From positions 1,867,001 to 1,931,000 of the forward strand of contig NC_008531.1 of assembly GCF_000014445.1 (NCBI RefSeq): a DNA stretch of 64,000 bases, in the 5' to 3' direction. This DNA is from Leuconostoc mesenteroides subsp. mesenteroides ATCC 8293. GTDB taxonomy: Bacteria; Bacillota; Bacilli; Lactobacillales; Lactobacillaceae. The translations under genes and the position numbers were made by a program. Shown in pieces: positions 1-64,000 of the stretch. How positions within the stretch are numbered: position 1 is the stretch's first letter; each line of letters starts with the position of its first letter. The notes beneath the pieces were generated by a model, which saw only the letters and a program-made list of their open reading frames with translations, ran no database searches and was not told the origin of the DNA.

Positions 1-2
1 TT

Positions 3-206
3 GATGAACAAATTGACTCACATTACAAAAATATTTTTAAAGATGGTAATGAAGTTATTCCCAGTGACTATACACATGATCTATTAATTAGTTCGCTCAT
101 TAGCATTATTGGTCATTGGTTACAAAAAGATGACCCTGAATCTCCAGCTGAAATTGCCGAAATTTTGATTAGAAGTCGTATACTGGCTGCTTACCAGGTA
201 AAATAA
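3..206 (+). CDS. TetR-family regulator, C-terminal fragment (cut by window start)
   Basis: The frame is open from the first bases and ends at TAA 204-206, giving 67 residues. The tail (IPSDYTHDLLISSLISIIGHW, then PESPAEIAEILIRSR) lines up residue for residue with the end of the intact TetR protein at 5822-6430. It is therefore the ligand-binding end of a paralogous TetR regulator whose DNA-binding domain lies before the window. What it regulates cannot be seen. A strong hairpin terminator follows at 271-311. Confidence 0.8.
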   Translation, partial: DEQIDSHYKNIFKDGNEVIPSDYTHDLLISSLISIIGHWLQKDDPESPAEIAEILIRSRILAAYQVK

Positions 207-270
207 TTTTTGTAACACAAATCAAGTCTCAGTCATTTTTCCCTAAAGTGACAATGACACCGCAATTAAT

Positions 271-311
271 AAAACAAAGAGAATATGTGACTAGCATATT
301 CTCTTTGTTTT
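271..311. terminator. Bidirectional rho-independent terminator
   Basis: Arms of 17 bases at 271-287 and 295-311 (AAAACAAAGAGAATATG and its exact complement) flank a 7-base loop. A and T runs lie on both sides, so it can end the TetR transcript on + and the MocR transcript on -. Confidence 0.85.
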
Positions 312-350
312 ATCTTTATTTTTTCAAAATCAATGACACGAATTATAAGC

Positions 351-1712
351 TTAGCTCGACGAAATCGTACGTTTAATGGTTAGCAACAGTTTTTCTAGTT
401 TTACTAAATCATTAATGGCAGTTATCGATACTCTAATAAAATAGTCGTTATTTGATTTCCAACCACCTGCTTGAAACTGCGGGCTGTACAATACATGTAT
501 TCCTAGCTTGTCCAGACGCTCTTTCACTTGTTTAATATTAATTGCAGAATCTATCTTAACCCATTGAAATGGACTCAACGGCGCCTTTGTTTCAAAGACG
601 TTCTCAAATAAAGTTAAACTAGTTTTTATCTGCTTCATTTGGCTATCAATTATCTTTAAAACAAAGTCATGGTTAATTAAATACTTAATAATTTCAAAAT
701 CTAAGGTTGGTTCCTGTAAATTAAGATTTGTGAATGAATGCTTTATTTTCTGCTCAAACTTTTTATCAAACAATACCAGCGCTACGCGAATTCCTGGAGC
801 AACTATTTTAGAGAAACTAGATAAGTAGATTGTATGACTCGGTGCCAAGTTAATTATGGCTTTCGTTTTTTCAACATCCAAGTATCGTAAGTAATCATCT
901 TCGATGATTAAAAAATTATGGCTAATGCTTAGCGCTGCTAACTTTTCGCGCCGCGTAATAGACATGGCAACATTAGTGGGATTCGACCGAAAAGGCATGA
1001 CATAAACACCTGCAACCATATGCGTTGTCAACATATTTTCCAACTGATCAAGCTTCATCCCCTCGTCATCTTGTGAAATTGACAATAACTTAATATGTAA
1101 CGTTTTAGCTAATTCAATAAAATTAGAATATGTGAAGTCATCCACAACTATAGTGTCTGAAGGTTTGAATAAAGCTGTTAAAATGATGGCGAGTGCGTTC
1201 TGCCCGCCATTTGTTATTAGACTGACCATATCGTCAGATACATCTATTTTTAAATATTCAAACCATTTTTGTGTTGCCCCAGCATAACTTTCATCTAAGG
1301 ATGAATTTGTGAAATACCGTAGTAACTTTTTAACGGGAATATTTTTAATAGCTTCTTTCACATAAAATTCTGCTGAACTATTTTCAACTGAAGTTACATT
1401 CAAAATACCTAAATCATTTACGCCTTCTTTTCCTTGAATAGTATGATCAGAAATGCCATTAGGCGATATAAAAGTACCTCGCCCTTTTTCGGTATATAAT
1501 AAGCCATTTTTCAAGCCAAGATCATAGGCATGTGTCACTGTGGTGAAGTGAATATCCAAAAAATATGACAATTCACGTTGCGAGGGTAACTGATCGTGTG
1601 GCTTAAGGACACCTGTCAGAATATCATCATATAAGGATTGATAAATACTTTTATAGAAAGGTTTCTCAAGTGGTAACTTGCTCGGTACCCATGACAATTC
1701 ATAATCATTCAC
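351..1712 (-). CDS. MocR/PdxR-type transcriptional regulator (GntR HTH fused to aminotransferase fold)
   Basis: The 453-residue protein has a GntR winged helix at about residues 24-83 (DQLPSQREL, then GRGTFI) fused to a fold-type I aminotransferase domain. The aminotransferase part keeps the NGGQNAL loop, the SNPTN motif, EDDY, and SSFSK with the PLP-binding lysine near residue 300. This is the MocR layout, in which PLP or a PLP adduct tunes DNA binding. It is divergent from the EmrE-like transporter at 1911, with a perfect palindrome in the shared gap, so that transporter is its likely target. PdxR-type control of vitamin B6 genes is the best known role, but no B6 synthesis gene is nearby. 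Confidence 0.9.
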   Translation of the reverse strand: MNDYELSWVPSKLPLEKPFYKSIYQSLYDDILTGVLKPHDQLPSQRELSYFLDIHFTTVTHAYDLGLKNGLLYTEKGRGTFISPNGISDHTIQGKEGVNDLGILNVTSVENSSAEFYVKEAIKNIPVKKLLRYFTNSSLDESYAGATQKWFEYLKIDVSDDMVSLITNGGQNALAIILTALFKPSDTIVVDDFTYSNFIELAKTLHIKLLSISQDDEGMKLDQLENMLTTHMVAGVYVMPFRSNPTNVAMSITRREKLAALSISHNFLIIEDDYLRYLDVEKTKAIINLAPSHTIYLSSFSKIVAPGIRVALVLFDKKFEQKIKHSFTNLNLQEPTLDFEIIKYLINHDFVLKIIDSQMKQIKTSLTLFENVFETKAPLSPFQWVKIDSAINIKQVKERLDKLGIHVLYSPQFQAGGWKSNNDYFIRVSITAINDLVKLEKLLLTIKRTISSS

Positions 1713-1822
1713 CCCGTTCAGCCTCCTAAATAAAATTTATCAACATCAACACCTGTAACCACTAAAATATCTGTTCATTAAAAATCAGTATACACTAATC
1801 TATGCACAATAAAAATTATATG

Positions 1823-1846
1823 GCATACAATTTTTTTATTGTATGC
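1823..1846. promoter_or_regulatory. Perfect palindrome between mocR-like gene and transporter (candidate operator)
   Basis: GCATACAAT at 1823-1831 and its exact complement ATTGTATGC at 1838-1846 are separated by six T. It lies in the 198-bp divergent region, 65 bp before the transporter start and 110 bp from the regulator start. MocR regulators usually bind paired sites in such gaps, so a binding role is inferred. There is no T run after the arm on +, so it is a poor terminator. Confidence 0.55.
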
Positions 1847-1910
1847 TTATTTAATTGCTGGTAGCCTTATACTTATAAATTTGTCCATTGAGAGAGTGAG
1901 GTTACATTGA

Positions 1911-2849
1911 ATGATGAATAAGTTATCAAAGAGTGTGCAAGCAATTATATTAGGCGTGATAGCGGCTTTTTTCTTCTCTCTTACATTTATATTTAATGAA
2001 GTTATTGCTAATAAAAATGGGTTTTGGCTCTGGTCTGCCTCCTTACGATATTTATGGATGCTGCCAATGCTTGCTTTGATATTCATTCCATTGGGCGGAT
2101 CCTTTAGGCGAGTTAACCAATCAATACGCAAACAGCCTCTATCTTGGTGGGTCTGGAGCCACTTCTGTTTTGTTCTATTTTATGTTCCGTTATGCCTAGC
2201 TAGTACTTATCTACCTGGTTGGCTAATCGCCAGTGTTTGGCAGGTAACTATTGTTTGTGGTGTTTTAACAACGCCTTTACTAAATATCGGTAAGCCTTCA
2301 AAAAAAATTCCTTTTCCTTGGCAAAGTTTACCTTGGATGTTCATTATTCTTTTAGGTGTCTTCCTAACTATCCTCCAGTACTTGGGTGCCATTCGCATTT
2401 CTAACCAAATATACTTATCAATACTAGCGATAGTGGTTGCGGCTATTTGTTATCCACTTGGGAACCGAAAAGTTATGATGACTGCGCCAAAAGTTACCGG
2501 TCTCGAAAGAATGTGGGGCATGCTACTGTGTACCTACCCAACATGGATTTTCTTGGCGTTTGTTAGTTTCTATATTAGTGGTGCCCCTAGTGCCAAAACA
2601 ATGGTGTCTACTCTTTTAGTGGCACTATTTTCTGGTATTATAGCGACCGCTATATTTTTTCATGCAACTTCCTTAGTATTCCGAGAAATCAAATCGTTAT
2701 CGAAGGTTGAAGCTACTCAAGCGATGGAACTCGTTTTTTCCATCCTATTAAGTGCAATCTTTCTCCATCACCCCTTCTCACTCAGTTGGGAACTCGTAGG
2801 TGTCCTAGTAATTATAGTAGGCATACTAGGAATTAGTTTGCGTAAGTAA
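1911..2849 (+). CDS. EmrE/DMT-superfamily multidrug or metabolite exporter
   Basis: The 312-residue protein is almost entirely hydrophobic, with about ten predicted membrane helices in the two-fold repeated drug/metabolite transporter layout. It begins with the GVIAAFFFSLTFIFNE helix typical of the long EmrE-type multidrug exporter family. A GAGAGAGTGAGG ribosome binding site lies 9-12 bases before tandem ATG codons at 1911 and 1914; either could be used. It is divergent from the MocR-like regulator, which suggests control by that protein. The substrate is unknown; an amino acid, a vitamer or a toxic cation are all possible. Confidence 0.8.
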   Translation: MMNKLSKSVQAIILGVIAAFFFSLTFIFNEVIANKNGFWLWSASLRYLWMLPMLALIFIPLGGSFRRVNQSIRKQPLSWWVWSHFCFVLFYVPLCLASTYLPGWLIASVWQVTIVCGVLTTPLLNIGKPSKKIPFPWQSLPWMFIILLGVFLTILQYLGAIRISNQIYLSILAIVVAAICYPLGNRKVMMTAPKVTGLERMWGMLLCTYPTWIFLAFVSFYISGAPSAKTMVSTLLVALFSGIIATAIFFHATSLVFREIKSLSKVEATQAMELVFSILLSAIFLHHPFSLSWELVGVLVIIVGILGISLRK

Positions 2850-2910
2850 TCTTCCCTAGTTATCAACCACAGCACTTTTTTATCAAAGCGCAATAGTAAA
2901 CGATGGCGTT

Positions 2911-4527
2911 TTAGTTCAACATATAGCCGCTATTCGAATCAAAATAGTGGACACTACCGTCCTTGAACTTGATAGAATAGCCCTTTACTTGTGTACCATC
3001 AGATTTAAAATAATAGGTATGTCCGTCAATAATCTGCTCACCTGTTAAAGGTACCCCATTGCTGTCTAAGTACTTCCAAGTGCCATCATTCATTTCTACA
3101 AAACGATTCTTAATCGTACTAGTTGCTTGCGACTGATTAGTATCAGTTATACTAAAAGGATATAATACGGCTGAAAAACTTTTTTCAGAATTTGTACTAT
3201 TAATTGTAGCAGTTAGTTCTGTTGCACGTGTACTGCTAATTAAGTTACCCGCAAAACATCCAGAACCAACCCTTTGAATATTAGATGGTAATATTATATT
3301 TGTCATTTGATTATCAATGAAGGTACCATCCCCCATTGTTTTCAAAGTGTTTGGCAAATTGATACTAGTAAGCTGATTACTAGCAAACACAAAATCATTC
3401 AATGCTGTCAGACTATTATTTGGTAAGTTAACTTTTGCTATATTGTTTGACGCAAATGCGTACCAGCCAATACCTGATATATCAGCATTTAAGCTGTTTG
3501 GTAAAGTTAATGTGTTTGAAATTTGGTTATCATAGAAAGCAAAGTTACCAATCTGTTTCAGATTTGTTGTTTTGGAGAAATCTACGCCCGTAATGCCTAG
3601 TGATTTAAACGCGTTAGCAGCAACCTTTGTCACATTCGTGGGAATAACAATAGTTTTACCAAGTGTGGCGACTCCTGATTTAACACCTGTCACTATTGTT
3701 GAATTATTGCGATCATAAGTAAAACTTTGTGGGTTGCTTATGCTACCAGATACCCCTTTCCCATAAGATTGATGCTTCAATGCATATTGCTTAGCAGCGG
3801 CATCCGCTTGTCCAGTATTTTGTCCAAAAGTTTCATAACCATACCAGCGAACCGGATGATTACCGCTACTATCTAATACGTTATTGGGCAACACCGCAAC
3901 ATGTGAGGCTTGATTTCCATAGAAGGCTCCGGAGCCAACACTTAAGCTATTCGTATTTTTTATCGTTGTTAGATCAACCGTCTTTAAGCGATCACCGGCA
4001 AATGTCCAATCACCAATTGATGTAATTGTTGCTGGAAAGGTGACCGATGTCAGATTAGGATTTTTGGCAAAGGCGCCATCGTTAATATGTGTCACACACC
4101 TAGCAAACGTGACTGAGCTGATCGCGTTGTCATAGAAAATATACCATCCTAAATTATTATCATTTAGATTAGGATACTGCACAGCTGTTAAACGATTTTT
4201 AGCAAAAGCAAAATCTCCGATAGATTTTAGGTTAGTTGCTGAACTAAAATCAACACTCGCAATGCCTTGATTATAAAAAGCAGTGCTAGCAATACTGGTA
4301 ACATTATTCGGAATCACAACCTTTGCACCTGTATGTTGTGATGAATTGTCCGAAAAACCATACAAGACTCCATTTTTTATTTTGAGAGACGGCTGTGGTA
4401 CACCATCAGCATGAATGATCGTGCTATTGATACACAATGCACCACCAACAATCAACATAATAAACATCATTCTAATCAAAAAATATTTGCTCCCAGTTTC
4501 TCTAACCGCGTCATCGTTATACATCAT
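2911..4527 (-). CDS. Secreted BspA-type leucine-rich-repeat protein with C-terminal glucan-binding repeats
   Basis: The 538-residue protein starts with a signal peptide ending near IIHADG (about residue 42). Two blocks of BspA/LRR_5 repeats follow, at about 60-215 and 285-435, with repeated motifs such as NLKSIGDFAF and NLKQIGNFAF; the two blocks look like an internal duplication. The last 60 residues (GHTYYFKSDGTQVKGY, VHYFDSNSGYM) match the YG/CW glucan-binding repeats of glucansucrases and toxins. No LPXTG or membrane anchor is seen, so retention at the surface would rely on glucan binding. A GAGGAGG site lies 7 bases before the start. The role is probably adhesion or co-aggregation on dextran (inference). 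Confidence 0.85.
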   Translation of the reverse strand: MMYNDDAVRETGSKYFLIRMMFIMLIVGGALCINSTIIHADGVPQPSLKIKNGVLYGFSDNSSQHTGAKVVIPNNVTSIASTAFYNQGIASVDFSSATNLKSIGDFAFAKNRLTAVQYPNLNDNNLGWYIFYDNAISSVTFARCVTHINDGAFAKNPNLTSVTFPATITSIGDWTFAGDRLKTVDLTTIKNTNSLSVGSGAFYGNQASHVAVLPNNVLDSSGNHPVRWYGYETFGQNTGQADAAAKQYALKHQSYGKGVSGSISNPQSFTYDRNNSTIVTGVKSGVATLGKTIVIPTNVTKVAANAFKSLGITGVDFSKTTNLKQIGNFAFYDNQISNTLTLPNSLNADISGIGWYAFASNNIAKVNLPNNSLTALNDFVFASNQLTSINLPNTLKTMGDGTFIDNQMTNIILPSNIQRVGSGCFAGNLISSTRATELTATINSTNSEKSFSAVLYPFSITDTNQSQATSTIKNRFVEMNDGTWKYLDSNGVPLTGEQIIDGHTYYFKSDGTQVKGYSIKFKDGSVHYFDSNSGYMLN

Positions 4528-4743
4528 ACATTGATTCCTCCTCTACCCATTCCGTACTGCAATAAAACTCCTTCACAACATGTTTTACGATAGAAAACTG
4601 ACTAAGCACTGTTAAAGCAAAATACAACATCACATAATCAGAATTTTCTTATATCTGCTTTTATTATAAATCACATTATTCATCAATACATCTTTCAGCA
4701 ATTGATAGGTTAATAATATATTAAATTAATATATTTTAATCTG
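4528..4743. other. AT-rich gap before the GNAT1 promoter
   Basis: The first 20 bases hold the ribosome binding site of the LRR gene on -. The rest, including runs such as TTAATATATTAAATTAATATA, shows no gene or recognisable RNA. The promoter of the LRR gene should lie here but I could not assign it. Confidence 0.4.
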
Positions 4744-4773
4744 TTGCTATATTTGGTATCATTAAAATATATT
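4744..4773 (+). promoter_or_regulatory. Promoter of GNAT1 leader
   Basis: A -35 box TTGCTA (4744-4749), an 18-base spacer and a -10 box TATATT (4768-4773) put the transcript start near 4780. The mRNA would therefore begin almost at the ACGTG/CACG inverted repeat. Confidence 0.55.
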
Positions 4774-4781
4774 AAATACGA

Positions 4782-4809
4782 ACGTGCAACAACTTATTCA
4801 CGTTAAAAG
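4782..4809 (+). repeat. ACGTG/CACGT leader element, copy A
   Basis: ACGTG at 4782-4786 and CACGT at 4799-4803 form an inverted repeat with a 12-base loop, followed by TTAAAAG. Related copies occur at 9115, 9832, 12331 and 13151, always just before a gene. Confidence 0.6.
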
Positions 4810-4832
4810 GTGTTGACAATATGGAGTCGCAT

Positions 4833-4856
4833 ATGATTGCAAATAAAAATAACTAA
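4833..4856 (+). CDS. Seven-residue leader ORF upstream of GNAT1
   Basis: ATG follows GGAGTCGCAT and encodes MIANKNN before TAA 4854-4856. The second GNAT gene has a matching leader, MTASKMN, at 9164-9187, in the same place relative to the ACGTG/CACG element and to a following hairpin. The arrangement resembles the leader peptides of translationally attenuated resistance genes (cat, erm). Expression is not proven. Confidence 0.5.
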   Translation: MIANKNN

Positions 4857-4886
4857 TCTGCATCACGTTTGAATTGTTGATGCAGA
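4857..4886 (+). promoter_or_regulatory. Hairpin directly after the GNAT1 leader ORF
   Basis: TCTGCATCA (4857-4865) pairs perfectly with TGATGCAGA (4878-4886) around a 12-base loop. It starts at the base after the leader stop codon and has no T run, so it is not a terminator. The GNAT1 ribosome binding site (GAAGAGAG, 4911-4918) lies 25 bases further on and is not inside this stem. Confidence 0.55.
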
Positions 4887-4930
4887 TCATAAAGCTCATG
4901 ACAATTTAAAGAAGAGAGATCAAAGCAGAC

Positions 4931-5479
4931 ATGTTTATAGGAAAAAAAGTAAAACTATCACACTATCATGACGGCGACGGTAAAAAATTTGCTGAATGGC
5001 AGTGGGATGATGCGTTCAATAACCCATTATCAGATGATATGATTCACCCCCATACTGCTGAGGACTGGGAAAATATATTTAGACGTTCATCTAAAAGCAA
5101 AGAAAATGTTGAATTTACTGTTAGAAAAACAGAGAATAATGAATTGGTCGGATTTGTTGCCTTGTTTGACCTCAACATACGCAATCATACTGGCGAATTA
5201 GCGATTGGTTTTCCTAAAAAGGAAGATCGTTTAAAAGGTTATGGATCTGAAACCTTGAGCTTAATCTTAGATTATGGTTTTAACAATTTGAATATGCATA
5301 AAATTAAGCTCACCGTCTATCCATTTAACACACCAGCCGTGAAAGCCTACAAAAAGAATGGATTTACCAAAGAAGGTACCTTTAAAAACGAAGTCTTCTA
5401 TGATGGAAAATGGGTCGATATTGACCATTACGCCATCTTCCAAAATGACTGGTATACTTCCCAAAATGAGTATCAATGA
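4931..5479 (+). CDS. GNAT acetyltransferase, RimJ/RimL type (GNAT1)
   Basis: The 182-residue protein has the GNAT fold of the RimJ/RimL subgroup: an NELVGFVAL beta strand, an acetyl-CoA loop at about residues 95-110 (FPKKEDRLKGYGSE), and the C-terminal NNLNMHKIKLTVYPFN followed by AVKAYKKNGF. Such enzymes acetylate protein N-termini, polyamines, amino acids or drugs; the substrate cannot be read from the sequence. It is about 70% identical by eye to GNAT2 at 9252. It has its own promoter, leader ORF and hairpin, suggesting inducible expression, and a terminator 12 bases after the stop. Confidence 0.85.
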   Translation: MFIGKKVKLSHYHDGDGKKFAEWQWDDAFNNPLSDDMIHPHTAEDWENIFRRSSKSKENVEFTVRKTENNELVGFVALFDLNIRNHTGELAIGFPKKEDRLKGYGSETLSLILDYGFNNLNMHKIKLTVYPFNTPAVKAYKKNGFTKEGTFKNEVFYDGKWVDIDHYAIFQNDWYTSQNEYQ

Positions 5480-5490
5480 TAATCATGGAT

Positions 5491-5529
5491 AAAAAACGCG
5501 AAATAACATAATGTTATCCCGCGTTTTTT
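5491..5529 (+). terminator. Terminator of GNAT1
   Basis: AAAAAACGCG at 5491-5500 pairs with CGCGTTTTTT at the right side, enclosing ATAACAT/ATGTTAT, and ends in a T run. It follows the GNAT1 stop codon directly. Confidence 0.85.
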
Positions 5530-5661
5530 CTATCTCATTATAAATATCGCAATTCAGCGTTAATACATCTTAACACCAAATTTTTTTGTTGTGATACAAC
5601 TGCTAAACTACTTTTTTGAACAATTTTCCCTTTACTTATCATTGTTTATTCGCGGCCTGAC

Positions 5662-5713
5662 AACACCAACATTTAAAGCAAGCAATTACTTGCATGCTTT
5701 AAATGTTGGTGTT
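5662..5713. repeat. 52-bp near-perfect inverted repeat upstream of tetR
   Basis: AACACCAACATTTAAAGCA (5662-5680) and its exact 19-base complement (5695-5713) enclose 14 bases that pair further (GCAA/TTGC around TTAC). There is no T run after it. It lies 109 bp before the TetR start, so it may be an operator, a strong mRNA hairpin or a small palindromic repeat. Confidence 0.8.
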
Positions 5714-5821
5714 ATGATAACTCTTGGTAACACATCAAATAGGTTTTATTCAGATACCAAATACTTAAACTTACTTACAACGAACTTTTGATTTTTGATA
5801 CTTATGGAAAAGGATATACGC

Positions 5822-6430
5822 ATGAATAGACAAGATAAGAAAAACTTGACCAGAACAAAGATTACCACAGTGTTTATAAGTCTAGTCCACCAAAAAGGTT
5901 TTACTAATACAACGATATCAGATATTACTCAACAAGCTGGCCTCAGCCGTGGTACGTTCTATGTATATTTTCTGGATAAATATGATCTCTTGGAGAAAGT
6001 AGAAAATAATTTATTAAAACACATTGAAACACTCTCCACCATAACAATTAGTAAAACAGTTTCTTGGCTAGACAATCCCTCAGATGATATACTATCTACG
6101 CCCTCCTCACCATATTTTAGTTTGATTAATATTTTCAATTATCTGGGTAATAACCGCTTTTTCTTTCAAACCCTGCTATCCGAAAACGGTGATAAACAAT
6201 TTATTTACAAAATGAACTGCCTTCTCGACCAATTGTTTAAAAAGCTATACACAAATACTAGTGACCATATATTGCAAGCCTTACCAAGTGACTACACAAT
6301 TGAGTTATTGACCAGTAGCCTTGTCAGTATCATTGATCATTGGTTACAAAAAGCTAATCCTGAAACGCCAAGCGATGTAGCAAAAATTTTAATTCAAAGC
6401 CGATTATTTGCTGTTTATCAACCAGCATAA
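5822..6430 (+). CDS. TetR/AcrR-family transcriptional regulator
   Basis: The 202-residue protein has an N-terminal TetR helix-turn-helix (FTNTTISDITQQAGLSRGTF, then YVYFLDKYDLL) and a divergent C-terminal ligand domain. ATG at 5822 is preferred over an upstream TTG at 5795 because AAAAGGA lies 7 bases before it. It is a paralogue of the fragment at 3-206. No exporter or enzyme is divergently transcribed next to it, so its target is unclear; the inverted repeat at 5662-5713 is a candidate autoregulatory site. Confidence 0.88.
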   Translation: MNRQDKKNLTRTKITTVFISLVHQKGFTNTTISDITQQAGLSRGTFYVYFLDKYDLLEKVENNLLKHIETLSTITISKTVSWLDNPSDDILSTPSSPYFSLINIFNYLGNNRFFFQTLLSENGDKQFIYKMNCLLDQLFKKLYTNTSDHILQALPSDYTIELLTSSLVSIIDHWLQKANPETPSDVAKILIQSRLFAVYQPA

Positions 6431-6579
6431 TTAGAATTTTCTTTTCCTATACTACAGTGACTCATAAAAAGCTGAGCTCCACTTTTACTAATTCTATATT
6501 CGCTTTTGATGACCTCTAATTTTCATCACAGTTGATTTTTTCTCCCAACAATGTCATTTATATTTGATCGTTTTAAAGT

Positions 6580-6585
6580 TATAAT
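6580..6585 (+). promoter_or_regulatory. -10 box of the P-loop kinase gene
   Basis: A perfect TATAAT stands 24 bp before the ATG at 6609, with GTGAGGGG as ribosome binding site. The -35 box is poor (TTATAT, 16-base spacer). Confidence 0.5.
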
Positions 6586-6608
6586 AGTAAGCAATGTGAG
6601 GGGAAATC

Positions 6609-7112
6609 ATGAAAAGAGTTTTATTAATTGGCTCAGGCGGTGCTGGAAAATCAACGTTAGCACGCAAAATGAGCAAACAACTAAACATTACAGCTTTTCA
6701 CTTAGATAAGTTGTTGTGGAAACCGAATTGGCAAATGACGCCAAAACCTGAACAAGCCATCATTGTTAACAATTTAGTGCGTCAAGATAGCTGGATTATT
6801 GACGGTAATTATAATGGCACACTAGATATTAGAGTTGCTGCTGCCGATACCATTGTATTCTTGGATAGAAGTCGATTTGTATGTATCTATCAAGTTTTTA
6901 AACGTCTTCTGCAGTATAGAGGTACCTCACGTCCAGATATGCAAGACGATTGCCCGGAAAAAATTGATTGGGATTTTCTCAAGTGGATTTGGCAATTTCC
7001 CAATAAACAAAAAGTTATAATCATGAACATGTTTGAAACGATAGATCAATCTAAAAATATTGTTATCTTAAAAAACAAAAAACAGATAGAAAAATTTTTG
7101 GATCAATTATAA
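6609..7112 (+). CDS. P-loop nucleotide kinase-like protein (FlaR/DNA topology modulation family)
   Basis: The 167-residue protein opens with a Walker A loop, GSGGAGKSTLARK, at about residues 8-20. DKLLWKPNW follows, a signature of the small adenylate-kinase-like proteins annotated as FlaR or topology modulation protein, and VFLDRSRF provides a Walker B-like strand. These are usually 165-185 residues long, so this one is full length. The family probably phosphorylates a small nucleotide or nucleoside, but the substrate is not established. It stands alone between TetR and the ClbS-like gene on the same strand. Confidence 0.8.
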   Translation: MKRVLLIGSGGAGKSTLARKMSKQLNITAFHLDKLLWKPNWQMTPKPEQAIIVNNLVRQDSWIIDGNYNGTLDIRVAAADTIVFLDRSRFVCIYQVFKRLLQYRGTSRPDMQDDCPEKIDWDFLKWIWQFPNKQKVIIMNMFETIDQSKNIVILKNKKQIEKFLDQL

Positions 7113-7206
7113 GTTTTACAAAAAACGTACAAATATATGTAATCAAAACAAATGTTGAATCAGGTCGCTCAAATAATCCATCATACTTTAGAAAGAACGC
7201 TATCCG

Positions 7207-7722
7207 ATGAAATCATATGAAAGCAAGGCCGCATTAAACGAGGCCATCAAAACCAATTATAAAAAGTACATTGATGAATTTACAAATATTCCAAATTCAC
7301 TTAGCAATAAACGGATACAAAATGTTGCTCGCACACCAAGCGAAAATATTTCATACCAGTTAGGATGGATTACCGCCTTATTGAACTGGGAAAAAGATGA
7401 AATAGCTGGTCAAGATGTCTTTGTGCCAGCAAAGGGTTATACATGGAATAATTTAGGCGGACTCTATCAATCATTTTATGATGATTATGCTGACCTTTCT
7501 CTTGAAGAACAGATCAACTTACTAAACAGACGTGTTATTGAACTTTGTGAACTTGTAAGTTCTTTACCAGATGACATTTTATTTGAGCCCAATAAGCGAA
7601 AGTGGGCAACTACTCCAGCCCAATGGCCAGTATGGAAATGGATTCACATCAACTCGGTAGCACCTTTTAAAACTTTTAGAACCAAGATTCGTAAGTGGAA
7701 AAAATTAGCATTGATTAAATAA
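7207..7722 (+). CDS. ClbS/DfsB-family four-helix bundle protein (DUF1706)
   Basis: The 171-residue protein matches the ClbS/DfsB family: an N-terminal MKSYESKAALNEAI helix, LGWITALLNWEKDE, the GYTWNNLGGL loop, and the WPVWKWIHINSVAPFKTFRTKIRKW end, which is typical of the family. ClbS protects colibactin producers by hydrolysing the genotoxin's cyclopropane; most other members have no assigned role. The ribosome binding site (AGAAAG, 14 bases upstream) is weak. A terminator follows at once. No colibactin-like synthesis genes are present here. Confidence 0.82.
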   Translation: MKSYESKAALNEAIKTNYKKYIDEFTNIPNSLSNKRIQNVARTPSENISYQLGWITALLNWEKDEIAGQDVFVPAKGYTWNNLGGLYQSFYDDYADLSLEEQINLLNRRVIELCELVSSLPDDILFEPNKRKWATTPAQWPVWKWIHINSVAPFKTFRTKIRKWKKLALIK

Positions 7723-7724
7723 AC

Positions 7725-7763
7725 AAAAAGCCATGATAACATATATGTTATCATGGCTTTTTT
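7725..7763. terminator. Bidirectional terminator
   Basis: AAAAAGCCATGATAACA and its exact complement meet at a TATA loop, with A and T runs on the two sides. It serves the ClbS-like gene on + and the DUF2075 gene on -. Confidence 0.9.
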
Positions 7764-7772
7764 TACTATAAT

Positions 7773-8942
7773 TTAACGTTCATTTTGATACAAATCAACC
7801 AACCGTTGCCTTAGTTGATCATCATAAGCTGTTAAATACATACCATATTTGCCACGCTTAATTAAAACATTCAAAACATTAGCAATAAAATCTTGATATT
7901 CTTTGCTTGTAAATTTGATGTCCTTGCGCTTCTTAAAAATCTCTTTATGTGAGTATTTTTCTGGCAAAATAGTCATGCTATCGGTTTTGTCATCATAGCC
8001 AAATGATGGACCAATGATCATGCCCACGTAATTTAAATCAAATCCTTGTAACGTATAAATTGTGCCTACTTGTGTAATAGACGATTCACGTTTAGCCCAG
8101 TGTGTACGTTGTGGATCCCATTCATCCCAAGGTAAAGAAAAGGTGTCCATCTCAACATTGTGACGCCCATTGATGCGTGGAAATCCAGAAGTTGCGACTA
8201 CACGACTCAACCCAACTTCGCGATTTTTAGCTTTAACTTCCTCATATAAATCCCCTGCTGTTGAGAATACTTTAAAGTCAAAATCACTATTACGAGGAAA
8301 AGGAATCAATGGCTTTTGTGCTGTTAAGTCATCCATCCATTGTACCTGTTCTGAACTAGCAACCATACGATATTGAAAATCCATATCAAATTGTCGGTAT
8401 GGATGACTACCAACGGTCTGACGTAATAAATCTTGTGACCAGTACATTTTAGATTGAAAAACTTGTGCAAAATCATAGACCACCACAACAACTTTGGCTA
8501 AGTTCATTAAATCTGTGAGCTGGTTCTCACCTCGATAGTGTGCATAAGGCTCTGGTTTTGAATATAATAAATGTGCCTCATCTACGAAAATAACATCATA
8601 TTTCCAATTGTTTTTCTGGGCACGATTAATGAGTGCTGTGGGACGTAAGATATCCTTTTCTTTCATGCCGGGAATATCATGGGCAAGGTCTTGATAAGCT
8701 TTAAATAATTCGGGATGATTAACAACTAACGCGGTTTTATAACGTTTATTCGTCATATATTTTGTGACTAAATTCATTAAAACAACTGATTTACCCGTGC
8801 CGGCAGCCCCTTGAATAACCGCCACAGCATGCTGATTCCCTTTAATGCTCTTGTTGATATAACTGTTTATATTTGTAATGGTTTCTTTCTGGTTATCAGA
8901 TAATTGATCAATCATGAACTGATCTTTTAAAATTTTATTCAT
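7773..8942 (-). CDS. DUF2075 P-loop ATPase/helicase-like protein
   Basis: The 389-residue protein has Walker A (QGAAGTGKSVV, about residue 44), Walker B with DEAH-like DVIFVDEAH (about 117), and C-terminal helicase-like motifs including a VGTIYTLQGFDLNYVG segment, which resembles motif VI of superfamily 1 helicases. This is the Schlafen-group-3/DUF2075 helicase domain, here without the extra nuclease domain found in some relatives. The start has a TAGGAG site. Its role is unknown; DUF2075 proteins often sit in defence or mobile regions, and this one is in an accessory zone. Confidence 0.85.
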   Translation of the reverse strand: MNKILKDQFMIDQLSDNQKETITNINSYINKSIKGNQHAVAVIQGAAGTGKSVVLMNLVTKYMTNKRYKTALVVNHPELFKAYQDLAHDIPGMKEKDILRPTALINRAQKNNWKYDVIFVDEAHLLYSKPEPYAHYRGENQLTDLMNLAKVVVVVYDFAQVFQSKMYWSQDLLRQTVGSHPYRQFDMDFQYRMVASSEQVQWMDDLTAQKPLIPFPRNSDFDFKVFSTAGDLYEEVKAKNREVGLSRVVATSGFPRINGRHNVEMDTFSLPWDEWDPQRTHWAKRESSITQVGTIYTLQGFDLNYVGMIIGPSFGYDDKTDSMTILPEKYSHKEIFKKRKDIKFTSKEYQDFIANVLNVLIKRGKYGMYLTAYDDQLRQRLVDLYQNER

Positions 8943-9058
8943 TGCGATTCACTCCTATTGTATTTATTATACAGACTTAGTAAGGAAACATCAGATTTTA
9001 TTGTTATTCCCATCAGCTTCATCATGTTAACATTTATTTAAGGTTTTTCTAATAGTAT

Positions 9059-9088
9059 TTGTGTCCTTTTACTATTTGATACTATATA
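9059..9088 (+). promoter_or_regulatory. Candidate promoter of GNAT2 leader
   Basis: TTGTGT (9059-9064), an 18-base spacer and TATATA (9083-9088) place the start near 9095, about 20 bases before the ACGTG/CACG element. The rest of the gap between 8943 and 9058 shows nothing recognisable apart from the TAGGAG site of the DUF2075 gene. Confidence 0.45.
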
Positions 9089-9114
9089 AGCAAAGTAAAC
9101 TGTTCCAAATACCA

Positions 9115-9142
9115 ACGTGCAAATACTTATCCACGATAAAAG
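9115..9142 (+). repeat. ACGTG/CACG leader element, copy B
   Basis: ACGTG (9115-9119) and CACG (9132-9135), followed by ATAAAAG, match copy A at 4782 in sequence, loop length and distance to the leader ORF. Confidence 0.6.
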
Positions 9143-9163
9143 ATGTATCAACGGAGTTGCATT

Positions 9164-9187
9164 ATGACTGCAAGTAAGATGAACTAG
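9164..9187 (+). CDS. Seven-residue leader ORF upstream of GNAT2
   Basis: ATG follows CGGAGTTGCATT and encodes MTASKMN before TAG. It matches the GNAT1 leader MIANKNN at four of seven positions and in spacing. Translation is not proven. Confidence 0.5.
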   Translation: MTASKMN

Positions 9188-9195
9188 GCCGCATA

Positions 9196-9241
9196 TTTCT
9201 TTAATTGTTTATAGGAAACTCACTAATGCATATTAAAGAAA
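9196..9241 (+). promoter_or_regulatory. Hairpin after the GNAT2 leader that overlaps the ribosome binding site
   Basis: TTTCTTTAAT (9196-9205) pairs perfectly with ATTAAAGAAA (9232-9241), loop 26 bases. The right arm overlaps the A/G-rich ribosome binding region AAAGAAAAGAG (9236-9244) of the gene starting at 9252, so the folded form could block its translation. Confidence 0.5.
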
Positions 9242-9251
9242 AGAGAAAAAC

Positions 9252-9791
9252 ATGTTTATAGGTAACAATGTAAAACTATCGCATTACCACGAAGAAGATG
9301 GGAAAAAGTTAGCTAGTTGGCAATGGGACGAAGATTTTGTAACGCCGTTAGCTAGTGATATGATTCACCCTTATACCGCGGAAGATTGGGAAAAAATATT
9401 TAGGGATGCTTCCAACAGCTACGAAAATGTTGAATTTACTATTCGAAAAGTTAGTGATGATAGTTTAGTTGGGTTTGTCGATCTATCTGATATCAGTGTA
9501 CGCAATCATTCCTGCGAACTTGGGATTGGCTTCCCCAAAAAGGAAGACCGATCAAAGGGATATGGCACCGAAGCTCTATCCCTAATATTGAGTTACGGTT
9601 TTAATAATCTCAATATGCACAAAATTAAGCTCTCAGTATACCCCTTCAACATTGGCGCTGTAAAAGCCTACACTAAAGCGGGATTCGTCAAGGAAGGCAC
9701 AGCCAAAAATGAAATTTTTTACAACGGCAAATGGGTTGATATAGACTATTATGCGATTTTCCAAGAAGACTGGTATGCAAGGCAACAATAA
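9252..9791 (+). CDS. GNAT acetyltransferase, RimJ/RimL type (GNAT2)
   Basis: The 179-residue paralogue of GNAT1 shares MFIG..VKLSHYH, WQWD, MIHP, ENVEFT, FPKKEDR.KGYG, NNLNMHKIKL and KWVDID. About 70% of residues are identical by eye, while the flanking genes differ, so a single-gene duplication that carried the leader is likely. Substrate unknown. It is the first gene before the small-gene row; its stop codon is followed by the first GCACTC/GAGTGC hairpin, which has no T run, so read-through into the next gene is plausible. Confidence 0.85.
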   Translation: MFIGNNVKLSHYHEEDGKKLASWQWDEDFVTPLASDMIHPYTAEDWEKIFRDASNSYENVEFTIRKVSDDSLVGFVDLSDISVRNHSCELGIGFPKKEDRSKGYGTEALSLILSYGFNNLNMHKIKLSVYPFNIGAVKAYTKAGFVKEGTAKNEIFYNGKWVDIDYYAIFQEDWYARQQ

Positions 9792-9800
9792 AAAATAAAA

Positions 9801-9815
9801 GCACTCATTGAGTGC
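9801..9815 (+). repeat. GYACTC/GAGTRC intercistronic hairpin, copy 1
   Basis: GCACTCATTGAGTGC is a perfect 6-bp stem with a 3-base loop, 9 bases after the GNAT2 stop codon and followed by ATACATA. Related copies lie at 11744, 12665, 12923 and 13130. Confidence 0.7.
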
Positions 9816-9831
9816 ATACATAAACAAGTTA

Positions 9832-9866
9832 ACGTGTATGACTCACGTTAAAAGAATTAGGAGAAT
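9832..9866 (+). repeat. ACGTG/CACGT leader element, copy C, with AATTAGGAG site
   Basis: ACGTG (9832-9836) and CACGT (9844-9848) with a 7-base loop are followed by TAAAAG and AATTAGGAG, the ribosome binding site of the gene at 9871. The same AATTAGGAG block recurs before 12716. Confidence 0.65.
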
Positions 9867-9870
9867 GATT

Positions 9871-10212
9871 ATGGATGAGAATGGTAAAATTGTACCTGTT
9901 GAGATTAAAGGTTGGAACTGGGGCGCCTTCATGTATAACATATTTTGGGGAATTGGTAACAAAACTTATTTACCTTTACTATGCCTAATCCCTTTATTTA
10001 ATTTCATTTGGATCTTTGTTTGTGGATTTAAAGGCAATGAATGGGCCTGGCAAAAAGGTGATTACACAGACGTCGAAACATTTAAAGCTGTCCAGGCCAC
10101 ATGGAATCGTGCTGGATTGGTGCAGTTTATTTTGACAATCGCCATATTAGTACTATACTTTTTACTTTTCGTGGTTCTTTTCTCATCAGTCTTAAATCAA
10201 AATAACTATTAG
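9871..10212 (+). CDS. Small membrane protein of the WNWGAF family
   Basis: The 113-residue protein starts at ATG 9871 with TAGGAGAATGATT in front; upstream in-frame codons lack such a site. It has a WNWGAFMYNIFWGIGNKTY motif, a hydrophobic helix (LLCLIPLFNFIWIFVCG), a GNEWAWQ motif and a second helix near the C-terminus. Proteins with these motifs are common in lactobacilli and are sometimes loosely annotated as ribonuclease-G-associated, but I know no proven function. It is the first gene after GNAT2 in the small-gene row. Confidence 0.75.
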   Translation: MDENGKIVPVEIKGWNWGAFMYNIFWGIGNKTYLPLLCLIPLFNFIWIFVCGFKGNEWAWQKGDYTDVETFKAVQATWNRAGLVQFILTIAILVLYFLLFVVLFSSVLNQNNY

Positions 10213-10310
10213 TAGTCTCATCCTATTTGATGTGCTTGCACAGAGAAAAATCAACAACAAATTTTAAACCCGTCAATAACTCGTTTGAAATTTATAGGAA
10301 CTGAAATCAA

Positions 10311-10811
10311 ATGATGACCACTCAAGACAATATTCTTTTAAAATCCGCAATAAAAATGAGACATGAAAAAGAATTTAAGGCGTCCAACCGTATCTTAAAA
10401 AAATTAGATGCCAAATATCCGCTTAATGCCAATATTCAATATCAATATGCTTGGAGCTTCGATATTCTTGGACAAGAAAGAGAAGCTGTCCCTCACTACT
10501 ATGCAGCCATTGATAACAATGGGCTAGAATCTGTCGATTTAGAAAACGCCTACTTAGGTTTAGGTAGTACTCTACGATCAATAGGTTCTTATGATGAATC
10601 ATTAGATATTTTATCAAAAGGTACGGAATTATTTCCAACAAATAATGCTTTAAAAGTTTTCAAAGGGATGACACTCTATAATTTAAAACGCTTTAAAGAA
10701 TCCTCAACAATTTTACTGCAATGTCTTATTGAGACAAGTGAAGACACTGATATTAAATCATATGCTAAGGCGCTAGGTCTATACTCACAAGATCTAGACC
10801 AGACATTTTAA
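10311..10811 (+). CDS. Tetratricopeptide repeat (TPR) protein
   Basis: The 166-residue protein has helical TPR-like pairs: EFKASNRILKKLDAKYPLN, AWSFDILGQEREAVPHYYAA, GLGSTLRSIGSYDESLDIL and KGMTLYNLKRFKESS. No signal peptide or membrane helix is seen. TPRs mediate protein contacts; no partner can be named. ATAGGAACTG precedes tandem ATG codons at 10311. The gap after GNAT2's small neighbour (10213-10310) lacks the repeat elements seen elsewhere in the row. Confidence 0.78.
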   Translation: MMTTQDNILLKSAIKMRHEKEFKASNRILKKLDAKYPLNANIQYQYAWSFDILGQEREAVPHYYAAIDNNGLESVDLENAYLGLGSTLRSIGSYDESLDILSKGTELFPTNNALKVFKGMTLYNLKRFKESSTILLQCLIETSEDTDIKSYAKALGLYSQDLDQTF

Positions 10812-10843
10812 ATAATTATCAAGCATCGCAATTAAAAAAGCCT

Positions 10844-10915
10844 TAATGGGAACAAAGCATGAAAATAAAACTGGTAAATAGCTGCTGTTCCATTACAAAT
10901 AACTTGCTGCTTTAA
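10844..10915 (+). promoter_or_regulatory. Hairpin and 18-codon leader ORF before the DUF4352 gene
   Basis: TAATGGGAACA (10844-10854) can pair with TGTTCCATTA (10886-10895) with one bulge. The left arm contains GGGAA, the ribosome binding site of a short ORF at 10859-10915 (MKIKLVNSCCSITNNLLL). The ORF ends 30 bases before the ATG at 10946. It may be a regulatory leader; coding is unproven. Confidence 0.35.
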
Positions 10916-10945
10916 TGCGCATATAAAATGCAAAGAAGAAAAAAT

Positions 10946-11521
10946 ATGAGCAGAAAAAATATAAAAACACGTTCCAAAAATAAAAGTTTTTATCAAAGTA
11001 TTTGGATTACCACGCTAATAATAGTAATTGTCGTCATTATTGGCTTTTGGCAAGTTTATACTAGGTATTCTGGTGATTTGGTTAAAAAAGTTGATACAAC
11101 CTCATCCAAAAACACTTTAAAACCGCAGTCAATTTTTAAAGTTGGTGAGACAGCAGAATATAAAGATATTCAGTTTAAAGTAAATGACTTCAGTTTCATA
11201 GATGGTTACCCCAAAATTGATAAATTAGCTGCTGGAAATCAATTTGTTGTTGTCAATATGACCATTACCAATAACAGTAATAAAAAATTTGATTATGATT
11301 CATACTTTTTTCACCTTGATGACAATGGTAAACAAACAGATACAACGGAGTCTCCTTACAACGTAACTGCTTCTTTAGACAGCGGCACTTTGCGTCAAGG
11401 TGAATCAACGACGGGAAACCTTGTGGGACAAGCAAATACAAATCATCAACTAAGGTTAATTTACCAACAAGATACTAATCTTAACAAAGGAAGAATAACT
11501 TTTAAACTGAATCAGGAATAA
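10946..11521 (+). CDS. Membrane-anchored DUF4352-like protein
   Basis: ATG 10946 has AAAGAAG about 9 bases upstream and is preferred over ATG 10928. The 191-residue protein has a basic N-terminus, one membrane helix (IWITTLIIVIVVIIGFW, about residues 19-35) and an extracellular beta-rich domain with FKVGETAEYKDIQFKVNDF, GNQFVVVNMTITNNSN and LRQGESTTGNLVG. This is the DUF4352 pattern, an immunoglobulin-like fold found in Gram-positive exported proteins. Function unknown. It lacks a lipobox cysteine, so it is anchored by the helix. Confidence 0.8.
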   Translation: MSRKNIKTRSKNKSFYQSIWITTLIIVIVVIIGFWQVYTRYSGDLVKKVDTTSSKNTLKPQSIFKVGETAEYKDIQFKVNDFSFIDGYPKIDKLAAGNQFVVVNMTITNNSNKKFDYDSYFFHLDDNGKQTDTTESPYNVTASLDSGTLRQGESTTGNLVGQANTNHQLRLIYQQDTNLNKGRITFKLNQE

Positions 11522-11626
11522 GGTTTAAAACTGAAAGTAAAAAACAGCTCACCTTTCCCTTGCTACTCTGACTACGTATCAAGTGGACTATATTAAAACA
11601 CTAATAAATATCGTCCAGCACAACGC

Positions 11627-11659
11627 TATAATTAGTTTTAATGCCTATGCATTAAAACT
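11627..11659 (+). promoter_or_regulatory. -10 box followed by a perfect 11-bp hairpin
   Basis: TATAAT (11627-11632) is followed by AGTTTTAATGC (11634-11644) and its exact complement (11649-11659) around CTAT. A transcript starting near 11639 would begin inside the hairpin. No good -35 box is seen. The rest of 11522-11740 shows nothing else I recognise. Confidence 0.4.
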
Positions 11660-11743
11660 TCTTGCTTGACCTCTACTTTGACGAGAAAACAGAAAGATAT
11701 AGCAAAATTTATGACTTCATGGCGTACTTCGTTATACCTGCGT

Positions 11744-11755
11744 CACTCGAGAGTG
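11744..11755 (+). repeat. GYACTC/GAGTRC intercistronic hairpin, copy 2
   Basis: CACTCGAGAGTG, a 5-bp stem with a 2-base loop, lies 33 bases before the 50-residue gene at 11789. It is the most divergent copy of the motif. Confidence 0.45.
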
Positions 11756-11788
11756 CTGTTTTGAAAACATATAACTTAGGAGTATTTT

Positions 11789-11941
11789 ATGGATTTATTA
11801 ACAACGTTCCCAATGGCTATGAGTGGACTAACATTTTTAATACTAAGTAAAGATAAGAAAAGTAAAAAGTATCGTGTGGCGGGAATAATGATGTTATTGG
11901 CAAGTTTCATTAGCTTTGTGACTTACTTTGTCTATAAATAG
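11789..11941 (+). CDS. 50-residue membrane protein
   Basis: ATG follows TTAGGAGTATTTT, a good ribosome binding site. The 50 residues have two hydrophobic stretches (LLTTFPMAMSGLTFLIL and VAGIMMLLASFISFVTYFV) around a lysine-rich turn, KDKKSKKYR. The same plan, two helices with a basic turn, is shared by the small genes at 12054, 13191 and 13605, so these may be distant paralogues. Function unknown; small stress proteins, immunity proteins or toxins are possible. Confidence 0.65.
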   Translation: MDLLTTFPMAMSGLTFLILSKDKKSKKYRVAGIMMLLASFISFVTYFVYK

Positions 11942-12049
11942 AAATCCCCCTACCATCAGTATGTGACTTAAAACGAAAAAAACTGCTTATTTTAACAAGG
12001 GGATAAACTCTATGTGTCGCTTCCCTATTGCATAACAGCGGGGGAATAA
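11942..12049 (+). promoter_or_regulatory. Leader with anti-Shine-Dalgarno block and short ORF
   Basis: ATCCCCC near 11943-11950 is complementary both to the GGGGAT before a seven-codon ORF (12012-12035, MCRFPIA) and to the GGGGGAAT before the gene at 12054. The two pairings exclude each other. This could switch which ribosome binding site is free. Confidence 0.35.
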
Positions 12050-12053
12050 CAAT

Positions 12054-12287
12054 ATGCAAAAAGCCACTATTTTTAGAATAATTGCCACAGTAGGAATTTT
12101 AGGAACAGTCCTATATGAAATTGTGACTAATACCAACACGTTATATATAAAAATTGTCCAAGCAGTTTTTATGGTAATACTATGGACTGCTCTTGCGGTT
12201 GATAGATACCAACATAATAAATCGAAGAGAGAACTAAAAAAAGATTTATTTTTAGTGGGGTGTTTGCATTACCAAGCATTGCAATAA
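12054..12287 (+). CDS. 77-residue membrane protein
   Basis: GGGGGAATAACAAT precedes the ATG. Two hydrophobic helices (IFRIIATVGILGTVLYEIV and IVQAVFMVILWTALAV) are followed by a charged stretch, RYQHNKSKRELKKD. It shares the two-helix plus basic tail plan with its neighbours at 13191 and 13605. The last residues, LFLVGCLHYQALQ, look unlike the basic tail and could come from a late frameshift, but nothing in the other frames proves this. Function unknown. Confidence 0.6.
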   Translation: MQKATIFRIIATVGILGTVLYEIVTNTNTLYIKIVQAVFMVILWTALAVDRYQHNKSKRELKKDLFLVGCLHYQALQ

Positions 12288-12330
12288 TATCCTTTTTTAG
12301 ATAATTAGCCTAGCCATATTAGCAAATACT

Positions 12331-12365
12331 ACGTGCAGAACCACGTTAAAAGCGTAATTGGGGAT
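12331..12365 (+). repeat. ACGTG/CACGT leader element, copy D, with AATTGGGGAT site
   Basis: ACGTGCAGAACCACGT (12331-12346) is followed by TAAAAG and AATTGGGGAT (12356-12365), the ribosome binding site of the gene at 12371. The copy at 13151 is identical through TTAAAAG and again at TAATTGGGGAT. Confidence 0.75.
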
Positions 12366-12370
12366 TAAGG

Positions 12371-12646
12371 ATGACAAAACATAAACAAGAATTAAAGACG
12401 CAAATAGTAGCTTATGGTTGGCAACTATTTATACCTGAAAATACAATCGTTATGGATAATGACCAGGGTAACATAGCCATTGAGGATAGTTCTGATAATT
12501 TTAGGGGTGGACCATTTATAGTGTTAAAAGTTAGCGAAAATGAAGTTACAGTAGAATCTAGCGGCATCTTTGACCAAGGCGTCTCAATTACGTTAGACAA
12601 AAAGATTGTCATTAAACGTCGTCCTGACATTGAAATTAATGATTAA
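12371..12646 (+). CDS. 91-residue cytosolic protein, unknown
   Basis: The protein is soluble and acidic, with DQGNIAIEDSSDNFRGGPF and alternating hydrophobic residues that suggest a small beta-barrel (VLKVSENEVTVESSG, ITLDKKIVIKRR). I do not recognise the family. It begins ATGACAAAACA, the same first 11 bases as the unrelated gene at 13191, and both have the same upstream element. This is the only clearly soluble member of the row besides the 52-residue gene at 12970. Confidence 0.6.
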   Translation: MTKHKQELKTQIVAYGWQLFIPENTIVMDNDQGNIAIEDSSDNFRGGPFIVLKVSENEVTVESSGIFDQGVSITLDKKIVIKRRPDIEIND

Positions 12647-12664
12647 GTGACCTCTAAATAAAAA

Positions 12665-12679
12665 GTATTCACAGAGTAC
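12665..12679 (+). repeat. GYACTC/GAGTRC intercistronic hairpin, copy 3
   Basis: GTATTCACAGAGTAC has a 6-bp stem with one G-T pair and ACA loop, followed by TTACATAC. AATTAGGAG downstream is the ribosome binding site of 12716, like that before 9871. Confidence 0.65.
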
Positions 12680-12715
12680 TTACATACCGCAGAATAAATT
12701 AGGAGCATTATTATA

Positions 12716-12922
12716 ATGAAAAGAACTACACTCTGGTTAAGTATTACATTGCTGATTGCTTTACTAACGATCTATACAGTCTACCAAAATGGGCTTGACT
12801 TTAGTTTTTCTCTAACCATATCTAAAAATGCGGCTTCAGCAAATGGCTCAATGGCGTTTTTATTTACTTTGCTGACTATTTTTAGTGGCATAAAATATCT
12901 AACGTGTAGATTTACTAAATAA
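12716..12922 (+). CDS. 68-residue membrane protein
   Basis: TTAGGAGCATTATTATA precedes the ATG. Two helices (LWLSITLLIALLTIYTV and MAFLFTLLTIFSGIKYL) flank a polar loop, NGLDFSFSLTISKNAASANG. The family is not recognised. The stop codon is followed directly by the next GCACTC/GAGTGC hairpin at 12923, so genes and repeat elements alternate with no spare sequence. Confidence 0.6.
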   Translation: MKRTTLWLSITLLIALLTIYTVYQNGLDFSFSLTISKNAASANGSMAFLFTLLTIFSGIKYLTCRFTK

Positions 12923-12964
12923 GCACTCACAGAGTGCTTACATACATTAAAATTAATTGGGGAT
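12923..12964 (+). repeat. GYACTC/GAGTRC hairpin copy 4 with AATTGGGGAT site
   Basis: GCACTCACAGAGTGC (12923-12937) is followed by TTACATAC and then AATTGGGGAT (12955-12964) before the ATG at 12970. The ACGTG/CACGT part is missing in this copy. Confidence 0.7.
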
Positions 12965-12969
12965 GAGAC

Positions 12970-13128
12970 ATGAAAACACAACTGATAAATGGTTACTGGA
13001 CAGCTACGAGTTTTACAGATAAATTAAACACTGCTTTGGCTCAACTAGAAGCGGACGGGCACGAAATCGTTGAAGTACAATATAAAACGCCCGTAGTCTT
13101 CTATTCTGCTATAGTAATTTACAAATAA
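12970..13128 (+). CDS. 52-residue Cse60-like protein
   Basis: The start is supported by AATTGGGGATGAGAC. The small soluble protein has a TDKLNTALAQLEADGHEIVE helix followed by VQYKTPV and YSAIVIYK. The pattern of an amphipathic helix, an I-x-x-V-Q-Y strand and a final S-A-x-x-I-Y strand resembles the roughly 60-residue Cse60 family of Firmicutes (named from a Bacillus sporulation gene, function unknown). The assignment rests on pattern only. It lies between two copies of the repeat element. Confidence 0.6.
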   Translation: MKTQLINGYWTATSFTDKLNTALAQLEADGHEIVEVQYKTPVVFYSAIVIYK

Positions 13129-13129
13129 T

Positions 13130-13144
13130 GTACTCACAGAGTAC
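13130..13144 (+). repeat. GYACTC/GAGTRC intercistronic hairpin, copy 5
   Basis: GTACTCACAGAGTAC is a perfect 6-bp stem, starting two bases after the stop codon of the 52-residue gene. It is followed by GTATATAC, which leads straight into the ACGTG/CACGT element. Confidence 0.75.
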
Positions 13145-13150
13145 GTATAT

Positions 13151-13185
13151 ACGTGCAGAACCACGTTAAAAGTATAATTGGGGAT
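13151..13185 (+). repeat. ACGTG/CACGT leader element, copy E, with AATTGGGGAT site
   Basis: ACGTGCAGAACCACGT (13151-13166), then TAAAAG, then AATTGGGGAT (13176-13185), just before ATG 13191. With copy 5 of the hairpin it forms the complete composite spacer. Confidence 0.75.
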
Positions 13186-13190
13186 GACAT

Positions 13191-13430
13191 ATGACAAAAC
13201 AACCATTTAAAATGATGAAAACTATAGGTGCGGTTGCCCTGATTGTAATGGCATTGCTGAATTATGCCAACTTTCAGTTTAACTATACAAAATACAGCGC
13301 TCTTATTGTGACATTAATGATGCTGGCTCTTGGATTTCAGAGCTACAGTGAGAAGAAAAAATTCAATTCAGATATTGCTTTTGTCACGATTGCTGGCCTA
13401 GCGACGTTATATATTTTTTTCGTTAACTAG
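13191..13430 (+). CDS. 79-residue membrane protein (DUF3953-like)
   Basis: The gene begins right after the complete composite repeat. Helices at about residues 10-25 (IGAVALIVMALLNYA), 35-50 (SALIVTLMMLALGFQ) and 62-78 are separated by a basic turn, SYSEKKKF. The order and the GFQ-Y-EKKK turn resemble DUF3953 proteins of Bacillus, which have no known function. Probable relatives lie at 12054 and 13605. Confidence 0.62.
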   Translation: MTKQPFKMMKTIGAVALIVMALLNYANFQFNYTKYSALIVTLMMLALGFQSYSEKKKFNSDIAFVTIAGLATLYIFFVN

Positions 13431-13451
13431 AGCATTAAAGGGAATGAAATT

Positions 13452-13481
13452 ATGAAACAAAGGGACGTACCTTTTCGATAA
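13452..13481 (+). CDS. Nine-residue leader-like ORF (MKQRDVPFR)
   Basis: AAAGGGAATGAAATT precedes ATG 13452 and the ORF stops at TAA 13479-13481. It is in the same frame as the gene that follows, with a further in-frame TAA at 13485, so it may instead be the broken start of a longer gene. A hairpin follows at 13510-13557. Confidence 0.3.
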   Translation: MKQRDVPFR

Positions 13482-13509
13482 ATATAAAAAAGTGGTGTAA
13501 TTTCAAACA

Positions 13510-13557
13510 AGTTAGCTGATGACATTGACGAGATTCATATGCTCATCATTGCTAACT
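13510..13557 (+). promoter_or_regulatory. Strong hairpin before the gene at 13605
   Basis: AGTTAGCTGATGA (13510-13522) pairs with TCATCA (13543-13548) plus GCTAACT (13551-13557), leaving a 2-base bulge and a 20-base loop. There is no T run. Confidence 0.5.
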
Positions 13558-13604
13558 CCGTCAACAAAATAGAAGATAAAAATAAAGAAAGAGAAAATGT
13601 AAAT

Positions 13605-13880
13605 ATGGAAAACATAAATATACACAGCAAAATGTTTCAATATAGAGCAGCGCTTTTTGTAATTGCTATTTCTTTTATTGTAGCCAATTTTACATATCCG
13701 AATAATATCTATATTCAGCGCTCAATGCCATTGTTACTAGCATTTATGCTTATTTCATACGCTGTTGAGAGATTTAGAGAGAAAAAATGGTTACCTTTTT
13801 CAGCTTACGCATTGGTTAGCCTGCTCAATATTTTTCAGGTTAGCCAAGAACTATATCGCCATTTATATATTTATAAATAA
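13605..13880 (+). CDS. 91-residue membrane protein, last of the small-gene row
   Basis: ATG 13605 is preferred, but an in-frame ATG at 13539 would add 22 charged residues, and the frame is open back to 13488 without a start codon. This may mean the original N-terminus was longer. Helices lie at about residues 13-29 (ALFVIAISFIVANF), 41-55 and 66-80, with the basic turn ERFREKKWLP, matching the plan of 13191. Function unknown. Confidence 0.55.
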   Translation: MENINIHSKMFQYRAALFVIAISFIVANFTYPNNIYIQRSMPLLLAFMLISYAVERFREKKWLPFSAYALVSLLNIFQVSQELYRHLYIYK

Positions 13881-14016
13881 TAACCAAATCTCCAAATACT
13901 AGTTGGGGGCTTTTCGCTTTATAAAACAAAAGTGATTTAATGGCATGCTTTTGACTCGCTAATTCACAGTGTCAGCAAATAAATAATAATAAGTTAAAAC
14001 ACGCTCTCTCATTATT

Positions 14017-14823
14017 TTATATATTGACTTCTAATCCAACTCCGACCTCTTCAACAGTAATAAATTGATTTATATATGCCTTAGCTTTAAAAGAAACACA
14101 GTGACTCGGATATAGTTGTGCAATATTATTATTTTGAAAATAATCAACAGTTTTTTCTAATCGTTCATCTAGGTCAAACAAATGAAAGCCACCAATGATA
14201 CCAAGTATTTTATTGGTACCTGTAACTTTCTTAGCATGCTCACAAATATTGCAAATGCCGCTATGGGAACATCCTGTGATAATAAATAGCCCTTCATCTG
14301 TTTCATAAGCCATCGCTGTATCATCCATTACATAATCGTCTTCCCATTGGTTATTAACAAAATATTCTCCTATGGCTTCTCGCTCTTCAAAAGCAGTATA
14401 CTGACCTATTTCTCCTAAGTACCAAATTTTATTTGTTAATTTAATTGGTTCCTTTTGTAAGTTCAAATCAAACTTATTTGATACCCATTCCGTACTTTTG
14501 GGAGACCCGATATCTAATTTCTCATATCGCTTTGAATTCAAAAAAAGTGGATGTGCATAAACTGACTTACCAAAAAGTCCTGATGATTTTGATAAAAAAC
14601 TCATACCACGTGTATGATCATTGTGTCCGTGCGAAAAAACAATTTTAGTCATTTCACTTAGATTAATACCCTTGATTTTTGCATTCTGCAAAAATATGTC
14701 GCTGTACCCCATATCAAAAAGTATTTTTTCATCTTGATCTTCTATTAGCATAGATAAAGCGGGCTCACCGAAATAATATTCATCAATAAATGTGTTATTG
14801 TCTACCAAAATGTTTATCTTCAT
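14017..14823 (-). CDS. Metallo-beta-lactamase-fold hydrolase (COG1237-like)
   Basis: The 268-residue protein has the metal motif HGHNDH (about residue 65), a second histidine in TGCSHSG, and GGFHLF and YPSHC near the C-terminus. These are the marks of the COG1237 group, which includes dihydropterin ribofuranosyl-aminobenzene phosphate synthase-like proteins. The methanopterin role does not apply in lactic acid bacteria, so the substrate is unknown. It is not the WalJ/YycJ protein of the wal operon. GGAAGAGAGCA precedes the start. The gap 14824-15035 shows only AT-rich sequence. Confidence 0.85.
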   Translation of the reverse strand: MKINILVDNNTFIDEYYFGEPALSMLIEDQDEKILFDMGYSDIFLQNAKIKGINLSEMTKIVFSHGHNDHTRGMSFLSKSSGLFGKSVYAHPLFLNSKRYEKLDIGSPKSTEWVSNKFDLNLQKEPIKLTNKIWYLGEIGQYTAFEEREAIGEYFVNNQWEDDYVMDDTAMAYETDEGLFIITGCSHSGICNICEHAKKVTGTNKILGIIGGFHLFDLDERLEKTVDYFQNNNIAQLYPSHCVSFKAKAYINQFITVEEVGVGLEVNI

Positions 14824-15039
14824 TGCTCTCTTCCAATCTTTTATCTTTAATACTTTACTATACAGACTAAATTATTTTTTAAAAGTGCAAATCAGTAAAT
14901 TTAATATATTGTAAAAATCAGTGATATTCTTTTACTATCAATATTGACAAGTTAGTTAAACATTTATATAATAATGTTTCAAATTCAAAAATTACCTATA
15001 TAAATATTTTTAATTTTATCTAAAGATTCCCATTCTAAA

Positions 15040-15068
15040 TTGCCTAATAAAAATAGTTAGTTTATTAT
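15040..15068 (+). promoter_or_regulatory. Promoter of the ykkC-class riboswitch
   Basis: TTGCCT (15040-15045), a 17-base spacer and TATTAT (15063-15068) put the transcript start near 15075, just before the aptamer. Confidence 0.65.
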
Positions 15069-15079
15069 TAATCTATAGT

Positions 15080-15205
15080 TTTCTAGGGTTCCGCTATAAT
15101 AATAGGTCTGGTCCAAGAGAAAACATACAATGATTACATTGTACACACGGACGGATAAAAGCCTAGGAGATATTTCTTAACGAAATATTTCCTAGGCTTT
15201 TTAAT
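15080..15205 (+). promoter_or_regulatory. ykkC-class riboswitch with intrinsic terminator
   Basis: The conserved blocks appear in order: CTAGGGTTCCG (15083), GGTCTGGTCCAAGAG (15105), a TACAATG/CATTGTA stem-loop, then ACACGGACGGATAAAAGCC and TAGGAGA. CTAGG at the 5' side can pair with CCTAG at 15162, closing the aptamer. The same 3' segment is also the left arm of a terminator (AAAAGCCTAGGA 15157-15168 with TCCTAGGCTTTT 15190-15201 and a T run), so ligand binding should allow read-through. Members of this class sense guanidine, ppGpp, PRPP or nucleoside diphosphates; the subtype is not resolved here. Confidence 0.82.
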
Positions 15206-15224
15206 TTACTAAGGAGAATACACT

Positions 15225-15596
15225 ATGGAATTAATACTTTTGCCAGAACAACTCTCGGTTTTTCAAATCGAATCATTGGAACAATTGGATTTATCAATGA
15301 AGCCTCTGTTTATTGGCTCTACTGCAGATGAGCTTTCTATCGTTGCTCCAACAAAGAGTGTGCCAACAAAAACAATAAACCAAGAAGATGGTTGGCGCGC
15401 ATTAAAAATCAATGGTGTTTTAGATTTCAGTTTAGTTGGCATTTTATCTAAGATAGCAACTTTGTTAACCGAAATTGACGTCAGCATATTTGCAATATCA
15501 ACGTACGATACTGATTATATTTTAATAAAAGAAACAAATCTCTCTAATTCAATAGACTGTCTGCGTCAAAACCAATATGTAGTTTCAGAAAAATAA
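15225..15596 (+). CDS. ACT-domain protein under riboswitch control
   Basis: The 123-residue protein reads as an N-terminal beta-rich half (MELILLPEQLSVFQIESLEQL, then PLFIGSTADELSIVAP) followed by an ACT half (GVLDFSLVGILSKIATLLTE, DVSIFAISTYDTDYILI). This is the small ACT_7/CASTOR-like family, thought to bind amino acids. There is no catalytic domain. AAGGAGAATACACT precedes the ATG. The ykkC-class riboswitch directly upstream is the only visible control. It is monocistronic as far as can be seen. Confidence 0.8.
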   Translation: MELILLPEQLSVFQIESLEQLDLSMKPLFIGSTADELSIVAPTKSVPTKTINQEDGWRALKINGVLDFSLVGILSKIATLLTEIDVSIFAISTYDTDYILIKETNLSNSIDCLRQNQYVVSEK

Positions 15597-15656
15597 GTAA
15601 CGCAAAATAGCTCACAATCAAAAATCAATAAAATACTGCATTTTTACATAAAAAAA

Positions 15657-15684
15657 GCGTTGCACCAAGATCTTGGTGCAACGC
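15657..15684 (-). terminator. Terminator of tRNA-Ser
   Basis: GCGTTGCACCAAGA and its exact complement form a perfect 28-base palindrome, with seven A on the left that become the T run on the minus strand. Confidence 0.88.
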
Positions 15685-15699
15685 CATGAAATGCTAAAT

Positions 15700-15786
15700 G
15701 GAGAAGAAGGGATTCGAACCCTCGCACGCTTTAACACGTCTACACCCTTAGCAAGGGCGCCTCTTCAGCCGCTTGAGTACTTCTCC
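15700..15786 (-). tRNA. tRNA-Ser (anticodon GCT)
   Basis: On the minus strand it begins GGAGAAGTACTCAAG and ends CTTCTCC, giving a seven-base-pair acceptor stem. The anticodon loop is CTTGCTAAG, with anticodon GCT, which reads AGC and AGT. A long variable arm (GTGTAGACGTGTTAAAGCGTGC region) and the GGTTCGAATCC T loop confirm a class II serine tRNA. No CCA is encoded. It has its own promoter and terminator. Confidence 0.95.
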
Positions 15787-15798
15787 ATAACAATAACT

Positions 15799-15827
15799 AA
15801 TATACCAGAATTTAGAATGGATAGCAA
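15799..15827 (-). promoter_or_regulatory. Promoter of tRNA-Ser
   Basis: On the minus strand: TTGCTA (15822-15827), a 17-base spacer, TATATT (15799-15804), 13 bases before the tRNA. The rest of the gap, 15828-15950, shows nothing I recognise. Confidence 0.7.
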
Positions 15828-15957
15828 TACCCAAAATGCCGTCAACACTGCTTTTTGCGCTCAATAAACAGTTCATGAGCGAAGACTCATAGTACTGTCA
15901 TAATTACCGTATTTCAATGCCATGGTTTTCCATGAAAGATTGCTTTAGTAGTTTTTA

Positions 15958-16000
15958 AAAGGCCGACATACATTCACATAGAGTCCGTATCGGCTTTTTT
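15958..16000. terminator. Terminator downstream of the ABC-F gene
   Basis: GGCCGACATAC (15961) and GTATCGGC (15987) form an imperfect stem with an A run on the left and T run on the right. It should stop transcripts from the ABC-F gene on -; no + gene ends here. Confidence 0.7.
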
Positions 16001-16090
16001 AATTACATTCGGTCAAGCTTAACCGTCGCATATCTGGAAACACCTGCTCATCTATTACACGGGTGCACAGAAATTGTTAACTCTTTATTG

Positions 16091-17647
16091 TTATTCCGCT
16101 TCTTCTTTATAGCTTAATGCGGCAACGTTTAATTCTTTATCTCCTAGTCCCTTTGTAAAGCTAGTTTCGTGGGAAACAATAATCACGTTTCCTGGGAATT
16201 TGTCGATAGCTGCACGCAAAGCATTTTTTGTGCCTTCATCCAAGTGGTTTGTCGGTTCATCTAAAATCAAGAAATTACTTGGTTTCATTTCCATAATGGC
16301 CAACTTAACTTTGGTCTGTTCCCCACCAGAAAGCTGCTTCATTGGTTTTTGCGCATTTTCAGCGTTAATACCAGCAGCAGCTAACCGAGTACGTAAAGCT
16401 TTCGGCTCCAATTTAGGGAAACGATCTTGCATTTCTTGCAGTGGTGTTTTTTGATCATTGTCCCATTCTAAATCTTGATCAAAGTAATTCACAACTGCTG
16501 ATGGTGAAAACTCTGCTTCACCACCAAGTGCTGGAATAACACCCAAAACAGATTTAATTAGTGTAGACTTACCAGCACCGTTAAAACCTTTGAAGACAAC
16601 CTTTTGACCCGATGTCATCGAAAAGGTCACCGGCTCCAAAACAGGTGTTACATAACCAACAGAAAGTTCATTCACTGTTAGTGCGTTTGCAGACTGAGAG
16701 TTAACATAGGGAAAATTAAACTTAGCTTGCAATGCCTCTGACGGTGGATCAACTCGATCCATTCTTGCCAACATTTTTTCACGTGACTTGGCTTGTTTTG
16801 ATGTTGACGCACGTGCCTTGTTTTTGGCAATAAATTTTTGCGCTTTCTCAATTTCACCTTGTTGCTTTTCATATTGACGTAACTGTTGCTCAGCTCGCTC
16901 GTCTTTTTGACGCATTGCCTTTTTAAATGAGCCACGGAACTTAGTAATTTTACCAAACGATAGGTCAATTATTGCATTGGTTACCTTATCCAGGAAGTCA
17001 AAATCATGCGAAATAATCATCGCTGATCCTTCAAAAGACTGTAGGAAATCTTCAAGCCATTCAATATGGGCCACATCTAGATAGTTTGTTGGTTCATCTA
17101 AGATAATAACGTCGTCATTTTCTAACAATAACTTAGCCAGAATGACTTTGGCACGTTGCCCACCAGACATTGATTCTAGTGCCCGAGTGCGCCCAATGGC
17201 TTCCAATCCCAATCCAGAAATCACGCGCTCAATTTTGGTGTCCACGTCATAAAATCCGGCAGCGTCTAGCTCTTCTTGCATGCGTCCGGCGCGTTCTAAC
17301 AATTTATCAGATAAGCTCTCTGCATATTCATTGTACAGTTCCGTAATACGGTCTTGTTTGTCATACAAATCTTGATAAGCCGTATGCAAAAAATCAACCA
17401 GCGTCATTCCCTCAGGAATTTCTGCATACTGGTCTAGATAGCCGACCTTTAGGCCTTTTTGCCATTCGATTTTACCAGAGAGAGGTAGTTCTTGACCGGT
17501 AATGATCTTGATAAGTGTTGACTTACCAGCACCATTTTGGCCAACAATGCCCATGTGTTCTCCAGCCTGTAATTCAAATGCTGCATCTTCGTATAAAGTT
17601 TTTTCTGCGTAGGCCATTGAAAGGCCTGAAATTTCTAATAATGCCAT
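16091..17647 (-). CDS. ABC-F subfamily ATPase
   Basis: The 518-residue protein has two ATP-binding cassettes and no membrane helices. NBD1 has GQNGAGKST and MSGGQRAKV with ILDEPTNYLD; NBD2 has GFNGAGKST and LSGGEQTKV with ILDEPTNHLD. The linker around residues 240-300 is long and basic (KAMRQKDERAEQ, KARASTSKQAKSREK), as expected for ABC-F proteins that enter the ribosomal E site. The length fits the YkpA/YbiT housekeeping branch better than antibiotic-resistance members, but ribosome protection cannot be excluded. It starts 20 bp after the Rgg-like gene's stop, so the two are probably one transcript. Confidence 0.9.
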   Translation of the reverse strand: MALLEISGLSMAYAEKTLYEDAAFELQAGEHMGIVGQNGAGKSTLIKIITGQELPLSGKIEWQKGLKVGYLDQYAEIPEGMTLVDFLHTAYQDLYDKQDRITELYNEYAESLSDKLLERAGRMQEELDAAGFYDVDTKIERVISGLGLEAIGRTRALESMSGGQRAKVILAKLLLENDDVIILDEPTNYLDVAHIEWLEDFLQSFEGSAMIISHDFDFLDKVTNAIIDLSFGKITKFRGSFKKAMRQKDERAEQQLRQYEKQQGEIEKAQKFIAKNKARASTSKQAKSREKMLARMDRVDPPSEALQAKFNFPYVNSQSANALTVNELSVGYVTPVLEPVTFSMTSGQKVVFKGFNGAGKSTLIKSVLGVIPALGGEAEFSPSAVVNYFDQDLEWDNDQKTPLQEMQDRFPKLEPKALRTRLAAAGINAENAQKPMKQLSGGEQTKVKLAIMEMKPSNFLILDEPTNHLDEGTKNALRAAIDKFPGNVIIVSHETSFTKGLGDKELNVAALSYKEEAE

Positions 17648-17667
17648 AACTATAAGTCTACCATACT

Positions 17668-18615
17668 TTAAAGCAACATTGAGTATGTACGAGGTATTTT
17701 TTGCGTTTCACCCGATAAAACAGCGTCTCGTGTTTTTTCGATAACTTCTTTGGAATATTTCACTTTATCTTTTTGGTCAGTAATTTCGTAAACAGTAAGA
17801 ACCGAATGAGCTAATTGATAGCCTTCTTCCACACTTCCTTGCATCATCATTAATAAACCCTTTCCAAATTTCAAACGAATTCGCTCACCAGTCCAATCTA
17901 ATATAAACTGGTCAGCATCGCTCAATATTTGTTCCGATAAGGTTAACATTTCAGCTGCACCTTTAAGATCTACAAAAAGCAGTCCGTTAAAGGCTGTATA
18001 AGCAATATCTACTAATCGCTTTTTTTCTGTACGTAACTGTGTATAAAATTTTGCTCGTTTGATAGCTAAACGGCTTAAAATTAACAAGTCACTTGGAGAC
18101 ATACCAAAATAAAACAAAGTAAAAATATCTAATTCAATTTGTCCCCACGTTTCGGCTTGCTTTAAAAAATTAACTGCTGGTCTGACGTGTTTTTTCACAA
18201 TATCAATGTCATATATTTGTAAATTCTCTTCTTCGGCAAGTGCGCCCTGTATCATTAAACCAAAATCACGTATAAAGCGTGCACTGATACCGCCACGACC
18301 TTGACGCATATCATTTGTAGCTTTCAAAATCATTGCTTCTAATTGTTTCTTTTCTTGTGGTTTCCCGGATTGAACACCCATTTCACGGAGCAACATATAA
18401 ATATAATTATTGTTGGTTTCTCCACCAAGAAACAAGAATTCATCATGACTAACACCCATATCTGATAATAATTTATCTAGCCGATCCGCTGAAATACGAG
18501 TATGCCCTTTTTCAAATTTTCCAATCAGTGATCGAGATATGCTAGGCTGTTCTAAGTCAACTATTTTCAAACCCTTATCTTCTCGTAAACGTTTAAAAGT
18601 CGCACCATAATTCAT
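17668..18615 (-). CDS. Rgg/MutR-family transcriptional regulator
   Basis: The protein (315 residues from ATG 18615) has an XRE helix-turn-helix at about residues 4-60 (GATFKRLREDKGLKI, SISRSLIGKFEKGHTRIS). A helical repeat domain of about 230 residues follows, as in Rgg/GadR/MutR regulators, some of which bind short hydrophobic peptides. The sixth codon is chosen as start because GAGGG lies 8 bases before it; an earlier ATG at 18630 overlaps that site. No small peptide pheromone gene was found beside it. It is divergent from the MFS permease, with a perfect 12-bp palindrome in the shared gap. Confidence 0.85.
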   Translation of the reverse strand: MNYGATFKRLREDKGLKIVDLEQPSISRSLIGKFEKGHTRISADRLDKLLSDMGVSHDEFLFLGGETNNNYIYMLLREMGVQSGKPQEKKQLEAMILKATNDMRQGRGGISARFIRDFGLMIQGALAEEENLQIYDIDIVKKHVRPAVNFLKQAETWGQIELDIFTLFYFGMSPSDLLILSRLAIKRAKFYTQLRTEKKRLVDIAYTAFNGLLFVDLKGAAEMLTLSEQILSDADQFILDWTGERIRLKFGKGLLMMMQGSVEEGYQLAHSVLTVYEITDQKDKVKYSKEVIEKTRDAVLSGETQKIPRTYSMLL

Positions 18616-18642
18616 TTTCATTACCCTCATTATTTAAAAAAT

Positions 18643-18689
18643 AGAATATATTCTCTTTTTGTTGTCAAACTGACTTTACCATGTATGCT
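18643..18689 (+). promoter_or_regulatory. Divergent promoter with palindromic site
   Basis: AGAATATATTCT (18643-18654) is a perfect 12-bp palindrome. It lies 7 bp before TTGTCA (18662-18667), which with a 16-base spacer and TATGCT (18684-18689) forms the MFS promoter. The palindrome is a candidate Rgg operator. Confidence 0.55.
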
Positions 18690-18728
18690 ATATTTATTCA
18701 ATTTATCATTAAAAAAAGGAGTTCTTAT

Positions 18729-20009
18729 ATGCGCGTTGCCAAAAATAATACAGCATTTCGAGTAATGATTACATCACAGTTCGTTAATAACTTAGGAAGC
18801 AGCTTTTTCAATATTGTTTTTTTAGTTTATGCTGCAACACTGCCAAACAAAACACTTAGTGTTACATTAGTCGCATTTACAGAAATGCTACCAACACTAT
18901 TCTCCATTATTGTTGGAAACTTTGCTGATAAAACGAAGCATCACCTTCGGTCTTGGCGTATTGCTCGCCTCTCTCAATCAATAATTTTTTTGATTATTAC
19001 TGTGATATTGATTTTCTTTGACGGTCAATTTTGGAGCTTTTTGATACTGTTATTATTAGTCTTTGTTTCTTCGGTAGTCGGATCTTATAGTAATTTACTA
19101 ATGAAACCAGTTTCTAGATTTATTTTAAGCGATTCTGATCTGCAAGAAGCAATGAGCTTGGAGCAAACTGTCAGTGTTGCCGTCAACTTAATTGGTGGTT
19201 TTTCCGGCGTCGCTTTACTTGGCATTTTGCATCAAAATTACGCTGGATTTAGTCTTATCAATGCTGGGATGTTTGTTATTGCTTGGTCCATTATGGCGCT
19301 TAATCATCGTCAATTTTTGGAAGCCGAACAACATATTGAAGCAGAAACAAAGCCAAATACCAATACATCAATTTTTTCAGATTTAAAATCAACTTTTATT
19401 TATGTTTACAAGGATCATTTGTTTTTTCAAATTTTACTACTCGCTACCGCCATTAATTTTGTCGGCACCTCTTTTAATGGTGTTTTTAACCTGACCTTAT
19501 TACATAACAAATCATTATTAATTGGTAACTTTGGGACGACCGTAGCTATTTTTGGCGCAATAAGTTCAATTGGCCTATTAACTGGATCTTTGATTATCAA
19601 TGATTTTTTCAAGAAACTAACAACAAAACAATTAATTGGCATTTCTGGTATTGGTATTGTGTTAATTGCTGCTGTACCCCTTTTTTATCCAAATGGTGTT
19701 TTATGGATGCTAATCATTTTTTTATTTTCATACATTGAAGCTAAAATCAATCCAAAATTAGGAGCAATCTTAATGAAGCGAACCAATCATAATCGCTTGG
19801 CGGGTGTTTCTGGTCTAATTAATACATTCGTTATGTCGGCCACGCCACTTGGTCAAATTATTTTTCTCGGCACCGCAAACATCTATTCACCAAATATTTC
19901 TTGGTTCTTCATGGGATTTGTCGCATCACTGATTACCATTTATACAATCTTAACTCGCCAACAAGATATGGAACTGGTTGAAAAAACCAGAGAATCCGCT
20001 ATACTATAA
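18729..20009 (+). CDS. MFS efflux permease
   Basis: The 426-residue protein has about twelve membrane helices. It opens with FRVMITSQFVNNLGSSFFNI and has the motif NFADKTKHHLR in the first cytoplasmic loop, typical of the MFS_3 drug exporter group. ATG 18729 is chosen because AAAAGGAG precedes it and because an earlier ATG at 18681 overlaps the -10 box. Divergence from the Rgg-like regulator suggests regulation by it. The substrate is unknown. The glyoxalase-fold gene starts 6 bp after the stop. Confidence 0.85.
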   Translation: MRVAKNNTAFRVMITSQFVNNLGSSFFNIVFLVYAATLPNKTLSVTLVAFTEMLPTLFSIIVGNFADKTKHHLRSWRIARLSQSIIFLIITVILIFFDGQFWSFLILLLLVFVSSVVGSYSNLLMKPVSRFILSDSDLQEAMSLEQTVSVAVNLIGGFSGVALLGILHQNYAGFSLINAGMFVIAWSIMALNHRQFLEAEQHIEAETKPNTNTSIFSDLKSTFIYVYKDHLFFQILLLATAINFVGTSFNGVFNLTLLHNKSLLIGNFGTTVAIFGAISSIGLLTGSLIINDFFKKLTTKQLIGISGIGIVLIAAVPLFYPNGVLWMLIIFLFSYIEAKINPKLGAILMKRTNHNRLAGVSGLINTFVMSATPLGQIIFLGTANIYSPNISWFFMGFVASLITIYTILTRQQDMELVEKTRESAIL

Positions 20010-20014
20010 TTATT

Positions 20015-20347
20015 ATGAAACCACGTAAACTAAACATCAAAACTATTCCAGCTGCTGACATCAACCGTGCTTATCGCTTTTGGCGTGATGTATTTGATTT
20101 GCCGCAATCTGGTCACCAAAGTGGTCGGCACCTTGTGATTGATGGCGAAGATATTGTGTTTGTCACCGGCAAACCAACTGACCGCCTAGAAATGCTCGTT
20201 CGTGATCACCAAGCCGATTTGGTAAAACACTTACGTAACAATTTCATCCCAATTATTGGCGAGCCAGAAAAAAGATTTGGAAACAAAATTGCCTTATCAA
20301 TACATGATTCCGAAGATAATTTAATTGTTTTAGAAGCCAATGCTTAA
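20015..20347 (+). CDS. Glyoxalase/bleomycin resistance (VOC) fold protein
   Basis: The 110-residue protein shows the paired beta-alpha-beta modules of the VOC superfamily: LNIKTIPAADINRAYRFWRDVFDL, HLVIDGEDIVFVTG, then FIPIIGEPEKRF and SIHDSEDNLIVLEA. The glutamate in the last strand fits a metal ligand. The reaction cannot be inferred. It lacks a clear ribosome binding site and lies 5 bp after the MFS stop codon, so translational coupling is likely. A terminator follows. Confidence 0.78.
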   Translation: MKPRKLNIKTIPAADINRAYRFWRDVFDLPQSGHQSGRHLVIDGEDIVFVTGKPTDRLEMLVRDHQADLVKHLRNNFIPIIGEPEKRFGNKIALSIHDSEDNLIVLEANA

Positions 20348-20356
20348 GATCAAAAT

Positions 20357-20397
20357 AAAAAGCGTAAACAGCTATTATAAGTTGTTTACGCTTTTTT
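20357..20397. terminator. Bidirectional terminator
   Basis: AAAAAGCGTAAACA pairs with TGTTTACGCTTTTT. It separates the VOC gene on + from adhP on -. Confidence 0.85.
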
Positions 20398-20401
20398 ACT
20401 A

Positions 20402-21454
20402 TTAAAGTGTTGTAAAATCAATGACCTTACGACCAGTAATTGAACCAGCTTTCATTTCATCAATAATTTCATTCATATCTTGGAAGGCAACTGTCTCAAC
20501 AATTGGCTTAACTTTTCCTTCAGCACCAAATTGGAAAGCTTCCTTTAGGTCTGCACGTGTTCCAACCAATGAACCGCGAACTTCAATACCATCAAGGACT
20601 GTTTTAGCAATATTCAAAGCCATATCACCTTGTGGCAAAGCAACGGCTACAAGCTTGCCCATTGGACGAAGCACATTCACAGCCTGGGAGAATGCAGCAT
20701 CGTTAACAGCTGTCACTTGAGCATTGTGAACGCCGCCAGTTAATTCATTCACCTTAGCTACAACATCTTCCTTCTTACGATTAACTAGTACTTCCGCTCC
20801 ATTAGCTTTTGCGGCTGCTAATTTATCATCGTTTCCATCAATAACTGCAACGTGAGCACCGAAAACACTGTGTGCATATTGAACAGCCAAATTACCTAGA
20901 CCACCAGCACCGTGAACTGACACCCACTCACCAGGCTTAGTTTCACCGACTTTCAAGGCTTTGTACATTGTAACACCAGCACAAGTAATTGATGTCGCTT
21001 CAACAGGGTCTAAGCCTTCTGGTACTTTAACTGCATACTTAGCATTTACAACAACTTGTTGTGACATTGCGCCATCAATTGTGTAACCAGAATTACGCAC
21101 CTTACGGCAGAACGTTTCGTTTCCTGAGACACAGTAATCACAAACGCCACAAGCGTCATAGAACCAGGCAATTGAAACACGGTCACCGACTTTAAGGTAA
21201 TCGCTAGCACCTTCACCTAATTTAGACACGCGTCCAACACCTTCATGTCCAATAACTCGACCAAAATTACCGTTACGTTCACCGATCTTGTTAGGGTCAC
21301 CGAAATCGCCGTTAGCACAGTGCAAATCAGTGTGACAAAGGCCAACGTATTCAACATCAACCAATGCATCTCCAAATGCTAACGCACGTGGCTGCCAATC
21401 CTCGATCAAATCAACATAACCATCATTTACGTTACGAACAACTGCTGCTTTCAT
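20402..21454 (-). CDS. adhP: Zinc-dependent alcohol dehydrogenase, propanol-preferring type
   Basis: The 350-residue protein interconverts primary alcohols and aldehydes with NAD(H). Catalytic zinc ligands are visible in GLCHTDLH and GHEGVG. The structural zinc site is the four cysteines of [15 protein letters not shown], and the NAD-binding loop is [13 protein letters not shown]. Length and order match AdhP. In heterofermentative lactic bacteria it would help regenerate NAD+ by making ethanol. It has its own promoter and an AGAGG ribosome binding site. Confidence 0.93.
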
Positions 21455-21493
21455 TTTTAACCTCTTTCTTGTATGTGAACTTATTTACAATTA

Positions 21494-21522
21494 ATTTTAC
21501 CGCTTTTTGTCATATTTGTAAA
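21494..21522 (-). promoter_or_regulatory. adhP promoter
   Basis: On the minus strand: TTTACA (21517-21522), a 17-base spacer and TAAAAT (21494-21499), 39 bp before the ATG. Confidence 0.65.
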
Positions 21523-21581
21523 GTATTATTTACTACGCATCTCCTTCTGTTAGTGACTCGTTTCACATAAATACCCAAAAG

Positions 21582-21612
21582 AAAAAGAACATTATCATTA
21601 AATGTTCCTTTT
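21582..21612 (-). terminator. Terminator of the second MFS permease
   Basis: GAACATT (21587-21593) and AATGTTC (21601-21607), flanked by A-rich and T-rich runs; on the minus strand the stem ends in TTTTTCTTTT. Confidence 0.75.
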
Positions 21613-21624
21613 AATTTTATTGAA

Positions 21625-22896
21625 TTATTGGTCAGTATTTAATTTTTTAAATCCAGGAATTGTTAACATAAAAATTAAACTAATGACGTACATTAACGAT
21701 AAACTCAGCATCACGGCTGCCACACTATAATTGTCCATAATCCAACCAATCACAACTGATGAAAAGGCACCAATAGCACGGCCAGATCCCATCAAGGTAT
21801 TGGCTGCAGTTGCTCGAATTTCCGAAGGATACAATTGACTAATAACTGCGCCAAATCCACCATACATGCCGTTAGAGAAAAATCCAACTAATGCACCTAA
21901 AATTGTTAATGTCCACATATTATATGCAAATGTAAAGACATAAATCATAAGCGCTGAAGCTACTAAGAATATAGCAAACGCGCGTCGGGGACCTATGGTG
22001 TCTAGAATCGTACCAAAAGTAAGCATACCAACCGCCATACCAATAATAATAGGTATCATACCAAGATTGACGTATCCTGCTGTAATTGTTTCTGTGATAC
22101 CCAATTGCTTCCGCATAATTGTTGGCAACCAGTTCATCAATCCGTAATAGCCCGATGTTTGAATAGTCAACATCACAATTAACACAAAAGAAGTATAAGC
22201 GCGTTTGGGGGTATTGGCAATCGTTTTAAAACTAAATTTCTTTTTACCAGTCTTGTAGTCAGCCTGCAGTTGCTCAAATTCAGGTGTTTCTTTTAAGTGT
22301 CGTCTCACAATGTATACAACGATTAGTGGCAAAAATCCTAACATAAACAAACCACGCCAACCAAAGAAAGGCATAATTAATGTTGCTAAAATTGCCGCGA
22401 GTATGGCACCCACTTGTCCGCCAATTGCAGTAATAGAGCTCATACGGCCTACACGACTAGCTCTAAAGCTCTCAGCAATCAATGCCATACTTACACCATA
22501 CTCACCACCAGTTCCCATCCCCAGAAGGAAACGAGCTGCATAAATCGTGTGCGTGTTATCCAAAAATGCCAAGATAACTGTCGCAAAGGTCACGAGCATA
22601 ATAGTATAAGACAATACTTTAACACGACCGATACGGTCAGCTAAAATACCAAACAAGAGACTTCCTAATAGTGCTCCCCAGTTTGACATTGCTGCAATAA
22701 TTCCACCCTGTGCACCAGTAATGTGTAGTTCGGCAATCATAGGCGCCAATGCGAAAGATAGGAATGTTGCGTCCATATGATCCAAAGTAAACCCTAGGGT
22801 TGTTGATCCAAGAACCACCTTTTGTTCGCTGGTCATTTGAGCACCAGTCTCTACCTGATCTTGCTGCATTACGTTTTCGGACTGACTAATTGTCAT
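21625..22896 (-). CDS. MFS metabolite:H+ symporter-like permease
   Basis: The 423-residue protein (ATG 22896 with GGAGG 8-10 bases upstream) has twelve predicted helices. It carries MFS motif A (GILADRIGRVKVL) and GMGTGGEYGVSMALIAESF, the signature of the aromatic acid, sialic acid and dicarboxylate symporter subgroups. Uptake of an organic acid or sugar acid is the likely role, but the substrate is not clear. It is monocistronic between adhP and pgk. Confidence 0.82.
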   Translation of the reverse strand: MTISQSENVMQQDQVETGAQMTSEQKVVLGSTTLGFTLDHMDATFLSFALAPMIAELHITGAQGGIIAAMSNWGALLGSLLFGILADRIGRVKVLSYTIMLVTFATVILAFLDNTHTIYAARFLLGMGTGGEYGVSMALIAESFRASRVGRMSSITAIGGQVGAILAAILATLIMPFFGWRGLFMLGFLPLIVVYIVRRHLKETPEFEQLQADYKTGKKKFSFKTIANTPKRAYTSFVLIVMLTIQTSGYYGLMNWLPTIMRKQLGITETITAGYVNLGMIPIIIGMAVGMLTFGTILDTIGPRRAFAIFLVASALMIYVFTFAYNMWTLTILGALVGFFSNGMYGGFGAVISQLYPSEIRATAANTLMGSGRAIGAFSSVVIGWIMDNYSVAAVMLSLSLMYVISLIFMLTIPGFKKLNTDQ

Positions 22897-23014
22897 ATAT
22901 TGTTTTCCTCCAAAATGTCTGCTCACTGGCAAACGTTATTTTGTCCGTTAATTATTAAACCATATATACAGTAATTAATCAATCAAACGTTTAACAATTT
23001 TTAAATTATTGTAC

Positions 23015-23040
23015 AAAAAAAGCGCTCTCGCGCTATTTTT
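23015..23040 (-). terminator. pgk terminator
   Basis: AGCGC and GCGCT around TCTC, with seven A on the left (T run on the minus strand), follow the pgk stop codon. Confidence 0.8.
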
Positions 23041-23044
23041 GAAA

Positions 23045-24262
23045 TTACTTTTCCGAAATTGAAGCGATTCCAGGCAATTCCTTACCTTCAAGGTATTCAA
23101 GTGAAGCACCACCACCAGTTGAAATGTGGGTCAACTTGTCGGCAACACCCAATTGTTGTACCGCAGCAGTTGAATCACCACCACCAACGATTGTTGTACC
23201 ACCATTTTCAGTCACTTTAACCAATTCTTCACCAATTGCCAAAGTACCCTTTGCAAAATTAGACATTTCGAACACACCCATAGGTCCGTTCCAAACAACA
23301 GTCTTTGCATCAGACAATGTGTCTTGCAACAACTTAACAGACTTAGGACCAATATCTAGACCCATGTAGCCGTCAGGAATACCATCTTCAGCATCAACAA
23401 CTTCAGTCTTTGCATCATTTGAAAATGCGTCAGCAGCAATTGAATCAATTGGCAAAACCAACTTGTCGCCAGCTTCTGCCATCAATTCCTTAGCCAATTC
23501 AACTTTATCAGCTTCAAACAATGAATTACCAATCTTGTTACCCTTAGCAGCATCGAATGTATAGGCCATTCCACCACCAACGATAACCTTATCAGCCTTG
23601 TTCAATAATGACTTTACGATTTCAATTTTATCAGAAACCTTTGCACCACCGATAATAGCAACGAAAGGACGAACTGGGTTCGCAACAGCATCACCCAAGA
23701 ACTTGATTTCTTTTTCCATCAAGAAGCCAGCAGCTGCTTGTGAAACATTTGAAGCAATACCTACGTTTGAAGCGTGGGCACGGTGAGCTGTACCAAAGGC
23801 ATCGTTGATGAACAAATCATCACCCAATGATGCCCAATACTTACCCAATTCAGGATTGTTCTTTGATTCGTTTTTGACCACTTCACCATCAACAACGTCT
23901 TCAAAACGTGTGTTTTCAACCATCAAAACTTCACCATCTTGCAAAGCGTTGATTGCTGATTCTAATTCTTCACCGCGAGTTTGTGGCACGAACTTAACGT
24001 CCTTACCCAATAATTCACCCAAGCGTGCGGCAACTGGTGCTAATGACAATTCTTTCTTATCGTCTTCAGACTTAATACGTCCCAAATGAGAGAACAAAAT
24101 TGCGCGACCATTGTTTTCCAAAACATACTTGATTGTTGGCAAAGCTGCCACAATACGGTTATCGTTTCCGATAACGCCTGCCTTGATAGGCACGTTGAAA
24201 TCAACGCGCATCAATACTTTCTTACCTGAAAGTTCCAAATCTGAAACAGTCAATTTAGCCAT
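23045..24262 (-). CDS. pgk: Phosphoglycerate kinase
   Basis: The 405-residue enzyme transfers phosphate from 1,3-bisphosphoglycerate to ADP. The signature RVDFNVPIK is near the N-terminus, GRIKSE and NTRF are substrate-loop motifs, KVSDKIEIV follows IGGA, and the C-terminal GGGDSTAA loop binds nucleotide. MAKLTVSDL at 24262 is taken as start because GGAGG lies 6 bases before it; the upstream ATG at 24274 has no such site. It is separate from gap and tpi, with its own -10 box (TATAAT) on the minus strand near 24297. Confidence 0.97.
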
Positions 24263-24347
24263 GATAGCCTCCAAATTTTTATAGTTACAAGTCTATTATA
24301 AAACAAAATTTTGTCTTTGTGTTGTTCGCGTGTGAGAAACTGCACGA

Positions 24348-25178
24348 TTAATTTCGACGGTGAACCTTTTTCATAGGCAATCCCGTCATCCGTAATTTCA
24401 AATAATTTTTTTGGTCCACCAAAATCCGTGTTATTTCATGTTGATTATCTTTTAAAATAGCGGTTAATTGACTCCAAATATCTCTTTTTTCGTTTGATAA
24501 TTCGTCAAGAATTGTTAACGTTGTTCGCTTAGGTACGTAGCTCATTTCTCTTTGCAACTGCGTAACATTATAATCATTTCCAGCATATTTACTTAACGTG
24601 TTCATGATATATTTTTCAGCACTAGCATATTTTTGACCAGCAACATAAACAAAATTGCGTTTACCTTCAAAATAATAATCACTGACCACCACTTCAGGAT
24701 GACCAAAATAAAAATCGGATTCTAATAACTTTCCTTCGCTAAAATATTGTTTTGCAAATAAACGTCCATCCCGTAAATAAATATCTTTATAGTCTATTTT
24801 ACCATCTGAATCCTGCCAAACAACTGCCTGCACGATTCGTTTAGAATCACCAAACCAACGTACAGTTGCTAGCTGTTGCCCACGACTAACGATACTTTTA
24901 GTCCAGTCTTTGTTAATAATCAATTGCGCTTCGTTGGGCACTGGCAATTCACCCCACCAGATGCCTTTGGTTTCATCAATCTCACTTAAATAAGACTGCG
25001 CATATATATCAAACACCCTATGAGGATTTAGACCAAGTTTTTTAATGAGATGCGCTGCATCTTCATGTGGTGTAGCCAACCACAATTCATCACTATTACC
25101 GGACTTTACTTGCTCTATTTGCCAAGCAACTCCCTTTAAATTGGTTTCTGTGAGGGAATTGATAATCTCTATCTTCAT
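24348..25178 (-). CDS. GtfB-like accessory glycosylation protein, short form
   Basis: The 276-residue protein resembles the N-terminal half of GtfB, the acceptor-binding partner of GtfA in serine-rich adhesin glycosylation: VVWQDSDGKIDYKDIYLRDG, RLFAKQYFSEGKL and the YYFEGKR strand match that domain. Typical GtfB is about 440 residues and has a Rossmann-like second half that is absent here; the other frames downstream do not continue it. It overlaps gtfA by 4 bp (ATGA), so the two are co-translated. It may be a reduced but active partner or a truncated copy. Confidence 0.7.
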   Translation of the reverse strand: MKIEIINSLTETNLKGVAWQIEQVKSGNSDELWLATPHEDAAHLIKKLGLNPHRVFDIYAQSYLSEIDETKGIWWGELPVPNEAQLIINKDWTKSIVSRGQQLATVRWFGDSKRIVQAVVWQDSDGKIDYKDIYLRDGRLFAKQYFSEGKLLESDFYFGHPEVVVSDYYFEGKRNFVYVAGQKYASAEKYIMNTLSKYAGNDYNVTQLQREMSYVPKRTTLTILDELSNEKRDIWSQLTAILKDNQHEITRILVDQKNYLKLRMTGLPMKKVHRRN

Positions 25179-26620
25179 ATTAGCACCTCACATATCTTTT
25201 GCCACTGATCAGCGATGTTATTTGTCTGATATTCCTGTGCCTTTTTGTGAGCACCAACAGATAAGTGATCATAATTATCGAAAATACGTCGCATCGCATC
25301 AGCAAGATTGGAAATATTAGCACGCTCTTGCGCTTTGTCTCTGTCAAAATCAGCTAGACACCCATTCACTCCCTCACACACAAGCTCTTGGGCACCATAT
25401 AAGTTAGCATAGGTGGCTATCGGTAAAGCGTCCCCAATGGCTTCAATATACGTTAATCCGAACCCCTCAGAATAAGAGGCTGATACAAATGCATCATATT
25501 TTTGAAAATCATGAATAATGTCTTGGCTCAAACCTTTTAAATGCACACTAAATTGCAAGTCTAATTCCGCTATTGCTCTTTGTATATTTTCTTTTTCGTT
25601 TCCTGAACCGTAGATGGCTAACGTGACATCCATCCCCTCATCGCGTAATTTTTTAATCGCTTTTATGATTTGTAGTATATTTTTTTCTGGATGTAAGCGT
25701 GAGGCGGTGACGAAATTAGCTGTACCGCCGTGCCAGCGACGTGGATTTTCTAATTTAGCTACCCCACCGACCGGTACTGCACAAATTTTATCTGCGCCTC
25801 GCATATTCATTTGAGTAAGTTGTTTTTTTATCATCTCAGCTTGCAATTCTGTAGCTGTTACGACTAAGTCCATATCATCCAGATGATCAAACATATATTG
25901 ATAATAATTGTTCCATAAAGGGTGCCCACCTTGATAGGTTACTAGGTGTTCAGCATGAATCATATCCACAATTTTCAAGGGTAATCCAATGCGCTTTAAT
26001 CGTACTAATGATTCTTCGCACGCTGTCCCACGATCTAAAAAATAAATATTTTTTTGAAAAATATGTTGCATTTCTATAAAAAAGAAATCAATTAATGCTT
26101 CTTTTGTTGAAAAAACATAATTTTTACCACGAAAATTACGTAGATGAATATTTGTAGCAATTTTTCCACGTGAACCACTATCTCGATAGTGCCACATTAT
26201 TTCATGGATACCATTTTTTAAAATAACACGATCATCGTCAATCAAGAATAATTTTTTCGCTTCAGAATAACTTTTAGAACGAAAAATGGTCTCAGTATAT
26301 TGCCCCGTCGTTTGATGCACGATAGTGCGCTGCGTGTTCGTTAAGTCCCACAAAGAGTTAGTGGAATATTCATTAATTTCCGTTAAACCAGTTTTGGCGT
26401 ATCGATCTGGATCATCACTTAACAACAAATCATATAATCCGATAACTTCATTTTCTGGTAGGGACCACAATTGCATATGATGGTGTAATTGTGGCAATAA
26501 GTCAGTGAAGATAAATTTAAATTCAATCTTTTTTTCACGAAAACAGTGCGCACGATAAAACTGTGCGTGTTCAACGCCACTATTACTTTCTCCAATTGCC
26601 TTATTCACAAAAAAGTTCAT
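25175..26620 (-). CDS. GtfA-like glycosyltransferase (GT4)
   Basis: The 481-residue protein opens with IGESNSGVEHAQFYRAHCFR, the GtfA/TarM-like start. It has a DUF1975-like insert with beta-rich sequence at about residues 80-200, and a GT4 C-terminal domain with TASRLHPEKNI, the donor-binding E-x7-E in SEGFGLTYIE, and GSGNEKE. GtfA transfers N-acetylglucosamine to serine or threonine of adhesins together with GtfB. No serine-rich protein, SecA2/SecY2 or Asp gene is in the window, so the substrate is elsewhere or different. A GTGAGGCG site precedes the ATG. Confidence 0.82.
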   Translation of the reverse strand: MNFFVNKAIGESNSGVEHAQFYRAHCFREKKIEFKFIFTDLLPQLHHHMQLWSLPENEVIGLYDLLLSDDPDRYAKTGLTEINEYSTNSLWDLTNTQRTIVHQTTGQYTETIFRSKSYSEAKKLFLIDDDRVILKNGIHEIMWHYRDSGSRGKIATNIHLRNFRGKNYVFSTKEALIDFFFIEMQHIFQKNIYFLDRGTACEESLVRLKRIGLPLKIVDMIHAEHLVTYQGGHPLWNNYYQYMFDHLDDMDLVVTATELQAEMIKKQLTQMNMRGADKICAVPVGGVAKLENPRRWHGGTANFVTASRLHPEKNILQIIKAIKKLRDEGMDVTLAIYGSGNEKENIQRAIAELDLQFSVHLKGLSQDIIHDFQKYDAFVSASYSEGFGLTYIEAIGDALPIATYANLYGAQELVCEGVNGCLADFDRDKAQERANISNLADAMRRIFDNYDHLSVGAHKKAQEYQTNNIADQWQKICEVLI

Positions 26621-26662
26621 AATTATCGCCTCACATTTTATCTGTTATGGATAATTATATAC

Positions 26663-26692
26663 AAAAAAAGGAACTCTCCCAAGTTCCTTTTT
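26663..26692 (-). terminator. Terminator of the tRNA-Gln/Tyr unit
   Basis: AAGGAACT and AGTTCCTTTTT around a short loop, with an A run on the left that is the T run on the minus strand. It lies between the tRNAs and gtfA. Confidence 0.8.
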
Positions 26693-26700
26693 ATATTAGT

Positions 26701-26771
26701 TGCCCCTGCTGGATTCGAACCAGCGCATGTCGGTACCAAAAACCGATGCCTTACCACTTGGCGAAGGGGCA
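26701..26771 (-). tRNA. tRNA-Gln (anticodon TTG)
   Basis: The minus strand reads TGCCCCTTCGCCAAGTGG and ends AGGGGCA (7-bp acceptor). The anticodon loop TTTTGGT gives TTG, which reads CAA and CAG; GGTTCGAATCC is the T arm. No CCA is encoded. Confidence 0.95.
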
Positions 26772-26808
26772 ATAGCTAATTTATTTTGCCGTTAGCTTTT
26801 ATCGGCAA

Positions 26809-26892
26809 TGGGAGCGGTAGGATTCGAACCTACGAACCCGAAGGAACGGAGTTACAGTCCGTCGCGTTTAGCCAGACTTCGCTACACTCCCA
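26809..26892 (-). tRNA. tRNA-Tyr (anticodon GTA)
   Basis: The minus strand reads TGGGAGTGTAGCGAAG and ends CGCTCCCA. The loop ACTGTAACT holds GTA, and a long variable arm (CGTTCCTTCGGGTTCG region) marks class II tRNA-Tyr. It precedes tRNA-Gln by 37 bp, which include a TTGCCG/CGGCAA hairpin (26786-26808), so both are probably cut from one precursor. Confidence 0.95.
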
Positions 26893-26958
26893 TATCTCAA
26901 ACAACTATATTATAATACCAGAAAATCAGGCCGTTGACAATACTTTTTCATAATTTTT

Positions 26959-27843
26959 TTAAACATTCTTCTTCATAGAATCACGAACCAACCCAAAAAT
27001 TGTCCACAAAGCTACAATAACAATTAACTTGTTTAATAAATCGACATTCATACTAGTAAAGAACTTAGCCGCAACAATCACACCTAGAACACCACCTATA
27101 GCTACTCCAGCAAACCCTCGCCATGATACCCGATCCATTTTGATTACATTTAAAGCTGTCGTAGGCATAATCAATGCTGCATCTAACATCATTACAGGGA
27201 AAGCAACAGCGGGATTAACACCCATCAAAGAGAAGAATATTAATTCTGGCGCATAATTACCCAAACCCATAGTCATCAACACACCAATACCAAAGTTGAA
27301 AACAATTCCCAAAATCAACCACCAGCCATGTAACCCATGCACACCCATTGAATTATTACTTCCTGGGGTAGTAATCATACGTACTACCATGATAATAACA
27401 GCAATTAATAACGCTACAGCCATCACACGTTGTACCGTAGGTGCGTGCCATTTTTTTGTGACATGGGTCCCGGCGTAAGCCCCAATCACTGCAGCTGTTG
27501 TCATAGGTAATAACGTTGTCAATTCAACTTTAACAGCCGTAATAAAAAATAAAGCTTGAAACATTACTGGTATCGCATGAACCGCGTTCAAGGTTCCCGG
27601 TAATTTGCGATCATCATCTATATAATGTGTCATCCGGAATGCCGCGGTTGTTGTTGCAAATGAACCAATACCCAGTGTATCTCCAAAATCTGTTATAAAT
27701 CCAATCAACATGCCTAAACCAAATCGCTTAAAAATGGGTTGTCTATGGAGCAGATAAGATCTGATAACAACTATAATCATTGCTATCATCACAACAACAA
27801 GTAGTATTTGTATACTATACAGTATGAAATTTTCAGGAAACAT
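26959..27843 (-). CDS. TSUP (TauE/SafE) family permease
   Basis: The 294-residue protein has about eight hydrophobic helices and the two TSUP repeats: GMLIGFITDFGDTLGIGSFA in the first half and GVLMTMGLGNYAPELIFF in the second. Family members export sulfite, sulfoacetate and related anions; the substrate here is unknown. GTGAGAGAAAT precedes the ATG. It is monocistronic between the tRNA-Tyr gene and pepO. Confidence 0.85.
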   Translation of the reverse strand: MFPENFILYSIQILLVVVMIAMIIVVIRSYLLHRQPIFKRFGLGMLIGFITDFGDTLGIGSFATTTAAFRMTHYIDDDRKLPGTLNAVHAIPVMFQALFFITAVKVELTTLLPMTTAAVIGAYAGTHVTKKWHAPTVQRVMAVALLIAVIIMVVRMITTPGSNNSMGVHGLHGWWLILGIVFNFGIGVLMTMGLGNYAPELIFFSLMGVNPAVAFPVMMLDAALIMPTTALNVIKMDRVSWRGFAGVAIGGVLGVIVAAKFFTSMNVDLLNKLIVIVALWTIFGLVRDSMKKNV

Positions 27844-27881
27844 ATTTCTCTCACTTCAAAATTAGTCTTTTTTATTGTATC

Positions 27882-27909
27882 AAAAAAAAGCGCCCATTTT
27901 GCGCTTTTT
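27882..27909 (-). terminator. pepO terminator
   Basis: AAAAAAGCGC and GCGCTTTTT flank a 7-base loop; the stem follows the pepO stop codon on the minus strand. Confidence 0.8.
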
Positions 27910-27936
27910 AACTGTAACATATATTTAAAAATAAAT

Positions 27937-29829
27937 TCACCAAATTTGTACACGTTCTTGGGGATCAAGCCACATGTTATCTCCTTGCTTCACGTTAAAT
28001 GTCGCAAAGAAGTCATCAAAATTTTTCACTTGTATATTGACCCGTAATTTAGCAGGACCGTGAGGATCTGATGCGGCTAGTAACTTCATATATTCTGGTC
28101 GTGCTTTCATTCGCCAAATGGCAGCCCAATTTTCAAAGAATTCAGTTGCAGAGAAGTCATCATCACGTTTAGCTGCTTCTAGTGCGGCTGCTAAACCACC
28201 TAAGTCTGCTACGTTTTCGGAAACAGTTAGGTGACCATTGACTTTTGCACCGTATGAGTCTAAACCATCAAATTGCGCAACAATTTGATCCGTCCTTACT
28301 TTGAATGACTCATAGTCCTTGTCTGTCCACCAGTTATTCAGACTACCAAATTCATCAAATGAAGCACCATTGGTATCAAATGCATGAGAAATTTCATGAG
28401 CAATCACTGCGCCAATGCCACCATAATTGGCCGAAGATGATTGTGCCAAGCTATAAAATGGTTCTTGCAAAATAGCCGCCGGAAAAACAATCTGATTTTG
28501 CTGTGGATCATAATACGCGTTAACCAAATGAGCCGGCATGTGCCATTCACTACGATCGACTGGTTGATGCCACTTACTCCAAGCATAAGCAATTTCTATC
28601 TTTCGAAATTTCAAAGCTGTTTCAAACAACGTTACATCGCTAGAAACTACTTTTTTCTTCAAGCGTTCTGGTAACTTTTCTGGATAGCCAATGTGTGGCA
28701 CAATGGTATTTAACTTAGTAACTGCCTTCTTGCGCGTTTCTGTGTTTAGCCACTGTACCGACTGCAACCGATTCTTATAAACATCAATCATTGAAGCAAC
28801 TTTTTCTTCAACATCAGCTTTGGCTTTAGGAGAAAATTTCTCTGATGCATAATATAAGCCAATTGCTTGGTTAAACGGGCGTGATGCAAGATAAAAGGCT
28901 GATTTTTCTTGACTCATCGCTTCAGGAAGACCACTTAATGCTCGTTGATAGACTCCTCCCAAGATGCGAATTTCGTCCGATAGATATGGTGTAAATTGAT
29001 TAACCAATGCCACAAGCAGGTATGCTTTTAATAATGGCCATGCTTCTTCTGAATAAAATTGATCAGCCGCTTGCCAAAAACGTTCTTCTGGAACCACAAC
29101 CATATCCGGTATCTGACCAACCAATTCATTTAAAATATCGTTTAAGGGTAACGCCGGTGATAATTGGACAAACTTTTCCCACTCATATGGGTGGTATAGC
29201 TTTGCATACTCGTGCCCCTCTTCTTGACTCAATACCACGGTCGCAACCCGTGCATCAAATGCAAGATATTTGTCAATCAAATCATTAGTTTCACTTTCTG
29301 AAAAGCCAAATTTTGGCAACAAATCCTCTTGTTCTTCACGAAACTTAGCAAGTAACACCTTTGCCTGTGGATGATCTTTAGCATAGTATGTTGTGTCTGG
29401 CAAAAGAATATCCAGACCACCCGCCCACAAAACGTTGGTACGTGCGTCCTTGAAATCAGGTTCCACACCAAACGGAAACGCATTTGGTAATCCCGCTTTT
29501 TCTAAATCAGCGATGTGTGAAGCAAAGTCAGCAAAAGACGAAAAGGATTGGTATTGCTTCAAAAATGGTCGTATCGGAGACGAACCAAGCTCGTCACGTG
29601 TTGCAAAATCAGATGCCAATCGATGATATTTCACAAAGTTATTCAAAATATCGTCATCAGGTAAATCTTGCCCTTTTTGCCAGTCAGCTGTCGTTTTCAG
29701 TAACCACTGCTCAATATCATCGGCTAAATCACTAAACCCACCAGTGCGAGGTTTATCAGATGGAATTACCGCCTTTTTTTCCCATTCTCCATTTATTGCC
29801 TCATAAAAATCATCTTGGATTCGAACCAT
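27937..29829 (-). CDS. pepO: Endopeptidase PepO (M13 metallopeptidase)
   Basis: The 630-residue enzyme is the lactococcal-type oligopeptidase that cuts imported peptides. The zinc site is HEISHAFD with the third ligand in ENVADLGGL; the NAYYDP and PAAILQEPFY motifs before it and the final CxxW-less end (MWLDPQERVQIW) are as in bacterial PepO. ATG 29829 has AAGGAG upstream and is preferred over 29847. No signal peptide is present, so it is cytosolic. The opp operon next door supplies its substrates. Confidence 0.93.
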   Translation of the reverse strand: MVRIQDDFYEAINGEWEKKAVIPSDKPRTGGFSDLADDIEQWLLKTTADWQKGQDLPDDDILNNFVKYHRLASDFATRDELGSSPIRPFLKQYQSFSSFADFASHIADLEKAGLPNAFPFGVEPDFKDARTNVLWAGGLDILLPDTTYYAKDHPQAKVLLAKFREEQEDLLPKFGFSESETNDLIDKYLAFDARVATVVLSQEEGHEYAKLYHPYEWEKFVQLSPALPLNDILNELVGQIPDMVVVPEERFWQAADQFYSEEAWPLLKAYLLVALVNQFTPYLSDEIRILGGVYQRALSGLPEAMSQEKSAFYLASRPFNQAIGLYYASEKFSPKAKADVEEKVASMIDVYKNRLQSVQWLNTETRKKAVTKLNTIVPHIGYPEKLPERLKKKVVSSDVTLFETALKFRKIEIAYAWSKWHQPVDRSEWHMPAHLVNAYYDPQQNQIVFPAAILQEPFYSLAQSSSANYGGIGAVIAHEISHAFDTNGASFDEFGSLNNWWTDKDYESFKVRTDQIVAQFDGLDSYGAKVNGHLTVSENVADLGGLAAALEAAKRDDDFSATEFFENWAAIWRMKARPEYMKLLAASDPHGPAKLRVNIQVKNFDDFFATFNVKQGDNMWLDPQERVQIW

Positions 29830-29899
29830 TAAATCACTCCTTCTCATTTAATACACTCAATTTGTTAACAAACATTATATACTAGTTTCATTAAAATAT

Positions 29900-29931
29900 A
29901 AAAATCGAACAATATTGCATGTTCGATTTTT
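29900..29931. terminator. opp operon terminator
   Basis: AAAAATCGAACA and TGTTCGATTTTT around an 8-base loop, just after the oppF stop on the minus strand; A and T runs make it bidirectional. Confidence 0.85.
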
Positions 29932-29934
29932 ATA

Positions 29935-30870
29935 TTACTTCTGTTGTACTTTATAAGTTGCGGCTTCTTCTTCAGTTGCCAAAACAAAGTGCCCTGGATT
30001 AACTTCCAACATTGTACGTTCTTTGCCGTCTGTTTCAACACTAGAATCGTAATCAATATGTTGGCGATTATTCTCAACTTCCGGATCCGGTACCGGAATA
30101 GCCGATAATAGACTTTTCGTGTATGGATGCAAGGGGTGATTATATACGGCGTCTGCCGTTCCAATCTCAAGCAGCTTTCCCCAATGCATGACACCAATAC
30201 GATCTGAAATATATTTTACCATCGACAAATCGTGAGCAATGAACAAGTAAGTTAATGAATGTTTCTTTTGTAATTCTTTCATCAAATTAACAACCTGCGC
30301 TTGAATCGAAACATCCAACGCCGATATCGGTTCATCAGCAATAATGAACTTAGGATCGACCGCAAGTGCACGCGCAATTCCAATACGCTGACGTTGTCCA
30401 CCGGAGAATTCATGTGGATAACGAGAAGCATGATCTTTGTTTAAACCAACTAAGTCCAACAACTCTTGAACCTTAGCATTACGCTCTTCTTTGGACTTCG
30501 CTAAATGGTTCACGTCGATACCTTCAGCAATAATGTCGCGCACTTTCATACGTCCATTCAAACTAGCTTGAGGATCTTGGAAAATCATTTGTGAATCCTT
30601 ACGAAATTCAGAAAGATGCTTTCCTTTTAACTTAGTGACATCTTCCCCATCAAATGTAATTGAACCAGCCGTTGGTTCATATAATTTTAAAATTGTACGA
30701 CCAATTGTTGTTTTACCAGATCCAGATTCACCAACAAGGCCAAATACTTCACCTTCATAAATATCAAAACTGACATGGTCAATAGCACGAACTTCATTCG
30801 ATTTACCTTTGTTAAAATACAACTGTAAATCTTTCAACTCAACCAATTTCTTTGGTGCTTCTTCGGTCAT
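29935..30870 (-). CDS. oppF: Oligopeptide ABC transporter ATPase OppF
   Basis: The 311-residue protein has Walker A GESGSGKTT, signature FSGGQRQRIGIARALAVDP, Walker B FIIADEPISALDVS and the C-terminal NHPLHPYTKSLLSAIPVPDP tail typical of OppF. ATG 30870 has GGAGGC 7 bases upstream and lies 2 bp before the end of oppD, so the upstream in-frame ATG at 30912 is unlikely. Last gene of the opp operon. Confidence 0.94.
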   Translation of the reverse strand: MTEEAPKKLVELKDLQLYFNKGKSNEVRAIDHVSFDIYEGEVFGLVGESGSGKTTIGRTILKLYEPTAGSITFDGEDVTKLKGKHLSEFRKDSQMIFQDPQASLNGRMKVRDIIAEGIDVNHLAKSKEERNAKVQELLDLVGLNKDHASRYPHEFSGGQRQRIGIARALAVDPKFIIADEPISALDVSIQAQVVNLMKELQKKHSLTYLFIAHDLSMVKYISDRIGVMHWGKLLEIGTADAVYNHPLHPYTKSLLSAIPVPDPEVENNRQHIDYDSSVETDGKERTMLEVNPGHFVLATEEEAATYKVQQK

Positions 30871-30872
30871 GA

Positions 30873-31922
30873 TTAAGCCTCCTGCCCTTGTAATTCTTGC
30901 CAATGGGCCCAACGATTCAAAATTTGTCTTGGTGGGGTAACCTTAGGCGCACGTTCATCCAACAACCAAGTGGCCGCATAGTGTGTCTCACTAACTTTGA
31001 AAAATGGTGGTTCCTCACGACTATCAATTGCTAATGCGTATTGATTACGTGCCGCAAAGGCATCCCCAACAGGAGGTTCCAACAAATCAGGTGGTGTTCC
31101 TGGAATGGCTTGCAGCGATCCTTCTTCAGTATCTGTTGTTGGCATTGAATTCAACAATCCCCATGTATATGGATGTTGTGGATTGAAGAAAATTTCATCA
31201 ACAGTGCCATACTCAACAATTTTACCAGCATACATAACAGCCACTCGATTGGCCATGCCAGCAACAACACCTAAATCATGAGTGATGAAAATAATGGATG
31301 AATTTGATTCTTTCTGTAGTTCTTTCATCAAGTTCAAAATTTGCGCTTGAATGGTTACATCTAAGGCAGTTGTTGGTTCATCTGCGATCAATATTTCAGG
31401 ATCAGCTGCCAAAGCAATTGCAATAACCGCACGTTGTCTCATTCCACCTGACCATTGGTGTGGATAGTCATTGATGTGTTCTTCGGCATCAGGAATACCA
31501 ACACCTTTCATCAATTCTAGCGCACGAGCCAGAGCCTCTTTTTCTTTCATGCCACGATGCTTAACCAATGGTTCAGCAATTTGATGACCAATTTTCATTG
31601 TTGGATCCAAACTCGTCATTGGATCCTGAAAAATCATAGCAATTTCGTTACCACGAACGTGTTGCCACTCTTCTTCTTTCAACTCTAATAAGTTTTTGTC
31701 CTTAAATATCAATCGACTATTATCAGGAATGATGGCATTCTTAGCATTTAGTCCCATTAAAGTTTTTGTTGTTACTGATTTTCCTGATCCAGACTCACCA
31801 ACAATTGCTAATGTTTCACCTTCATTTAAATCAAATGAAACATCACGAATCGCCTGCACGGTACCAGCATAAGTATTGAAGTTGACGTGTAAATTTTCAA
31901 CTTTTAAAATTGGATTACTCAT
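30873..31922 (-). CDS. oppD: Oligopeptide ABC transporter ATPase OppD
   Basis: The 349-residue protein has Walker [13 protein letters not shown], signature [19 protein letters not shown], Walker [15 protein letters not shown], and the OppD C-terminal extension ([17 protein letters not shown], then [15 protein letters not shown]). It powers peptide uptake with OppF. The four cysteines that ligate an iron-sulfur cluster in some OppD proteins are not seen. Confidence 0.94.
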
Positions 31923-31936
31923 TATACATGTACCTC

Positions 31937-32965
31937 TTAATCTTCACTCGCACGTGGGTCGAAAGCATCACGAAGTCCGTCACCCAATAGAATGAACGCC
32001 AACGAAATTAACACCAACATACCGGAAGGAATCAAAACTTGATAAGGATAGAATTGCAACATACTTTGTGCATCAGAAATCAGTGATCCCAATGATGCTG
32101 TTGGTGGTTTAACACCCAAGTTAATCGCTGATAATATTGCTTCAAACATAATGGCACTTGGCACTGTCATCATAATTTGAACAATAATTGTACCAGCCAT
32201 ATTTGGTATCAAATGTTTGATAGCAATTTTTGTTGAACTCTCACCCAATGATTTTGCGGCTAATATATAGTCACGTTCTTTCAAAGAAAGTGTCATATTA
32301 CGAACTTGACGAGCCATACTCAACCAACCAGTAATGGCAATCGCGATTATAATCGATGTAACACCATTACCAAGTAACAAACCAAACATTGTAACAACAA
32401 TTAGGTTTGGAACAGATGAGAGAATTTCAATGATTCGTTGCATGACAACATCGACCCAACCGCCTTTCCATCCAGAAATGACGCCATAGGTCACACCAAT
32501 AACTAAATCAATGACTGTTGCCGAGATTGCAACTAATAGAGAAATGCGCATACCGACAATAACACGTTTTCCTAGTGAACGGCCAATGTTATCAGTACCA
32601 AACAAAAAGTTTTGCTTCACATTATTATCACTATATGAATCGGTCGCTTCTGTTGATCCTGGTGATTTTATTTTACCGTTCCAGCCAGGAATTGGTAGTC
32701 CAGACTTTGGTGGTAAATTTTTATATTTACCGACATTGTCAGAATCAAACGAGTTTGCGTCACTTTGCTTCACAAAAACATTCGATATAATGGCAAATCC
32801 AAGGATAAATACCAAAAACCACATTGATACAACCGCTAATTTATTTAATTTCAGACGACGCCAAGCATCCTGCCAAAATGACAGTGCTGGCTTGGAAATA
32901 TGTTCGTTGGCATCAGAGCTTTGTGCGCCAACGATGACAAAATCTTCAGTATTTGCAGCCATCAT
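31937..32965 (-). CDS. oppC: Oligopeptide ABC transporter permease OppC
   Basis: The 342-residue permease has an N-terminal cytoplasmic tail, a helix near residue 45, a large extracellular loop, and five helices carrying the EAA-like loop SLGESSTKIAIKHLIPN. FGTDNIGRSLGKRVIVGMRI is the conserved OppC entry motif. AAGGAGGCTC precedes two adjacent ATG codons; either may be used. Confidence 0.92.
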   Translation of the reverse strand: MMAANTEDFVIVGAQSSDANEHISKPALSFWQDAWRRLKLNKLAVVSMWFLVFILGFAIISNVFVKQSDANSFDSDNVGKYKNLPPKSGLPIPGWNGKIKSPGSTEATDSYSDNNVKQNFLFGTDNIGRSLGKRVIVGMRISLLVAISATVIDLVIGVTYGVISGWKGGWVDVVMQRIIEILSSVPNLIVVTMFGLLLGNGVTSIIIAIAITGWLSMARQVRNMTLSLKERDYILAAKSLGESSTKIAIKHLIPNMAGTIIVQIMMTVPSAIMFEAILSAINLGVKPPTASLGSLISDAQSMLQFYPYQVLIPSGMLVLISLAFILLGDGLRDAFDPRASED

Positions 32966-32973
32966 GAGCCTCC

Positions 32974-33891
32974 TTATTGCAAACGAACACGTGGATCAAC
33001 AATTGCCGTCAAAATGTCCGTAATCAGAATCATTACCATCAACATCACAGCATAAACAATTGTTGTACCCATGATAACTGGAAAATCTTTTGTAGGAATA
33101 GATGAGACGAATTGTTGCCCAATGCCTGGAATTGAGAAAATATTTTCGATCAGTGTTGATCCGGTTAACAAACCAGCAGCCATCGGTCCAACTAATGTCA
33201 AAACTGGAATCATTGAATTACGATAAGCATGTTTATTGACAATTTCTTTTTCACTAAGACCTTTAGCACGTGCCAACTGTACATAGTCTGATCCTAAAGC
33301 CTCAATCATTTCTGAACGGACAAAGCGCGTCACAACGGCGGCCGGTGTAACAGCTAATGCTAAGGTTGGCAAAACTGACTGAGAAAATGAATCCCCCCAA
33401 CCAGAGACTGGAAATAGCGGCCACTTAAATCCAAATAAATATAGGAAAATAATTCCTAAAATAAAACTTGGAACCGAAATTCCTAGTGTTGATACCACAC
33501 CTAATGTGCCATCAATTTTATTATTTTTATTTCGAGCTGATACTGCACCCATTAGCAGACCAGCAACAACACCGATAACCAGTGCTTGGGCACCCAGCTG
33601 GGCTGAGATTGGTAACCGTTGTCCGATTAACATGCTGACACTTTGATTTTGATATTGGAAGGATGTTCCAAAATCACCACGAAAGGCATTTACCAAATAA
33701 TTCAGGTATTGTTGCCATAAAGGCAAATCCAATCCGTATGCTTTGTTTAATTGGGCAATCATTTGCGGCGTTAATTTAGGATTATTGAACGGTGTTCCTG
33801 GCATAACTTGCATCAAGAAAAACGTAGCAGTAATCACCAAGAATAACGTGAAAATCAGAAGCGCCAATCGCTTTAAAATATATTTCACCAT
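32974..33891 (-). CDS. oppB: Oligopeptide ABC transporter permease OppB
   Basis: The 305-residue permease has about six helices, starting with MVKYILKRLALLIFTLFLV. It has the conserved YGLDLPLWQQYLNYL region, and the EAA-like loop ARAKGLSEKEIVNKHAYRN before the last helices. With OppC it forms the membrane channel. The gap to oppA holds an inverted repeat (33914-33935). Confidence 0.92.
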   Translation of the reverse strand: MVKYILKRLALLIFTLFLVITATFFLMQVMPGTPFNNPKLTPQMIAQLNKAYGLDLPLWQQYLNYLVNAFRGDFGTSFQYQNQSVSMLIGQRLPISAQLGAQALVIGVVAGLLMGAVSARNKNNKIDGTLGVVSTLGISVPSFILGIIFLYLFGFKWPLFPVSGWGDSFSQSVLPTLALAVTPAAVVTRFVRSEMIEALGSDYVQLARAKGLSEKEIVNKHAYRNSMIPVLTLVGPMAAGLLTGSTLIENIFSIPGIGQQFVSSIPTKDFPVIMGTTIVYAVMLMVMILITDILTAIVDPRVRLQ

Positions 33892-33913
33892 AGTCTTGTC
33901 TTCCTAATAAATA

Positions 33914-33935
33914 AGAATTGACATACGTCAATTCT
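33914..33935. repeat. Hairpin between oppA and oppB
   Basis: AGAATTGAC and its exact complement GTCAATTCT flank ATAC. On the minus strand it follows the oppA stop without a long T run, so it may be a partial terminator or 3' mRNA stabiliser that lets oppA be made in excess. Confidence 0.65.
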
Positions 33936-33974
33936 CATTTTGATTAAATGTAGTTTAATTCTATCATAAATTTC

Positions 33975-35609
33975 TTACTTACGGTAAGCGTATTTTAGAT
34001 CGATATTTAGTCCTGTTGTGTTAATAATTACACCCTTAACATTTGGACGAGCCAATGAATAGCCTGAACGGAAGTAAAGTGGATTAAAGTTAGCTTGCTT
34101 ATACAAAGCTGATTCAGCTTCCTTATAGTCCGCATCACGAGCAGAATCATTCAAAGCATTTGTAGTTTCTGCTCTGTTCACTGCCTTTGTGTACGCAGCA
34201 TTATTGAACTGACCGTTGTTATATGAAGAACCATCTTTGAACAGATCATAGAAAGTTGAGCCTTCAGGATAATCGCCGCCCCAAAGTGAAACAACCGCAT
34301 CAAAGTTTTGCGTTTCTGAATCAGATAAACGTTGCTTGAATGGCACAAACTTTTCTTCAACCTTCAAGCCTGGCAAAGCCTTTTGTAATGAGCCTTGCAA
34401 GTAATCCAAAGTAGTTTTTGCACTGGCGCTGTCAGCATCAGAAGTAATTGTCAATGTCATGCTTGATTCACCGACTTCTTTCAAACCTTCAGCAAACAAT
34501 TTAGCCGCTTCTTTAGTGTCATACTTGTAACCAGGAGCAACGTACTTTGCCAAATCTTCGCCAGAAGCCGTCTTAGCTAATCCTTGAGGTGCTAAACCAG
34601 TTGCTGCAGTTGATAGGCCAGAAGTTACTTGTTCTACTAGTTCTTTACGGTTTGTTGCCAAGTTCAAAGCTTGACGAATTTTTGTATTTGCTAGGAACTT
34701 ATTTTTACCAGTTTGATTATACTCAATATAGGCTGTTGTTGCTTCAGGAGCCTTTACCTTATCTTTATTGTTCTTGTTAGCAGCATATAATTCTGGTGTT
34801 GAAATTGACGCACGGTCAAGCTTACCTTGCTTATATAATTGAACAGCTGTCTCTGTCTTCTTAACAACGGAATAGTCAATTTCCTTTGTCTTAACGCTCT
34901 TTGCATCCCAATAATTATCGTTTTTAACAAGTTTGAAATTATTATTAGTTCCATTCCAACCTTCAAACTTATAAGGACCAGAATACAGTTGCTTAGCTGA
35001 AGTTGTACCATATTTTTTACCTTGTTTTTCAACAAAGCTTTGCTTCTGTGGCATAAAGTTAGCAAAAGTCAGTAAATACTTAAACTGCGGAATTGGTCGT
35101 TCTAATTTAAATGTAATCACATTCCCTTTAGAAGTTACACCCAACTCGCTAACCTTTGTCTTGCCTGCAACAATATCATCCGCGTTCTTAACACCGGATG
35201 TCAAGTAAGCATATTGCGAAGCTGTTTTAGGGTTAACGATACGTTGCCATGAATAAACGAAATCTTTAGCAGTTAGCTTTGATCCATCTGACCACTTCAA
35301 TCCATTGCGCAATGTAGCAGTATAAGTCAATCCATCTTTCGATACCTTAACTGACTTAGCCAATTCTGGAACAGTCTTACCCTTGGCATTAACACGGAGC
35401 AGGTTAGATCCGGTGTTACCAATAACTGTTCCTGAGTAAGTATCCGTATTTTTTGAAATATCTAAAGTTTGAATTTCTGTCGGAAAAGAAAACTTGAGTG
35501 TATCACTTGATGATCCGTTCGAACCACCCCAGAGACCGGCAGCACGCGTTCCAGCGCCAGCAACAACCACAACGGCTGCACCGATCGCCCATTTTTTCCA
35601 TGTATCCAT
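33975..35609 (-). CDS. oppA: Oligopeptide-binding protein OppA without lipobox cysteine
   Basis: The 544-residue protein captures peptides for OppBCDF. Family motifs include TLDISKNTDTYSGTVIGNT, LRNGLKWSDGSKLTAKDFVYSW and AIRQ-like KIRQALNLATNRKELV. The N-terminus, MDTWKKWAIGAAVVVVAGAG, is hydrophobic but has no cysteine, and I see none in the whole protein, so it cannot be a diacylglyceryl lipoprotein. It may be held by an uncleaved signal anchor. A GGGAGG site precedes the ATG, and it is the first gene of the operon. Confidence 0.9.
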   Translation of the reverse strand: MDTWKKWAIGAAVVVVAGAGTRAAGLWGGSNGSSSDTLKFSFPTEIQTLDISKNTDTYSGTVIGNTGSNLLRVNAKGKTVPELAKSVKVSKDGLTYTATLRNGLKWSDGSKLTAKDFVYSWQRIVNPKTASQYAYLTSGVKNADDIVAGKTKVSELGVTSKGNVITFKLERPIPQFKYLLTFANFMPQKQSFVEKQGKKYGTTSAKQLYSGPYKFEGWNGTNNNFKLVKNDNYWDAKSVKTKEIDYSVVKKTETAVQLYKQGKLDRASISTPELYAANKNNKDKVKAPEATTAYIEYNQTGKNKFLANTKIRQALNLATNRKELVEQVTSGLSTAATGLAPQGLAKTASGEDLAKYVAPGYKYDTKEAAKLFAEGLKEVGESSMTLTITSDADSASAKTTLDYLQGSLQKALPGLKVEEKFVPFKQRLSDSETQNFDAVVSLWGGDYPEGSTFYDLFKDGSSYNNGQFNNAAYTKAVNRAETTNALNDSARDADYKEAESALYKQANFNPLYFRSGYSLARPNVKGVIINTTGLNIDLKYAYRK

Positions 35610-35652
35610 GAAGATATATCCTCCCGATATACTTAATATGTTGATGTTTTTT

Positions 35653-35681
35653 AGTTTACCATGTTAATTTCTCATTTGCAA
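35653..35681 (-). promoter_or_regulatory. oppA promoter
   Basis: On the minus strand: TTGCAA (35676-35681), a 17-base spacer and TAAACT (35653-35658), 44 bp before the ATG. The remaining sequence up to 35849 is AT-rich with no gene recognised. Confidence 0.65.
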
Positions 35682-35849
35682 CTCATTTATATTAGATTTT
35701 AATATTTTGTTGCATTTCGTTAAAATATCAGGAATACTAACAAAATTATACTATTAATAAGTTTTTTTGTGTTAAAAAACACCTCATTCGTCACAAAATT
35801 TTTAATCATTGCAACAGCAAAACTATAGCATGCTTAGAATAAAAATAAA

Positions 35850-35941
35850 AAAAGCATCGTTTTCTTACTTCACAAAAGAAATATATTAAACGCTTCACAT
35901 TTCGTGTGAAACCCATTTCTTTTAAAGAAAACCATGCTTTT
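35850..35941 (-). terminator. Large multi-segment hairpin after the amino acid importer operon
   Basis: Nested complementary blocks AAAAGCAT/ATGCTTTT, GTTTTCTT/AAGAAAAC, AAAAGAAAT/ATTTCTTTT and TTCAC/GTGAA form a bulged 92-base stem. The outer stem ends in TTTTTTT on the minus strand, 22 bp after the permease stop codon. It is much longer than a normal terminator. Confidence 0.7.
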
Positions 35942-35962
35942 ATTAAAAATTATAAGTTGTAC

Positions 35963-36622
35963 TTAGGCTAAGCGACGATCAAACCACTTGGCAATTAACG
36001 ATAGGCCATAATTCAACAAGAAGTATACTAACGTAATCGCAATCAGAACCGGAATGATATAAGTAGAGTTTTGTGCATAAATAATCTGACCACGATAAGT
36101 CATCTCGGCTAAGACAATACCCATAGCAAGACTTGTGTCCTTAACCAATGATATCAACTGTGAAATGATTGGTGGAATCATTTTCTTATATGCTTGGGGC
36201 AGGACAATGTAGATCATTGTCTGGATATTTGTTAGTCCATTAGCACGTGCACCTTCAAACTGTCCTTCATCAATTGATTCTAGTCCGCCACGCACAATTT
36301 CAGCGAGCATGGAAGATTCAAAAGTACTCATCGCAACAACAGTTGCCCAAAAGATAGGTAAATGAATGCCTAGCTTTGGTAAAGCAAAATAAACGAAGAA
36401 AATAATTAATAGTAACGGTAAATTACGAATAATATTATTAATTGTACCGACAAACTTAGAAAAATATGGGATACGTTCAAATTGAACAATTCCAATGATT
36501 GATCCAGCAATAAAACTTAGAATAACCGAGATAATTGATACACCAACTGTAATGCCTAATCCACCCAACAAATATTGGACGTTTTGCGGTGTAAAGGCGT
36601 CAAAAATTCCTAATGTAACCAT
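35963..36622 (-). CDS. Amino acid ABC transporter permease (second)
   Basis: The 219-residue permease has about five helices and the HisM/GlnP-type loop RGGLESIDEGQFEGARANGL, followed by YIVLPQAYKKMIPP. It shares a fold and motifs with its partner at 36633 and forms a heterodimeric channel with it. Starts 10 bp after the partner's stop, with AAGGAGGACAAT as ribosome binding site. Glutamine, glutamate or aspartate are the usual substrates of such pairs; this is not resolved. Confidence 0.9.
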   Translation of the reverse strand: MVTLGIFDAFTPQNVQYLLGGLGITVGVSIISVILSFIAGSIIGIVQFERIPYFSKFVGTINNIIRNLPLLLIIFFVYFALPKLGIHLPIFWATVVAMSTFESSMLAEIVRGGLESIDEGQFEGARANGLTNIQTMIYIVLPQAYKKMIPPIISQLISLVKDTSLAMGIVLAEMTYRGQIIYAQNSTYIIPVLIAITLVYFLLNYGLSLIAKWFDRRLA

Positions 36623-36632
36623 ATTGTCCTCC

Positions 36633-37274
36633 TTATGCTGCGTGCTTTAGTTTGCGTTCGAGATTTTGCATGTAGTAGCTCAATGGCAGTGTAATTACCA
36701 AATAGAAAAGTGCCACAATGATATACGTGCTAAAAGTGTCAAACGTAGTAGCTGCAACCATATTTCCTTGATACATCAAATCCAATCCACCAACAAAGGC
36801 TAGAATTGATGAATTTTTAACCAAATTAATGAATTGGTTTCCAAGTGATGGTAGTGCTATTTTAAAGGCTTGGGGCAGTACAATGTACCGCATACTTTGA
36901 TTAAACGATAATCCATTAGCACGCGCCCCTTCCATTTGTCCATTATCAACGGAAAGGATACCGGCACGAACAGTTTCAGCAATAAAAGCTGATGTATATA
37001 ATGATAATGCGATGGTTCCAGCTGCAAACCCGTTCATTGGGATAACCTTAGCAACAACTAGGAAGAAGAAGAAGGTGATAATCAATAATGGAATGTTACG
37101 AAATACTTGCACATATACATTACCAATTTTTTGCGCCCATTTTTGTGGCAAAATTTGTAAAATAGCAAAGAACGTGCCCAAAATCATAGAAATGATTAGC
37201 GCAATAATACTTGATAGTAAAGTATATCCGAATCCTTGCAAGAACGTTGGGAAATTATTTTGTAATAACGTCAT
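36633..37274 (-). CDS. Amino acid ABC transporter permease (first)
   Basis: The 213-residue permease has RAGILSVDNGQMEGARANGL and the YIVLPQAFKIALPSLGNQFI loop, the EAA motif region of the GlnP/HisQ family, and five helices. Its ATG overlaps the last base of the binding-protein stop codon (at 37274), so translation is coupled. Confidence 0.9.
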   Translation of the reverse strand: MTLLQNNFPTFLQGFGYTLLSSIIALIISMILGTFFAILQILPQKWAQKIGNVYVQVFRNIPLLIITFFFFLVVAKVIPMNGFAAGTIALSLYTSAFIAETVRAGILSVDNGQMEGARANGLSFNQSMRYIVLPQAFKIALPSLGNQFINLVKNSSILAFVGGLDLMYQGNMVAATTFDTFSTYIIVALFYLVITLPLSYYMQNLERKLKHAA

Positions 37275-38140
37275 TATTTCGCCTCCAATTCATGCCAATC
37301 AAGTCCTGGCACATCGCTGAACCACTTCTTAATTAATTTATTATAGGTACCATTTTTCTTAATTGTTGCAAGCGCTTTGTTCGTCTCTCTAACCATTGGC
37401 CCTTGATTATTATCAAAAGCAATACCATAAGGTCCGTGGGTAAAAGTACCGCCCACAATTTGATAATCGGGGTTTTCTGTAGCAAATCCATACAAAATCG
37501 CATTATCAGTTGACATTGCCTGACCTTGGCCGGCCTTAAGGGCTTGCATACCTGTGGCATAATCCTGAACAGCTAGCAACTTGGCCTTTGGTGCAAATTT
37601 CTTTGTTTCTTCGGCAGCCGTAGTCCCAACAACAACGATGATTTTATACTTTGAATCGTTCATATCTTTAATTGACTTAATGCCTGAGTCTTTTTTAACC
37701 AGAATTGATTGTCCGGCATCAAAATATTGATTCGTAAAGTCAATAATTTTTTCACGTTCAGGTGTGATTGTCATTGTTGATACCGTACCATCAATATTAG
37801 TATTCTTCAATAATTGTATTTTTGAAGATGAAGACACTGGTACAAATTCCGCAGACATTGGAACACCGGTTTGCTTTGATATCTGAACTGTTAACGCTTT
37901 AGCAATATCAACGTCGAACCCTTTAGAAACACCAGTCTTTGTGTCCATTAAACCAAATAATTTGGTGTCAGATTTCACACCCCAAATAATTCGCCCTAGT
38001 TTTTCAACACGTTGTAATGTATCTTGATGCTCTTCATTTTTCTTAGCAGCAGTAGTTGCCCACAATAAACCGAGGACAATAACAGCAGCTAAAACGATTG
38101 TGGCAATGATACCAAACTGTCTTTTTTTAGCTTTTTCCAT
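37274..38140 (-). CDS. Amino acid ABC transporter substrate-binding protein without lipobox
   Basis: The 288-residue protein has an SBP_bac_3 fold: IIWGVKSDTKLFGLMD, KGFDVDIAKALTVQIS, VSTMTITPEREKIIDFTNQYF and KWFSDVPGLDWHEL. The N-terminus has one helix (FGIIATIVLAAVIVLGLLWA) and no cysteine, so lipid anchoring is not possible; a signal anchor is likely. The ATG has no ribosome binding site within 20 bases and an in-frame stop lies 15 bases upstream, so this start is fixed. A short upstream ORF overlaps it in another frame. Confidence 0.88.
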   Translation of the reverse strand: MEKAKKRQFGIIATIVLAAVIVLGLLWATTAAKKNEEHQDTLQRVEKLGRIIWGVKSDTKLFGLMDTKTGVSKGFDVDIAKALTVQISKQTGVPMSAEFVPVSSSSKIQLLKNTNIDGTVSTMTITPEREKIIDFTNQYFDAGQSILVKKDSGIKSIKDMNDSKYKIIVVVGTTAAEETKKFAPKAKLLAVQDYATGMQALKAGQGQAMSTDNAILYGFATENPDYQIVGGTFTHGPYGIAFDNNQGPMVRETNKALATIKKNGTYNKLIKKWFSDVPGLDWHELEAK

Positions 38141-38231
38141 AGTAACAGAGCGTTAATGGCTTTTATTTTCAAATATTTCATATCATAAGATACTGAAACT
38201 TCCAAAAACGCGTTTCCTCCAAATCTAAATT

Positions 38232-38969
38232 TTATTTGTGATCAACTTGGCTCAAGAACTGTTGAGCACGTGGTTCTCTAGGATTATTAAAGAATTCTTC
38301 GGTTGTACTATCTTCAAGAATTTCACCGTCAGCCATAAAGATAACACGATCAGCCACAGCCTTAGCAAAACTCATTTCATGGGTAACAACAAGCATTGTC
38401 ATAGATGAGTCCTTAGCAATATCACGCATAACGTCCAACACATCCCCAACCATTTCAGGATCCAAAGCTGATGTTGGTTCATCGAACAACAAGGCTTTAG
38501 GTTGCATCGCTAGTGAACGAGCAATAGCTGCACGTTGCTTTTGACCACCTGATAATTCAGATGGCATATTAGCTGCCTTATCTGCCAAACCAACTTTATC
38601 CAACAAAGCCATTGCTGTAGACTTATTTTCGTCTTCACTACGCTTCAAAACTAGACGTGGTGCAAGCATCACGTTTTCCAATGTTGATTTATTATTGTAC
38701 AAATTAAAGTGCTGAAAAACCATGCCAACGTTTTTACGGATACGATTGATATCGGTTTTAGGATCATGTAAATCAAATCCATTGACCAGAAGCTTACCTT
38801 CTTGTATTTCTTCTAGTCCATTAATTGCACGAATCAAAGTTGACTTTCCAGACCCTGAAGGACCGATAAGAACAACAGTCTCACCTTCATCAATTTTTAA
38901 ATTAATGTTCTTCAAAGCATGAAACTTCCCATAATATTTCTCGACGTTTTTAAATTCAATCATTGACAT
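38232..38969 (-). CDS. Amino acid ABC transporter ATPase (GlnQ type)
   Basis: The 245-residue protein has Walker A GPSGSGKSTLIRAINGLEEI, Q-loop VFQHFNLYNN, signature LSGGQKQRAAIARSLAMQP, Walker B ALLFDEPTSALDPE and the H-loop VVTHEM. This set is typical of polar amino acid importers. AAAGGAGAATTAAGTC precedes the ATG. It is the first gene of a four-gene operon (ATPase, binding protein, two permeases), preceded by its own promoter. Confidence 0.92.
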   Translation of the reverse strand: MSMIEFKNVEKYYGKFHALKNINLKIDEGETVVLIGPSGSGKSTLIRAINGLEEIQEGKLLVNGFDLHDPKTDINRIRKNVGMVFQHFNLYNNKSTLENVMLAPRLVLKRSEDENKSTAMALLDKVGLADKAANMPSELSGGQKQRAAIARSLAMQPKALLFDEPTSALDPEMVGDVLDVMRDIAKDSSMTMLVVTHEMSFAKAVADRVIFMADGEILEDSTTEEFFNNPREPRAQQFLSQVDHK

Positions 38970-38992
38970 GACTTAATTCTCCTTTTTCTGAG

Positions 38993-39014
38993 CGTGTACA
39001 CCGCAGTGCACACG
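38993..39014 (-). promoter_or_regulatory. Hairpin in the leader of the amino acid importer operon
   Basis: CGTGTACAC and GTGCACACG enclose CGCA, with one mismatch in nine pairs. It lies between the promoter and the ribosome binding site of the ATPase gene. No known riboswitch consensus was recognised. Confidence 0.4.
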
Positions 39015-39066
39015 GTAGCAAAAACTAGCCTAACATAAAATCTAAAACTAGTCTCTTCTAATTACC

Positions 39067-39096
39067 ATTTTACGCATACTTAGTCTGTTTAGTCAA
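39067..39096 (-). promoter_or_regulatory. Promoter of the amino acid importer operon
   Basis: On the minus strand: TTGACT (39091-39096), an 18-base spacer and TAAAAT (39067-39072), leaving a leader of about 90 bases before the ATPase start. Confidence 0.65.
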
Positions 39097-39152
39097 AGCT
39101 GTATGTGAGGTTTTATAACAAGAAGTTATAGCCATTCACTGTGATATTTGAC

Positions 39153-40952
39153 TTATACCGCTATCCCACTTTGTGCGCCTTGCAATCGATAAAGGTCATA
39201 ATACCTTCCACGTGCTGCAAGCAGTTCATCATGGGTTCCACGTTCAACGACCTCTCCTTGATCCAGCACCAAAATTAAATTAGCATCTTTAATAGTAGAA
39301 AGTCTGTGGGCAATTGCGATCGTGGTTCGATCTTGACGCATTTTAACCAGTGAGTTCTGAATTTTTGCTTCTGTTTCCGTGTCCACGTTCGCAGTAGCTT
39401 CATCCAATATTAATATTTTAGGATTAGCTACAATTGTGCGTGCGAAACTGATCAGTTGTTTCTCACCAGCAGAAAAACTGCTTCCTCCTTCTTGTACTTT
39501 AGCTTGATACCCGCCGTCCAAATTTTCTATGAAATCGTCGGCACCCACAAATTCAGCTGCTAATTTAATTTGTTCATCCGTAAGACTGTCATTGTACATA
39601 CGAATGTTAAACGCAATATCGCCATAGAACATGAATGGGTCTTGTAACACTAGTCCCATTTTGCTGCGTAATTTGTCCATCGCAATATCACGAATATCCT
39701 GACCATCAATCAAAATTTCACCTGATTGAAAGTCATAAAAACGCATTAATGTATTAATGGTAGAACTTTTTCCAGAACCAGTATGTCCTACCAAGGCAAC
39801 CGTATCACCCGGGTTTGCAGTAAATGTTAAATCTTTTAGGATTGGATGACGACCATCATAGCTAAAATTAACATGCTTAAATTCAATTTTTCCATCAGTG
39901 ATGTCTCCCTTAGCATTCGGGTTTTGCGCCGGAGCATAAGTGTCGTTACCGAGGATGCCAAGGATGCGATATCCTGATACTAAACCTTCTTGGAAAGGAC
40001 TGAATAAATTCATAATACTTTCCAAGGGGCCAAAAATATTGTTTAAATAAGTAGTAAATGCATAAATAGCACCTGCTGAGACAACTGTTTGTATGGAAAG
40101 TTCACCAAAATACCATAAAACTAAAACCGTCGCACCACCTAACAACATGTCAATCATAGGTTCTAATAACAGTGCGTCAGCCTTGATCATTTTAAAACGA
40201 GCATTAAAGTACTCACCATTAATTTTGCCGAATTCTTTTTTAAAGCGATCCTCTTGATAAAATTCTTGAATGATATCAATTCCGGTGACACTTTCAGCAA
40301 TTTTAGCATTCAATGCCGACAAACGTTCGCGCATATGGCGAAATAGTCGTGATGAAAAGCGTTGATAAATGATAATACTAGCCACAATGAATGGTACAAC
40401 AATCATCATAAGGAGGGTTGCATGCACATCAATTGTCCACATGCCAATATAGGCACCAATCATACTCATCACAGCAAAGGTAAGTTGCATAAAGAATCGC
40501 CAAAAATCTGTCAACGATGCCGTATCATTATTAACCCGTGTTACCAGTGAACCCGCAGGCATTTCATCGAAAAATTTCATACCCAATGTGTGTAACTTTT
40601 GAAATACGCGTAATCGCATATCTTCTAAAGCATATTCACCAGCCACAGTGAAATAGTAGGCATTCAAAGCATCTGTCACAGCTTGCAACACGCGAATAAC
40701 TGCCACAAAAACAGCAAAACTAATCGTAATTCTCAGCGGAACACTGCTTGTTTGATGCAAATAAGTCGTCATATAGTAAGCAATGACTCGTGGTGCAGCA
40801 GCTTGTAATAGCGCAAAAGCCGCGCCAATTACAAGTGCCACGATAAACATTGACCGAAACGGTTTTGCCATTTTAATCAACGTCCAAATAACATGCAGTT
40901 GTTCTCTAACAGGAATATTTTTTGCCCAAACAGAATTATTTTTTTCTGTCAT
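39153..40952 (-). CDS. Heterodimeric ABC exporter subunit, consensus-site half
   Basis: The 599-residue half-transporter has six helices then an ATPase: Walker A GHTGSGKSST, signature-like FSAGEKQLISFARTI, and Walker B ILILDEATANVDTETE, keeping the catalytic glutamate. The noncanonical signature with an intact glutamate is the pattern of the second subunit in LmrCD/BmrCD-like pairs. The start is one of three tandem ATG codons after AGGGGG; the third (40952) has the best spacing. It overlaps the preceding subunit gene by 17 bp. Drug or lipid export is likely. Confidence 0.88.
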   Translation of the reverse strand: MTEKNNSVWAKNIPVREQLHVIWTLIKMAKPFRSMFIVALVIGAAFALLQAAAPRVIAYYMTTYLHQTSSVPLRITISFAVFVAVIRVLQAVTDALNAYYFTVAGEYALEDMRLRVFQKLHTLGMKFFDEMPAGSLVTRVNNDTASLTDFWRFFMQLTFAVMSMIGAYIGMWTIDVHATLLMMIVVPFIVASIIIYQRFSSRLFRHMRERLSALNAKIAESVTGIDIIQEFYQEDRFKKEFGKINGEYFNARFKMIKADALLLEPMIDMLLGGATVLVLWYFGELSIQTVVSAGAIYAFTTYLNNIFGPLESIMNLFSPFQEGLVSGYRILGILGNDTYAPAQNPNAKGDITDGKIEFKHVNFSYDGRHPILKDLTFTANPGDTVALVGHTGSGKSSTINTLMRFYDFQSGEILIDGQDIRDIAMDKLRSKMGLVLQDPFMFYGDIAFNIRMYNDSLTDEQIKLAAEFVGADDFIENLDGGYQAKVQEGGSSFSAGEKQLISFARTIVANPKILILDEATANVDTETEAKIQNSLVKMRQDRTTIAIAHRLSTIKDANLILVLDQGEVVERGTHDELLAARGRYYDLYRLQGAQSGIAV

Positions 40953-42717
40953 CATCATCCCCCTTTCCCTCTAAGTTTTGTTGAAACGTTGTTGCTAATT
41001 GTTGTTGCTCATACATTTGGGCATACCATCCTTGTTGCGCAATCAGTTCTTCATGTCGACCACGTTCAGCAATTTCACCGTGGTCAAAGACTACAATTTC
41101 ATTAGCATTCATCACGGAACTAATTCTGTGAGCAACAATAACCGTTGTTTTCTCTTGCCGGGTAGTTTTTAAAGTATGCAATATTTGTTTTTCCGTCCGT
41201 GCGTCGACGGCCGACAAAGCATCATCTAAAATTAAAATTTCTGGATCGATAATTAAGGCACGAGCTATAGCCAATCGCTGCTTCTGACCGCCCGATAAAC
41301 TTACACCATGTTCGCCAACTTGTGTATCGTATCCCTCCGGAAAGTTCAGGATATCTTCATGTAAGGCCGCCATTTTAGCAGCATTTTCCACTTCCTCTTG
41401 TGATTTATTGACATCAGCAAACCGGATATTATCTCTTACTGTTGTTGAAAACAAAAAATTTTCCTGCGCAACATAGCCAATCGCTCTGTGATACGCACTT
41501 AATTTATAATCTTTAATGTTTTTACCAGCAAAACTAATTTGACCAGTATAACCATCAAACTGGCGCAGCAACAGCTTGATTAAGGTTGTTTTACCAGCAC
41601 CAACACGCCCAACAATACCGACAGTTTCGCCAGCACGAATATTCAATGAAATATCTTTCAAAACTTCCGATTGATCATCTGGATATTTAAACTGATCAAT
41701 CCGAATAGCAACATCACCATGTGATATGCTATCATATCCCTGCTCATCTTCAACAATTGATGATTTTTCAGATAAAATTTCTTGGACACGCATATATGAA
41801 GCATTACCACGTTCCAATACGTTAAACAACTGCCCTAAACCAAACATCGGCCATACAAGTAACCCTAAATAAGTTGAAAATGAGACAAGCTGCCCGATTG
41901 AAATTGAATCATTCAATACCAACGACCCACCATAAGTAATCATCACAACATAACTAATTGTCATCACCAGCGTAGCCATTGGTCCAAACAAGGAGTCAAT
42001 GGCGGCTACCTTTTTATTGATCTGAATCGTCTTTTGTATTTCCTCATCAAAAGCATCAACATCTTGTTTTTCTTGCCCCAATGTTTTAATAGCTTTAATT
42101 CCAGCTATCGATTCTTGAGACTTGTTTGATAATCGTGAAAAGGCTTCTTGAGATGATGTGAATGCACGTCGCATTTTAGGTGATAAATACCAAACACCGG
42201 CCGCCAATAATGGTAAAGGTAAAACACCAATCAACGTCAAACGCCAATCAACCACAAGGGTCATTGAAATAACCGTAAAAATAATAATAACAATCGAATC
42301 AACTAGCATCAGTACGCCACCAGATGCCACTCTCTGCACTGCTGACAAATCGTTCGTCGCATGTGCCATTAAATCTCCCGTACGTCGACGCTGATAAAAT
42401 GTAGTATCCATTTTCAAATAGTGATCAAACAATTGTTGCCGCAATGTTTTTTCTAATAGTGCCGAACCTTGGAAAATATGTGTAATCCACGTATAACGAA
42501 ATATGTACATCAACACAGAAAAAAGCAAAATACCACCAGCATAGAAAAATAGCTGATGCATCGTCATTTGTCGGGATACTATCACATCAGTGAAACGACC
42601 GATTAACGCTGGGGACACCATTTGTGATACTTCTGTCAGAAACAAAAAAGTGAGCCCCAACATATATAGTCGTTTGTGCTCTTTAAAGAACCACATTAAT
42701 TTGCCAAAAATAGTCAT
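40936..42717 (-). CDS. Heterodimeric ABC exporter subunit, degenerate-site half
   Basis: The 593-residue half-transporter has six helices, Walker A GRVGAGKTTLI, a canonical signature LSGGQKQRLAIARAL, and Walker B ILILDDALSAVD, in which the catalytic glutamate is aspartate. This is the LmrC/YheI-type subunit that forms the inactive ATP site of an asymmetric exporter. GGGAG lies before ATG 42717, which is preferred over 42747. Substrates of the family include drugs and lipids. Confidence 0.88.
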   Translation of the reverse strand: MTIFGKLMWFFKEHKRLYMLGLTFLFLTEVSQMVSPALIGRFTDVIVSRQMTMHQLFFYAGGILLFSVLMYIFRYTWITHIFQGSALLEKTLRQQLFDHYLKMDTTFYQRRRTGDLMAHATNDLSAVQRVASGGVLMLVDSIVIIIFTVISMTLVVDWRLTLIGVLPLPLLAAGVWYLSPKMRRAFTSSQEAFSRLSNKSQESIAGIKAIKTLGQEKQDVDAFDEEIQKTIQINKKVAAIDSLFGPMATLVMTISYVVMITYGGSLVLNDSISIGQLVSFSTYLGLLVWPMFGLGQLFNVLERGNASYMRVQEILSEKSSIVEDEQGYDSISHGDVAIRIDQFKYPDDQSEVLKDISLNIRAGETVGIVGRVGAGKTTLIKLLLRQFDGYTGQISFAGKNIKDYKLSAYHRAIGYVAQENFLFSTTVRDNIRFADVNKSQEEVENAAKMAALHEDILNFPEGYDTQVGEHGVSLSGGQKQRLAIARALIIDPEILILDDALSAVDARTEKQILHTLKTTRQEKTTVIVAHRISSVMNANEIVVFDHGEIAERGRHEELIAQQGWYAQMYEQQQLATTFQQNLEGKGDDDDRKK

Positions 42718-42805
42718 AAGATTCTCCCAGACTGTATAAATCTCCATAATTCATTAAATCTATCTAAATAATATACCATATTTAAAAAGATTTTTTATAT
42801 TTTAT

Positions 42806-43813
42806 TCATATAAAATTAATTAAAATTACCATCGCACTGCTAACAAACCACACAGTACCATATATAATGTGCTGTTTTGGATTTAAGTTCATCACGCCAG
42901 CAAATTCTCTCAAAAACGCTATACCACGGTACGGAAACTGCGTGTACCCTCCTCGGCCTTGCGCATTAACTCCTTGTTTTTTCGCGAGTAAAACACCACG
43001 AAAAACATGATACTCGCTTGTATAAAATGTGAATGAACTGTTAGTTAATTTAGCACTATTCCTCAAATTTTCATATGTATTTCTAGAATGTTCTTCCAAT
43101 ATTGTCTTTTCACAGGGAACATTTAGTCTTTTTACAGCAAAGTCTCTCATAGCTTCTGCCTCAGAAACTAATTCATCTTTCCCTTGACCACCCGAAAAAA
43201 TGATAGTTGGGTACTCTGACATTTTGGTTGCATCTTTAACAGCTGCCTGAATACGATTACCAACAATTCGACCAACATATTGTCCATCAACTAACCCACC
43301 GCCTAAGACAACAATCGGACCATGGATTGGTCGTTTAACGACCAATCCATACAAGATACTACTGCTAATAAACTGTAAAAATTGCCAAAGAACGTACAGT
43401 GACAACCATGGGATAACAACGAGAATGGGTTTTAAAGATATTGAAAACCCATCATTCAGAAGCCAAATGCCAATATCAGCAATAGCATACACAAGCAACA
43501 CTAGTGGGAAAACTAACTGATGCAGGCTATGTTGCCATTTACGCCAACTTTGAAAACTGTGATAGGCCAGTGTAATCACCAAAAACAGACCCGCAATATT
43601 CCCCCATTTAACGAACAGCTTAGCTTCATTAATTATATGAACAACTGATATACTTGGAAACTGAATCACCTGCAGACTAATAAATAAAAAAATCACAATA
43701 ATCAATACATAAAATCCCAGTCGTAAACTTGCTGGGTTGATCCTGATTTGATGCCAAAGTAGCCAAGAAAAAATACTTATAGCTAAAGTTAAAATTGTTA
43801 GAATTGCTATCAT
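42806..43813 (-). CDS. YdcF/SanA-like DUF218 membrane protein
   Basis: About five hydrophobic helices make up the first 150 residues. A DUF218 domain follows: IVVLGGGLVDGQYVGRIVGN, IIFSGGQGKDELVSEAEAM, LEEHSRNTYENLRNSAKL and FTFYTSEYHVFRG. The family is linked to envelope barrier functions, with no defined reaction. ATG 43813 is used; a GTG at 43855 would add 14 residues, but TACAAT 12 bases before the ATG looks like a -10 box, so the mRNA may be nearly leaderless. Monocistronic. Confidence 0.8.
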   Translation of the reverse strand: MIAILTILTLAISIFSWLLWHQIRINPASLRLGFYVLIIVIFLFISLQVIQFPSISVVHIINEAKLFVKWGNIAGLFLVITLAYHSFQSWRKWQHSLHQLVFPLVLLVYAIADIGIWLLNDGFSISLKPILVVIPWLSLYVLWQFLQFISSSILYGLVVKRPIHGPIVVLGGGLVDGQYVGRIVGNRIQAAVKDATKMSEYPTIIFSGGQGKDELVSEAEAMRDFAVKRLNVPCEKTILEEHSRNTYENLRNSAKLTNSSFTFYTSEYHVFRGVLLAKKQGVNAQGRGGYTQFPYRGIAFLREFAGVMNLNPKQHIIYGTVWFVSSAMVILINFI

Positions 43814-43870
43814 AAAGCTATTGTAACACGTTGCTTTTACACACAGTTGTGCCACCGCTTTTTGAGATAT

Positions 43871-43892
43871 AAAAAGAGCGCTGAACGCTCTT
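43871..43892 (-). terminator. alr-asd terminator
   Basis: AAGAGCG and CGCTCTT around CTGAA, with an A run on the left (T run on minus), 9 bp after the asd stop. Confidence 0.8.
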
Positions 43893-43900
43893 AAAAAAAT

Positions 43901-44995
43901 TTATGCTGTGACAAACTTATTTGCTGCGTCTTCTGGGACTCTGACCAAGTCTAAGTCAACAAGACGTTCTGCAATTTGCACTGTATTCCAAGCAGCACCT
44001 TTAAGCAGGTTATCTGAGACAACCCACATATGGAAACTATCATCATTTTCCAAATCGGGACGCACACGGCCGACGAATGTTTCGCGTTTTCCTTCGGCAT
44101 TAATTGGCTGTGGGTACAACTGTTCCTTTGGATTGTCTTCCAAAACAACTCCTGGGGCTTCACTCAGAATCGCTTGAATATCAGCGGCTGTCGCTCCTGA
44201 TCCGGCATCCGTTTCAAAATAAACAGTCTCGCCATGACCAATAGGAACAGGTACCCGGACCGCTGTTGCTGTCACTTTAACTGCTTTAGAATTTTTATCA
44301 CCGAACATAATTTTTTTAGTCTCATGAATCATCTTCCATTCTTCATGAGTGTAACCGTCTTCTTCAAAAACATCTATTTGTGGCAGTAAATTATAAGCTA
44401 GGGGATAATGATGCTTAGCACTTTTAACCGGCAAAATCTCAGCATGCATTTCTTTACCAGCATTGTGGGCATCAGTTTCTGAAACTAGCTCTTGCCATGC
44501 AGATTGTCCCGCACCAGAAGCAGCTTGATAAGTTGACACGATAACACGTGTCAAACCATATTTAGCTTTAATGGGCGCTAGAGCAACAACCATTTGAATC
44601 GTTGAACAGTTAGGGTTGGCAATAATTCCTTGGTGTTGTTTCAAATCTGCTTCATTAACTTCAGGAACAATTAACGGGACATCATCATTCATTCGCCATT
44701 GGCTTGAATTATCAACAACCACAGCGCCGCGTTTCACAGCTTCGGGTGCAAATCGTGCTGAAACTGAACCACCACCGCTAGCCAAAACTAAATCAACCCC
44801 ATCAAAACTTTCTGGAGTTGCTTCCTCAACAACCACGTCTGTACCTTTAAATTGAAGTGTCTTACCTGCTGAACGTGACGAAGCAAGCAATTTTATATTC
44901 TTCACGGGAATCGTTGATTGCTCTAATTGTTCAATAAGTCGTGTGCCCACAGCACCTGTTGCGCCAAGAATGGCAACACTATATTCTCTAGTCAT
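43901..44995 (-). CDS. asd: Aspartate-semialdehyde dehydrogenase
   Basis: The 364-residue enzyme reduces aspartyl phosphate to the semialdehyde, the branch point to lysine, diaminopimelate, threonine and methionine. NADP-binding [15 protein letters not shown] is at the N-terminus; the catalytic cysteine is Cys130 in ANPNCST, and the histidine is in PIGHGETV. It follows alr by 9 bp with TAGGAGAAGATA as ribosome binding site. The lysine riboswitch upstream of alr should control both. Confidence 0.95.
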
Positions 44996-45004
44996 TATCT
45001 TCTC

Positions 45005-46117
45005 CTAATCTACTAAAATACGATGTATTCTATCTTGTAGTCCTGTTGTGATTTCCCAGGGCGCCAAACCTGCAAACTGTGCAACGTCCTCGATTGTATT
45101 CTCTAAGTCTCCATCTTGACCAATAAAGGTTACCGTTGTACCTTCTGGATATTCACGAGGCAAACGTATCATTAACTGATCCATTGCTACTTGCCCTACA
45201 ATAGGGGCGTATTGACCGTCAATAATAACCTTAAACCCCATTAATTTGCGTAGCCAACCATCCCCATAACCAATAGGAACAGTGCCTATCCACTCGTTTT
45301 GAGTTGTCGTATATTTGTGTGAATAACTAATACCTTCACCAGCAGGTAAGCGTTTAACAAAATTCACCTCGCTCCGAAGGGCCATGACGGGTTTCAGGTT
45401 ACGTCCATCTGCTAGTTCACCACGAGAGGGCTCAATCCCATAAAGCACCGTTCCTACGCGGACAACCTCATGGGGAACCTCTTCTGCGTGATACATTGCA
45501 GCACCCGAATTAGCAACATGATAATACTTTGGTTTTGGCAAGTCATCCGTCAATTGATGCCAACGTGTTAATTGCTTTTGGAAGTACCTGGTATCTGATG
45601 AATCAGATTCGGCAAAGTGCGTCGATAGTCCAACATATTCAAACTTATCAGCATGATCCAAAACAAACTGTATCGCTTTCGATAAAGTTTCACGATCTCT
45701 AAACCCAATTCTACCCATGCCAGTATCGATACCTAGTGTAACAGGTAATCGCTGTTCACCAGTTAACTGATGTTCTGCTTTCTCCAGCCAGTCCAATGAA
45801 ACAACAGTTGCCATGATATGCTGGACAGCCATTAGTTCAACATACTTTACCTGTGAAATACCTAAAATTAAAATTGGTGCGGTTATGCGCTCATGCCGCA
45901 GTGCAATAGCTTCATCAAGAACAGCTACACCTAAGCCATAAATACCTCCTGCCACAGCAGCTTGAGCCATAGGAATCAAACCAAATCCATAGGCATTTGA
46001 CTTAACGGTCAAAAAGACTTTGTCTGCACCTGATACATTTTTAACGGTCGTTATATTATGTTCAACAGCGCTCTTGGAAACTTCAAGACGTGTTGGACGT
46101 GTTATTGCCTCTACCAT
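45005..46117 (-). CDS. alr: Alanine racemase
   Basis: The 370-residue enzyme makes D-alanine for peptidoglycan. PLP lysine is Lys39 in LTVKSNAYGFG (the more common form is VKANAYGHG), and the second catalytic tyrosine is in YSHKY. It is the first gene of alr-asd. The strong GGAGG site is 36 bases before the ATG, separated by a hairpin, and an in-frame TAA lies 6 bases upstream, so this ATG is the only possible start with the full domain. Confidence 0.94.
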   Translation of the reverse strand: MVEAITRPTRLEVSKSAVEHNITTVKNVSGADKVFLTVKSNAYGFGLIPMAQAAVAGGIYGLGVAVLDEAIALRHERITAPILILGISQVKYVELMAVQHIMATVVSLDWLEKAEHQLTGEQRLPVTLGIDTGMGRIGFRDRETLSKAIQFVLDHADKFEYVGLSTHFAESDSSDTRYFQKQLTRWHQLTDDLPKPKYYHVANSGAAMYHAEEVPHEVVRVGTVLYGIEPSRGELADGRNLKPVMALRSEVNFVKRLPAGEGISYSHKYTTTQNEWIGTVPIGYGDGWLRKLMGFKVIIDGQYAPIVGQVAMDQLMIRLPREYPEGTTVTFIGQDGDLENTIEDVAQFAGLAPWEITTGLQDRIHRILVD

Positions 46118-46126
46118 ATGTTAGCC

Positions 46127-46157
46127 CATTCACAGATATCTATGAATGCATACCTCC
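46127..46157 (-). promoter_or_regulatory. Ribosome binding site and structured spacer before alr
   Basis: GGAGG on the minus strand (46153-46157) is separated from the alr ATG by 35 bases that contain CATTCA/TGAATG (46127-46148), a 6-bp stem with a 10-base loop. Folding would bring GGAGG to about 13 bases from the ATG. Confidence 0.45.
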
Positions 46158-46163
46158 TCTATT

Positions 46164-46377
46164 AAAAAATCCACAGCGCACAAGTAGCAGCCATGGATCC
46201 CAATTAATTGCAATCTATAACATAGCACCCCGCTTACGCGACAGTCCAACGATTTTTCACCGATTGGCCCAGCTACTTGGTGTCACAGCACCAATGCTTC
46301 GGCTACATCCCCTTTAACCTGTTTCATTGTGCCTGTAAGCACTCCGCAAGCGACTAATGTCAGCAGCAACCTCTATG
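46164..46377 (-). promoter_or_regulatory. Lysine riboswitch (L box) with terminator, upstream of alr-asd
   Basis: Reading the minus strand from 46377: CATAGAGGTTGC opens the P1 stem, followed by the GGTTAAAGGGGATGTAGCC block with GCCGAAGC, then GCTGGGCC, GTGAAAAATCG and GGACTGTC, and a closing CTATG at 46221-46225. This order and the CTGGG, GACTGTC pair are the lysine riboswitch pattern. A terminator stem with T run lies at 46164-46198 (ATCCA/TGGAT on minus). Lysine binding should favour termination, lowering alr-asd. Confidence 0.85.
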
Positions 46378-46394
46378 ATTCTTAAATTGTTATT

Positions 46395-46423
46395 ATTGTA
46401 TTCTAATTTTTTTTATTTGTCAA
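46395..46423 (-). promoter_or_regulatory. Promoter of the lysine riboswitch and alr-asd
   Basis: On the minus strand: perfect TTGACA (46418-46423), a 17-base spacer and TACAAT (46395-46400), about 12 bp before the riboswitch start. Confidence 0.8.
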
Positions 46424-46448
46424 ATTCAATATTTTTGCGCTTGTTTGA

Positions 46449-46477
46449 TTGATAACACTGTCAAATCACCGTATAAT
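46449..46477 (+). promoter_or_regulatory. nnrE promoter
   Basis: TTGATA (46449-46454), a 17-base spacer and perfect TATAAT (46472-46477). It is back to back with the alr promoter. Confidence 0.8.
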
Positions 46478-46508
46478 GAATTTAATAACTTATGAAATGA
46501 TGGAAACT

Positions 46509-47174
46509 ATGACGCGACTTGTTACAGCTACAGAAATGCAGCAAATAGATAATTACACGATTGAGACTATTGGTATGCCACAGGATGTATTAATTGAACG
46601 GGCCGCAATGGCAGTGCTTGATGTTATCGGCGCCGGTAGATTCGATTTGAGTCATGTGTTAGTACTAGCTGGTCTTGGTAATAATGGTGCTGACGGCGTA
46701 GCAATCGCTCGTCTCTTGTACGCTCAAGGCGTAAATGTCTCATTACAATTTGTCGGAAACGTTAGCCGTGCGAAAGACAGTGTGAAACGGCAACTGGCAA
46801 TCATTGAAAAGCATGGCTTAGTTCGTTCTGAAAAAAGTGACTTTAATGAGGCAACTTTAATTATTGATGCGATATTTGGAGTTGGATTGAACAACGTTCT
46901 ACCTGAAGGCTTACAAAAAATGATTAAAGCGGCCAACCACATTGATAAACCTGTTATTGCTGTTGATGTTCCTACTGGTATTGATGCAACAACGGGAGAG
47001 GTACGTGGCGCTGCTCTTAAAGCTCATACTACAGTCACTTTCGGCTTCACAAAGGTTGGTTTAACGCAACAGAATGGTTGTTACCTTTCCGGAAATGTTA
47101 TTTTAAAAGATGTCGGGATGCTTATTCCAGATGATTTTGAATTCAGTTTACAGGAGACGCTACCTGTTGCATAG
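46509..47174 (+). CDS. nnrE: NAD(P)HX epimerase (YjeF N-terminal domain)
   Basis: The 221-residue protein repairs hydrated NADH and NADPH by epimerising the R form. The YjeF_N signature is LAGLGNNGADGVAIARLL (usual GNNGGDG, with Ala for the second Gly), and VDVPTGIDATTGEV is the second site. The C-terminal dehydratase domain is absent, so it is the stand-alone epimerase. ATG 46509 is chosen because GGAAACT precedes it; earlier ATG codons lie in or next to the promoter. Confidence 0.9.
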   Translation: MTRLVTATEMQQIDNYTIETIGMPQDVLIERAAMAVLDVIGAGRFDLSHVLVLAGLGNNGADGVAIARLLYAQGVNVSLQFVGNVSRAKDSVKRQLAIIEKHGLVRSEKSDFNEATLIIDAIFGVGLNNVLPEGLQKMIKAANHIDKPVIAVDVPTGIDATTGEVRGAALKAHTTVTFGFTKVGLTQQNGCYLSGNVILKDVGMLIPDDFEFSLQETLPVA

Positions 47175-47195
47175 AATATAATACTTCACAATATA

Positions 47196-47241
47196 AAAAC
47201 AGTTTATTAATGCCAGGTTGGCATTAATAAACTGTTTTTTT
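47196..47241. terminator. Bidirectional terminator between nnrE and the Rrf2 gene
   Basis: AAAAACAGTTTATTAATGCCA and its complement flank GGT, ending in a T run; A run on the left for minus-strand transcripts. Confidence 0.9.
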
Positions 47242-47258
47242 AGTCAATATGTGTCACT

Positions 47259-47711
47259 TCATCGCCAATCAACAATTTCTTCTCCTTCTTTAGCAAACAA
47301 TAACAAATCAGCAATTGATGTACGTTTTAACCGTTTCTTAAAATCTTTTTCTGCTTCATAGACAATAGATAGAACTTCTTTTGTTCCTTCAGCGACAGCA
47401 GTTTTGGCAGGAAACACGCGATCTGCCAATTGGGTAGAATGAATAAAGCTATCTTCTCCTTCAATCGCCTCATAAACATCCAATAACGTAATATCATTGG
47501 TATTACGAGCCAATTTGAAACCACCTTCCTTACTAGCGATCGCTTTTATTAAATTTGCAACAACTAATTTGCGCATTGTTTTTTTTAAGTACGATTCAGA
47601 TACTTCTAAGTGTTCACTTAAAACATGACTTTTAACAGGTAAGCCATCTTTTTGCAAAGCTAACATAACCAAGACAACCAAACTTTGTTCAACTGCACTA
47701 GACATTTTCAT
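47259..47711 (-). CDS. Rrf2-family transcriptional regulator
   Basis: The 150-residue protein has a winged helix at about residues 1-75 (LPVKSHVLSEHLEVSESYLKK, then KEGGFKLAR) and the long dimerisation helix region. There are no cysteines, so it cannot bind an iron-sulfur cluster like IscR or NsrR; it belongs with the cysteine-free Rrf2 group. It is 53 bp downstream of the YhgE/Pip gene, so it may regulate that gene or share its transcript. Confidence 0.85.
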   Translation of the reverse strand: MKMSSAVEQSLVVLVMLALQKDGLPVKSHVLSEHLEVSESYLKKTMRKLVVANLIKAIASKEGGFKLARNTNDITLLDVYEAIEGEDSFIHSTQLADRVFPAKTAVAEGTKEVLSIVYEAEKDFKKRLKRTSIADLLLFAKEGEEIVDWR

Positions 47712-47764
47712 TTATTTTTCCAACTTCATTTCTTTATGTACGCAGTCTGCCGACTGCTTTTAAA

Positions 47765-49930
47765 TTAATGCTTAAAAGTTAACTGATTATGGTTTAATTT
47801 CATTTGGTACACAAACCATGTTAGTACCATTGATATCACTCCTAAGGATAACAATACAGTTAAGTCTGATGCAACACTGCCACCCATAGAAATTGTTTCG
47901 CGGAAGGCATGGACAGAGTAACTCATTGGCATCCATGGATGAATTGCCTCAAAAAAGCTGTTTGACAACTCAATAGGATAAGATCCTGCACTAGCACTCA
48001 GTTGTAATACCATCAAAACCAGCATAATCCCTGACCCTAGTTTACCAATTAGCACATTAAACAAGACAACAAACTGATTGAACCCAAAGGATGCTGCTAA
48101 GGCTACAACAAATGTCATCGCTGGCCGCTGCGCTTCCATGCCATCCACTAAGAAGAGTAAACCAGTCATAATCAGTGCTTGTCCAATAAAAACTGGCGCA
48201 TTAATTAACTGCTTATTAGCCCACCATGTGAAACCATTTTTTGGCTTTTTAGAAACCGTCATGAAATCAAATATGGTCGTAAATGTGATCATACCAACAA
48301 ATAACCCAACAGACATCATATATGGCGCCATTCCAGTTCCGTTGTTAGGAACCTTTGATAAATTAGATGATTTTTGCTTGACTGGCTGTGATAATGCTAC
48401 CACATTTGATTTCTTATTGTGTATAGCTGACAATTTCACAGCACCATCAGCTAATTTATTCGCTAAAGTGGTTGCACCAGTACCTGCCTGCTGTAAGGCC
48501 TCACTAGCTTGATTTTCACCAGTAAGTAACTGTGTCGTGCCATCATTTAATTGCGAAACACTACTATTAAGTGTATCGTTTTTGGCGGCTAACTGTCCAA
48601 GTCCTGTAGTTAATTGAGATGATCCTTGCGCTAGCTGCTGAGCACCTGGTACTGCTTGGTTAGCTATTCCTTGGCTGACAGTAGTTAAGCTGTCATTTAG
48701 TGTTTTAATGGCTGTTTGCGCGCCTTGAGTGGCAATGGATCCTTGTTGACCGAGTTTCTGTAATTCTGGAATTTCTGCCTGCAACGCTTGTAATTGTGGC
48801 AACATAGCTTTTAATGTAGTTAATTGATTTTGAATTGTAGTGGCTGCTGTTGCACTTGATTGCACATTTTCAGCCAAATCACTTAATGCTGCTTGATATT
48901 TAGCAGCAACAGTAGGATTTTCTTGTAAAAATTTTTGGAAATCAGCATCTTGAGCTAATGCTTTGAAAGCAGCTGCGTCTTTCCCAGCGCCAGTTAATCC
49001 AGCTGACAGCTTTTCGGACGCTTCGTTAAGCTTTGTTGAATCAACAGTTACCGTTGGTGATTCAACCTTACTTAGTTTTTGCAAGCCCTGTGTCAGTTGC
49101 GTCAAGCCTGTATCAAGCTGCTTTAAATCAGCCGCCTTAGCACTTTGCTTTGTATTAATCTCGTCAGAAACCTTTTGGAGCTGTGTGGCAAGTTGTTGAG
49201 CACCTGAAGTTAACTGCTGAGCACCAGTATTAGCGGACGACACGCCATTTGTATACTGTGACAAGCCCGTTGCCAACTGTGAAGTACCAGTTTGGAGCTG
49301 TGTTGTACCATCTTGCAATTTTTTAGTACCATCTTGTAATTGTGATAAACCACTCCCAAGTTGTGTAGCACCTTTAGATCCCGATTGAAAACCTTTTTTT
49401 GAGGAGGCTGTTGCATTTAAAATTGTTTTATTATAAACACCTTGCAGTGATTTTGAGACATTTGCCTGTACTTTATCAGCCGCGGAAGCCGTTAATTTTT
49501 CAGCAATGAATCCTTGCCCTGTATTATGCGCAATTTTAATCTCAGGCTTGACTGGCTTAGCATCCAACAGCGTACCTGAATTCTTAGTAAAGGACTTCGG
49601 TATCGTGATGGTCATGTAATACTTTCCAGATGCAAGTCCTTTTTTAGCTTTTTCAGCCGAAGTCTTAGTTAATTTTAATTGCTTGCTGTCAAGCAATTTT
49701 TTAGTTAAATCATCGCCTATATTCTGTGACTTTCCATTAATCTTTGCGGTCTTATCTTGATTAACAATCGCAACTGGAAGATGGTCCACTCTACCATAAG
49801 TATCCCAAAGTGACGACAAAAAAATGACTGCGTATAAACTCGGAATGAGTGTAATACCAACCAATAATAATGGTAACCCCCTGATTTTTCGAACACGGTT
49901 CCATTCTGAATTCTCAAAAAACTTCCTCAT
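47765..49930 (-). CDS. YhgE/Pip-family membrane protein
   Basis: The 721-residue protein has an N-terminal helix, then PVAIVNQDKTAKINGK (the YhgE/Pip N domain). A long extracellular region follows, rich in heptads such as LQDGTTQLQTGTSQLATGLSQ and TSGAQQLATQL, which look like coiled coil. Five C-terminal helices start near YMMSVGLFVGMITF. Lactococcal Pip is a phage receptor; Bacillus and Streptococcus homologues act with type VII-like or membrane stress functions. ATG 49930 is preferred to a GTG at 49939. Precise role unknown. Confidence 0.85.
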   Translation of the reverse strand: MRKFFENSEWNRVRKIRGLPLLLVGITLIPSLYAVIFLSSLWDTYGRVDHLPVAIVNQDKTAKINGKSQNIGDDLTKKLLDSKQLKLTKTSAEKAKKGLASGKYYMTITIPKSFTKNSGTLLDAKPVKPEIKIAHNTGQGFIAEKLTASAADKVQANVSKSLQGVYNKTILNATASSKKGFQSGSKGATQLGSGLSQLQDGTKKLQDGTTQLQTGTSQLATGLSQYTNGVSSANTGAQQLTSGAQQLATQLQKVSDEINTKQSAKAADLKQLDTGLTQLTQGLQKLSKVESPTVTVDSTKLNEASEKLSAGLTGAGKDAAAFKALAQDADFQKFLQENPTVAAKYQAALSDLAENVQSSATAATTIQNQLTTLKAMLPQLQALQAEIPELQKLGQQGSIATQGAQTAIKTLNDSLTTVSQGIANQAVPGAQQLAQGSSQLTTGLGQLAAKNDTLNSSVSQLNDGTTQLLTGENQASEALQQAGTGATTLANKLADGAVKLSAIHNKKSNVVALSQPVKQKSSNLSKVPNNGTGMAPYMMSVGLFVGMITFTTIFDFMTVSKKPKNGFTWWANKQLINAPVFIGQALIMTGLLFLVDGMEAQRPAMTFVVALAASFGFNQFVVLFNVLIGKLGSGIMLVLMVLQLSASAGSYPIELSNSFFEAIHPWMPMSYSVHAFRETISMGGSVASDLTVLLSLGVISMVLTWFVYQMKLNHNQLTFKH

Positions 49931-50023
49931 ACTTCGCACTCTTTCGTGTATATTTTTTATCTATGGATATATTATAGACACGGAAAGATGAAAATGCAAC
50001 AATAGTTTTCATTTTTTTACATG

Positions 50024-50503
50024 TTACTTATGATACGGTGATCCTTGTTGAATCATAAAAGCACGATAAATTTGCTCAATCAGTACAAGGCGCATTAATT
50101 GATGTGGCAAGGTCAGCAACCCAAAGCTCATCTTTAGGTTCGCCCTTTGCTTGATTGCCTTAGATAATCCAAGAGAACCACCAATAATAAAAGTAATGTC
50201 CGAATAGCCATTAACCGCAATGGCTTCAAGTTTTTGAGAAAATTCCTCGGAAGGAAACTGTTTCCCTTCTATTGCTAGCACAATAACATAATCACGCGAA
50301 CCAATTTTCGCTTGAATTCGCTCCCCTTCTCTAGCCATAATTTGATTATTCTGTGCTTCACTAGCATTTTCCGGCGTCTTTTCATCAATCAACTCAACTA
50401 CTTGAACTTTACAAAAGCGAGATAATCGTTTTGTATACTCCGCAATGCCTTCTGTTAAATACTTTTCCTTTAGTTTACCGACCGTGATTAATTTAATATT
50501 CAT
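50024..50503 (-). CDS. rlmH: 23S rRNA pseudouridine-1915 N3-methyltransferase RlmH
   Basis: The 159-residue SPOUT methyltransferase begins [16 protein letters not shown] and has the SAM-binding knot [10 protein letters not shown] with [21 protein letters not shown], all typical of RlmH. It acts on the 70S ribosome at helix 69. In many Firmicutes it lies close to the wal operon and htrA, as here. GAGTAGG precedes the ATG. Confidence 0.96.
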
Positions 50504-50569
50504 TTCAAACCTACTCTTTACAATTTCTTAATATTTTTGGTTGATTACCTATATTCATTATATCCGATG

Positions 50570-51037
50570 TTATCCACACGAACAAAAAAAATATTTTTTT
50601 CTGAAAAAGCTTTTATACCAACTCTTTTCGCTGTTCGCTTTTTAAGTTATCCACTGTTTTTTTTAATTTCAAAAAAAATGTGGATAACTTTATAAACGTT
50701 ATTTTACTCTTATTTAGACAAATTATAGATATTTTCCCGCAAGTTATCCACAGTTATCCACAAAGTTGTACACAATTGTGGATAAGCACACGCGTTCGAC
50801 TAATGTTTAAAGTAAATTTTCTTTACATTGTTCGGAAAATATATTCTAAATAGCATTGCATCAGTGTTATTTCTTTAATCGCTTCAATACACGAACATTG
50901 CTGATATGCGTCTAAAAACTGCCCATTTTTCCCTAAATATTGCCTAAAATTATCAATATTTATTATTTCTTATAAAAACAAAGCACTTATCCACGAATTT
51001 AAACGTCTTTTCCACATTTTCTGGTATTTAGTCCACA
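50570..51037. other. Cluster of DnaA-box-like sequences in the rlmH-htrA gap
   Basis: TTATCCACA or one-mismatch forms occur at 50570-50578, 50647-50655 (TTATCCACT), 50744-50752, 50754-50762 and 50987-50995 (TTATCCACG), and in reverse at 50679-50687 and 50777-50785. Weaker ones are TTTTCCACA 51008 and TAGTCCACA 51029. The 630-bp gap is very AT-rich and has no ORF of note. Genes on both sides point the same way, which does not fit the main origin. A regulatory or titrating DnaA cluster is possible. Confidence 0.7.
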
Positions 51038-51115
51038 AATTGTCAACATTTTCAGCTTGTTTTCAACATTTACAGAAAATACATATTTTTTAATAAAAGT
51101 CAAACAAGGGTAAAG

Positions 51116-51140
51116 AAAAAGCTAACATTTTTGTTAGCTT
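51116..51140 (-). terminator. htrA terminator
   Basis: AAGCTAACA on minus pairs with TGTTAGCTT around AAAA, then TTTCTTT. The htrA stop codon lies inside its first arm. Confidence 0.8.
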
Positions 51141-52273
51141 GCTAATTTCTGTGTTAATTTAACCTTGACGGTTTGCTTAGTATCCTGATGATAATAAGTC
51201 AATGTTATTGTGTCCCCAAGCGAATGCTTGTAGAGTTCTTCTCGCAGATCAGCCTGTGAGCTGACCTTTTTACCATTAATGCCAACAATAACGTCGTACT
51301 TCTTCAATCCAGCTTTATCTGCTGGGCCATTGTTAGTCAAACTCATTACAACAACACCACCAGTAACGCTATCTGGAATTTTCAATGTTGATTTTTGCTC
51401 AGAAGCTGTTACTTCTGACAAATTAATCAAACTAATGCCAATTGCTGGTCGTGTGACTTTACCATCTTTGACTAATTTGTTAACAATGTCAACGACTTGA
51501 TCAGAAGGAATTGCAAAACCCATCCCCTCAACGCTCGTTCCAGAAGAAGATGTTGATAACTTCATTGAGTTAATACCAATAACTTGTCCTGCAAAGTTGA
51601 TTAATGGTCCACCTGAGTTACCAGGATTAATAGCAGCATCCGTCTGAATAACCGTGGATCCACCATAATTTTGACCATTTTCAGATGTTGCCTCAACTAA
51701 CCTTTTCTTGGCCGAAATGATGCCTTGCGTCACTGACGAAGCATACTCAGATCCCAGCGGCGAACCAATTGCCAAGACGTTTTCACCAACAGTTATTTTA
51801 CTTGAATCGCCAAATTGTGCAGTTGTTGTAACGTCTGTGCCGTCGATTTTCAGAACAGCTAAGTCAGTCATCGCATCTTTGCCGACTAATGTAGCGGTCA
51901 CTTTCTTCCCACTGTGCAGCATAACTTGAATTTTAGCCGCTCCAGTGATTACGTGATTATTCGTTACAATAAATGCCGATCCATCCGTTTTTTTATAGAT
52001 CACGCCAGAACCTTCTGACGATTCTTGATAACTACCTTGACTGGATTTAGTAAAGTTCAATACAGATACAACTGCATCTGATACCTTATTATAAGCTGAT
52101 GTAGCAGTTGCATTCTTGGCAATCGTTTTTGTACTTGTTGCTGTCGTACTCACTTTTTGATTTTGATTTTGTAACAATTGTACACCCTGCTGCCCATACA
52201 AAATTGCTCCTCCACCAACAACACCAGCAATGACGCCAGTTAACAACGTTTTTGTTAATGCTGGTTGTACCAT
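51134..52273 (-). CDS. htrA: Surface serine protease HtrA (DegP-like)
   Basis: The 379-residue protein has one N-terminal membrane helix, a trypsin-like domain with His in FIVTNNHVI, Asp in DLAVLKID and Ser in GNSGGPLI, and one PDZ domain (PADKAGLKKYDVIVGINGKKV). It is the single Gram-positive HtrA that degrades misfolded exported proteins. GAGAGGTGACTA precedes the ATG. It follows yycI by 60 bp in the wal operon. Confidence 0.95.
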   Translation of the reverse strand: MVQPALTKTLLTGVIAGVVGGGAILYGQQGVQLLQNQNQKVSTTATSTKTIAKNATATSAYNKVSDAVVSVLNFTKSSQGSYQESSEGSGVIYKKTDGSAFIVTNNHVITGAAKIQVMLHSGKKVTATLVGKDAMTDLAVLKIDGTDVTTTAQFGDSSKITVGENVLAIGSPLGSEYASSVTQGIISAKKRLVEATSENGQNYGGSTVIQTDAAINPGNSGGPLINFAGQVIGINSMKLSTSSSGTSVEGMGFAIPSDQVVDIVNKLVKDGKVTRPAIGISLINLSEVTASEQKSTLKIPDSVTGGVVVMSLTNNGPADKAGLKKYDVIVGINGKKVSSQADLREELYKHSLGDTITLTYYHQDTKQTVKVKLTQKLAS

Positions 52274-52333
52274 TAGTCACCTCTCGACTATATTTATTTT
52301 ATTTTATCAATTTGAAGTTAAGCAAAAATTAAA

Positions 52334-53137
52334 TTATTCTGATAAATTGTCGCTCGTAAAGGCATTGATTTTCAAAATCCCTGTACTGCCATTTGCGTGT
52401 GTTACAACAAATACCCATACCGGTAAATAAATGTCATAGCCATTAACCTTTACCGATGTATCATATGATAGAGCGCCTTTTGATAATTTATCACCACTAT
52501 TTAGCTCATTGAATTTATAGAGAGCGACAATTGCGGCTTCCTCTGTAATTGTTGCACGTTCATCGCGCAATACTGTAACCTTAGTTATTTTAGTTTGTGT
52601 AAAATCAGTTACCTTACGGTCTTTATCTTTGTTAAAGATCATCAGCCCTTGTTTAGCGATGACCGGCAAATTATCAATATACTGAGAATAGGTTACACGA
52701 TTTTTCACATTAACTTTAGACAGAATAGGATTATATCGATATCCTGCATTACGCGCTATCTTTGACGCCTCAACGTCATCCGCCGCAGCTTTCTTACCAC
52801 TACTGCTACTACTAGTATTCCCTCTACCTAGTTGCGATGTTTTATTGAAAGTCACGTAGAGCGTCTGATTATTAATATTTGCATTGAAGTTTGACAACTT
52901 ATCAATCGTTGACATTAAACTATTTGATCGTTTACCAGCTAAATAACTAGCATAAGTAACCGAAGTACTAAAGTTAGCTACTTTTATTTTTTGATTTTTA
53001 ATCTCACTAATGATATTCGCATTGGCGTCGGTTACTTTAATACTTGGTCTCTGATTACTACGCCACCAAAAAAAGAGAAACACGTCCAAAAAGATGAATA
53101 ACATCGTCATTAATATTTTTAGTCGTCTAAATTGCAT
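52334..53137 (-). CDS. yycI: WalK regulator YycI
   Basis: The 267-residue protein has an N-terminal helix and an extracellular domain as in YycI, the anchored protein that with YycH holds WalK in check. Residues such as YNPILSKVNVKNRVTYSQYI and ATITEEAAIVALYKFNELNSG are as in lactic YycI. The ATG lies 13 bases after AAGGAG; an earlier ATG opens an 8-codon ORF in another frame that overlaps it. Confidence 0.88.
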   Translation of the reverse strand: MQFRRLKILMTMLFIFLDVFLFFWWRSNQRPSIKVTDANANIISEIKNQKIKVANFSTSVTYASYLAGKRSNSLMSTIDKLSNFNANINNQTLYVTFNKTSQLGRGNTSSSSSGKKAAADDVEASKIARNAGYRYNPILSKVNVKNRVTYSQYIDNLPVIAKQGLMIFNKDKDRKVTDFTQTKITKVTVLRDERATITEEAAIVALYKFNELNSGDKLSKGALSYDTSVKVNGYDIYLPVWVFVVTHANGSTGILKINAFTSDNLSE

Positions 53138-53193
53138 AAAAACATATTTCTCCTTTCATAGTTTTCAGAACCCTGAATCATCCTGATTGGAAA

Positions 53194-54486
53194 CTATTCT
53201 CGATTAGCTAGAAACGTATTGACGCTCATCCAACCCGTTGGCGTTTCAATCATCCATGTAGGATTCATGTTGACTGAAACGTTATTTTCTTTGTTAGCCA
53301 ACCATTCATAGCCTGGTGCAATAGAATAATACTCACTACTTTTGACACCAGCTTGTTGTAACTTAGCCAAAACATCTGCTGCTTTTGGTAAAGTAACATC
53401 TTCTTGCGTATTAGGAACCGGCACACCCAACTCATTTAGCGAATAGGTGCTTGTTAGGTTACCGTATTTATCTAACGTCATATGAATAGCACCAGTTTTT
53501 GATTGGTAATAAACTGGTAGCCCTTCAACAAACGTTCGATAAGTAATATCCTTCCCATTATCACGGCTCTGGTAAAAGCGCGTATCAGAGAGATCTAACT
53601 GTAACAAATTAATTTGCGAAAAACCGACATTCAACCGATTGTAATAGCTGCGCTGTAATGTACCAGTCGTTCGATTATCTGTAAAGGTCACTGTTTCTAA
53701 ATCTGGATCATAAATGATTTGTTGATTACTGTATTTATTAGTATAAATTTTTTTATTGTTCTCAGTGGTCTGGGTTAACTGATTTGTAGTCCCTAAGAGT
53801 GCTGATACATAAGTCGTTGGATCACGATGATTCACTAAATAAGAGTACACAGGTAATTTAAACTCTTTTGGGTAGTTCAACATCACATGTCCGTTAACCA
53901 CTTTAAAGTTTACCGTTAAAGCTTTGGGCAACCGAGCAGCGACCTTCCATGCCTCAGTTGTATCAATTTTGCTAATAGTAACTGTCGTAATCGTTTTAGA
54001 CTGTGTATTCACAAAATATGCTTTTTTAGAATGGTTAAGTGGCACAACAACATAGTTAAAGTTAAAACTTTTATGCGTTGATACACGCTGAGAATAATAA
54101 GAATTAAAATATTCAATTGGCACAACGTCTGGATAGTGATACAAGGCAGTTTGCGTTTTATCCAGTAATTGACTAATCTGCTTATTAGTTGCTTTTCTTT
54201 GCGTAGGATTCGTCATTCTAGAATTTGCTAAATACTGATGAATACTTTTATATTGCGCATTCGTGGTGTGCATAACCATATGCTGTTTGCCACTTTTATC
54301 ATTCACAATGTAGTTCGTAGGTCTAAACAACTCGGAAGCTTGTTGCGATTGTTGATCCGTTTGTGTTGGCGCCTCTTGACTGCCTGCTGAAATGAATATT
54401 AATGCAGTTAGTACAATAGAAACAATAATAGCAATCGTCAATAAAATATTGATCATAACGCCTTGGACTGATCGATTATTCTGCAT
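53194..54486 (-). CDS. yycH: WalK regulator YycH
   Basis: The 430-residue protein has a membrane helix near its N-terminus (MINILLTIAIIVSIVLTALIF) and an extracellular domain ending ENNVSVNMNPTWMIETPTGWMSV, as in YycH. ATG 54486 has CGGAGG upstream and overlaps the walK stop, so the two are translationally coupled; the earlier ATG at 54516 lacks a good site. It works with YycI to modulate WalK. Confidence 0.88.
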   Translation of the reverse strand: MQNNRSVQGVMINILLTIAIIVSIVLTALIFISAGSQEAPTQTDQQSQQASELFRPTNYIVNDKSGKQHMVMHTTNAQYKSIHQYLANSRMTNPTQRKATNKQISQLLDKTQTALYHYPDVVPIEYFNSYYSQRVSTHKSFNFNYVVVPLNHSKKAYFVNTQSKTITTVTISKIDTTEAWKVAARLPKALTVNFKVVNGHVMLNYPKEFKLPVYSYLVNHRDPTTYVSALLGTTNQLTQTTENNKKIYTNKYSNQQIIYDPDLETVTFTDNRTTGTLQRSYYNRLNVGFSQINLLQLDLSDTRFYQSRDNGKDITYRTFVEGLPVYYQSKTGAIHMTLDKYGNLTSTYSLNELGVPVPNTQEDVTLPKAADVLAKLQQAGVKSSEYYSIAPGYEWLANKENNVSVNMNPTWMIETPTGWMSVNTFLANRE

Positions 54487-56356
54487 CCCAATCGTCCTCC
54501 GGTTCTTCGTCAACATAAGCTAACGAAATATAGAAGGTAGAGCCCTTATTTTCAACTGAATCAACCCAAATACGACCATTAAACTTTTCAACCACTTCCT
54601 TAGAAATAGCCAATCCTAGCCCTGTTCCACCCTGCGCACGGGACCTTGATTTATCAACTCGGAAGAAACGATTAAATATATTATCCAAGTCTTTTCTTGG
54701 AATGCCTAGCCCTTGATCAGAGATGCTTAAGATTGCACGTGTTTTTGTCTTAATCAGTCGGGCTGTTATGGTGCCGCCGTCTGGTGAATATTTCACCGCA
54801 TTATTCATGATATTGTCTAATACCTGAGTAAACTTGTCCGGATCAACTTCAACCCAAACATCTTCCTTGGTAAATTCACGCAAAATATTATAGTTTTTAG
54901 TGATTGTGTTTTCGTTTTTAGCGTCACTTTCCAAAATCATATCAAAACGATTCAAAACAAAGTTAAACAAACTGTTTAAATTAATAACTTCTAGCTTGAC
55001 CTCCATCGTGCCTTGATCTAGACGCGATAACTCCAACAAATCATTAATCATTCGAATCATACGCTGTGTTTCATCTTGAACAACACCCAAAAAGTTTTGT
55101 GCCATTTCTGGGTCATCAATAGCGCCTTCTGCCAAAGCATCCACATAGGATCGAACTGAAGTCAAAGGTGTTCTTAATTCGTGCGATACATTGGAAACAA
55201 ACATACGCCGTTCAGAATCTATACGTTGTTGCTCGGTAATATCATGTAGGACCACAACTAATCCAGAAATAAAACCAGATTGGCGTTTAATCAAAGAAAC
55301 ATAGATCTGGACTAACAGTTCTTTACTATCATCTGATAAGTCTACTCTAAAATCATTTAGATTTTCCAATATATCACGTAATGTACGTTTGCCCTCCAAA
55401 CGTAAGAGACTAACAACATTTTGTCCAAGGGCATCTTCCCGGTTAACCCCTACAAAATCTGCTGCAGCCTGATTAATAATGGTGACTTCACCACGACGAT
55501 TAGCCGCTAAAACACCATCCGCCATATGTGTCAAAACCGAATCCAAACGATTACGCTCCGCATTGACTGTTTCTGTTGACTCTTCGATACGCGTAGATAG
55601 ATCATTAACCGATAATGCCAATTGACTTAACTCATCAGAACCATAAATGTGATTCACCATCGAGTAATCACCTTCAGCGATTTTAGTCGTCTGTTCACTG
55701 ATTTGTTCAATTGGTCTTGTCAAGGTTCTTGCTAAAAATAGGGCCAGTGCCACACTGGCAACTAGTGCAATCAAGCCAGCAATAATAAACAGTCGCATGA
55801 CACTGTTTATATTCTTATATACTGGCAATAAACTGGCTTTTACAACAATAACACCGGAGACGTCTTTTAATCTCCCCGTAGTCACCCCTAGAGGTGTCGT
55901 CATGATTTCTTTACGCTCGCCGTTTTCATTGATCGTTCGAGTGGCAACATACGACTGGTCCCCAGCAAGCGCCTTTTGTGCATTAATGTCGGTCGTTTTT
56001 TGGCTGATCGTTTGCTGACCTGATACAGAAGTCGTTCCTCGAATTGTTCCAGTTTTATCAATAACTTGTACTTCTTCAATGTTGGTATTGTTTAATCCTG
56101 ACAAAACGTCTTGGATTTCATGATTGCCTTCATCAGAGTTACTATTACGTAAAGCAGTGTTAATTGGATCAGTAACATATTTAGGTAAGGTGATCTGTTG
56201 TTGGAATGTCCTTAAGTTCTGACGTTCCATTTGGCGTACGAAAAAAGCACCCAAAAGTTCGAGTGCGATAATCATTAGCAGCACAAAAACAAGTGTGATG
56301 CGAAAACGAATAGATTGGAAAAATTTAGTAATTGACGTCATCTTCATTATGCTCAA
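54476..56356 (-). CDS. walK: Essential sensor histidine kinase WalK
   Basis: The 626-residue protein has two helices enclosing an extracellular PAS-like domain (about residues 40-185), HAMP (LTRPIEQISEQTTKIAEGDY), a PAS domain, HisKA with VSNVSHELRTPLTSV, and HATPase with N box NNAVKYSP and DQGLGIPRKDL. It controls peptidoglycan hydrolase genes. The start is TTG 56356 or ATG 56347; a 13-codon ORF with a strong GAGGGGAAGA site overlaps the start, suggesting coupling. Confidence 0.94.
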   Translation of the reverse strand: MSIMKMTSITKFFQSIRFRITLVFVLLMIIALELLGAFFVRQMERQNLRTFQQQITLPKYVTDPINTALRNSNSDEGNHEIQDVLSGLNNTNIEEVQVIDKTGTIRGTTSVSGQQTISQKTTDINAQKALAGDQSYVATRTINENGERKEIMTTPLGVTTGRLKDVSGVIVVKASLLPVYKNINSVMRLFIIAGLIALVASVALALFLARTLTRPIEQISEQTTKIAEGDYSMVNHIYGSDELSQLALSVNDLSTRIEESTETVNAERNRLDSVLTHMADGVLAANRRGEVTIINQAAADFVGVNREDALGQNVVSLLRLEGKRTLRDILENLNDFRVDLSDDSKELLVQIYVSLIKRQSGFISGLVVVLHDITEQQRIDSERRMFVSNVSHELRTPLTSVRSYVDALAEGAIDDPEMAQNFLGVVQDETQRMIRMINDLLELSRLDQGTMEVKLEVINLNSLFNFVLNRFDMILESDAKNENTITKNYNILREFTKEDVWVEVDPDKFTQVLDNIMNNAVKYSPDGGTITARLIKTKTRAILSISDQGLGIPRKDLDNIFNRFFRVDKSRSRAQGGTGLGLAISKEVVEKFNGRIWVDSVENKGSTFYISLAYVDEEPEDDWDAE

Positions 56357-56408
56357 TGGCGAGCATTCTTCCCCTCATTATGTACGCGTAAACTTAAATT
56401 TCATTCAT

Positions 56409-57116
56409 TTATTCTTCTGATGGGCGTAAATAATATCCGACGCCACGGCGTGTTGCTAGCCAATTAGGATGGCTAGGATTGTCTTCAATTTTCTCACGTA
56501 ATCGTCGAACCGTAACATCTACTGTACGTACGTCACCAAAATAATCATAGCCCCAAACTTGCTGTAACAAGTGTTCACGTGTCATCACCTGTCCAATATG
56601 TTGTGCTAAATAATATAATAATTCAAATTCACGATGCGTTAACTCAATATCAGCACCATCCTTTGAAACCATATAGGCTTGGGGATGGATTACTAAATCA
56701 CCTAAGTGAATATCTTCTGTACTATTAAAAGTCTCTTCAGAAGTTTGCGAAACAGACTTTCGACTTCGCAAATTAGCCTTAACTCGTGCAACCAATTCAC
56801 GATTAGAAAATGGTTTAGTTACATAATCATCGGCTCCCATTTCTAAACCAAGAACCTTATCAATCTCACTATCCTTAGCGGTCACCATGATGACAGGCAC
56901 ATCTGACTTAGAACGGATTTGACGCAAAACCTCGATACCATCTACTTCTGGTAACATCTGATCTAGTAAAACCAAATCAGGATTTTCATCATTATACATA
57001 TCTAATGCTTCTTGCCCATCCGCAGCGGTGACTACATCGTAGCCTTCTTTGGTTAGGTTAAATTTAATAATATCAGAAATCGGTTTTTCATCGTCCACAA
57101 CTAATACTTTACTCAT
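56409..57116 (-). CDS. walR: Essential response regulator WalR
   Basis: The 235-residue OmpR-type regulator has its phospho-acceptor Asp52 in LVLLDQMLP, acidic Asp8 and Asp9 in VVDDE, and a C-terminal winged helix ending with [15 protein letters not shown]. It controls autolysins and wall metabolism. ATG 57116 has TAGGAG upstream; the in-frame upstream ATG at 57194 is not used. It is first in walR-walK-yycH-yycI-htrA. No walJ gene follows. Confidence 0.96.
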
Positions 57117-57177
57117 GGCAGAACTCCTATCGTATATGTGTCGTTTCTTTTCATTATAACATTTCGGGTAAACGAAA

Positions 57178-57201
57178 AGAACAAGCAATGTCACTTGTTC
57201 T
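57178..57201 (-). terminator. prs terminator
   Basis: AGAACAAG and CTTGTTCT around eight bases, T-rich on the minus strand, between prs and walR. Confidence 0.7.
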
Positions 57202-57224
57202 CATAAAAATGCAACAATATTTTA

Positions 57225-58205
57225 TTAATGTCCACGTCGGTAGAAGCGATTTTTAAACAAAGAACTAATCGCCTCATTTTTGCTAATACGGGTAATTGCC
57301 TCACCAATCAGCTCTCCAACAGAAACAATTTCTAATTTCTCAAATTTCTTATCTTCTGGTAAATTGATTGAATCAGTTAGAATAACTTTTTTAAACACTG
57401 AATTCTGTAGACGTTCAATGGCTGGCCCGGAGAAAACAGCATGCGATGCTACTACATAAACCTCTTTGGCACCGTGTTCCATAACAAGTTGAGCACCTTG
57501 CGTTATCGTTCCAGCAGTGTCAATCATATCATCAATCATGATAGCCGTTTTACCTTCAACATCACCAACAATGCTACCAACTTCAGCCACGTTTGGTTTT
57601 GGACGGCGCTTATCAATCACTGCAACTGGTGACTCAAGTTCTAACATATTATTCAAATTACGCGCGCGTGTCATCCCACCGTGGTCAGGGGAAACAACAA
57701 CCGCATTTTTTTTATCAGCAATGCCTGATTCAATCAAATAATCTGCTAATAATGGGGCGCCTTGTAGGTGATCCATTGGAATATCAAAGAAACCTTGAAT
57801 TTGAGCGGCATGAAGGTCTAATGCTAATACACGTGTAGCTCCGGCACGTTCTAACATATTAGCTACCAACTTAGCTGTGATTGGCTCACGAGAACGCGCT
57901 TTGCGATCTTGACGTGCGTAGCCATAATACGGCAGAACAACATTGATTTGATTTGCACTTGCACGACGCAATGCATCAATCATAATCAATAGCTCCATCA
58001 AATTATCATTCACAGGTGCTGAAGTCGATTGAATAACAAAAACATTATCGCCACGAATACTTTCCTCAATGTTAATTTGCACTTCACCATCAGCAAAGCG
58101 TTTAACGGAAATACGGCTCAACGGAACACCAACCGAATCGGCAATCTTTTGCGCAAGTGGTTCGTTTGAGCTGAGTGAAAAAAGTTTCAATTTAGGTTCT
58201 GGCAT
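57225..58205 (-). CDS. prs: Ribose-phosphate pyrophosphokinase
   Basis: The 326-residue enzyme makes PRPP from ribose 5-phosphate and ATP for nucleotide, histidine and tryptophan synthesis. It has [16 protein letters not shown], the metal-binding [13 protein letters not shown] loop, the flexible [15 protein letters not shown] loop, and the PRPP motif [26 protein letters not shown] precedes the ATG. Monocistronic with a terminator. The ykkC-class riboswitch of this window can, in some subtypes, sense its product. Confidence 0.96.
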
Positions 58206-58309
58206 GTCTAACTCCGAGTTTTTATAGGTAGCTATTGTAGTATTACTGTATTCATTTTACCAAAAAAAACATTTAAATACAGGTCTTATTACAAGTTTTA
58301 AATAAGATA

Positions 58310-58807
58310 TTATGCTATGACATTTGATAATGCTGTCAAAGCTGCATCATAATCAGGTTCATCAGAAATTTCTGGTACAATTTGCGAATAAAGGACCACG
58401 CCTGCCGCATCGATAATGTAAATCGATCGTGTGTCAAAACCAGTGTCTGGTACATATAACTTAGTTGCGTATCCAAATGATTCTTGCTCATCTGAAAGCA
58501 TACGCATGTTATGTACCCCTTCAGCTGCGCACCAATCACGTTGCTCTGCTACTGTATTTGTGGAGATAGTCACAAAATTAACATCTGTATATTGATCCAC
58601 AGCTTGGTTAAATCGACGTGTCTGTAATGAGCAAATATCTGTATTTAAATCCGGAACGACAGAAAGCAACGTCACTTTTCCTAACAAATCGGCCGTCTTA
58701 ACTTTTTCATTGTTTTGATCAACTAATTTGAAATGAGGCACCTCATCACCAACTTTAAGGGGATCGCCTTCCAATGCAACTTTATTACCATTTAACAGAA
58801 CGTTCAT
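58310..58807 (-). CDS. tpx: Thiol peroxidase Tpx (2-Cys peroxiredoxin)
   Basis: The 165-residue peroxiredoxin has its peroxidatic Cys59 in VPDLNTDICSLQTRRFN and resolving Cys93 in EQRDWCAAEG, the atypical 2-Cys pair of Tpx. It reduces lipid and hydrogen peroxides with thioredoxin. AAGGAGGC precedes the ATG. In a catalase-poor lactic bacterium it would be a major peroxide defence. Confidence 0.95.
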   Translation of the reverse strand: MNVLLNGNKVALEGDPLKVGDEVPHFKLVDQNNEKVKTADLLGKVTLLSVVPDLNTDICSLQTRRFNQAVDQYTDVNFVTISTNTVAEQRDWCAAEGVHNMRMLSDEQESFGYATKLYVPDTGFDTRSIYIIDAAGVVLYSQIVPEISDEPDYDAALTALSNVIA

Positions 58808-58906
58808 CTTTTTTGCCTCCTTGGCTTATATATCGGAATATTTTAAATTAAGTAATCTACACAGATTATAACTTCAGCTGTGTCAAAACTAAAATACAAC
58901 TATCTT

Positions 58907-59719
58907 TTAAAGAACATATTCTTCTAGGGCCCGCGCTACACCGGAATCATTGTTTGTTGCTGTTTCGATGTCAGCTATCGTTTTAATTTTTTCAATTGCA
59001 TTACCCATGGCAACACCTAATCCTGCGCGCTCAATCATTGAATAATCATTTTCTTGATCACCAATTGCCATTGTGTTTTTAATATCAACATTTAATGCTT
59101 TTGCCAGAGCTTCAAGTGCATTGCCTTTCGAAGCATCTTTGTTGATAAACTCTAGGTTATTGGCAGTTGACCGAATCACTGACATTTTGTCAGAAATACT
59201 TGTTGGCACATTCGCTTGTACGTTATCCAAATCGTCAGATTCAGCGTTGGCAATGCCCTTAATAATTTCAACATGCTCTAGCTCATTGTCATTATTAACA
59301 ATATGTAACGGCAAATTTACAAGAGAATTTTCAAAACTAGCCCAACGATGGATTAAACGATTGGTCGTATAAGCCGCGAACTGATCCTCAGCTTGAATAT
59401 ACGTTTTTTGCTCACGCATAAAGGTATTTAGCTCTTTATACTCTGCTAAATCTAGTGCAGCATGAAACAAAATTTGAGAGCCATCAGCAGTTTGCATTAA
59501 GCCACCATTATGTGTAATGACATACTGTTCGCTGCCTACAATACCTAACTCGTCTAATATATTGCGAACACCAGGAAGTGGTCGACCGGTTGTAATAACA
59601 ACTTTGACATCTTGTGCAAGTGCCTGTTGAACTGCAGATTTTACATCTAACGGAATTTGACGCTCATCGTTAATCAATGTGCCGTCAATATCGATAGACA
59701 CAATTTTTATCTCTGACAT
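58907..59719 (-). CDS. Cof-type HAD-IIB phosphatase
   Basis: The 270-residue protein has HAD motif I DIDGTLIND, motif II VITTGRP, the Lys of motif III in NKDASKGNALEAL, and motif IV GDQENDYSMIE, with a C2b cap domain. Members dephosphorylate sugar phosphates and cofactors such as pyridoxal phosphate or FMN; the substrate is not defined. TGGAGTCAAAAC precedes the ATG. Confidence 0.9.
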   Translation of the reverse strand: MSEIKIVSIDIDGTLINDERQIPLDVKSAVQQALAQDVKVVITTGRPLPGVRNILDELGIVGSEQYVITHNGGLMQTADGSQILFHAALDLAEYKELNTFMREQKTYIQAEDQFAAYTTNRLIHRWASFENSLVNLPLHIVNNDNELEHVEIIKGIANAESDDLDNVQANVPTSISDKMSVIRSTANNLEFINKDASKGNALEALAKALNVDIKNTMAIGDQENDYSMIERAGLGVAMGNAIEKIKTIADIETATNNDSGVARALEEYVL

Positions 59720-59813
59720 GTTTTGACTCCATTTTTAGGGATACTATTATTATACCAAACAGCAGCGCATTCAAAACATTAATTTGTATATTATTAATTG
59801 CATTATAAACAAC

Positions 59814-59843
59814 AAAAAATTGGTGATTAGACACCAATTTTTT
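59814..59843 (-). terminator. Terminator of the LeuB-like gene
   Basis: AAAAAATTGGTG and CACCAATTTTTT flank ATTAGA. The stop codon of the LeuB-like gene lies in the loop. Confidence 0.8.
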
Positions 59844-60756
59844 GCAAATTATCATAATGTTTAAAACATTCTTTTAAAATAAGCTTAGCCGTATCTTCTC
59901 CAACTGCCATCATCAAATTCTTATCATCTACATTGATTTGTGGTAACTGATATAGCATTTGCCCGCTATTATTTTTCATAGATACCGGCACTGTTTCAGG
60001 TAGACCCGTAATTTTTTGGCTTTCTTCATTTAAAACCTGGTCAACCCATTTAGGAGCAACAACAACATCTAAGCTAGTTGGTTGCTGAATAATAGTTGAT
60101 ATCACACATGATAATGATACGTAGTTTACAACAACATCGGGATATATTTTAGCAATTTTTTCAGCAGTTAGTGCCCATATTTTTGATGTATAAAACGAAT
60201 CAAAAGGGGTGACGACTGTGACCGCCCTTTTTCGATTCATCGCTCGCTCAAACCCCGCCGTGATAACTTGCTCAACTTCACGTTGTTCATACGTTATTGT
60301 GTCTTGTGCGAAATCATCGACCGAAATATTACCATCCACGTGATCATTAGCCCTCTTAGCACTTTGTACAATTATAAAATCCGTATCCCTGACTATTTGA
60401 TTCTTGAGTGGTGAGGCATCAACATTATTATCAGAAATTTGAACTGCTTTGCAAGCAAGTGTGATGTTTAAATATTTTCTCAATGCCACAAGCGATTCTT
60501 GTACGCTTAGTAAACTATCCGTCCCTACCTCTTGGTTCAGTGCGCCAACCAAAATGCCATCATAATTCTTCAATTCGCGAAGCGTCTGGTTTGGTAACGG
60601 TTCATTAAATGAAAGTACTCCGTTGACACCAAAAGGAAGTTCCGTCACCTCGAATGCAGTTGAATCATTTACAGATGACTTAATGATTCCCAAGGCTCTG
60701 TCAATCACACTGCTAGATTCTTTATCGCCTTTTAATATTGCTAATTTATACATCAT
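59827..60756 (-). CDS. Degenerate isocitrate/isopropylmalate dehydrogenase-like protein
   Basis: The 309-residue protein follows the whole isopropylmalate dehydrogenase (LeuB) fold in order: LAILKGDKES (LeuB has GDGIGPE), FNEPLPNQTL, GILVGALN, LVALRKYLNI, DASPLKNQIV, VDDFAQDTITYEQREVEQV and PDVVVNYVSLS. Catalytic Lys of VDKANVL is replaced (VTPFDSFY), the metal-binding YVDNA is YVSLS and the GDILSDE block is DQVLNEE. It is therefore unlikely to be a functional dehydrogenase. AAGGAAAAATT precedes tandem ATG codons. It may have a binding or regulatory role, but this is unknown. Confidence 0.72.
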   Translation of the reverse strand: MMYKLAILKGDKESSSVIDRALGIIKSSVNDSTAFEVTELPFGVNGVLSFNEPLPNQTLRELKNYDGILVGALNQEVGTDSLLSVQESLVALRKYLNITLACKAVQISDNNVDASPLKNQIVRDTDFIIVQSAKRANDHVDGNISVDDFAQDTITYEQREVEQVITAGFERAMNRKRAVTVVTPFDSFYTSKIWALTAEKIAKIYPDVVVNYVSLSCVISTIIQQPTSLDVVVAPKWVDQVLNEESQKITGLPETVPVSMKNNSGQMLYQLPQINVDDKNLMMAVGEDTAKLILKECFKHYDNLQKIGV

Positions 60757-60855
60757 AATTTTTCCTTCTTATTCTCATCTTTTCGTTTTTTTATTCTACA
60801 AACATTGCATAATATATATTTTTAGATTAAAATATCAACCAGGAGGACATTATCC

Positions 60856-61248
60856 ATGTCAAAGAAAGTCGTTTCAACAACTACAGCGCCCAAAGCACTC
60901 GGGCCCTATTCGCAAGCTATTCTAAATGACAATACATTGTACATTTCTGGACAAATTGGTATTGATCCAGAAACCGACGAATTTGCTGGCGCTACGACAG
61001 CCGAACAAGCACATCAAATTTTTGATAACATTGATAACATCTTACACGAAGCTGAATTTTCACGAAATGATATCGTAAAAGCTGCATTATTTTTTGATGA
61101 TATTGCAGACTTTGCATTAGTTAATGATATCTACGCACAATACTTCGATACAACTTCTGTTGAGGAATTTCCTGCCCGTTCAGCCGTTCAGGTAGCTGCT
61201 TTACCTAAAAATGCTAAATTAGAAATTGAAATTACGGCGATGAAATAA
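60856..61248 (+). CDS. ridA: RidA-family enamine/imine deaminase
   Basis: The 130-residue protein is full length for the RidA/YjgF family. It has GPYSQAI near residue 16, SGQIGIDPET, and the catalytic Arg108 in EFPARSAVQVAALP with E-x-E at the end. It hydrolyses 2-aminoacrylate and the 2-aminocrotonate released by IlvA. It faces ilvA, with their 3' ends 36 bp apart and a shared terminator. AGGAGGACATTATCC precedes the ATG. Confidence 0.95.
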   Translation: MSKKVVSTTTAPKALGPYSQAILNDNTLYISGQIGIDPETDEFAGATTAEQAHQIFDNIDNILHEAEFSRNDIVKAALFFDDIADFALVNDIYAQYFDTTSVEEFPARSAVQVAALPKNAKLEIEITAMK

Positions 61249-61278
61249 AAACTTGATTTAATAAATCAAGTTTTTTTC
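61247..61278. terminator. Bidirectional terminator between ridA and ilvA
   Basis: AAAACTTGATTTA and TAAATCAAGTTTT fold into a stem with a small loop, with a T run on + and A run on the left. Confidence 0.85.
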
Positions 61279-61283
61279 TTTTC

Positions 61284-62549
61284 CTAAACTAACATATTGA
61301 AAAGCACAGTATTTTCTTGCAAATTGATATATTTTGGAAAAAAAGCTGCTAAACGGGCTGTTAAGTCATCTACTTTCGTAACAGGATCCAGCAGAATACC
61401 AACCATGACAGAGCCTGTTTCAGAGTTTATTTTTTTAGTATATTCAAAACGAGTAATATCGTCGTTTGGTCCTAAAACATCATTTACAAATTGCCGTAAT
61501 GCCCCGGGTCGTTGCGGAAACTCAACTAAGTAAAACTGTTGGCGACCCTTATACATTAATGCCTTTTGTTCCATTTCTTGCATACGGCCGATATCATTGT
61601 TTCCACCAGAAACAACTAGAACGACGTTTTTCCCTACGATATCACTGGCCATAAAATCCAAACTAGCGATAGGCATCGCTCCAGCTGGTTCGGCAACTAT
61701 CGCCTCATAAGTGTACAAGTCTAATACTGCTTGAGCAACCTTTCCTTCAGGGATAGCCAGCAGTTTGTCAACATACTGCTGTGCTTGATTATAGGTAAAC
61801 TGACTGACACGCGCAACGGCAGCACCATCAACAAAGTGATCGATATTCTCGACGGTGGTAGGTTTTTGAGCTTGAAAAGCCGCTTTCATTGACTGTGCCG
61901 TTTCTGGTTCGACACCTACTACTGTGGTTTGTGGTGATACCTTTTTAGAATAGGTCGACAGACCACCGATTAAACCGCCACCACCAACAGAAGCAATCAA
62001 ATAATCAACATTAATATTTTGCTCTACAGCATCTTCAAATACCTCAACCGCCACCGTGCCTTGCCCAGCCATGGTACGCCGATCATCAAATGGTGCTACA
62101 AAGAACATATTATGTTTTTCAGTGTATTCAAACGCTGCACTTTGTGCTTCGTCAAAGGTATCACCGACTAGGATTACCGTAACATATTGACCACCAAAAC
62201 GTTTAACCGCTTCTACTTTTTGATTTGGTGTAATGACTGGCATAAAAATAGTTGCTTGTATCTTTAAATTATGACATGTATCGGCTACGCCTTGCGCGTG
62301 GTTTCCAGCTGAAGCAGCAACAACCCCATTATTGAGTTTTTCTTTCTCTGCCTTAATGATATTGTAGTAGGCACCACGAATTTTGAACGAACGAACCCGT
62401 TGCATATCTTCTCGTTTAAGATACACATTAGCTCTATATTTTTTTGATAGATAGTCATCATATGCCAATGGCGTATGCGTTACTACCTTTGACAAGACTC
62501 GATGCGCCTCATCTATTTCTTCAGCCGTTAGCTTTCCCTCAGTCGTCAT
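61284..62549 (-). CDS. ilvA: Threonine deaminase (threonine ammonia-lyase)
   Basis: The 421-residue PLP enzyme converts threonine to 2-oxobutyrate, the first step to isoleucine. PLP Lys56 lies in SFKIRGAYY; GNHAQG and SVGGGGLIGG bind the substrate and phosphate. The C-terminal part (QQFYLVEFPQRPGALRQFV onward) is one ACT-like regulatory domain, as in the short biosynthetic form. GGAGATGAATAC precedes the ATG. It is last in ilvB-ilvH-ilvC-ilvA. Confidence 0.95.
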   Translation of the reverse strand: MTTEGKLTAEEIDEAHRVLSKVVTHTPLAYDDYLSKKYRANVYLKREDMQRVRSFKIRGAYYNIIKAEKEKLNNGVVAASAGNHAQGVADTCHNLKIQATIFMPVITPNQKVEAVKRFGGQYVTVILVGDTFDEAQSAAFEYTEKHNMFFVAPFDDRRTMAGQGTVAVEVFEDAVEQNINVDYLIASVGGGGLIGGLSTYSKKVSPQTTVVGVEPETAQSMKAAFQAQKPTTVENIDHFVDGAAVARVSQFTYNQAQQYVDKLLAIPEGKVAQAVLDLYTYEAIVAEPAGAMPIASLDFMASDIVGKNVVLVVSGGNNDIGRMQEMEQKALMYKGRQQFYLVEFPQRPGALRQFVNDVLGPNDDITRFEYTKKINSETGSVMVGILLDPVTKVDDLTARLAAFFPKYINLQENTVLFNMLV

Positions 62550-62620
62550 GTATTCATCTCCAATTACTAATTCATTTTATGTACGAAAAGCACGCATTTC
62601 GGTCAATGCTTCTCATTTTG

Positions 62621-63664
62621 TTACTTTGCTGCTGAGAATTGCTCAGTATCTGCTGCTGTCGAGTACTTATCTGCATCTGAAATCCATGGCATCATAGCAC
62701 GAACCTTCTTACCTGTTTGCTCGTACAAACCGCTCTTATACTCTGTCCGCATCTTTTCCAAATCCTTCAAACCAGAATTGTATTCTGCCAACCACTTCTT
62801 AGCATAAGTACCATCTTGGATATCCTTCAAAACATCACGCATTCCTTGCTTTGATTCTTCAGTGATGATACGTGGTCCGTTCAACATTTCACCATATTCA
62901 CAAGTATTTGAGCAATCGTGTCTCATCTTCTCGAAACCACCTTCAAAGATCAAATCAACAATCATCTTCATTTCATGAGATGTTTCGAAATAAGCCAATT
63001 CAGGTGAGTAACCTGCTTCCACCAATGTGTTAAATCCTGCCTCAATCAATTGTGTTAAGCCACCACAAAGTACAGCTTGTTCACCAAACAAGTCTTCTGT
63101 TGTTTCTTCTTCAAAAGTCGTTTCCAAGATACCTGCGCGACCTGAACCAATACCTTTCGCATAGGCCTTGGCCACTTCAGCTGTATCACCCGTAGGATCT
63201 TGATGAACACCATACAAAGAAGGAATCCCACCCCCTTCAACGAATTGGCGACGTTCAATGTTTCCTGGACCCTTTGGCGCAATGATCATGACATTAATAT
63301 CAGCATTGGGCTTAATCAAACCATAAACAATGTTGAACCCATGAGAAAATCCAAGGTAAGAACCTGCCTTAAGGTTAGGCTCAACTTCTTTCTCCCAAAC
63401 TGCCGCTTGTAATTCGTCAGGGGTTTCCATCATAACAACATCCGCTTGTGCCGTTGCTTCAGCAGCTGAGTAAACTTCGAACCCATCTTTTTTAGCACTA
63501 TCAAAAGATTTTCCTGGGCGCAATCCCATGATGACATCAAATCCTGAGTCGCGTAGATTATTCGCTTGAGCATGCCCTTGTGCACCATAGCCAATAACTG
63601 CAATCTTTTTGTTTTCCAATGGTGTTGTATCAATATCTTTATCATAAAACATTTTTGTAGTCAT
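62621..63664 (-). CDS. ilvC: Ketol-acid reductoisomerase
   Basis: The 347-residue class I enzyme isomerises and reduces acetolactate in valine and isoleucine synthesis. NADPH-binding GYGAQGHAQANNLRDSG with LRPGKSFDSA, catalytic FSHGFNI and PKGPGN, and C-terminal metal-binding FGEQAVLCGGLTQLI and FETSHEMK are visible. ACGGAGGATTTTATT precedes the ATG. It is 37 bp downstream of ilvH. Confidence 0.97.
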   Translation of the reverse strand: MTTKMFYDKDIDTTPLENKKIAVIGYGAQGHAQANNLRDSGFDVIMGLRPGKSFDSAKKDGFEVYSAAEATAQADVVMMETPDELQAAVWEKEVEPNLKAGSYLGFSHGFNIVYGLIKPNADINVMIIAPKGPGNIERRQFVEGGGIPSLYGVHQDPTGDTAEVAKAYAKGIGSGRAGILETTFEEETTEDLFGEQAVLCGGLTQLIEAGFNTLVEAGYSPELAYFETSHEMKMIVDLIFEGGFEKMRHDCSNTCEYGEMLNGPRIITEESKQGMRDVLKDIQDGTYAKKWLAEYNSGLKDLEKMRTEYKSGLYEQTGKKVRAMMPWISDADKYSTAADTEQFSAAK

Positions 63665-63700
63665 AATAAAATCCTCCGTGATTTTAAATTCATTTTCTAA

Positions 63701-63946
63701 TTAATAATGGCAAAAACCATCATTTACCGTTAATACATCTAATTGCTTCAATAAGTTACGTCGTACTGTTGCTGTTTGTTTGTCATTTTGAGATTCAAAG
63801 ATAAATGAAATTGTCGAAATCTTTTGATCTTCATCTGGCGTCACCATTAGTGATTTAATGTTCAGATTTAACCGTGTCAACACACTCGCAAACCTTACTA
63901 ACAATCCAGGACGATTGTACACACGTGTTATAAATGTTTTATCCAT
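63701..63946 (-). CDS. ilvH: Acetolactate synthase small subunit, short form
   Basis: The 81-residue protein is one ACT domain (FITRVYNRPGLLVRFASVLTR, LNIKSLMVTPDE, TVRRNLLKQLDVLTV). Many IlvH/IlvN proteins are about 160 residues; this one lacks the second half, so valine feedback may be reduced or different. Its ATG overlaps the ilvB stop by one base (TAATG), so the two are co-translated. Confidence 0.9.
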   Translation of the reverse strand: MDKTFITRVYNRPGLLVRFASVLTRLNLNIKSLMVTPDEDQKISTISFIFESQNDKQTATVRRNLLKQLDVLTVNDGFCHY

Positions 63947-64000
63947 TAAGCATCCTCCTCGGTAATCATGTCACGATAAGGCGCACCCGCATTAACCATT
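63946..64000 (-). CDS. ilvB: Acetolactate synthase large subunit, C-terminal end (cut by window edge)
   Basis: The minus strand reads MVNAGAPYRDMITEEDA and then TAA at 63946-63948. It is the last 17 residues of a longer protein whose start lies beyond the window. Position directly before ilvH and overlap of stop and start codons identify it as the catalytic subunit of acetolactate synthase; the sequence itself is too short to prove it. Confidence 0.75.
   Translation of the reverse strand, partial: MVNAGAPYRDMITEEDA

Follow-up and report, generated by a model that had tools for sequence, protein, structure and literature searches.

The row of genes and its spacers

The window analysed here is a stretch of 64,000 nucleotides from Leuconostoc mesenteroides subsp. 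mesenteroides ATCC 8293 (contig NC_008531.1, positions 1,867,001 to 1,931,000). It contains a row of small genes in which two hairpin motifs recur (Table 1). The module termed P2 has the form ACGTG-loop-CACGT-TAAAAG and mostly ends 15-23 nt ahead of a start codon. P1 is a second hairpin; its sequence varies, but UACAU nearly always comes after it. The genes behind these spacers encode small proteins which are unrelated to one another.

Table 1. Hairpins, leader frames and genes in window coordinates
Feature	Position	Strand	Description
P2	4782..4809	+	ACGTG-(12)-CACGT + TTAAAAG; ahead of leader ORF and GNAT gene
Leader ORF	4833-4856		MIANKNN, 7 codons; between P2 and GNAT gene
First GNAT gene	4931-5479		behind P2 at 4782 and leader ORF
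P2	9115..9142	+	CACGATAAAAG, one basal pair broken; ahead of leader ORF and second GNAT gene
Leader ORF	9164-9187		MTASKMN; between P2 and second GNAT gene
Second GNAT gene	9252-9791		behind P2 at 9115 and leader ORF
P1	9801..9815	+	GCACTC-ATT-GAGTGC, then ATACATA
P2	9832..9854	+	ACGTG-TATGACT-CACGT + TTAAAAG, then RBS
F0 gene	9871..10212	+	113-aa GWNWGAF membrane protein
TPR gene	10311		neither P1 nor P2 in front
DUF4352 gene	10928		neither P1 nor P2 in front
F2 gene	11789..11941	+	50 aa; without P2
Gene	12054		neither P1 nor P2 in front
P2	12331..12352	+	ACGTG-CAGAAC-CACGT + TTAAAAG; without P1
F16 gene	12371..12646	+	91 aa; median dN/dS 0.22
P1	12665..12679	+	GTATTC-ACA-GAGTAC + TTACATAC; no P2 behind
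F31 gene	12716..12922	+	68-aa membrane protein; median dN/dS 0.24
P1	12923..12937	+	GCACTC-ACA-GAGTGC + TTACATAC; no P2 behind
F8 gene	12970..13128	+	52 aa; median dN/dS 0.19
P1	13130..13144	+	GTACTC-ACA-GAGTAC + GTATATAC; P2 joined directly
P2	13151..13172	+	same sequence as at 12331; joined directly to P1
F68 gene	13191..13430	+	79-aa membrane protein; copies too few for dN/dS

An initial annotation had described the gaps of this row as built from the same modules. The repeats are real, but by eye three of the genes have neither hairpin in front, and P1 and P2 also occur apart. All five P2 copies are where they had been placed, those before the GNAT genes included. The P1 hairpins were found at four of five sites; the fifth, at 11744, has no match even with two mismatches. 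The sequence TTACATAC, said to follow P1, is exact at two sites only and is replaced elsewhere by ATACATA or GTATATAC. Ribosome-binding sites of the forms AATTGGGGAT and AATTAGGAG are indeed present in the row. The identity of the P2 copies at 12331 and 13151 holds as well: they show no differences from ACGTGCAGAACCACGT to TAAAAG, and both genes behind them begin with ATGACAAAACA.

These recurrences exceed chance. On both strands of the window P1 has 8 matches against 1.51 expected, a number reached by none of 100 shuffles. For CACGTTAAAAG with at most one mismatch there are 6 matches where 1.77 would be expected, and a single shuffle in 100 gets to 6. The exact P2 pattern occurs five times in the whole genome, four of these in the window, and its reversed control not once.

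Five of the six gene families that could be tested look conserved as proteins, as judged from substitution ratios: median dN/dS is 0.06-0.34 in five and 0.53 in the sixth, using only pairs with dS between 0.1 and 2.5, which leaves 11 of 66 pairs for the 113-aa family. The 113-aa gene is the commonest gene behind P2 in the Leuconostoc loci analysed, and a distant relative of the 52-aa protein lies behind P2 in Lactococcus cremoris. Models of defence systems gave two weak matches (E 0.0026 and 0.0072). A comparison of positions 12322-12945 with plasmids gave no match.

Position of P2

P2 is set relative to the start of translation. A ribosome-binding site and start codon follow within 45 nt at 158 of 228 distinct sites, compared with 678 of 5000 random positions in the same loci; a start codon at 15-23 nt is found at 141 of the 228, compared with 169 of 5000. 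The remaining 70 exact matches have no such signals behind them; some seem to be chance matches in coding sequence and some real copies without a clear gene. Upstream, 118 of the 174 sites with a ribosome-binding site lie at most 80 nt behind a same-strand open frame of at least 55 codons (887 of 5000 random positions), and at 36 of 174 no same-strand open frame ends within 160 nt.

These 36 sites speak against P2 terminating transcription of the gene before it, as does the hairpin itself, with a stem of only 5 bp followed by UUAAAAG instead of a run of U. Phage records do annotate a terminator over P2, for cI of phage A2, and a stem-loop overlapping the start of P2 in TP-J34; nonetheless a terminator is very improbable.

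RNA structure

Among sites with a ribosome-binding site the P2 loop measures 5-13 nt, most often 6 or 11 nt, the two peaks of the distribution, and mostly ends in GAWY. It is closed by a 5-bp stem, and the 3' tail UAAAAG leads into the Shine-Dalgarno sequence. For an analysis of covariation 75 of 89 sites with distinct loops were used and 73 aligned, L291 and L184 being omitted as probable chance matches. In an alignment fitted to the model, hence biased towards it, and with related rows which are not independent, 98.4% of 685 cells are paired, whereas slid registers reach at most 58.5%. Changes on both sides occur at four of the five pairs, in 13 cells. None of 500 shuffles scored as high, and 1 of 500 did for the types of pairs. 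Because compensatory changes in the stem are combined with a variable loop, P2 is most likely an RNA hairpin.

Computed folds of four P2-bearing stretches are divided. P2 is part of the best fold of 9793-9873 (z -2.89) and of 12320-12375, the latter no better than shuffles (z 0.73); it is not part of the best fold of 13126-13193 or of one viral copy. ANTAR, CsrA and preQ1 elements were considered and discarded, since the hairpins differ from them in loop size, motif or spacing.

Nearly invariant ACGTG/CACGT inverted repeats before many genes would also be expected of a DNA operator, bound by a regulator of an accessory-gene regulon. Loops of 5-13 nt disfavour a dimer site on DNA, the more so as the two peaks differ by about half a helical turn. 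Further, the half-sites change jointly to other complementary pairs, the position is tied to the ribosome-binding site, and the single-stranded TAAAAG outside the repeat is itself nearly invariant. We consider an operator unlikely.

P1 and the UACAU stretch

P1-like hairpins accompany 26 of the 118 P2 sites behind an open frame, i.e., about a fifth, compared with a shuffle mean of 1.3; at the other 92 none was detected. TACAT is present in 24 of these 26 sites; in Streptococcus none of the 19 distinct P2 sites has it. The HrcA operator CIRCE has the consensus TTAGCACTC-N9-GAGTGCTAA. P1 does not fit it: its arms are N3 apart and the stem sequences differ in other lineages.

Distribution

Exact copies of P2 number 51 in 16 of 19 Leuconostoc genomes, with no match to the reversed pattern. 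A model search gave matches in all 19, the best E-value per genome, a rough measure, being at most 8.4e-4. Another search covered 96 sources, and the best 150 of 158 matches were aligned. Further copies lie in Weissella, Fructobacillus, Convivina and Dellaglioa, among 80 of 100 stretches listed, and in phages of Streptococcus, Lactococcus and Lactobacillus. Streptococcal matches of the form ACGTGCCGCGAACCACGTTAAAAG, seemingly located where a coding region ends, were set aside as chance; singletons in four genomes (G156, G214, G224, G230; loci L081, L080, L077, L079) look like chance too, with no ribosome-binding site and start codon behind them. P2 would mark accessory genes of Lactobacillales chromosomes, phages and satellite-like elements.

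This spread contradicts the possibility, raised with the initial annotation, that the spacer occurs only here. A local duplication or neutral short repeat would account for four of the five exact genome copies lying within 8.4 kb. It does not account for the copies at numerous other positions, both in 16 of the 19 genomes and in phages, the preferred distance to the start codon or the compensatory changes. We regard this explanation as contradicted by the data and extremely improbable.

In phages P2 is often close to the integrase gene, which lies downstream in 26 of 48 viral copies with a ribosome-binding site (80 of 90 viral stretches examined); this nearness is not specific, as 10 of 24 copies without a ribosome-binding site are also near. 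P2 precedes orf2 in bIL310 and ORF22 in A2, in both cases ahead of int; in the A2 copy a run of seven T is seen further on. In TP-J34 it stands directly before ltp, again ahead of int. A 2015 study of the TP-J34 cis elements reportedly found a monocistronic ltp transcript and, by 5'-RACE, a weak promoter.

None of 4227 Rfam models matched the window elements or 12 other loci, either at gathering score or in a permissive search, and four spellings of the element string gave no occurrence in 5.39 million papers. The candidate RNA Lacto-int is among the closest known systems. It is listed for "Lactobacillales, phages", scored "?" for RNA and cis-regulation, as the table columns read, and has no Rfam accession (Weinberg et al., 2010; PMC2864571). 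P2 shares the occurrence in Lactobacillales and phages that this table line gives for Lacto-int, and the name Lacto-int suggests the integrase neighbourhood seen for P2. Chromosomal arrays and gene turnover are features of P2 which the accessible part of the source does not mention for Lacto-int. P2 may be the candidate of 2010, and the earlier statement that no system of this form is described is only partly safe.

Turnover of gene-plus-spacer units

Across Leuconostoc species the copies of the small-gene families mostly differ in their neighbours. In the loci analysed (34 chosen stretches, read with a simple ORF caller) the 52-aa gene has 7 neighbour pairs among 7 copies and the 113-aa gene 11 among 14. 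Stretch 11943-12029 behind the 50-aa gene is also found behind an unrelated 89-aa ORF at another locus (L103), and stretch 11640-11774, ahead of the 50-aa gene, corresponds to the final part of a different array gene (F17). Genome G018 provides an example. The flanks of the locus share 94% and 96% identity with the window, and blastn finds no match there to the 50-, 68-, 52- and 79-aa genes. An F16-F31 stretch, with F16 apparently broken, lies at a distance of 1.59 Mb on the contig; should the contig be a circle, the opposite direction gives 0.44 Mb.

The same spacer before unrelated genes, and turnover of the units, had been anticipated in the idea of gene cassettes or an expanding array. These parts are supported; a mobile-cassette mechanism is not. 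For this the P1-P2 composite would have to be the target of a site-specific recombinase, in the manner of integron attC sites or of the single-strand hairpins of IS200/IS605. Several DNA homology blocks are bounded by P1 or P2, as cassettes would be, but not all; other ends fall at an ATG, within P2 or elsewhere. A scan of 19 window proteins (2.9-15.6 kb) revealed no recombinase, in particular no IntI-kind tyrosine recombinase. The attC core has the consensus GTTRRRY paired with RYYYAAC; the P2 tail GTTAAAAG is unlike it, and by eye no CTTTTAAC-type partner is present. The variant ACGTGCCAAGCGTTCACGTTAAAAAG, at first sight a distinct cassette-end hairpin, has a ribosome-binding site and start codon within 50 nt in 13 of 19 distinct places and is therefore a P2 subtype. 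Finally, P2 is found without P1 and without an open frame ending close upstream. The row shares small unrelated genes, exchangeable units and hairpin spacers with integron cassettes, yet the position, stem covariation and loop variability of P2 suggest that it acts as RNA, at translation initiation. Cassette movement by a recombinase is improbable.

Short conserved stretches around ribosome-binding sites separate the exchangeable small genes in the nin region of lambdoid phages. P2 resembles these boundaries as a spacer near the ribosome-binding site between exchangeable genes, although the phages are different ones; to our knowledge the nin boundaries are not known as covarying RNA hairpins.

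Proposed function

In the best reading of these alignments and positions P2 would be an RNA element that works in cis, in the initiation of translation or in mRNA processing, and travels with accessory genes. We give a probability of about one half to P2 being a conserved hairpin of the translation-initiation region that marks moron-like accessory genes with shared spacers. From this we infer how P2 may act, its effects on transcription, cleavage and translation included. Since an open frame on the same strand ends just upstream of most copies, the accessory genes would mostly be read within longer transcripts. P1-UACAU-P2 between two genes would be a point of processing and insulation: cleavage would take place within the single-stranded UACAU, P1 would protect the 3' end of the upstream message, and P2 would determine how well the downstream gene is translated and how stable its message is. 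As the hairpin by itself is weak, P2 would probably do so together with a putative bound partner. A gene arriving with P2 and a ribosome-binding site, or inserted behind such a pair, would be expressed at its new place, and the short homology between common spacers would allow units to be exchanged by ordinary recombination.

The proposed cut between genes and the protection near the ribosome-binding site are similar to gapA operon processing and ermC-type 5' stabilisers of Firmicutes; according to the accessible part of the source those elements are gene-specific, whereas P2 is one sequence common to unrelated genes across genera (PMC3997798). A second parallel is seen in phage morons, such as ltp of TP-J34, that carry expression signals of their own. 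In its accessible part the ltp account has no conserved hairpin, and P2 also precedes many unrelated chromosomal genes (PMC3952083).

A more specific version, which we consider quite unlikely, is a toxin-programmed module: stress would free MazF/EndoA, which would cut polycistronic messages between P1 and P2 and leave each accessory gene with a P2-headed message. Unpaired UACAU is given as the cleavage site of the Bacillus subtilis toxin in the accessible part of the source (PMC3997798). All 19 Leuconostoc genomes searched have a PemK/MazF-family gene; the one copy examined, in L. citreum beside an apparent alr, has B. subtilis EndoA (4mdx) as its best PDB match. In Streptococcus the family is patchy (10 of 40 genomes). 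This patchiness and the absence of TACAT are consistent with the toxin module, if weakly, and phylogeny alone could explain them. If the module were true, it would constitute a stress regulon of horizontally shared genes.

Irrespective of the toxin, one RNA element before many unrelated accessory genes of starter and food bacteria and of their phages would be a single handle on the expression of moron and cargo genes. At least one gene for superinfection exclusion in dairy phages, ltp, is among these. P2 may serve as a search key for small accessory genes that could escape annotation, and it points to a natural route by which small genes could swap genomic places and yet stay translated.

Two spacer modules

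The small plus-strand genes between 9.8 and 13.4 kb of the window are separated by spacers with two recurring modules, P1 and P2. In P1, a stem of 6 bp closes a 3-nt loop, and TACAT or a similar sequence comes next; a stop codon usually lies within 15 nt upstream (counted for the GYACTC type only). P2 comprises ACGTG, a loop, CACGT and TTAAAAG, with the ribosome binding site (RBS) immediately after. The initial annotation had seen one composite spacer along the row. Its recurrence and coordinates hold, except that several row genes have neither module and that no P1 copy exists at 11744. An A-rich run often stands 5' of P1 (e.g., 9795-9815), so that the opposite strand of P1 resembles an intrinsic terminator.

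Distribution of P2

The spacer is not confined to this window. The genome itself possesses five exact P2 copies versus none for a reversed control, 16 of 19 Leuconostoc genomes have altogether 51 sites (control, 0), and Weissella records contain it as well. Family-wide, 34 of 251 genomes carry a site, and these belong to 11 of 40 genera; the control pattern alone matched in two further genomes. Among the matches listed, the named records belong to Leuconostoc, Weissella, Fructobacillus, Convivina and Dellaglioa, and also to Streptococcus, Lactococcus, Enterococcus and Lactovum. In Streptococcus (genus assigned by identical flanks, loci L206 and L359) 18 of 197 genomes match, with RBS and start at 10 of 19 distinct sites. 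A covariance model at E<=0.05 has matches in all 19 Leuconostoc genomes, none with a best E above 8.4e-4, and order-wide, at E<=0.001 with stricter filters, 20 of 295 genomes. Single sites in the compared genomes G156, G214, G224 and G230 look like chance, and pattern matches in other phyla are plainly unrelated chance hits.

P2 as a probable RNA element

An RBS plus start codon lies within 45 nt of P2 at 158 of 228 distinct exact sites, at 141 of them with the start 15-23 nt past TAAAAG; random positions in the same loci gave 678 and 169 of 5000, respectively. Sites with an RBS have loops of 5-13 nt, mostly ending in GAWY at the 3' side, and TAAAAG is nearly invariant. The stem occurs in complementary variants, ATGTG/CACAT, ACGTC/GACGT, ACGAG/CTCGT and ACATG/CATGT. 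Across 140 distinct aligned rows 98.4% of stem cells are paired, and four of the five pairs are changed on both sides. Against 500 shuffles four covariation measures were never reached and a fifth once, a count whose independence is overstated because the alignment was fitted to a model and many rows are related; even so, the ACGTC form recurs across three genera, viral contigs and phage A2. Taken together, the RNA rather than DNA nature of P2 and its place are well supported. When four stretches with P2 were folded, just two retained the hairpin in the best fold; by itself the hairpin is weak, and therefore a bound partner is likely.

P1 and TACAT

Open frames of 55 codons or more on the same strand end within 80 nt of 118 of the 174 P2 sites with RBS, compared with 887 of 5000 random positions. 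P1-like hairpins occur at 26 of these 118 (shuffles, mean 1.3; control stretch, 5), 24 of them carrying TACAT, and at 4 of 36 sites with RBS and no such frame nearby. P1 stems vary by lineage (GCACTC/GAGTGC, GCCACC/GGTGGC, CCCGC/GCGGG, ACCGC/GCGGT) and TACAT is constant. P1 with its TACAT is found in Leuconostoc, Fructobacillus, Weissella, one Enterococcus and at 12 of 67 distinct viral sites; at the 19 distinct P2 sites of Streptococcus TACAT is absent.

Phages

Examination of 80 of 90 viral stretches yielded 72 distinct P2 sites, 48 with RBS. A same-strand integrase gene follows 26 of these 48 (median 836.5 nt) and also 10 of the 24 without RBS. A 37-nt P2 query (E limit 10) matched 144 phage records, 130 over at least 80% of its length, mostly of Streptococcus (90), Lactobacillus (24), Lactococcus (10) and Lacticaseibacillus (9). 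In each case ahead of int, P2 separates orf3 from ltp in TP-J34, cI from ORF22 in A2, where it is annotated as a cI terminator, and orf3 from orf2 in bIL310. According to Ali et al. (2014; PMC3952083), ltp is transcribed in the prophage and is probably a moron. Judged by size, the 13-16 kb viral contigs are presumably phage satellites.

Genes behind P2 and their turnover

Behind P2, 183 distinct proteins were read; they group into 71 families, of which 43 have a single member. Small membrane proteins are frequent, as are lipoproteins resembling DUF4352 or Ltp and proteins of DUF805-like, SemiSWEET-like and TM2-like kinds, names which beyond the Pfam hits are tentative; some phage and restriction proteins are also encoded there. 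For the 52-aa protein of the window a distant relative, 27% identical, is encoded behind P2 in Lactococcus cremoris. Median dN/dS within Leuconostoc was 0.06 to 0.34 in five families and 0.53 in a sixth; of the ten families tried, the remaining four were too small for an estimate.

The cassette-like exchange suggested initially is borne out insofar as neighbours of the small-gene families differ in most loci fetched. Several homology blocks start and stop at or near P1/P2 modules; others do not. In genome G018 the flanks of this locus are 94% and 96% identical to the window, and the 50-, 68-, 52- and 79-aa genes have no blastn match within the surrounding 20 kb. The loci compared include no base-exact empty site, nor is there a recombinase among the window proteins scanned.

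Small-gene rows in loci L104, L118, L129, L130, L132 and L134 are often located close to the end of a putative fatty-acid (acc/fab) operon, possibly an insertion hotspot with contents differing per species. The GNAT leader ORFs have a counterpart, MTAIRKN, just past P2 in another Leuconostoc genome (L031); such a leader before an acetyltransferase gene is a possible translational attenuator. A P2 subtype, ACGTGCCAAGCGTTCACGTTAAAAAG with five A (L384-L403), has RBS and start within 50 nt at 13 of 19 distinct places; some copies that stand at the end of a row have no recognisable gene behind them.

Window features and homology blocks (G, compared genome; L, fetched locus)
Position	Feature	Match	Remark
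4833-4856	Leader ORF MIANKNN		7 codons, own RBS, between P2 and GNAT gene
9164-9187	Leader ORF MTASKMN		as preceding
11640-11774	Segment before 50-aa gene	End of array gene F17	therefore may be gene remnant
11943-12029	Segment behind 50-aa gene	L103	there behind unrelated 89-aa ORF
11963-12646	Block	G016	not bounded by modules
12322-12945	Block	G018, different chromosomal place	ends at/near modules
12330-12686	Block	G001	ends at/near modules
12716-12945	Block	G002	ends at/near modules
12944-13152	Block	G014	ends at/near modules
13175-13462	Block	G010	ends at/near modules
15072-15171	Guanidine-I riboswitch		85 bits; upstream of ACT-domain ORF at 15225, not an evident guanidine exporter
46215-46383, minus	Lysine riboswitch		73.5 bits

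Probable function and relation to known motifs

Most likely P2 is an RNA element for translation initiation or message stability which travels with accessory genes. P1-UACAU-P2 would constitute a site at which messages are processed and insulated between genes; for both, cleavage, a binding partner and the effect are inferred. According to PMC3997798, unpaired UACAU is the cleavage site of B. subtilis EndoA. A PemK/MazF-family gene exists in all 19 Leuconostoc genomes, and in only 10 of 40 Streptococcus genomes. The L. citreum copy has B. subtilis EndoA (4mdx) as best PDB match and adjoins an ORF that looks like alr. EndoA-type cleavage at UACAU might be exerted by this family in Leuconostoc, a bold but testable proposal.

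No Rfam family matches either element, and the P2 sequence did not appear as text in the published papers searched. One table line in Weinberg et al. (2010; PMC2864571) lists a candidate 'Lacto-int' from Lactobacillales and phages, its three score columns reading '?', '?' and 'n', without an Rfam number; our literature search met the name in no other paper. Lacto-int is like P2 in occurring in Lactobacillales and phages, and the two may be identical. If so, the motif is a candidate already named and little described, and this analysis would add how it is spread over chromosomes, where it sits, its covariation, its P1 partner and the turnover of the genes.
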